IMG/VR virus record: IMGVR_UViG_3300022744_000116
Location: 1 to 20,203 of that record
Reading direction: 5' to 3' (one strand)
DNA from: a virus
Length of the DNA: 20,203 bases
In this document: positions 1-20,203 of the stretch, piece by piece
Layout: each line of letters starts with the position of its first letter
Position numbering within the stretch: position 1 is the first letter of the stretch
Notes under the pieces: generated by a model
Told to the model about the DNA's origin: nothing
The model's database searches: none
What the model saw: only the letters and a program-made list of their open reading frames with translations
Position numbers and translations under genes: made by a program

Positions 1-1
1 A

Positions 2-406
2 ACGATGCCTGACGAGGTAGGCCGTGAAGTGGTGGACGGTTTCCATCGGCACCGCGTTGGAAAAGAGTGCGAAGAAGTCAGAACGAGGGTGTCCGGGTAT
101 TTGCCAACAGTTCGCATCAAGGCTAGTCAAGAAGGAAAGGCAGACAGAATGGCCGCGACCATTCGACACAACCGAGCGCGCGGAGAGCATCGGGTGGATT
201 CGATGTCGGAAATCGTGGTTGAACTCAAGCGACGGTTTTGGTCTGACGAAAAGATCGCCAAAGAACTAGGCATGGAGCCGGATGAGGTACTGAGGTTGAC
301 CCAAATCACTGGGCTTATCGGGCTTTTCCAAGACTCCGAGTTCAGCACCGCATGGGAAGCTGATTCGATTGATGAAACCCAAGGGGCCGATGAGCATGAC
401 GATTAA
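2..406 (+). CDS. ParB/Srx-fold protein, IbrB-like (5' partial)
   Basis: The reading frame is open to the left edge, so the true start lies outside the window and only the C-terminal part is seen. The visible protein begins with a VVDGFHRHRVG stretch, similar to the DG-x-R/HR motif of ParB/sulfiredoxin-fold proteins and of IbrB. An Arg/His-rich segment (ATIRHNRARGEHR) follows, and then a probable helix-turn-helix (SDEKIAKELGMEPDEVLRLTQ region). ParB-like proteins bind DNA and some hydrolyse nucleotides. IbrB is known as a partner of the PAPS-reductase-like IbrA, and an IbrA-like gene lies two ORFs downstream, which supports the call. The end is acidic (DDE-rich). It overlaps the next gene by 17 nt, suggesting translational coupling. 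The molecular role is not known. The first in-window ATG (position 5) is probably internal. Confidence 0.75.
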   Translation, partial: TMPDEVGREVVDGFHRHRVGKECEEVRTRVSGYLPTVRIKASQEGKADRMAATIRHNRARGEHRVDSMSEIVVELKRRFWSDEKIAKELGMEPDEVLRLTQITGLIGLFQDSEFSTAWEADSIDETQGADEHDD

Positions 407-791
407 CGAGTCTCGTCCGCCAGATCACGAAACATGGCTGCCCTATTGGGAGTGGGAAGAATGTACACGCAACATGTGGGGCAGTGTTTCGCACAGGAAA
501 ACATGGGTGAGCATGGCTGCTGAGTTCACCGGAAACGCCGAACTGTATGGCGAATGGATGAGAAAAGTGGTGGAGCGGTGGCCCAACTCTTGCGCGCATA
601 ACCTTTCAAAGTCTGGGGATAAACACCCCTGGATCGGGCATGCTGCGGTAGCATTGGCAATCGCATGCCCTGAAGACATTGTTCGCGAGGCTTGGGCGAT
701 GCTCAATGATGAGCAGCAGCGGCTTGCAAATATCAAGGCAAGCGAAGCAATTGACTATTGGAAAGAAAGCAATGCCAAAAAAGTATCTTGA
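390..791 (+). CDS. Small hypothetical protein of the IbrA/IbrB-like cassette
   Basis: About 133 residues, soluble, rich in Trp and His, with a PWIGHAAVALAIACPE segment in the middle and a helical C-terminus (EAWAMLNDEQQRLANIKA). I recall similar small proteins next to IbrA-like genes in other phages but cannot name a domain or activity. An AAGGGG ribosome-binding site at about 381-386 serves ATG 390 or, with better spacing, ATG 396; ATGs at 369 and 372 lie upstream of that site and are less likely. The gene overlaps the preceding one by 17 nt and the following one by 20 nt. It is therefore locked between the ParB-like and PAPS-reductase-like genes and is probably expressed and functioning with them. 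Confidence 0.7.
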   Translation: MSMTINESRPPDHETWLPYWEWEECTRNMWGSVSHRKTWVSMAAEFTGNAELYGEWMRKVVERWPNSCAHNLSKSGDKHPWIGHAAVALAIACPEDIVREAWAMLNDEQQRLANIKASEAIDYWKESNAKKVS

Positions 792-1998
792 CCACAATGT
801 ACTGGAAGCCGCCAAAGACCGGATTTCTTGGACGTTTGATGAGTTTGATCGAATTTACTGTTCTTTTTCCGCGGGGAAAGATAGCGGGGTAATGACGCAT
901 CTTGTGTGCGAAGAAGCCAGAAAGCGAGGGCGAAAGGTTGGATTGTTTTTTTTAGACTGGGAAGCCCAGTTTTCTTTGGCGATAGATTTTGCAAAAAAGA
1001 TTTTTGAGGAATATAAGGATTGCATTATTCCGTATTGGGTTTCAGTTCCGATCAAGACGTGGAATGCGTGTTCATCCCATGAGCCAGAATGGACGGCCTG
1101 GGACCCTGACAAAAAAAACCTTTGGGTTCGCGAGCCAGAAGCGATAAGCATCACTGATGGGAAGTTTTTCCCATTTTGGTATGAGGGGATTATGTTTGAG
1201 GAGTTTGTTCCTACGTTCGGGCAGTGGTTTGCCCAAGGAGAGAAGTGCGCATGTTTTGTTGGTATCCGTGCGCAAGAAAGCCTTAACCGCTTTCGAGCCA
1301 TTTCGGTTGATAAAGCAACATACAAAGGGCGGATGTACACCACTAACGTGGTTGAAGAGTTGTGGAATGTTTACCCGATTTACGACTGGAAAACCGAAGA
1401 CATATGGCGATTTCATGCCAAGACCGGAAAGAGTCATAATGTGCTGTATGATCGAATGTATCAGGCCGGCATGACTATTAACCAAATGCGCATCTGCGAG
1501 CCCTTTGGGGATGAGTCTCGCAAGGGGCTTTGGTTGTATCAGGTCGTGGAACCTAGCACCTGGGCAAAACTGGTTCTTCGGGCGAATGGAGCCAATACCG
1601 GGCGCATGTACAGTAATGAACGAGGCAATGTCATGGGCAACCACACGATCACCCTTCCAGAAGGGCATACATGGCAAAGTTTTGCAATGAGCCTTTTAAA
1701 GTCAACGCCCCCCAAAACAGCACAGCACTATAAAAACAAAATTGCCGTGTACTTAAAGTGGTGGATGAGTCGGGGGTATTCGGATGGAATCCCTGACGAG
1801 GCCGATTTGAAGCTGGAAAACAACCAGAAGGCGCCAAGCTGGCGAAGAATTTGCAAGACTTTGTTGCGCAATGACTACTGGTGCAAGTACATGGGGTTTA
1901 GCCCTACCAAGACCAGCGCCTACGCCAAGTACACGGATCTTATGGCGCGCAGGCGGGCGAAGTGGGGATTGTTCTCGGAAGACATCGCCACTAAGTGA
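772..1998 (+). CDS. PAPS reductase/ATP-pyrophosphatase family protein, IbrA-like (DUF3440-type)
   Basis: 408 residues. Residues 33-39 read SAGKDSG, the PP-loop motif of the adenine-nucleotide alpha-hydrolase fold shared by PAPS reductase, DndC and IbrA. A downstream VGIRAQES segment resembles the conserved region after the PP-loop in this family, and a long C-terminal half resembles DUF3440 proteins. Such enzymes use ATP or an adenylyl-sulfate to activate a substrate. Which one is used here is unknown, and no Fe-S cysteine cluster is obvious. The start at 772 (MPKKYLDH) is chosen because it overlaps the small upstream ORF by only 20 nt and has a GAAAG site nearby; an in-frame start at 679 would overlap by over 100 nt. 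The gene looks more AT-rich and A-rich than later genes, hinting at a separate origin. It is paired with the ParB-like gene at the left edge. Confidence 0.85.
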   Translation: MPKKYLDHNVLEAAKDRISWTFDEFDRIYCSFSAGKDSGVMTHLVCEEARKRGRKVGLFFLDWEAQFSLAIDFAKKIFEEYKDCIIPYWVSVPIKTWNACSSHEPEWTAWDPDKKNLWVREPEAISITDGKFFPFWYEGIMFEEFVPTFGQWFAQGEKCACFVGIRAQESLNRFRAISVDKATYKGRMYTTNVVEELWNVYPIYDWKTEDIWRFHAKTGKSHNVLYDRMYQAGMTINQMRICEPFGDESRKGLWLYQVVEPSTWAKLVLRANGANTGRMYSNERGNVMGNHTITLPEGHTWQSFAMSLLKSTPPKTAQHYKNKIAVYLKWWMSRGYSDGIPDEADLKLENNQKAPSWRRICKTLLRNDYWCKYMGFSPTKTSAYAKYTDLMARRRAKWGLFSEDIATK

Positions 1999-2031
1999 CG
2001 TGAACTGGTGACTAGCGCCAAGTGCGCGATG

Positions 2032-2040
2032 TGATAAGAT
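2032..2040 (+). promoter_or_regulatory. Extended -10 promoter (leader A)
   Basis: TG-A-TAAGAT forms an extended -10 element; no good -35 is visible 17-18 nt upstream. It sits in the 99-nt gap between the IbrA-like gene and the winged-helix/HNH gene. The surrounding GATGTGATA is repeated at 15020-15028 upstream of the antirepressor gene. Promoter activity is inferred. Confidence 0.5.
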
Positions 2041-2041
2041 G

Positions 2042-2073
2042 AGGGCCGGTGATGTAGCAAGCATCCCGGCCCT
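2042..2073 (+). promoter_or_regulatory. Leader hairpin before the winged-helix/HNH gene
   Basis: AGGGCCGG (2042-2049) pairs perfectly with CCGGCCCT (2066-2073). After a one-base bulge, GATG (2051-2054) pairs with CATC (2062-2065), leaving a TAGCAAG loop. TTT follows the stem, so it could act as a weak attenuator, an mRNA-stabilising 5' structure, or a protein-binding site. It lies just after the -10 at 2035-2040, so a start near 2047 would remove part of the 5' arm. The starting nucleotide therefore decides whether the RNA hairpin forms. Confidence 0.5.
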
Positions 2074-2097
2074 TTATGCCATTCAACTGGAGAACAC

Positions 2098-2712
2098 ATG
2101 GCACAGACGAAATATACCACGCCCAGCGTGGAGACCGACCTCATCCTCAATCCGACGGGGGTCAATGAGCCGACACTCAAGCTTTACCCTTCTCTTGGGA
2201 TGGCGTTCGGCCCGCATGACGCCATGCTATTGGCGGTTTTGATGGATAACCCTAATCGCGTGATGTCCGAGGTTGATATCTGCAAGGTTTTCAGATTCTC
2301 GTCTCCCGGTACGGTGTCTCGCGGGCTGAAAACGCTATTGCGAAGCGGGGCAGTGTCTCGGCGGCGGCATAAGCGCAACGGTCACGGACAGGGCTGCGTA
2401 TACACATGCCACGACGACGTGATTGATCGGATTATTTCTCCTTTTTTTAACGAAGACGGGAAGTTCGTCGGAGGGAGTCGGCCTAGTGCTATAAGGGATT
2501 GGGTGGTGCCGGCCGAGCTGCGAGAGCGCATCTTTACGCGCGACGGCTATCGGTGTTTGTGCTGCGGCGCACAAGACGATCTGTCGATTGACCACGTAAC
2601 GCCAGTGTCAGCCGGTGGAGGGATTGAAGAAGAGAACCTTCAGACCCTGTGCCGGCCCTGCAATAGCCGCAAGGGCAACAAGACTACCTCTTACAAGAAT
2701 TGGGGCATTTGA
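2098..2712 (+). CDS. Winged-helix / HNH endonuclease fusion protein
   Basis: 204 residues in two parts. Residues about 40-105 resemble a winged helix: a predicted recognition helix in the SSPGTVSRGLKTLLRSGAV region, followed by a basic wing. Residues about 145-196 form an HNH nuclease with RDGYRC, a CxxC pair, an IDHVTP motif carrying the catalytic His, an ENLQTLC segment and a closing CRPC zinc pair. This suggests a sequence-directed nicking or cutting enzyme, possibly a homing-type nuclease, a packaging nuclease or a regulator. ATG 2098 has a GGAGA site 5-9 nt upstream. The stop overlaps the start of the replication protein by one base (TGATG), so the two are co-translated. Confidence 0.8.
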   Translation: MAQTKYTTPSVETDLILNPTGVNEPTLKLYPSLGMAFGPHDAMLLAVLMDNPNRVMSEVDICKVFRFSSPGTVSRGLKTLLRSGAVSRRRHKRNGHGQGCVYTCHDDVIDRIISPFFNEDGKFVGGSRPSAIRDWVVPAELRERIFTRDGYRCLCCGAQDDLSIDHVTPVSAGGGIEEENLQTLCRPCNSRKGNKTTSYKNWGI

Positions 2713-3758
2713 TGACCGCAGCCAAGACCACGGACGCCGATCAGGGCTTCGGCGCGACCATCATCCGTCATCAGTCGCGCACCTGGACTAGTGTTGACAA
2801 CCAAGTCATCAATGACACCCGCCTAGGGCTGAAGGCCATGGGGTTACTGGTGTACATGCTAAGCAGGCCGAACGATTGGCGGTTTTATCAGAACCAACTG
2901 CGCGAGACGTGGGGAGAGGGCCGGGACTCCATGCGCACCATCATGCGCACGCTGACTGATTGCGGCTACGTGCGACGCTTTAGCATCAACGACGAGAAAG
3001 GACACCTCCGCACGGTCACGATCGTGTCAGAGCTGCCGGATGTGGGCGATGCAGACTTCAACCGAGTGACTAAAAAAGCCGATGTCGGTTTATCCGTCAG
3101 TCGGTCCAGCCGCCAGTCGGTTGAGCCGATGGACGGCAAACCCCTACCTATACAAAGAACTGACTTAGACAAAGAACTGACTTCACTAAAGACTGAGAAC
3201 AACAAACAAAAGACTGAAGAAGAACCTCTTGTCCATCCGCAAGCGGAGTGGACGACACCTCAGCCCCCGCAAGAGAAGAAAAAACAAATACGCGCCATGG
3301 ATGAGCCCTATCACGATCACCTCTTCGCTACCTTCTGGTCTCACTACCCACGCAAAGAATGCAAAGCCGAGGCACAGAAGGCATGGGCTAAGAAAGTGAT
3401 AGGACAAGTAGCAGCAGAACAAGCAATTGAAGCAATCAAACAAAGGATCGGAATCAATAGCCAAGAGAAAAAATTCATCCCACTAGCAGGAACGTGGATC
3501 AACAAGGAAAGATGGAAAGACCTAGATACATCCCTTGGCGTGTATTCCTTGTTTGAAGACAACGACAGCTCCAACGAAGAGACAGCAATGGAAGAGAAAG
3601 AAACCACACCTCCCCCCATTGCGCCCGCCCCCCTCCGCGCTGATCGGGCGCAGATCGAAGCCCTGATCCTGGCCGAGGCTGAAGAGGCTGGAGACTGGCG
3701 GATTCTTGGCGATGCTCGCGCCCTTGCGGATGAGGTTGCACGGCGGATGCTTCGATAG
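2712..3758 (+). CDS. Phage replication-initiator-like winged-helix protein
   Basis: 348 residues. The N-terminal region (about 20-100) matches the common phage winged-helix replication/DnaD-like pattern: LGLKAMGLLVYMLSRPNDW, then a helix-turn-helix with RDSMRTIMRTLTDCGYV. A long, charged, low-complexity linker follows. Residues about 195-265 carry the FWSHYPRKE ... AWAKKV ... TWINKERWKD pattern typical of the C-terminal part of phage replication proteins. The likely job is origin binding and recruitment of the DnaC-like loader and DnaB helicase encoded from 6261. ATG 2712 overlaps the previous stop; a TTG at 2700 is less likely. The middle section is unusually A-rich (about 3150-3500). Confidence 0.7.
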   Translation: MTAAKTTDADQGFGATIIRHQSRTWTSVDNQVINDTRLGLKAMGLLVYMLSRPNDWRFYQNQLRETWGEGRDSMRTIMRTLTDCGYVRRFSINDEKGHLRTVTIVSELPDVGDADFNRVTKKADVGLSVSRSSRQSVEPMDGKPLPIQRTDLDKELTSLKTENNKQKTEEEPLVHPQAEWTTPQPPQEKKKQIRAMDEPYHDHLFATFWSHYPRKECKAEAQKAWAKKVIGQVAAEQAIEAIKQRIGINSQEKKFIPLAGTWINKERWKDLDTSLGVYSLFEDNDSSNEETAMEEKETTPPPIAPAPLRADRAQIEALILAEAEEAGDWRILGDARALADEVARRMLR

Positions 3759-3781
3759 GGCTAGGACGCGATAGAAGGGGT

Positions 3782-3845
3782 CTAGGAGGCGCGATCAGCT
3801 TGCGAAGCCCCGAGAGTGCCGGCGAGCTGTTTTAATGCCTCCTAG
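3782..3845 (+). terminator. Nested hairpin, probable terminator or structured RNA
   Basis: An outer perfect inverted repeat, CTAGGAGGC (3782-3790) and GCCTCCTAG (3837-3845), encloses an inner stem CAGCTTGC (3796-3803) with GCGAGCTG (3822-3829), which has one G-U pair. The inner stem is followed by TTTT (3830-3833), as in an intrinsic terminator of the replication operon. The extra outer stem is unusual for a simple terminator. The gap 3759-3920 holds no gene that I can support. Confidence 0.6.
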
Positions 3846-3862
3846 GCCGTGAAATTTTTCGC

Positions 3863-3902
3863 TTGACGCTGGTGGCTGAGTCCGGAACGATACGGGCTCA
3901 GC
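3863..3902 (+). promoter_or_regulatory. TTGACG promoter overlapped by a dyad (possible operator)
   Basis: TTGACG (3863-3868) is followed after 17 nt by AACGAT (3886-3891), a poor -10. A 10-bp dyad, GCTGAGTCCG (3875-3884) with CGGGCTCAGC (3893-3902; one G-U pair if RNA), brackets that -10. This placement fits a repressor operator, though an RNA hairpin is also possible. It precedes the small gene at 3921. Confidence 0.4.
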
Positions 3903-3920
3903 ACATAGAAAGGATCTGCA

Positions 3921-4133
3921 ATGTCTAATCACTTCATGGCGGCCGTGATAGACGCGGCTGAGCGGCTAGGGCTTGACTCGATGGTGATCACGCCCCCTGG
4001 CCCGGGGTTCGGGTGGTCGGTCAAGCTCGCGAGCGAAGGTCAGCATGTGGCTTTATCTGACGCTTTGCGGGCGGATGGCGTGGCGTGCGGTGCGTTCGCC
4101 TTCTATGGGCGGTTCTATATCATGGAACGGTAA
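3921..4133 (+). CDS. Small hypothetical protein
   Basis: 70 residues, soluble. An N-terminal helix (MAAVIDAAERLGL) is followed by a Gly/Pro-rich segment and a short beta-like C-terminus (GAFAFYGRFYIME). No family is recognised. An AAAGGA site 7-12 nt upstream supports ATG 3921. It is the first member of an array of small genes that run to 6277, and it has its own promoter-like sequence at 3863. Confidence 0.65.
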   Translation: MSNHFMAAVIDAAERLGLDSMVITPPGPGFGWSVKLASEGQHVALSDALRADGVACGAFAFYGRFYIMER

Positions 4134-4151
4134 ATCGTCACATCACGCCAC

Positions 4152-4180
4152 TTGACGCCGACGCCGCGCGGATGCACACT
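4152..4180 (+). promoter_or_regulatory. TTGACG promoter-like site (weak)
   Basis: TTGACG (4152-4157) recurs here 72 nt upstream of the gene at 4224. The sequence 17 nt downstream, CACACT, is a weak -10. It is listed because the same -35-like hexamer precedes the genes at 3921 and 4580. Confidence 0.25.
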
Positions 4181-4223
4181 AGATCCATGGTCAGCGCGGT
4201 GCCGGCCGAACAGGAGATTGAAC

Positions 4224-4358
4224 ATGGGTCACTATGCATGCGACATGCGCCCCGAGTGGTTTGACAAGGAGCAAGAGGCCAAGCCGGCTAAACAATGGTC
4301 CGGAAACATCAGGGGGCTAGAGCATTACGGCATCGCCCGACGATGCCCGCTGGTCTAG
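4224..4358 (+). CDS. Very small hypothetical protein
   Basis: 44 residues starting MGHYACDMRPEWFDKE; charged, with no membrane segment. An AGGAG site 7-11 nt upstream fixes ATG 4224; the longer frame from 4152 begins inside the promoter-like region and reads as Arg/Pro-rich noise. No family is recognised. The tail (EHYGIARRCPLV) may be out of frame with what was once a longer gene, because a protein-like frame continues immediately downstream in another phase (4363-4500). Confidence 0.5.
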   Translation: MGHYACDMRPEWFDKEQEAKPAKQWSGNIRGLEHYGIARRCPLV

Positions 4359-4362
4359 CGTC

Positions 4363-4500
4363 GTGACCATCACCGACACGCTTTATCAGGTGTTGATGTG
4401 GGCGCGCGGCAATGGGTTTAGCGCCGACAAGGTGACGACTAATACCCTAGAAGACGCCCGGTCCCGTGGTGAAGCGTGGGCCAACACTGGCGCCGCGTGA
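4363..4500 (+). CDS. Very small hypothetical ORF (GTG start)
   Basis: 45 codons from GTG 4363 to TGA 4498-4500. The product has a plausible helical composition (TLYQVLMWARGNGF, then LEDARSRGEAWA). No clear ribosome-binding site precedes it. The open frame actually extends back to 4321, overlapping the end of the previous ORF in a different phase. It could be a coupled small gene, or the 3' part of a gene frameshifted relative to 4224-4358. The function is unknown. Confidence 0.4.
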   Translation: MTITDTLYQVLMWARGNGFSADKVTTNTLEDARSRGEAWANTGAA

Positions 4501-4510
4501 TTTTTTGACA

Positions 4511-4539
4511 TTGACGCCCGGGCGAGTCTCGGGCATAGT
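4511..4539 (+). promoter_or_regulatory. Sigma70-like promoter TTGACG-17-CATAGT
   Basis: TTGACG (4511-4516) and CATAGT (4534-4539) are separated by exactly 17 nt; a second TTGACA lies just upstream at 4505. The spacer contains an inverted repeat, GCCCG (4516-4520) with CGGGC (4530-4534), which may be an operator. It drives the gene at 4580. Confidence 0.6.
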
Positions 4540-4547
4540 TTAGACAT

Positions 4548-4564
4548 GGCCGGATGTTCCGGCC
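4548..4564 (+). promoter_or_regulatory. Short leader hairpin
   Basis: GGCCGG (4548-4553) pairs perfectly with CCGGCC (4559-4564) around a five-base loop. It starts just after the predicted transcription start and 16 nt before ATG 4580, directly upstream of the AAGGAG site. It resembles the GGCCGG/CCGGCC stem in the leader at 2042. Confidence 0.45.
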
Positions 4565-4579
4565 TTCCAAGGAGAGAAC

Positions 4580-4849
4580 ATGACTACCATCATCCTAAAC
4601 CACAAAGCCTACCGATCTGCAGCCCTCCACGGAGCGAGCATGCAAGACGCGACCGAGTACGACATCGGTGTTACGCGCGTCTATGCCGAGATGTGTAAGG
4701 CGGCCTATCTGGCTGGCTATACGATGCAAATCGACTGGAACAGCACGGATGGCCGCAGTACGCGCGTTATCGACGAGGATAGCGAGACGGACTATCTTGA
4801 GGCCCAAGAGTGGGCGCATGACAATCTTGATTTTTGGGCGTACTACTGA
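4580..4849 (+). CDS. Small hypothetical protein
   Basis: 89 residues, soluble, acidic toward the C-terminus, with a tyrosine-rich end (WAHDNLDFWAYY). No domain is recognised. AAGGAGAG upstream of ATG 4580, together with the promoter at 4511-4539, makes this a confident gene. It begins a short run with the membrane peptide at 4864 and the gene at 5038, which are joined by near-identical RBS-start junctions. Confidence 0.75.
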   Translation: MTTIILNHKAYRSAALHGASMQDATEYDIGVTRVYAEMCKAAYLAGYTMQIDWNSTDGRSTRVIDEDSETDYLEAQEWAHDNLDFWAYY

Positions 4850-4853
4850 GCTA

Positions 4854-4867
4854 GGGGTAAATCATGG
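4854..4867 (+). repeat. 14-nt direct repeat, copy 1 (RBS-start junction)
   Basis: GGGGTAAATCATGG is identical to 5028-5041. This copy carries the GGGG ribosome-binding site and the ATG of the membrane ORF. Confidence 0.8.
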
Positions 4868-5034
4868 ATTTTTTTCTGATTGGGTGGCTAGTGCTTTGCA
4901 CTTGGCTTGGGGCAATAAACGGGATGGATCATATTGAGGGATGGAGAGGCCCTGTAGCCGGGGCTTTATCTGGGCTTTTCGTCGGGTTCGCCGGGGTTGT
5001 GACTCTGTTTTTTTCCAAGTTCCTGTTGGGGTAA
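4864..5034 (+). CDS. Small two-helix membrane protein
   Basis: 56 residues with two hydrophobic segments: residues about 3-18 (FFLIGWLVLCTWLGAI) and about 29-50 (Gly/Ala/Val/Phe-rich). A short polar loop containing MDHIEGWRG separates them, suggesting an inner-membrane hairpin protein. It sits among early small genes, not beside an endolysin, so a holin role is not supported; superinfection exclusion or host-membrane modification are possibilities by inference only. GGGG 7-10 nt upstream supports the start. The ORF is bracketed by the 14-nt direct repeat at 4854 and 5028. Confidence 0.65.
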   Translation: MDFFLIGWLVLCTWLGAINGMDHIEGWRGPVAGALSGLFVGFAGVVTLFFSKFLLG

Positions 5035-5041
5035 ATCATGG
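5028..5041 (+). repeat. 14-nt direct repeat, copy 2 (RBS-start junction)
   Basis: GGGGTAAATCATGG, identical to 4854-4867. Here TAA is the stop of the membrane ORF and ATG starts the next gene. Confidence 0.8.
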
Positions 5042-5358
5042 CAGTTTTCCACATCGAAGCCAACGGCACTGATATGGGGTGCTATCACGCGGCCACTGCG
5101 TCGGAGGCGTTGGACACCTACGCCAAAGACGCGGGCTATAGCGACTATCTGGAGGTCGTGGAGCAGTTCGGGGACGAAACGTGCGTGACGCAAATCGATA
5201 CCGATCGGCTGAGCGGGGTGGTTAGCGAGAAGCTGAATGCCATCGTGATGCAAGATGCCTACGGATGGGGTGTCGCGTTGGTTAACGGTCGGTTGGTCCT
5301 TACTTGGGATGATATGGCGCATCTGATCGGCCGCAAAGTCTGGGAGTTTGAGGCGTAA
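5038..5358 (+). CDS. Hypothetical protein
   Basis: 106 residues, acidic and soluble, starting MAVFHIEANGTDMGCYHAAT. The first 40 residues have a beta-strand/helix pattern seen in small phage proteins that begin with a sheet and an Ala-rich helix (TASEALDTYAKDAGY). The C-terminal half contains VALVNGRLVLTWDDMAHLIG. I do not recognise a family. It begins 3 nt after the preceding stop using the repeated GGGGTAAATC ribosome-binding junction. Confidence 0.7.
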   Translation: MAVFHIEANGTDMGCYHAATASEALDTYAKDAGYSDYLEVVEQFGDETCVTQIDTDRLSGVVSEKLNAIVMQDAYGWGVALVNGRLVLTWDDMAHLIGRKVWEFEA

Positions 5359-5369
5359 TGCCTTGTTTC

Positions 5370-5407
5370 GTGGCCTGATCTGGGCCACACTATCAGTGCG
5401 CGATGTG
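5370..5407 (+). promoter_or_regulatory. Intergenic hairpin and shared 13-mer
   Basis: GTGGCC (5370-5375) pairs perfectly with GGCCAC (5383-5388). It is followed by AGTGCGCGATGTG (5395-5407), a 13-mer also present at 2021-2033 in the leader of the winged-helix/HNH gene. It lies between two small genes. A shared protein-binding site is possible; no -35/-10 pair with good spacing is evident here. Confidence 0.35.
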
Positions 5408-5423
5408 CGCAAAGGAGTGAAAG

Positions 5424-6002
5424 ATGTCTGTGAAGTATGTTCCCGCGAAGCTCGTTATTGAAATCCCTGCCGCCGAGTCGGTGACGGTACCGGCTTATGT
5501 GCTTGAGCGAGTTCTGCAGAGCAAGGGGGCTCCGGCTGATTTAAATCTGCTGCGCGGATGCCTGCCGGCCCATAGGGTCGTGGAGATCAAAGAAGGCGTG
5601 CGCGTGCGCCTGAAGGTAAATCCCGCCAATCGCGAGGACTTTGATTGGGGGTTTGTCGGATGGGATAGCGATGATGTGGTGGTTTCGGCTGTGGATGATT
5701 CTTCCATCGAACTCAGTTCGCCAGACAACGGAGATTTCACTAGCTACGTCGGCCCATTAGAAAAACTGCTTGACGTGCTGGAAATTCTGGATGCCGAAGC
5801 GCCGAAAGCCGATCCTGCGCCAGATGGCTGGATTGCATGGGACTTTAGTCACGAGGAGGGCCCGGATCTGCCGGAAGGGACGATGGTTCACACTCGCCTT
5901 CGCGGTGGCCTTGAAAGTGAAATCCCGGAGACTGTCGAGGAATGGTATTGGTGTGACGACGCCAGTGATTGCGCCATCGTCGCCTACAAGATCGCGGAGT
6001 AA
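5424..6002 (+). CDS. Hypothetical phage protein with C-terminal 'GWIxW...YWCD' domain
   Basis: 192 residues, strongly acidic. The N-terminal half has no recognised domain. Residues about 133-192 follow a pattern common in small phage proteins: a DGWIAWD start, an LPEGTMVHTRLRGG strand, an EEWYWCDD aromatic cluster and a terminal VAYKI strand. Its function is unknown to me. AAAGGAG 8-14 nt upstream supports ATG 5424. The next gene starts 2 nt after the stop. Confidence 0.75.
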   Translation: MSVKYVPAKLVIEIPAAESVTVPAYVLERVLQSKGAPADLNLLRGCLPAHRVVEIKEGVRVRLKVNPANREDFDWGFVGWDSDDVVVSAVDDSSIELSSPDNGDFTSYVGPLEKLLDVLEILDAEAPKADPAPDGWIAWDFSHEEGPDLPEGTMVHTRLRGGLESEIPETVEEWYWCDDASDCAIVAYKIAE

Positions 6003-6004
6003 CC

Positions 6005-6277
6005 ATGAAAGTTTTTGGAATCACCGATCCGATCGGTAACACCGGCACCATGTACACGGATCAAATCAAGATCGCGGATGAGGCGATCATTGATGGCTGC
6101 GAGGTCACTTACGTTCCTGAGCTGGATTTGATCGAAGCAAATGGCGAGCTTTTTGCGCTGGGATCGCAGCTTCAGGAGGCTCAAAATACCATCCTGAGGC
6201 TGCGCGCTGAAAACGCCAAGCTTGCCGAGACTCTGAGAGGACTGCGCCCGCTGGTGAGCTATGGCGGAACGTATTGA
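6005..6277 (+). CDS. Small hypothetical protein with C-terminal coiled coil
   Basis: 90 residues. The first half is beta-rich and acidic. Residues about 55-80 (LQEAQNTILRLRAENAKLAE) have a heptad-like Leu pattern typical of a coiled coil, so it may dimerise. CGGAG overlaps the preceding stop region and sits 5-9 nt before ATG 6005, which is preferred over the in-frame ATG at 5969 inside the upstream gene. It overlaps the DnaC-like gene by 17 nt, so a link to helicase loading is possible but unproven. Confidence 0.65.
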   Translation: MKVFGITDPIGNTGTMYTDQIKIADEAIIDGCEVTYVPELDLIEANGELFALGSQLQEAQNTILRLRAENAKLAETLRGLRPLVSYGGTY

Positions 6278-7082
6278 TGTTCTGAGGCAGCGTGTAGGGG
6301 GGAGGCCCCCTGCTCCTGAAGGATCACCGACTGAGGGCCGCCAGTGTGAAGAGCATGGGGAGTATCAGGCTGCGGTATGGTCGGTTACTATTGGGCGAGT
6401 TACCCGGAAAATGGAATCCCCTTGCCCTCAGTGCCTGCTCGAATTAAAGGGCCGTGAAGGCCTTGCGAGGCATAAGGCGGCCCGAGCTGCACTAGAGGCG
6501 CATCGCGATCGCCTGAGGGCCGCTAGTGGCGTTGGAGAGCTGTTTGCGGGCACAGATATCCGCCAGTACACGCCGATGCTTCGGGGGCAGGTTCCAGCCT
6601 CTACGCGCCTCGTCGAAATCGTGCAGAGCGTGGAAACCCCTTCAGCCGATGGCGTGATCTTGATCGGTGTGCCGGGGGTAGGTAAAACGCACATGCTCTG
6701 TGCGGCTGTCAATGCCGTGATTGATCGGGGTTATTCCGCGCGGTACATGACGGCCGCTGAGCTGATCCGTGAAATCCGGGGCACTTGGGGTCACAAAGGG
6801 CCCAGCGAAGACGAGGTGATCCGCGCTATGATCGGCGTGAGGCTGCTGGCGATTGATGAACTAGGCGTGCAGTACGGGACCGACTCGGAAAAGTACCTGA
6901 TGCACGCTGTCATTGACGGCCGGATGCGTGAAAAGCGCCCGACGATCTACGGCAGTAATGTGCCGTTTGCCGATCTGGCGCCAGTCGTGGGCGAGCGGGT
7001 ACACGATCGGATGCGCCAGTTCTGCGACGTGTTCGAGATTGCGGGTAAATCGCTGCGTGAAAAACTGAAAGGAAAAGTGTGA
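6261..7082 (+). CDS. DnaC/IstB-like helicase loader ATPase
   Basis: 273 residues. Near the N-terminus a CEEHG...CPQC pattern suggests a zinc-binding element. The AAA+ core has Walker A GVPGVGKTH at about residues 136-144 and Walker B LLAIDELG at about 194-201, followed by a sensor-like YGSNVPF stretch and a terminal RMRQFCDVFEI arginine region. This is the DnaC/IstB type that loads the replicative helicase. The helicase gene follows directly, with a 4-nt GTGA overlap, which supports the pairing. ATG 6261 overlaps the upstream gene by 17 nt, with only a weak GGTGAG site. A 6-bp AGGGGG/CCCCCT hairpin lies at 6296-6311 inside the coding start. Confidence 0.85.
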   Translation: MAERIDVLRQRVGGRPPAPEGSPTEGRQCEEHGEYQAAVWSVTIGRVTRKMESPCPQCLLELKGREGLARHKAARAALEAHRDRLRAASGVGELFAGTDIRQYTPMLRGQVPASTRLVEIVQSVETPSADGVILIGVPGVGKTHMLCAAVNAVIDRGYSARYMTAAELIREIRGTWGHKGPSEDEVIRAMIGVRLLAIDELGVQYGTDSEKYLMHAVIDGRMREKRPTIYGSNVPFADLAPVVGERVHDRMRQFCDVFEIAGKSLREKLKGKV

Positions 7083-8383
7083 GAGACGATCCAATCTGGT
7101 CGGAAGACGCAGAGCGCGCGGTTATCGGCTGTGTGCTGCGTGACAATGAGGCGCTGCGCAAGGTCGGGAAACTGACTAAGGCCAGCTTCTACCACCCGCG
7201 ATACGCCCACATCTGGGAGTCGATCCAGTCGCTGCACTCCACGATGTCGCCGATTGATTCGCTGACCGTGGGCGAGGTCGCGGGGATGAAAATCGACGGC
7301 ATCGCCGAGGTGATCGCGGGGATTCTCGATTCCACGCCAGTCGCCGGTAATGCGCTGCAGTATGCCGACATCGTGCGAGAAAAGGCGGTGCGGCGCGATC
7401 TGGTGGAATTAGGCGTGCAGGCAATTCACCGAGCGCGAGAAGAGGCGACGGGGGAGACGCTTGAATATCTGTCGGCAACGATCACGGCGCTGCATTCGGG
7501 GCAAGTCGATCGCGCTCCTGTCAAGCTGCAAGAGGTGATTTTGCAGCGGACAGAGCATTACGAAAAGCTGGCGAACAACGAGATTGCGCCCGGATGGCCG
7601 ACGAAGATCGGTTTTATCGACCGCGTGCTAAATGGTGGTCTGCGACCCGGTAAGCTGATCTATCTCGCTGCCCGCCCTGCTGTCGGTAAATCTTCGTTCT
7701 CGGCTCAGATGCTGATTGGCGCCAGTGAGGGGATGAAGCCGGGTTTGTTTCTGTCGCAAGAAATGGACGTGGAAGAATGGGCAGACCGCTTTGTCGCCTC
7801 GAAAGGCGGGATTGACCTGGGCCGAATCTCGCGCGGGGAAATGACGGATGACGACTGGGCTAAGGCTGCGGACATGATCGACGACTGTGCGCACTTGCCG
7901 ATCTGGCTAGACGATCAACCCGCCTTGACACTGGCGGACATCCGGCATAAAGTCCACAGCGTCAACGGCGTGAAGGTTGTCGTGTTGGACTACCTCCAGC
8001 TTTGCGCCAAGAGTGCGGGGTCTAGTGCTGGCACGCGCGCGGCGGAGGTGGGGGAAATTAGTCGAGGCTTAAAGAGGCTGGCGAAAGAGGCTGGCATTTG
8101 TGTTATTTCTCTTAGCCAATTGAATCGAGAGGTGGAAAGGAGATCGCCTCCTAAGCCGGTTATGGCTGACTTGCGGGATTCTGGAGAAATTGAGCAGGAC
8201 GCAGACTCGATTATCTTCCTTTGGCCTATTTCTGCAGAAGAGGACTCTAAAAAAATAGGGTGTTATTTTGGGAAGAATCGAGGGGGATCGGCTGGCGACG
8301 AATGCGTGTTCGAGTTCCGGGGTAATGTGCAACGGTGGGCAGAGCTTGAGGGCCGGCCAGAAGATCACTATAGAAAGGATTGA
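7079..8383 (+). CDS. dnaB: Replicative DNA helicase, DnaB family
   Basis: 434 residues, normal length for DnaB. The N-terminal helical domain (AERAVIGCVLRDNEAL ... FYHPRYAHIWESI) is intact. The RecA-like domain has Walker A ARPAVGKSS (about residue 198), Walker B VVVLDYLQL, a SLSQLNREVE motif and the DLRDSGEIEQDAD motif with its conserved acidic and arginine residues. It unwinds DNA at the phage fork as a hexamer. The GTG start at 7079 overlaps the loader stop by 4 nt. No intein or insertion is seen in the Walker A or DLRDSG sites, which are frequent targets in phages. Confidence 0.93.
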   Translation: MRDDPIWSEDAERAVIGCVLRDNEALRKVGKLTKASFYHPRYAHIWESIQSLHSTMSPIDSLTVGEVAGMKIDGIAEVIAGILDSTPVAGNALQYADIVREKAVRRDLVELGVQAIHRAREEATGETLEYLSATITALHSGQVDRAPVKLQEVILQRTEHYEKLANNEIAPGWPTKIGFIDRVLNGGLRPGKLIYLAARPAVGKSSFSAQMLIGASEGMKPGLFLSQEMDVEEWADRFVASKGGIDLGRISRGEMTDDDWAKAADMIDDCAHLPIWLDDQPALTLADIRHKVHSVNGVKVVVLDYLQLCAKSAGSSAGTRAAEVGEISRGLKRLAKEAGICVISLSQLNREVERRSPPKPVMADLRDSGEIEQDADSIIFLWPISAEEDSKKIGCYFGKNRGGSAGDECVFEFRGNVQRWAELEGRPEDHYRKD

Positions 8384-8385
8384 GT

Positions 8386-8601
8386 ATGGGGCAGCCTCAT
8401 GAGTTTTTACAGTATGAATGCATCATTAGTCAATTAGAAGAAGCTCGCTTTCCTTCGCTTGAGTTCCTGAGTGGGCAGGGGGCTTTTAATGGTGACTGGT
8501 GGAGCCTAGACCAGTTTTCTAAAGAGTGGAGGCGCTTTTATTGGGGTGAAGTTGCAGAAGGGAATGAAATGGCTTTTGAAATTCTCTATGGCATGACGTG
8601 A
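8386..8601 (+). CDS. Small hypothetical protein
   Basis: 71 residues, acidic and aromatic-rich (DWWSLDQFSKEWRRFYWGE). No family is recognised. AAAGGA at 8374-8379 is correctly spaced for ATG 8386; TTG 8380 in the same frame is too close. It lies between the helicase and primase-like genes and is probably part of the replication operon. Confidence 0.65.
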   Translation: MGQPHEFLQYECIISQLEEARFPSLEFLSGQGAFNGDWWSLDQFSKEWRRFYWGEVAEGNEMAFEILYGMT

Positions 8602-8604
8602 TAT

Positions 8605-9456
8605 ATGGCGGTAACGGACTTTGTGACGTTCGCCCGCCTGCATGGAATCATGATCGACTCTCTTCCGGCTGTCGGCAGTTGGAAGAGGTACCCCACGGAA
8701 TCTAAGCCCCGTCACAGAAATGGCGCCGTGAAGTACATGGGGGATCACGGTTTTGTGCAGGACCACGCGACAATGACGGATGTCGCGGTGTGGCAGGCTG
8801 ACGCGGATAGCACGCCAGACGCTAAAGACTATTCCGAGCAGATCGCCGCAGCTAAGGCAAAGCTTGCAGCAGAGCGCGCCGACGCGGCAGAAAGGGCTGA
8901 TTGGGTGCTGTCTAAATGCGTCATGGATTATCACCCGTATCTAGATCGCAAGGGATTCCCGGATTATCCTTGCCACGTCTGGCGCCGAAGGGAAGGGGAT
9001 TTGCTGGTGATACCGATGTCAATCAATGGCCGGGTCACGTCGGCACAGATTATCCAGCCGGACGGGACGAAGCGGTTTTTGTCTGGCGGTGAGACGGCAG
9101 GTGCTGTGCAGGCAATTGGAGAGGGGCCGCCTGTCTACGTGGAGGGGTTTGCAACAGGGTTGTCTGTGTCGTGCTGCTTGGGTGAACGCAAAAGATCGGT
9201 TGTTGTGTGTTTTTCTGCCGGAAATCTGACCTCTATCGCCCGGTCTGGCCCGTCGTCAGGGCTGGTGATCGCCGACAATGATGAATCACAGACCGGGGAG
9301 AAGGCCGCAAAAGCTACGGGTAAAATGTTCTGGATGCCTGAAACTGTCGGAGAAGATTTCAACGACTACCATTTGCGGGTCGGGCAGATTGAGGCGGAAG
9401 AAAGCCTTAAAAGGTTATTCACGAAACATGCCGTTAGAATGGCGCGGAGATTTTAG
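8605..9456 (+). CDS. TOPRIM-domain primase-like protein
   Basis: 283 residues. The C-terminal half carries a TOPRIM fold: VYVEGFATG (catalytic Glu, about residues 177-185), VVCFSAGNL, then LVIADNDES with the DxD metal-binding pair (about 220-228), and a DFNDYH motif. The N-terminal part contains LSKCVMDYHPYLDRKGF and a LLVIPMSINGRVTSAQII strand typical of phage DnaG-like/Toprim_3 proteins. An N-terminal zinc-binding domain is not evident, so it may act with another factor or use only the TOPRIM core. No strong ribosome-binding site precedes ATG 8605; coupling to the upstream ORF is likely. Confidence 0.8.
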   Translation: MAVTDFVTFARLHGIMIDSLPAVGSWKRYPTESKPRHRNGAVKYMGDHGFVQDHATMTDVAVWQADADSTPDAKDYSEQIAAAKAKLAAERADAAERADWVLSKCVMDYHPYLDRKGFPDYPCHVWRRREGDLLVIPMSINGRVTSAQIIQPDGTKRFLSGGETAGAVQAIGEGPPVYVEGFATGLSVSCCLGERKRSVVVCFSAGNLTSIARSGPSSGLVIADNDESQTGEKAAKATGKMFWMPETVGEDFNDYHLRVGQIEAEESLKRLFTKHAVRMARRF

Positions 9457-9927
9457 GTGTTAAAAGGTAAAGAACGAACTCAGTTTAGTACGGAGAACCA
9501 GCCGGACTATTCTGAGAGGCCGGCCCGGGGCAAGTCGGAGCGGGTAGCGATCCTGAAGGTGTTCAAGGAACATCACGATATGGATACTGACGAGGTGACT
9601 AATTACCTTGTCAAGATTGCGCTAGGACGTGGTGCGCGAGGGGATGAAGACCCTCTTGTCCCCGTGATCTGGCGCCATTTTGTTCAGGTGCTGTATCCGC
9701 AGCGCAAGCAGCAATCCCCGCCGATTGAGCTGCCGTTGCCGGACAATGCCACGCCAGCCGAACGCGCCGATGCTGTGATTAAGGCAGCAACGGATGGTCT
9801 AATCTCTGTAGAGGCTATGCAGGCTGTGTGCAATGCGCTGAAGACCGCGCTAGAAATCAAGGAGGTTACGGAGCTGGCCGAGCGATTAGAGCGGCTGGAA
9901 TCGATTATTGCGGAGCGTGACAAATGA
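9457..9927 (+). CDS. DUF5681-like hypothetical protein (possible small terminase candidate)
   Basis: 156 residues from GTG 9457, directly abutting the primase stop. The N-terminus (TQFSTENQPDYSERPARGKS) resembles the FxxGxSGNPxGRPxG opening of DUF5681-type phage proteins. The C-terminus, ending ELAERLERLESIIAE with an AERADAVIKAATDGLISVEAMQ stretch before it, resembles the helical tail of the same group, which often sits near terminases. No small terminase is seen next to the large terminase, so this is a possible but distant candidate. A role in replication is equally possible given its position. Confidence 0.55.
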   Translation: MLKGKERTQFSTENQPDYSERPARGKSERVAILKVFKEHHDMDTDEVTNYLVKIALGRGARGDEDPLVPVIWRHFVQVLYPQRKQQSPPIELPLPDNATPAERADAVIKAATDGLISVEAMQAVCNALKTALEIKEVTELAERLERLESIIAERDK

Positions 9928-10130
9928 GCATAAAATCTGAAGTAATTGCCCGGCTGTCGGCGGATGTACTGGAGCTGGAATCTGATCGTCATGATTTGAT
10001 GATCGCCATGCGCGCTATTGTCGGACATCGTGGCGTAAAGGATGAAGCTTATGAAAAATTTCGCACTCATGCCGTGCGACTGCTTGACGACATCGAGGCG
10101 CGAGCGCTAGACTTCGACTCAGATGAATAG
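9924..10130 (+). CDS. Small helical hypothetical protein
   Basis: 68 residues, predicted mostly helical and acidic (ADVLELESDRHDLMIAMRAIV, LLDDIEARALDFDSDE). No family is recognised. The ATGA overlap with the preceding stop indicates coupling. Its function is unknown. Confidence 0.65.
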   Translation: MSIKSEVIARLSADVLELESDRHDLMIAMRAIVGHRGVKDEAYEKFRTHAVRLLDDIEARALDFDSDE

Positions 10131-10138
10131 GAGATGAT

Positions 10139-10372
10139 ATGGAAACAAAGGAACTTCAGGTGCGCGTATATCGCTCTCCGGAGGGAGTGCCCACTTGCGC
10201 ACGCGACTTTGAGGATGGAGAGGTGTGCGTTTTCTTGCAGACGGCCCGCATGGGTAAGTTAGAGGTTTGCGCGCTCCAGACTGGAGTCGATGCGCTTTTA
10301 CGTAGCCCTCGTGGCACCGGATGGCTTGTTCCTCATTGCAAGTGCCCACTGTGGCCCGACAAGGGAGTGTAA
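10139..10372 (+). CDS. Small hypothetical protein with Cys residues
   Basis: 77 residues with five cysteines, including a CKC pair near the C-terminus (HCKCPLWP). They are not spaced as a standard zinc finger. TAGGAGATG places a good ribosome-binding site before ATG 10139. It ends directly at the next start (TAAATG). No family is recognised. Confidence 0.65.
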   Translation: METKELQVRVYRSPEGVPTCARDFEDGEVCVFLQTARMGKLEVCALQTGVDALLRSPRGTGWLVPHCKCPLWPDKGV

Positions 10373-10627
10373 ATGTTTTACAAACATGCGTCGATTGATT
10401 GGGATGGGGGCAAGTGGTCTAAATACGTTTTCACCCTGTCTGGCGATCGGGCTGATGAGGGAGAGCACACCATCATGTGCGGTCACAGAAATAGCGGCAC
10501 GTTTTACGCCAACAAAACGGACAAAGAGTGTCTAATAGCACTCAAGTCAAAAATGATTGATAATCTAGAGAAGGCTATTGCCTCTTTTCAAAACGAGCTA
10601 GAAGATGTAAAAAGCATTGAAATCTAG
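10373..10627 (+). CDS. Small hypothetical protein
   Basis: 84 residues. The first half is beta-like and rich in His, Gly and aromatics; the second half is a long charged helix (IDNLEKAIASFQNELEDV). GGGAG lies 8-12 nt before ATG 10373 inside the preceding gene. Its function is unknown. Confidence 0.65.
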   Translation: MFYKHASIDWDGGKWSKYVFTLSGDRADEGEHTIMCGHRNSGTFYANKTDKECLIALKSKMIDNLEKAIASFQNELEDVKSIEI

Positions 10628-10629
10628 CC

Positions 10630-10818
10630 GTGCGGTGCATCAGATGCGGAAAGCCTCTATCAAAAGATGCGCTTTCCGTGAAGACTGCGCAGGGGCTGTT
10701 TTTCTTCGGCCCCGAGTGCGCAAAGAAAGCCGGTTTAGTCGTTGACAGGCCGGCTAGGATAGGTAAAATCAACGTCACCCCCGATAGTGCACAGGGGGAT
10801 TTTTTTTGGAGAGAATGA
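10630..10818 (+). CDS. Small zinc-ribbon-like protein (DUF6011-like)
   Basis: 62 residues. CIRCGKPL near the N-terminus and GPECAKKAG about 20 residues later form a CxxC...C pattern as in the small DUF6011-type phage proteins that bind zinc. The start is GTG 10630 without a visible ribosome-binding site, two nt after the preceding stop. The last codons (PDSAQGDFFWRE) lie over a strong terminator-like stem and a run of eight T (10778-10807). The role is unknown; possibly protein or nucleic-acid binding. Confidence 0.6.
   Translation: MRCIRCGKPLSKDALSVKTAQGLFFFGPECAKKAGLVVDRPARIGKINVTPDSAQGDFFWRE
10778..10807 (+). terminator. Intrinsic terminator inside the end of a coding region
   Basis: CCCCC (10778-10782) pairs with GGGGG (10794-10798) around an 11-nt loop and is followed at 10800-10807 by eight T. 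It lies before the stop codon of the zinc-ribbon ORF and just before the operon leading to nrdA, so full-length transcripts need readthrough or an antitermination factor. Confidence 0.6.
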
Positions 10819-10820
10819 AA

Positions 10821-11198
10821 ATGGAAATTGATTACTCGGATCTGTTGGCCGCGATGTCGGCTAAGAAAGAAATTCAAATCAAGCATGCCGGGCATTGGTA
10901 TGGCGTGTCGCATGGCGGACTGTGTGCGCAAATGGCGCGAGGCGAGGCGATCGAGTGGCGCGAGCGAGTCAAGACGATGGTGCAGCGTCATCAAACAATT
11001 CCAGCACCGATGGCGGGGACGATCTGTATAGGTGATGTGTATTTTGTGCCAAATCTTTTTAGTTGCGAGTTGGTTTCTGCTGTTTTTTGGACTGAGGACC
11101 GGATCGACCGTATATCTTTTGAGCGCGGACTCGTCTACGCTACTGCTGAAGCTGCTGCCGCACGCGCTCAGGCCATGCTGAATATCTCGGAGGAATAA
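10821..11198 (+). CDS. Hypothetical protein upstream of nrdA
   Basis: 125 residues. Mixed alpha/beta, no membrane segment, ending in an Ala-rich helix (ATAEAAAARAQAMLN). No family is recognised. GGAG (about 10808-10811) is best spaced for ATG 10821; ATG 10815 is too close. It shares one base with the nrdA start, so it is likely co-expressed with ribonucleotide reductase. Confidence 0.65.
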   Translation: MEIDYSDLLAAMSAKKEIQIKHAGHWYGVSHGGLCAQMARGEAIEWRERVKTMVQRHQTIPAPMAGTICIGDVYFVPNLFSCELVSAVFWTEDRIDRISFERGLVYATAEAAAARAQAMLNISEE

Positions 11199-13423
11199 TG
11201 GAATACCTCGGCATTCAAATTCACGACAAAGCGCCGGGGTATGTTGATGCCTTTTCGCAAACCCTGCTTGAAGGGCACTACCTCAAGGATGGTGAATCCG
11301 TCCCTCAGGCTTACGCGCGAGCTGCTACCGCGTTTTGCTACGGTGATTACGCCCTAGCACAGCGGGTCTATGACTACGCTTATAACGGCTGGTTCATGTT
11401 TGCGTCTCCGGTCCTGAGCAATGCGCCCAAGGGTAAATGGGTGGAGGATGCCGATAAGGATGGCGCGCATTATTGGTATCACCATACCTTCGTTCCTGAG
11501 GGCAAGATTGATGGGATGCCGATTAGCTGCTTTGCGATGTCCATCCCTGATACCGCTCGGGGGCAAGTGGAGGCGGTTCAGGAGCTTGCTAGCCTGTCTA
11601 TGGCTGGCGGTGGCCTTGGTGCCCATAACATGATTCGGGGAACCAGTAAAAAGGCCCCTGGCCCGATTCCTTACATGACGATGATGGATTCGGCTATCGG
11701 CTACTTTAAGCAGAAGGGTTCACGCCGAGGCGCACTCGCGTTCTATCTTGATGTCGATCATCCCGACATCATGGAGCACATTCAATTCCGTGTGCCGGGT
11801 GGTGACGCCAAGCGCCGCAGCGACAACCGGACGCAGTTTCATTCCGCTGTCAATCTGACCGATGCGTTTATCGAGGCTGTCGAGAAAGATCAAGAGTATG
11901 AACTGAAGTGCCCGCACTCTGGAAAGGTCTATGACACACTGCGAGCCCGCGCGGTATGGGAGGAGATCATCGAAACGCGCGCCCTGACTGGTGAGCCGTA
12001 TCTGATGAAGATCGACCTTGCAAATCGAATGCTGCCCGATAGCCAAAAGCGCATGGGCTTGAAGGTGCATGGGTCGAACCTGTGCGTTCGCGGGTCTACC
12101 GTGGTTCTGACCGATGCGGGTGAGCGCCGAATTGATTCGATGGTCGGCGAAAAGGTGAGGGTGTGGAATGGCGACGAGTGGAGCGAGGTAACGCCCGCAA
12201 TCACTGGCGAAAATCAGCGGCTGGTCCGCGTTACGCTGAAGTCGGGCAAGGAGCTGGATTGCACGTTTTATCATCGCTTTTATCTTTACGGCGACGAAGA
12301 TACGCCTACGCCTGCGATCGACCTGCGTCCCGGTGATGTGCTGGAAGAATGGATTGGCCCGGACGACTGCGCCGTGTTCGGTGAGGTTGCATCGGTCAAG
12401 CTGATTCCCGGACTGCATCGCACCTACTGCTTCACGGAGCCTAAGCGGCATCGCGGGGTGTTCAATGGCATCCTGACCGGCCAGTGCAGTGAAATCACTC
12501 TCCCCACTGACGAAGACCGGACTTTCGTTTGCTGTCTGTCTAGCTTGAATATCGAGAAATTCGACGAATGGAAAGACTCGCGGATTGTGGAAGACCTGAC
12601 GCGGTTCCTTGATAACGTGCTGCAATTCTTCATTGATTTTGCTGGCCCAGGGATGGAGAAGGCGGTTTACTCTGCCGAGCGTGAACGAGCTTTGGGGCTG
12701 GGAACTCTTGGCGTCCATGCGTATCTGCAGGCGAAGTCAATCCCCTTCGAGTCGGGCGGGTTTAACTCGGCTGCGCAGGTCATGAATCAGGTCTATGGGC
12801 TCATCAGCTCGCGCGCTGATACTGAAAGCCGTGCGCTTGCGGTGGAGCGTGGCGAGGCTCCAGATATGACGGGCACGGGGCGGCGTAACTCGCGTCTAAT
12901 GGCGATCGCGCCCAACGCGAATTCCGCCGATCTGCTGCGCACTAGCCCGAGTGCCGAGCCGTGGTATCGGAATGTCTTTGTTAAGGACACCCGCGCCGGA
13001 TCGTTTACGGTGCGCAATGCCAATCTTGAGGATGTCCTTGCGCGATACGGCCGGAACACGCCTGAGACGTGGGCGCGGATTCAGTCGGACAATGGGTCGG
13101 TGCAGGGGCTGGAATTCCTCGCGGACCACGAGAAAGCGGTTTACAAGACGGCTACCGAGATTGATCAGCATTGGGTGATCGAACTGGCGGATCAGCGGGG
13201 AAAGTACGTCGATCAAGCGCAATCGACTAACGTGTTCTTCACGGCTGGAATGTCGCGGGAGTACGTCAATAGCGTTCACCTCAAGTTCCTTCGCTCACCC
13301 CACGTTGTGACCATGTATTACATGCGCATGGAGCGGGAAGTTAAGGTAGACTCGGCTCGGACGATTGAGCGGCAGGCCCTCGCCGATTGGAAGGGCGAAG
13401 ACTGCGTTGCCTGCCAAGGCTGA
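11198..13423 (+). CDS. nrdA: Ribonucleotide reductase large subunit with in-frame intein
   Basis: 741 residues as translated, 607 after removing a predicted 134-residue intein. The enzyme reduces ribonucleotides to deoxyribonucleotides, here with the NrdB encoded next. Visible hallmarks: PISCFAM (Cys111, matching the redox Cys225 of E. coli NrdA); SNL-C-SEI split by the intein, with Cys430 matching the thiyl-radical Cys439; CCLSSLN (Cys445, matching Cys462); a TMYYM tyrosine pair for radical transfer; and a C-terminal CVAC redox pair. There is no N-terminal ATP-cone, so dATP feedback inhibition is not expected; this is common in phages. A GGAGGAA site 3-10 nt upstream supports ATG 11198. A short GGGGC/GCCCC hairpin follows the stop. 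Confidence 0.93.
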   Translation: MEYLGIQIHDKAPGYVDAFSQTLLEGHYLKDGESVPQAYARAATAFCYGDYALAQRVYDYAYNGWFMFASPVLSNAPKGKWVEDADKDGAHYWYHHTFVPEGKIDGMPISCFAMSIPDTARGQVEAVQELASLSMAGGGLGAHNMIRGTSKKAPGPIPYMTMMDSAIGYFKQKGSRRGALAFYLDVDHPDIMEHIQFRVPGGDAKRRSDNRTQFHSAVNLTDAFIEAVEKDQEYELKCPHSGKVYDTLRARAVWEEIIETRALTGEPYLMKIDLANRMLPDSQKRMGLKVHGSNLCVRGSTVVLTDAGERRIDSMVGEKVRVWNGDEWSEVTPAITGENQRLVRVTLKSGKELDCTFYHRFYLYGDEDTPTPAIDLRPGDVLEEWIGPDDCAVFGEVASVKLIPGLHRTYCFTEPKRHRGVFNGILTGQCSEITLPTDEDRTFVCCLSSLNIEKFDEWKDSRIVEDLTRFLDNVLQFFIDFAGPGMEKAVYSAERERALGLGTLGVHAYLQAKSIPFESGGFNSAAQVMNQVYGLISSRADTESRALAVERGEAPDMTGTGRRNSRLMAIAPNANSADLLRTSPSAEPWYRNVFVKDTRAGSFTVRNANLEDVLARYGRNTPETWARIQSDNGSVQGLEFLADHEKAVYKTATEIDQHWVIELADQRGKYVDQAQSTNVFFTAGMSREYVNSVHLKFLRSPHVVTMYYMRMEREVKVDSARTIERQALADWKGEDCVACQG
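12083..12484 (+). mobile_element. Mini-intein in NrdA (no homing endonuclease)
   Basis: Residues 296-429 of NrdA interrupt the conserved SNLCxEI motif. The insert starts with Cys1 in CVRGSTVVLTDAGERRI (block A pattern), has a TFYH block B motif (TxxH) about 60 residues later, and a block F-like TYCFTEPKRHRGVFNG near the end. It ends ILTGQ, followed by Cys+1 of the extein, which is the predicted radical cysteine. At 134 residues it is splicing-domain size, with no LAGLIDADG or HNH endonuclease. The usual penultimate His and terminal Asn are Gly and Gln. Gln-terminal inteins are known, so splicing is likely but unproven. Confidence 0.88.
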
Positions 13424-13428
13424 TAAAC

Positions 13429-13442
13429 GGGGCTTCGGCCCC
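13429..13442 (+). terminator. GGGGC-TTCG-GCCCC hairpin after nrdA
   Basis: A five-pair GC stem with a stable UUCG tetraloop starts 5 nt after the nrdA stop and is followed only by TCTTT. With so weak a U-tract it more likely protects or punctuates the mRNA than terminates it fully. Confidence 0.5.
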
Positions 13443-13456
13443 TCTTTGGAATACCT

Positions 13457-14410
13457 ATGTCTATCACGGAAAAAGCAGAGATTTACACGCCCCGCTATCT
13501 GAAGCTGCGTGACATTCTGGAGCGCCATGAGCGTGCGCATTGGGTGCCTGATGAGGCTGATTTGCGGATCGACGCCGAGCAGTGGAAAAGCGGCAAGCTG
13601 TCGGCGACGGATAAAGAGTACATCAAGAATATCCTTCGTTTGTTCACTCAGGCAGACACGGATGTTGCGGCCTCTTACGTGGAAAAGCTTTTGCCGGTGT
13701 TTCGCAGCATGGAGGCGCGGATGATGCTCCTTAGCTTTGCGTCTCGCGAGGCGTCCGCTCACATTCTCGGGTACCGCCGCCTGAATGAAACCTTGGGTTT
13801 GGATTCGGCTGAGTTCATGGCGGAATTCCTTGAGTTCGACGCCATGAAGGAAAAGCACGATTTCATGATTGAATCGGCGGACATGGCGACTCCTTCGGGC
13901 ATCGCGGGGTACTTGGCAAAGCAAGTGCTCATGGAGGGCGTGAATCTGTTCGGTTCGTTCGCTATGCTCCTGAGCCTGTCTCAGCGTGGCGCGTGCCCTG
14001 GCATGGTGTCGGTCAATCAATGGTCGGTCGCGGATGAATCGCTGCATGTTGAAGGCTTGAGCGAGCTTTTCCGCATCTATGTCGGCGAACACCCGGAAGT
14101 GGTGACAGACCGATTCAAGGCTGACATCTACGAAACAGCGCGTACCGTGGTGGCTTTGGAGGATCGGTTTATTGATCTGGTTTATTCCACTGGCACTAAC
14201 GACGCTTTGACGGCGGAAGACACAAAGGCTTACGTGCGCTACGTGTGCGACTACCGGATGCAACAGCTTGGGCTTAAGCCACAATTCGGGGTCGCGTCTA
14301 ATCCATTGCCGTGGATTGACGGGCTTCTGTCTAACACCTTCGGGAACTTCTTTGAAACCACTGTTGTGCAGTATTCAAAGGGTTCACTGATCGGCGATTG
14401 GGTTTACTGA
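13457..14410 (+). CDS. nrdB: Ribonucleotide reductase small subunit
   Basis: 317 residues. It supplies the metal-centred radical to NrdA. Candidate ligands follow the class I order: Asp67 (QADTD), Glu98 and His102 (REASAH), Glu160 (QVLMEG), Glu194 and His197 (DESLH). Asp-to-first-Glu and Glu-to-Glu spacings match E. coli (31 and 34). However, the Glu98-His102 step is four residues instead of three, and the candidate radical Tyr106 is also shifted by one. The C-terminal tail, ending GDWVY, would bind NrdA. No strong SD is seen; TTTGGA lies upstream of ATG 13457. A hairpin follows the stop. Confidence 0.9.
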   Translation: MSITEKAEIYTPRYLKLRDILERHERAHWVPDEADLRIDAEQWKSGKLSATDKEYIKNILRLFTQADTDVAASYVEKLLPVFRSMEARMMLLSFASREASAHILGYRRLNETLGLDSAEFMAEFLEFDAMKEKHDFMIESADMATPSGIAGYLAKQVLMEGVNLFGSFAMLLSLSQRGACPGMVSVNQWSVADESLHVEGLSELFRIYVGEHPEVVTDRFKADIYETARTVVALEDRFIDLVYSTGTNDALTAEDTKAYVRYVCDYRMQQLGLKPQFGVASNPLPWIDGLLSNTFGNFFETTVVQYSKGSLIGDWVY

Positions 14411-14415
14411 CAAAC

Positions 14416-14429
14416 GGGGCTTAGGCCCC
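14416..14429 (+). terminator. GGGGC-TTAG-GCCCC hairpin after nrdB
   Basis: The same five-pair stem as after nrdA but with a TTAG loop, again 5 nt after a stop codon and preceded by AAAC. It is followed directly by the TAAAGGAG ribosome-binding site of the next gene and has no U-tract. A processing or stabilising role is more likely than termination. Confidence 0.4.
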
Positions 14430-14441
14430 TAAAGGAGAGAT

Positions 14442-15026
14442 ATGCAGGTTAAGATTCTGGAAGAGGCCGGCTACGATCACGCGCTGCGCGGCATGGCGCT
14501 GAGTTATCACGATCGGGCTACGGATGTCGATGTGTGGTGGCAGGGGCAGCGGGAGAAGGGGCAGAAGCGCGCCCCGCTGCTTGCGCCGATGGACGGCGGG
14601 CACAATAAGTTTCTGCGCCAGTTGGAAATGTGGGTGGAGGTTGAAGCGCCGCGATGCTGGTGGTCCGAGTTTGATACCTACAAGGTCGGCACCACGGCTC
14701 AATCCGAGTCCACGATGCACACGCTTGGCAAGCGCCCGCCCACTAAAGCCGACTTCGAGGAAGGCACGCCGGATGTGATGATCGCCGCGTTTACAGCCTT
14801 TTGGCACGATTGGAAGGCCAAAGACAAACCGGATATTGCCGAGTTGAAATGCGCGCTTCCTGAGGGATTCCTTCAGCGCCGGGTGGTGACGATGAATTAC
14901 GCCGTACTGCGCAACATCGTGCAGCAGCGGCAGACGCACAAGCTGCGCTACTGGCGGGACTTCTGCAATCAGATCGTTCCGCAGCTTCAGCACCCCGAGC
15001 TGTTCACGCTGGGATCGAAGATGTGA
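14442..15026 (+). CDS. ThyX-like protein (flavin-dependent thymidylate synthase-related)
   Basis: 194 residues. The N-terminus (VKILEEAGYDHALRGMALSY), a GGHNKFLRQLEMWV segment, the FDTYKVGTTAQSESTMHTL motif (residues about 77-95) and the LPEGFLQRRVVTMNYAVLR segment match a group of phage proteins I recall as related to ThyX. ThyX makes dTMP from dUMP using FAD and methylene-tetrahydrofolate. Its usual RHRxxSxNxxS motif is not present; the equivalent stretch here lacks the arginines, so catalysis is uncertain. AAAGGAG 6-12 nt before ATG 14442 is strong. Position directly after nrdAB supports a deoxynucleotide role. Confidence 0.6.
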   Translation: MQVKILEEAGYDHALRGMALSYHDRATDVDVWWQGQREKGQKRAPLLAPMDGGHNKFLRQLEMWVEVEAPRCWWSEFDTYKVGTTAQSESTMHTLGKRPPTKADFEEGTPDVMIAAFTAFWHDWKAKDKPDIAELKCALPEGFLQRRVVTMNYAVLRNIVQQRQTHKLRYWRDFCNQIVPQLQHPELFTLGSKM

Positions 15027-15032
15027 TATAGT
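15003..15032 (+). promoter_or_regulatory. Extended -10 promoter (leader B)
   Basis: TTCACG (15003-15008), an 18-nt spacer, then TG-A-TATAGT with the -10 hexamer at 15027-15032. It overlaps the stop codon of the ThyX-like gene. The core GATGTGATA also occurs at 2029-2037 upstream of the winged-helix/HNH gene. It drives the antirepressor gene. Confidence 0.65.
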
Positions 15033-15063
15033 GTTCGCGTGGCTAGGAAGCTAGACCCAAAAA

Positions 15064-15103
15064 GGCGGCAAGTTCCACCGCCCTGCAACGCATTCAATTG
15101 GAG
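15064..15103 (+). promoter_or_regulatory. Leader B hairpin and conserved CATTCAATTGGAG
   Basis: GGCGG (15064-15068) pairs with CCGCC (15078-15082). CATTCAATTGGAG (15091-15103) follows and matches 12 of 13 bases with 2080-2092 in leader A. Unlike leader A, the gene start is another 21 nt downstream, where AAGGAAACG is the nearer ribosome-binding site. Confidence 0.5.
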
Positions 15104-15123
15104 CCTTCAAGGAAACGAAGCAA

Positions 15124-15909
15124 ATGAACATTTCTGTTTACTCTTTTACGCCATCGCTGCAGGCGCGTGCCGTCATGCGCGACGGTGAGCCGTGGTTTGT
15201 CGCCGCTGATGTGTGTGCCGCACTGGACTACAGCGATACCAGCATGACGGTGCGCCGGCTTGATGAGGATGAGCGGGGTACAAGCTCAATTTGTACCCCC
15301 TTTGGCGATCAGCAAATGCTGGTCATTAACGAGGCTGGTCTGTATAGCCTGATCCTTGGTAGCCGAAAGCCAGAAGCGAAGGCTTTTAAAAAGTGGGTGA
15401 CTTCGGAGGTCTTGCCATCTATTCGAAAGACGGGAAGTTATGGGCAGCATGTCCCTAATTTGACCCATTCCTACACTGATGCAGTCGCGGGGGTCGAGGT
15501 TGTGGCGCGAATGTTGCGCATTGAGGGGTCGGCGGCTCTGGGAATGGTTCGGAAAGCCACGGAGATCACCGCGCCGCATCTGCTGCCAATACTGCCGGTC
15601 TACGCGATTGACGCGCCCACAGGCTCCGGCTCAGTCAGCAGCGAGGCGACGGACAGCCTGAGCGCGCTGATGAAGGCGCACGACATCAAGGGCACCGCAG
15701 CGTCCATGAATGTTCGCCTTGCTCTGGCGGGTTATCTGGAGCGCAAGACCCGTGAAGGCAAGTCTGGTAATAAGGAGTTTTGGTCGATCACTGGAGTAGG
15801 GCAGGAGTACGGCAAGAACCTGACAAGCCCTCAGAACCCGCGAGAAACGCAGCCGCATTGGTATCGTGCAAAGTTTCTCGAACTCATGGATGCAGTGAAC
15901 AACAAGTAA
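15124..15909 (+). CDS. BRO-family phage antirepressor
   Basis: 261 residues. Residues about 1-100 form a Bro-N domain: a VMRDGEPWFVAADVCAALDY start, TVRRLDEDE, LVINEAGLYSLIL and SRKPEAKAFKKWVTSEVLP, all typical of the family. Residues about 180-260 form a second domain, with an AHDIKGTAASMN helix, a VGQEYGKNL motif and a final PHWYRAKFLELM helix; this type of tail is found in other phage antirepressors. Such proteins bind DNA or inhibit repressors to promote lytic growth. It has its own promoter (15003-15032) and terminator (15928-15947), separating early from late genes. Confidence 0.88.
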   Translation: MNISVYSFTPSLQARAVMRDGEPWFVAADVCAALDYSDTSMTVRRLDEDERGTSSICTPFGDQQMLVINEAGLYSLILGSRKPEAKAFKKWVTSEVLPSIRKTGSYGQHVPNLTHSYTDAVAGVEVVARMLRIEGSAALGMVRKATEITAPHLLPILPVYAIDAPTGSGSVSSEATDSLSALMKAHDIKGTAASMNVRLALAGYLERKTREGKSGNKEFWSITGVGQEYGKNLTSPQNPRETQPHWYRAKFLELMDAVNNK

Positions 15910-15927
15910 CTAGGCTAATCCATCTCT

Positions 15928-15947
15928 ACCCGCTTCGGCGGGTTTTT
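15928..15947 (+). terminator. Intrinsic terminator after the antirepressor
   Basis: ACCCGC (15928-15933), a TTCG loop, GCGGGT (15938-15943), then a T-run (15943-15947). It is a perfect six-pair stem 18 nt after the antirepressor stop, a textbook Rho-independent terminator. Confidence 0.85.
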
Positions 15948-15954
15948 GCTTTTG

Positions 15955-15960
15955 TATAAT
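15955..15960 (+). promoter_or_regulatory. Consensus -10 (TATAAT) before the large terminase
   Basis: TATAAT lies directly after the terminator, with TG at 15953-15954 adjoining. The -35 region would fall in the terminator stem and shows no TTGACA. The expected start, about 7 nt after the hexamer, coincides with ATG 15967, so the transcript could be leaderless. Confidence 0.5.
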
Positions 15961-15966
15961 TAGATA

Positions 15967-17370
15967 ATGAAGCGACTAACCCCGACCAAGCTTGAAAAAC
16001 TGGAGGAATCTATTTCCGCCAGTCAGGGCCGGGGTGAGTCTGCTATTTTCGGGGTGTGTGACGATGCCCGCCAGCCTGTGAAGTTCCTGAAGCTGGTTAA
16101 GCAGGGTGATATTGTCACAGCGGCTGAATGTGAGGGGCCGGCTGAAATCCTGATTCCAAAGCGCCTAGAAAAACTGCTGTATTACAAACGGCGCAAGGTG
16201 GTCTATGGTGGGCGGGGCTCGGGCAAAACCCGGTCCGCAGTCTCGATATTGCTTGAGCGCGCAAGATTCACGGATGAGCGGTTTCTTTGCCTGCGTGAAA
16301 TCATGAAGTCGCTGGATGAATCTTCTTATCAGGAGATTAAAGACGCCATATCGGCCCGTGACCTTGACGATCAGTTTAAGCCGACAGATTCAAAGATCCG
16401 AAGCCTTGAAACCAATAGCTCATTCGGTTTTGAGGGTATGTTTCGGAATCAGACAAAGCTTAAGGGTTACGCGGGCGCTTCTGTGGCGTGGGTGGATGAG
16501 GCTGAGAATGTTTCGCGCTATTCTTGGAACATCCTTGATCCAACCATCCGAAAGCCCGGCTCTGAAATTTGGGTGACTTTCAACCCAAATAAAGAGCAGG
16601 ATGCCACATGGTCGGATTATGTCGCGCCATACGCCGAAAAAATGGTGGATGGGGTATATGAAGACGATGAGACGCTAATCATCGAATGTAATTGGCGTCA
16701 CAATCCCTGGCTAACCGATGAACTCCGCATGGAGAAAGATCGCATGGCCCGGATTGACCCAGACCGCTATATGTGGATTTGGGAGGGTAAATTCCGCAAG
16801 TCGTCTAGCGAGCAGGTCTTTAATGGTAAATGGCGGGTTGCCGAGTTTGAGCCGGGTAAGTTCTGGGATGGTCCTTACTTCGGGGCAGACTTTGGTTTCT
16901 CGCAAGATCCGTCTACGCTGGTCAAGGTCTGGATTCACGATAAGCGCCTGTATATCGAGCACGAGGCTTATAAGGTCGGGGTAGAGCTTGACCATATGCC
17001 GGCCTTCTACGAACGAATTCCTGGCTCGCGGGATTACAAAATCCGGGGCGACTGCGCGCGACCTGAAACGATTAGTTATCTTGCTCGCCAAGGTTTCCAG
17101 ATTGAGGCGGCGCCAAAGTGGTCGGGGTCGGTGGAGGATGGCATCACTTACATGAGAAGCTTTGAGGAAATCGTAGTGCATCCTCGCTGTGAAAACACGA
17201 TGAAGGAAATGGCGCTTTACTCTTACAAAGTTGACAGGAACACGGGTGATATACTCACGGATATTGTGCCGGGATGGGATCATTTGTGTGATTCCATTAG
17301 GTATTCGCTTGCGCCAATGATTCAAAGGGGCGGGGTAATCGGTTTATGGGAAAGGCTTGGTAATGGTTAA
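15967..17370 (+). CDS. Phage terminase large subunit
   Basis: 467 residues. This is the packaging motor: an ATPase plus a nuclease. Walker A YGGRGSGKTR lies at about residues 80-89, and Walker B AWVDEAE at about 173-179, followed by a coupling-type VTFNPNKE segment. The nuclease half starts with FGADFGFSQDP (catalytic Asp, about 307) and ends with a WDHLCDSIRYSL stretch carrying further acidic residues. The pattern fits the terminase_3/PBSX-type large subunit. The roughly 75 residues before Walker A are longer than usual. ATG 15967 is the first start after an in-frame TAG at 15961 and has no ribosome-binding site. The gene overlaps the portal gene by 8 nt. Confidence 0.92.
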   Translation: MKRLTPTKLEKLEESISASQGRGESAIFGVCDDARQPVKFLKLVKQGDIVTAAECEGPAEILIPKRLEKLLYYKRRKVVYGGRGSGKTRSAVSILLERARFTDERFLCLREIMKSLDESSYQEIKDAISARDLDDQFKPTDSKIRSLETNSSFGFEGMFRNQTKLKGYAGASVAWVDEAENVSRYSWNILDPTIRKPGSEIWVTFNPNKEQDATWSDYVAPYAEKMVDGVYEDDETLIIECNWRHNPWLTDELRMEKDRMARIDPDRYMWIWEGKFRKSSSEQVFNGKWRVAEFEPGKFWDGPYFGADFGFSQDPSTLVKVWIHDKRLYIEHEAYKVGVELDHMPAFYERIPGSRDYKIRGDCARPETISYLARQGFQIEAAPKWSGSVEDGITYMRSFEEIVVHPRCENTMKEMALYSYKVDRNTGDILTDIVPGWDHLCDSIRYSLAPMIQRGGVIGLWERLGNG

Positions 17371-18814
17371 GCGAGTAACGCGGCGTCCTCGCCCTGTTCA
17401 GGATTCGGCGCCCTCGCTGGATTCTTTTGTCAACTTCGCGCATAAGCTCGGGGTGGGGGCGGATAATGCCCTGTCGTCGGCATCGTATGGTTTTAACCCG
17501 ATCACGCGCGATAGAACTCTGCTGGAATATATCCATCGGGGTTCATGGATTGGAGGTGTAGCGGTTGATCTGATCGCCGATGACATGACGAAGGCGGGTA
17601 TCGAGTACCTGACTGAGATGGCCCCCGAGGACATCGGAGTGATTGATCGTGTTGTTGCGTCTATTGGCATCTGGTCGCAAATCAATGCCGTGGTGAAATG
17701 GGGTTCGCTGTACGGTGGAGCTATCGGCGTGGCGATGATTGACGGACAAGACGTGTCTACGCCGCTGAGGATGGAGACGGTCGCCGAAGGGATGTTTAAG
17801 GGTATCCTTGTTTTTGATCGTTGGAGCGTGACGCCCGATCAATCGGAGATTATCGAGGACATGGGCCCGGATATTGGCAAGCCCATGTATTACCGTGTTG
17901 AGGCGAATGCCCCAGCGCTGCGCGGTCAGAAAATCCACCAATCCCGCGTGCTGTTCCGGTATCTCGGCGTTGAGCTGCCCCATACTCAGGCTCAGGTTGA
18001 AAACGGGTGGGGTCTGTCGGTTATTGAGCGGCTTTACGACCGGATGATTGCGTTTGATTCCGCCACGACTGGCGCCGCGCAGCTTGTCTATAAGTCGCAC
18101 CTGCAGACCTTGAGCGTGGAGGATCTTCGGCAGGTGGTGGCGGCTGGGGGAAAGCCGATGGAGGGCCTAACCGCATACGTGAACATGATGCGCCGATTTC
18201 GGACTAACGAAGGGTTTACCGTCATTGATTCGAAGGACTCGATTCAGACGGATCAACATTCGGCTTTTGGCGGGCTGTCAGACGTTTTGATGCAGTTTGG
18301 GCAGCAGATATCGGGGGCACTGCAAATCCCGCTCGTGCGGCTGTTCGGGCAGTCTCCTGCGGGCCTGAGTGCGTCGGGAGAGTCTGATATTCGGACTTAC
18401 TACGACCGCATTAAGTCGCTGCAAGAAAAACACCTACTGAGGGGCGTTCAGGCAACATGGAAGATTCTTGCCCGTTCGTGCGGCGTTACTCTGCCTGACG
18501 AATTCACGGTTGGATTCCGTTCGCTTTGGGATTTGTCGGACACTGAAAAATCCACGATTGCGCAGGCTATTTCGATGACCGTGGTTCAGGCTCGTGATGC
18601 TGGTCTCGTCTCGGATAAGATCGCGATGCGTGAACTGCGCCAGTCGTCGCGCAAGACGGGGGTTTTTACTAATATCACGGAAGAGGATATTGAGGCGGCC
18701 GATGACACTCTAGGCCCGCCTCCTGGCGAGCTAGAGCCCGATCCGACGGCACCGGAAACCGTGTGGCAGGGCGAGCCGATGTCAGGCCCCGAATTGACCG
18801 ATGGCGATCAATAA
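17363..18814 (+). CDS. Phage portal protein (DUF1073-type)
   Basis: 483 residues from ATG 17363, which has an AAAGG site 7-11 nt upstream; TTG 17357 is a poorer start. The portal ring is the DNA channel and head-tail connector. The sequence shows a typical DUF1073 opening (LLEYIHRGSWIGGVAVDLIADDM), a WGSLYGGAIGVAMIDGQD core, a SVIERLYDRMIAFDSATTGAA helix, an ALQIPLVRLFGQSPAGLSASGE motif and a RTYYDRIKSLQEKHL helix. The C-terminal 60 residues are acidic and Pro-rich. It lies between the terminase and the MuF-type gene, as in many phages, and overlaps the latter by 14 nt. Confidence 0.9.
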   Translation: MVKRVTRRPRPVQDSAPSLDSFVNFAHKLGVGADNALSSASYGFNPITRDRTLLEYIHRGSWIGGVAVDLIADDMTKAGIEYLTEMAPEDIGVIDRVVASIGIWSQINAVVKWGSLYGGAIGVAMIDGQDVSTPLRMETVAEGMFKGILVFDRWSVTPDQSEIIEDMGPDIGKPMYYRVEANAPALRGQKIHQSRVLFRYLGVELPHTQAQVENGWGLSVIERLYDRMIAFDSATTGAAQLVYKSHLQTLSVEDLRQVVAAGGKPMEGLTAYVNMMRRFRTNEGFTVIDSKDSIQTDQHSAFGGLSDVLMQFGQQISGALQIPLVRLFGQSPAGLSASGESDIRTYYDRIKSLQEKHLLRGVQATWKILARSCGVTLPDEFTVGFRSLWDLSDTEKSTIAQAISMTVVQARDAGLVSDKIAMRELRQSSRKTGVFTNITEEDIEAADDTLGPPPGELEPDPTAPETVWQGEPMSGPELTDGDQ

Positions 18815-19553
18815 GAAAGAGGCGCAAGCCCTTTTCACGGCGGGGCGAAAGACTGAGGCGATGTATTCACGCCAGCTTCGATCCCTGGCTCGGGAAATCG
18901 GCAGGCTGATTCGTGGTTTTGACCTGAAGGCTAAACCGGGGGACGCCGCGAAGCTGGAAAAGGTACTACGGTCTTACGCCGACACCATTGACCCGTGGGC
19001 GCGCTCTGTAGCCGAAAAGATCGTGCGGGACGTAGAGCGGCGAGACTATCGCATGTGGAGGAAAATCTCACAGGAAATCGGGCGGGAGCTGCATAAGGAA
19101 ATTGAGCAGGCGCCGACCGGCCACGCCATGCAAAAGCTAATGGCTGATCAGGTTGATCTGATTAAATCAATCCCCCTGCAAGCGGCGCAGCGAGTCCACG
19201 AGACGGCTATTAAAAGTGTTTCGGAAGGCTGGCGGCCGGATCAATTGATGAAGGAGATTCTGGCTACTGAGGGGGTTTCTGAATCTCGCGCGCGATTGAT
19301 TGCGCGTACTGAGATTTCGCGGGCTCATGCAACGATCACACAAGCTCGATCGCAGTTCGCCGGATCAACTCACTATATCTGGGTTACTAGCCATGATACT
19401 GATGTGAGATCAGGACATAAGGAAATGGATGGTAAGGTTTGCGAATGGGCAAACCCGCCAGAGGTAGACGAGGGCGGGCGTATAATGCGGCATCATCCCG
19501 GTGAAATTTGGAATTGCCGGTGTTTTGCAAAGCCGATACTGCCTGAACTATGA
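18801..19553 (+). CDS. Phage head morphogenesis protein (MuF/SPP1 gp7-like)
   Basis: 250 residues. The N-terminal 130 residues are long charged helices. Residues about 160-250 hold the MuF domain: LIARTEISRAHATITQARS, a YIWVTSHDTDVRSGHKEMDG strand, a HHPGEIWNCRC motif and a terminal AKPIL. Members are minor capsid proteins made beside the portal. ATG 18801 has no clear ribosome-binding site and depends on translation from the portal, whose end it overlaps by 14 nt. The next gene overlaps its stop by 4 nt. Confidence 0.9.
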   Translation: MAINKKEAQALFTAGRKTEAMYSRQLRSLAREIGRLIRGFDLKAKPGDAAKLEKVLRSYADTIDPWARSVAEKIVRDVERRDYRMWRKISQEIGRELHKEIEQAPTGHAMQKLMADQVDLIKSIPLQAAQRVHETAIKSVSEGWRPDQLMKEILATEGVSESRARLIARTEISRAHATITQARSQFAGSTHYIWVTSHDTDVRSGHKEMDGKVCEWANPPEVDEGGRIMRHHPGEIWNCRCFAKPILPEL

Positions 19554-19876
19554 CATTGCCGACCGCTCAAATTACCGCTAGAGTTCTTTCCCCGACGGGT
19601 TCGCCTATTGTTGGGGCTGTCATGATCGCAGAATTGACGGTTGACGATGTTTATCAGGGCACGATTGTCCCAAAGGTGGTGCGAGCTTATTCCAATACGT
19701 CTGGCGACTTGTCAATCAATCTTTTTCCTAATGCTCTAGGAATTAACGCGAGCGCGTACAACATCCGTATTCAGCATCGTAGTTTTGGCTCCGTGGATTA
19801 TGATTCAATTGTCGTCCCAAATGTGACGCTGGTTTCTCTGGAGTCGCTGCTGGGTGGGGTGGCGCCACCGGCTTGA
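19550..19876 (+). CDS. Small beta-rich structural protein candidate
   Basis: 108 residues. The composition and alternating pattern (AQITARVLSPTGSPIVGAVMIAE, then SGDLSINLFPN) suggest a beta-sandwich like the carboxypeptidase-regulatory or Ig-like domains common in phage virion proteins. The tail ends LLGGVAPPA. An ATGA overlap couples it to the MuF-type gene. A fibre-attachment or decoration role is an inference from position and fold pattern. Confidence 0.65.
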   Translation: MTLPTAQITARVLSPTGSPIVGAVMIAELTVDDVYQGTIVPKVVRAYSNTSGDLSINLFPNALGINASAYNIRIQHRSFGSVDYDSIVVPNVTLVSLESLLGGVAPPA

Positions 19877-19947
19877 GTGCGCCTTCTTCAGTTGTCGGGC
19901 GTTGGCGGTTAATTGGGTTTTCTGAAGTTGTTTTATAGGGGTGTTTG

Positions 19948-20203
19948 ATGGTCAAAAAGGTTGCGCCGATTGTCGGCATATTCAATGAAGACGGCACGGT
20001 TAATGCAGTCGCACAGGACGGGCTGGGGGTGATTGGTCCTATTACTGCCCTTGGAGGCGGCGGGGCGGCGGCTAATATTACGGCCAGCCAGATTTCCGAT
20101 GCCACGGCGGCGGGGCGCGCGATTCTGACTGCTGATACCGCTGCCACCCAGCGAGCATCAATGGGGGCCATGGCGGCAACACTGCCGGCGATGCAAGCGG
20201 CGT
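19948..20203 (+). CDS. Probable fibre or structural protein (3' partial)
   Basis: 85 complete codons before the right edge. It starts MVKKVAPIVGIFNEDGTVNA. A Gly/Ala-rich stretch is followed by NITASQISDATAAGRAILTADTA-type sequence, a motif found in many phage tail-fibre and related structural proteins. AGGGG about 7-11 nt before ATG 19948 supports the start. Continuation outside the window is needed to name it; a separate collar or spike protein is also possible. The 71-nt gap before it holds nothing else that I can support. Confidence 0.6.
   Translation, partial: MVKKVAPIVGIFNEDGTVNAVAQDGLGVIGPITALGGGGAAANITASQISDATAAGRAILTADTAATQRASMGAMAATLPAMQAA

Follow-up and report, generated by a model that had tools for sequence, protein, structure and literature searches.

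The three-gene cassette

The window, the whole stretch of DNA analysed here, is an entire IMG/VR virus record of 20,203 bases and its gene content includes a block for phage replication as well as ribonucleotide reductase, terminase and portal-like genes. Its first 2 kb are occupied by a cassette of three overlapping genes on the plus strand:

2..406, plus strand: IbrB-like ParB-family gene, 5'-truncated at the contig edge; assigned from its phrog_2159 match and aligned full-length relatives
390..791, plus strand: middle gene, 133 aa; an undescribed all-helical family, characterized from a structure model and 226 copies in context
772..1998, plus strand: IbrA, 408 aa; PP-loop/PAPS-reductase-like domain followed by a DUF3440 C-terminal domain

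The three same-strand reading frames listed in an earlier note on this DNA are present, with DGFHR in the first and SFSAGKDSG in the third, and the 17-nt and 20-nt overlaps given there are exact when the middle gene is started at ATG 390. However, ATG 396 is the more likely start: it fits the N-termini of homologues and is preceded, at a distance of 9 nt, by an AAGGGG. It yields a protein of 131 aa with an 11-nt overlap with the IbrB gene. The proposed start of the first frame at ATG 5 had to be abandoned because relatives carry approximately 100 further N-terminal residues; the frame is incomplete, 134 of about 235 residues being left and the start having been lost at the contig edge. Given the base composition, 408 consecutive codons without a stop, as in ibrA, would arise by chance with P ~3e-9. 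The gene order in the window, ibrB-middle-ibrA, departs from the classic two-gene ibrA-ibrB operon.

Linkage, gene orders and fusions

All three genes belong to a single conserved unit with overlapping reading frames, and a DUF3440 C-terminal domain always follows the small helical protein. Directly downstream of the 226 middle genes, which comprise copies in viral contigs and phages with the same contig repeated among some loci, lies ibrA (169), a stand-alone DUF3440 tail (55) or the end of the contig (2). The conserved co-occurrence envisaged in the earlier note is thereby borne out, the middle gene standing upstream of ibrA or a tail in 224 of 226 cases and overlapping that downstream gene in 204 of the 224. 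Scans seeded with the middle gene gave a DUF3440 gene (ibrA or tail) adjoining it in 147 of 148 loci, and in the lone exception the contig ends 35 bases past the middle gene. Of the 80 loci nearest to the window IbrA in an IbrA-seeded scan, 68 have the middle gene; among the 12 loci lacking it, L024 and L028 have scant upstream sequence or a partial ibrA. At 90% identity IbrA falls into 115 clusters; the middle gene is present in 99 of them, and the other 16 have the two-gene ibrA-ibrB form.

The stand-alone tail is mostly 90–140 residues long and shares homology with the C-terminal ~75 residues of IbrA; in around 50 loci it had passed for a second copy of ibrA, a reading that was rejected. 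It was observed at L242 7446-7646 (Gaia gp107), L243, L126 and about 50 other loci, always directly after the middle gene. Separately, L224 holds two ibrA and two ParB-like matches within one cluster. The arrangements encountered were:

ibrB-middle-ibrA, as in the window
middle-ibrA-ibrB
ibrA-ibrB-middle-tail, including Mycobacterium phage Gaia, whose unit spans genes 103-107, and Pseudoalteromonas phage XCL1123
middle-tail-ibrA-ibrB
ibrB::middle fusion-ibrA, an in-frame fusion

The middle gene thus stays beside ibrA or DUF3440 in each of five gene orders, and despite having been fused in frame to IbrB repeatedly. A tree of 58 IbrA representatives shows 4 or more changes in whether the middle gene is present, 9 in arrangement and 3 or more in the fusion label. 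An adjacency maintained through rearrangement, together with fusion to IbrB, is strong evidence that the middle protein works with both IbrA and IbrB.

The window system shares its domains, the DGFHR motif and adjacent overlapping genes with the known IbrA/IbrB pair (E. coli ECOR-9 prophage; K-12 ybdN/ybdM; COG3969/DUF3440 plus ParB), but that pair consists of two genes in the order ibrA-ibrB, whereas a third gene and other orders are found here, along with an IbrA tail bearing class-specific residues. When IbrA with and without the middle gene were compared, five of the six best-separating columns fell in this C-terminal tail, a pattern to which shared ancestry could contribute. The classic ibrA-ibrB order without a third gene was seen at L239, L246 and others, and two-gene versions lacking the middle gene include E. 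coli ybdNM and some phages. Correlation of distances was modest between the middle protein and IbrA (Mantel r 0.34-0.37) and stood at 0.69 between IbrA and IbrB.

The middle protein and its distribution

Amino-acid changes in the middle frame are far rarer than silent ones (pN 0.26-0.27, pS 0.72-0.86 against the nearest relatives), so that it is a true protein gene. No family in Pfam, PHROGs, NCBIfam or PADLOC was matched by the window protein, in agreement with its description in the earlier note as the least described component, and no consistent match to Pfam, PHROG or NCBIfam was obtained with 49 family members; matches of single members to unrelated families of these three collections at E 0.002-0.1 were sporadic and attributed to chance. 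AlphaFold models the protein confidently as all-helical (pLDDT 94.1). No solved structure is a clear relative of the model: its best match was to a designed protein (Z 3.6), Foldseek against the PDB returned nothing with E < 2, and the Foldseek and VIA neighbours (Z <=3.6) were common helical arrangements. In BFVD a single confident match, at 47% identity, evidently belongs to the same family. Conservation within the family is highest at an N-terminal W-E pair, and its most conserved block reads W..SCEHNL(S/T)....N(R/K).AW(I/L)G(Q/H)AA.

The family is rare among isolated phages, where five tblastn records carry it, all annotated as hypothetical proteins; the middle gene of Microcystis phage Mwe-JY13 was found by profile in a further record. 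The annotation of that gene (L238 3067-3492) as ParB/sulfiredoxin is a mislabelling, the profile placing it in the middle family. For scanning collections the mixed alignment A1 proved too diverse, and clade alignments A4 and A5 replaced it. In IMG/VR the family is common, two clade-specific scans giving 179 and 139 candidate relatives, of which 80 loci were kept from each. Among 85,000 genomes of bacteria and archaea, clade-specific patterns picked out one middle-gene locus, and no such locus was found in the 72,556 plasmids scanned; the comparison of viral, chromosomal and plasmid counts is qualitative because the pattern sets differ between scans. The sole genome-collection locus, L088, is on a Planctomycetota MAG contig (JAJFFD010000098.1) that may itself be viral.

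IbrA and IbrB

The window IbrA matches PF01507 (E 6e-15, 56.1 bits, cut-off 22.5) and then PF11922, that is DUF3440 (E 9.3e-40, 136.8 bits, cut-off 25), which is the PAPS-reductase-then-DUF3440 architecture of IbrA with both domains above the curated cut-offs. Along with the matches to phrog_2302 (E 3.1e-91) and, for the first gene, to the ParB-like phrog_2159 (E 7.7e-40), and the adjacency of the two genes, this confirms the IbrA/IbrB identity suggested in the earlier note.

Across 58 diverse IbrA representatives GKDS, D62/E64, GxRxxESxxR, PxYDWxxxDxW, R240, R270 and N367-D368 are unchanging, while no cysteine is invariant: C242, C361 and C371 are replaced in 9-14 of the 58, and a CxxC occurs in 1 of 40 aligned sequences. 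The N-terminal domain of the IbrA model superposes on human FAD synthase (Z 14.4, 3.7 A, 179 aligned), a match tied within error with those to APS/PAPS reductases (Z 13-14), and the PP-loop thiolases TtuA and NcsA are further fold neighbours. From the invariant residues and fold matches, and from the variable cysteines, it follows that the nucleotide site has been kept and sulfur redox chemistry has not. IbrA retains the whole adenine-nucleotide alpha-hydrolase (PP-loop) core but has no conserved set of redox or iron-sulfur cysteines, so PAPS reduction or DndC-like sulfur transfer is unlikely. FMN adenylyltransferase (the PAPS domain of FAD synthase), which stands among the best structural neighbours, is a PP-loop enzyme that transfers AMP without reductase cysteine chemistry; IbrA differs from it in having no FMN link and in possessing DUF3440 and phage partners.

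In the window IbrB, which was aligned with full-length relatives, the DGFHR motif is followed by a region resembling the ParB helix-turn-helix. A ParB_N domain was detected in 34 of 44 relatives and DG(F/Y)HR in 233 of 235, so the gene adjoining ibrA is a ParB-family IbrB, truncated in the window copy; with the IbrA fold matches, both superfamily assignments of the earlier note hold. IbrB shares the ParB_N domain with SerK/SbnI, Noc and ParB of the ParB/Srx superfamily, and its matches to Noc, ParB and SbnI are weak; no ParA partner was seen with IbrB, which is paired with IbrA instead. Its likeness to the ParB/Noc CTPases (CTP hydrolysis, DNA clamp) is a weak profile similarity. At L076 3974-4631 the ParB-like gene seems to be split into two overlapping frames, through a frameshift or an assembly error.

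Genomic context

Recurrent neighbours of the cassette are genes of replication and recombination, namely Toprim-DnaB primase-helicase, ERF, helicases, NinG and HNH. Since the unit sits among such genes, its most likely role is an early one in infection, affecting DNA metabolism of the phage or host, or the control of that metabolism. No cysteine desulfurase or other sulfur-supply gene and no recurrent methyltransferase was recognised in the recurrent neighbour clusters, whose members are annotated in part.

IbrA and IbrB in the literature

The original study of IbrA/IbrB reportedly concerned activation of eib. The pair is widespread in phages and bacteria. One paper calls its members prophage co-activators (PMC4490671), and another speaks of an IbrAB complex in a Flavobacterium phage (PMC4541368). 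In E. coli K-12, ybdNM is described as being repressed by CitR (PMC9068703). IbrA/IbrB has also been named a candidate toxin-antitoxin pair, by association, in Listeria (PMC7020466), and is mentioned for a Heimdallarchaeal virus (PMC8813620). Our search of papers readable without subscription found neither a third component nor a biochemical function described for IbrA/IbrB. With hundreds of phage sequences carrying the middle gene beside ibrA and ibrB, the supposed two-part system therefore has an undescribed third part. The lack of this subunit may be why work with two genes would miss activity in phages, and its tracking of DUF3440 through rearrangements, stand-alone tails and fusions shows which proteins to co-purify.

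Viral genes called cysH or PAPS reductase have been reported as sulfur-metabolism genes (PMC8725595) and listed as unvalidated (PMC12713726); in general, a viral gene bearing either label may be IbrA, which is without the catalytic cysteine motif.

Functional interpretation

The reading we favour, though tentatively and at somewhat below an even chance, is a three-component phage version of IbrA/IbrB, forming an early complex in which IbrA would adenylate, IbrB is ParB/Noc-like and a helical partner would dock on the DUF3440 tail. IbrA would spend ATP to adenylate a substrate, or move an adenylyl or otherwise activated group, in the manner of its neighbour FMN adenylyltransferase; IbrB would bind nucleotide and DNA and direct the activity of IbrA; and the middle protein could dock on the DUF3440 tail and couple IbrA to IbrB. 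Against this reading stand the working of the same IbrA core without the middle protein in two-gene systems, the modest correlation of distances between the middle protein and IbrA, and the phylogenetic non-independence of the tail-specific IbrA columns.

Two alternatives are unlikely to a similar degree. In the first, the module modifies DNA or RNA: IbrA would activate and IbrB target a base or backbone change (sulfur or other) in phage DNA that counters restriction, with the middle protein as specificity subunit. The PAPS-reductase-like fold that IbrA has in common with DndC, SspD and BrxP, weak profile matches to DndC and BrxP (E 1e-5 to 8e-4), the thiolases among its fold neighbours, the ParB-type similarity and HTH-like region of IbrB and the placement among replication genes all agree with it. 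However, the window IbrA scored 16.3 bits against the DndC model TIGR03183 (cut-off 290.4), lacks the conserved Fe-S cysteines of DndC and has no recognised Dnd partners; none of the 44 IbrB matched a DndB model (NCBIfam or PADLOC, E 1e-3), and the partly annotated neighbour clusters revealed neither desulfurase nor recurrent methyltransferase. The DndC/DndB analogy drawn in the earlier note is not supported by these comparisons, nor is the idea of phosphorothioation or DNA marking, though the module may carry out some other nucleic-acid chemistry.

In the second, the module turns on phage or prophage genes as a transcription co-activator, as reported for E. coli ibrAB, with the middle protein as an added regulator. 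The resemblance of IbrB to Noc, ParB and SbnI and the phage annotations naming the pair co-activators of prophage gene expression are in its favour, but it leaves the invariant ATP alpha-hydrolase active site of IbrA unexplained.

Counter-defence or host takeover, in which the complex chemically changes a nucleotide-based signal or some protein of the host, for instance by AMP transfer, is somewhat less probable still. It would suit the adenylyltransferase-like fold neighbours of IbrA and the wide spread of the cassette among phages that are unrelated, set beside no match in plasmids and a single chromosomal contig, but no linked defence target is known. We hold at the same low level the idea of a novel machine modifying nucleic acids or nucleotides, in which a ParB-like switch together with an obligate helical adaptor would aim an adenylating PP-loop enzyme, giving phages a new chemical mark or form of counter-defence. 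Auxiliary sulfur metabolism, with ibrA as a cysH-like PAPS reductase aiding host sulfate assimilation, is highly improbable despite the PF01507 domain and the database label of PAPS reductase given to relatives, as the catalytic ECGxH motif (ECG(I/L)H in CysH) occurs in 0 of 235 IbrA, which largely refutes a CysH identity, a ParB-family partner accompanies nearly all loci with enough flanking sequence, and IbrA carries the extra DUF3440 domain.

Further features of the window

Directly 3' of the cassette, positions 2098-2712 encode a MarR/HTH-like N-terminus joined to an HNH endonuclease C-terminus. Within the ribonucleotide reductase large-subunit frame (11198-13423), GSNL and CSEITLP flank an intein-like insert that leaves no room for a homing endonuclease; the insert starts with CVRGSTVVLTDAGERRI and ends with FNGILTGQ in place of the usual His-Asn.
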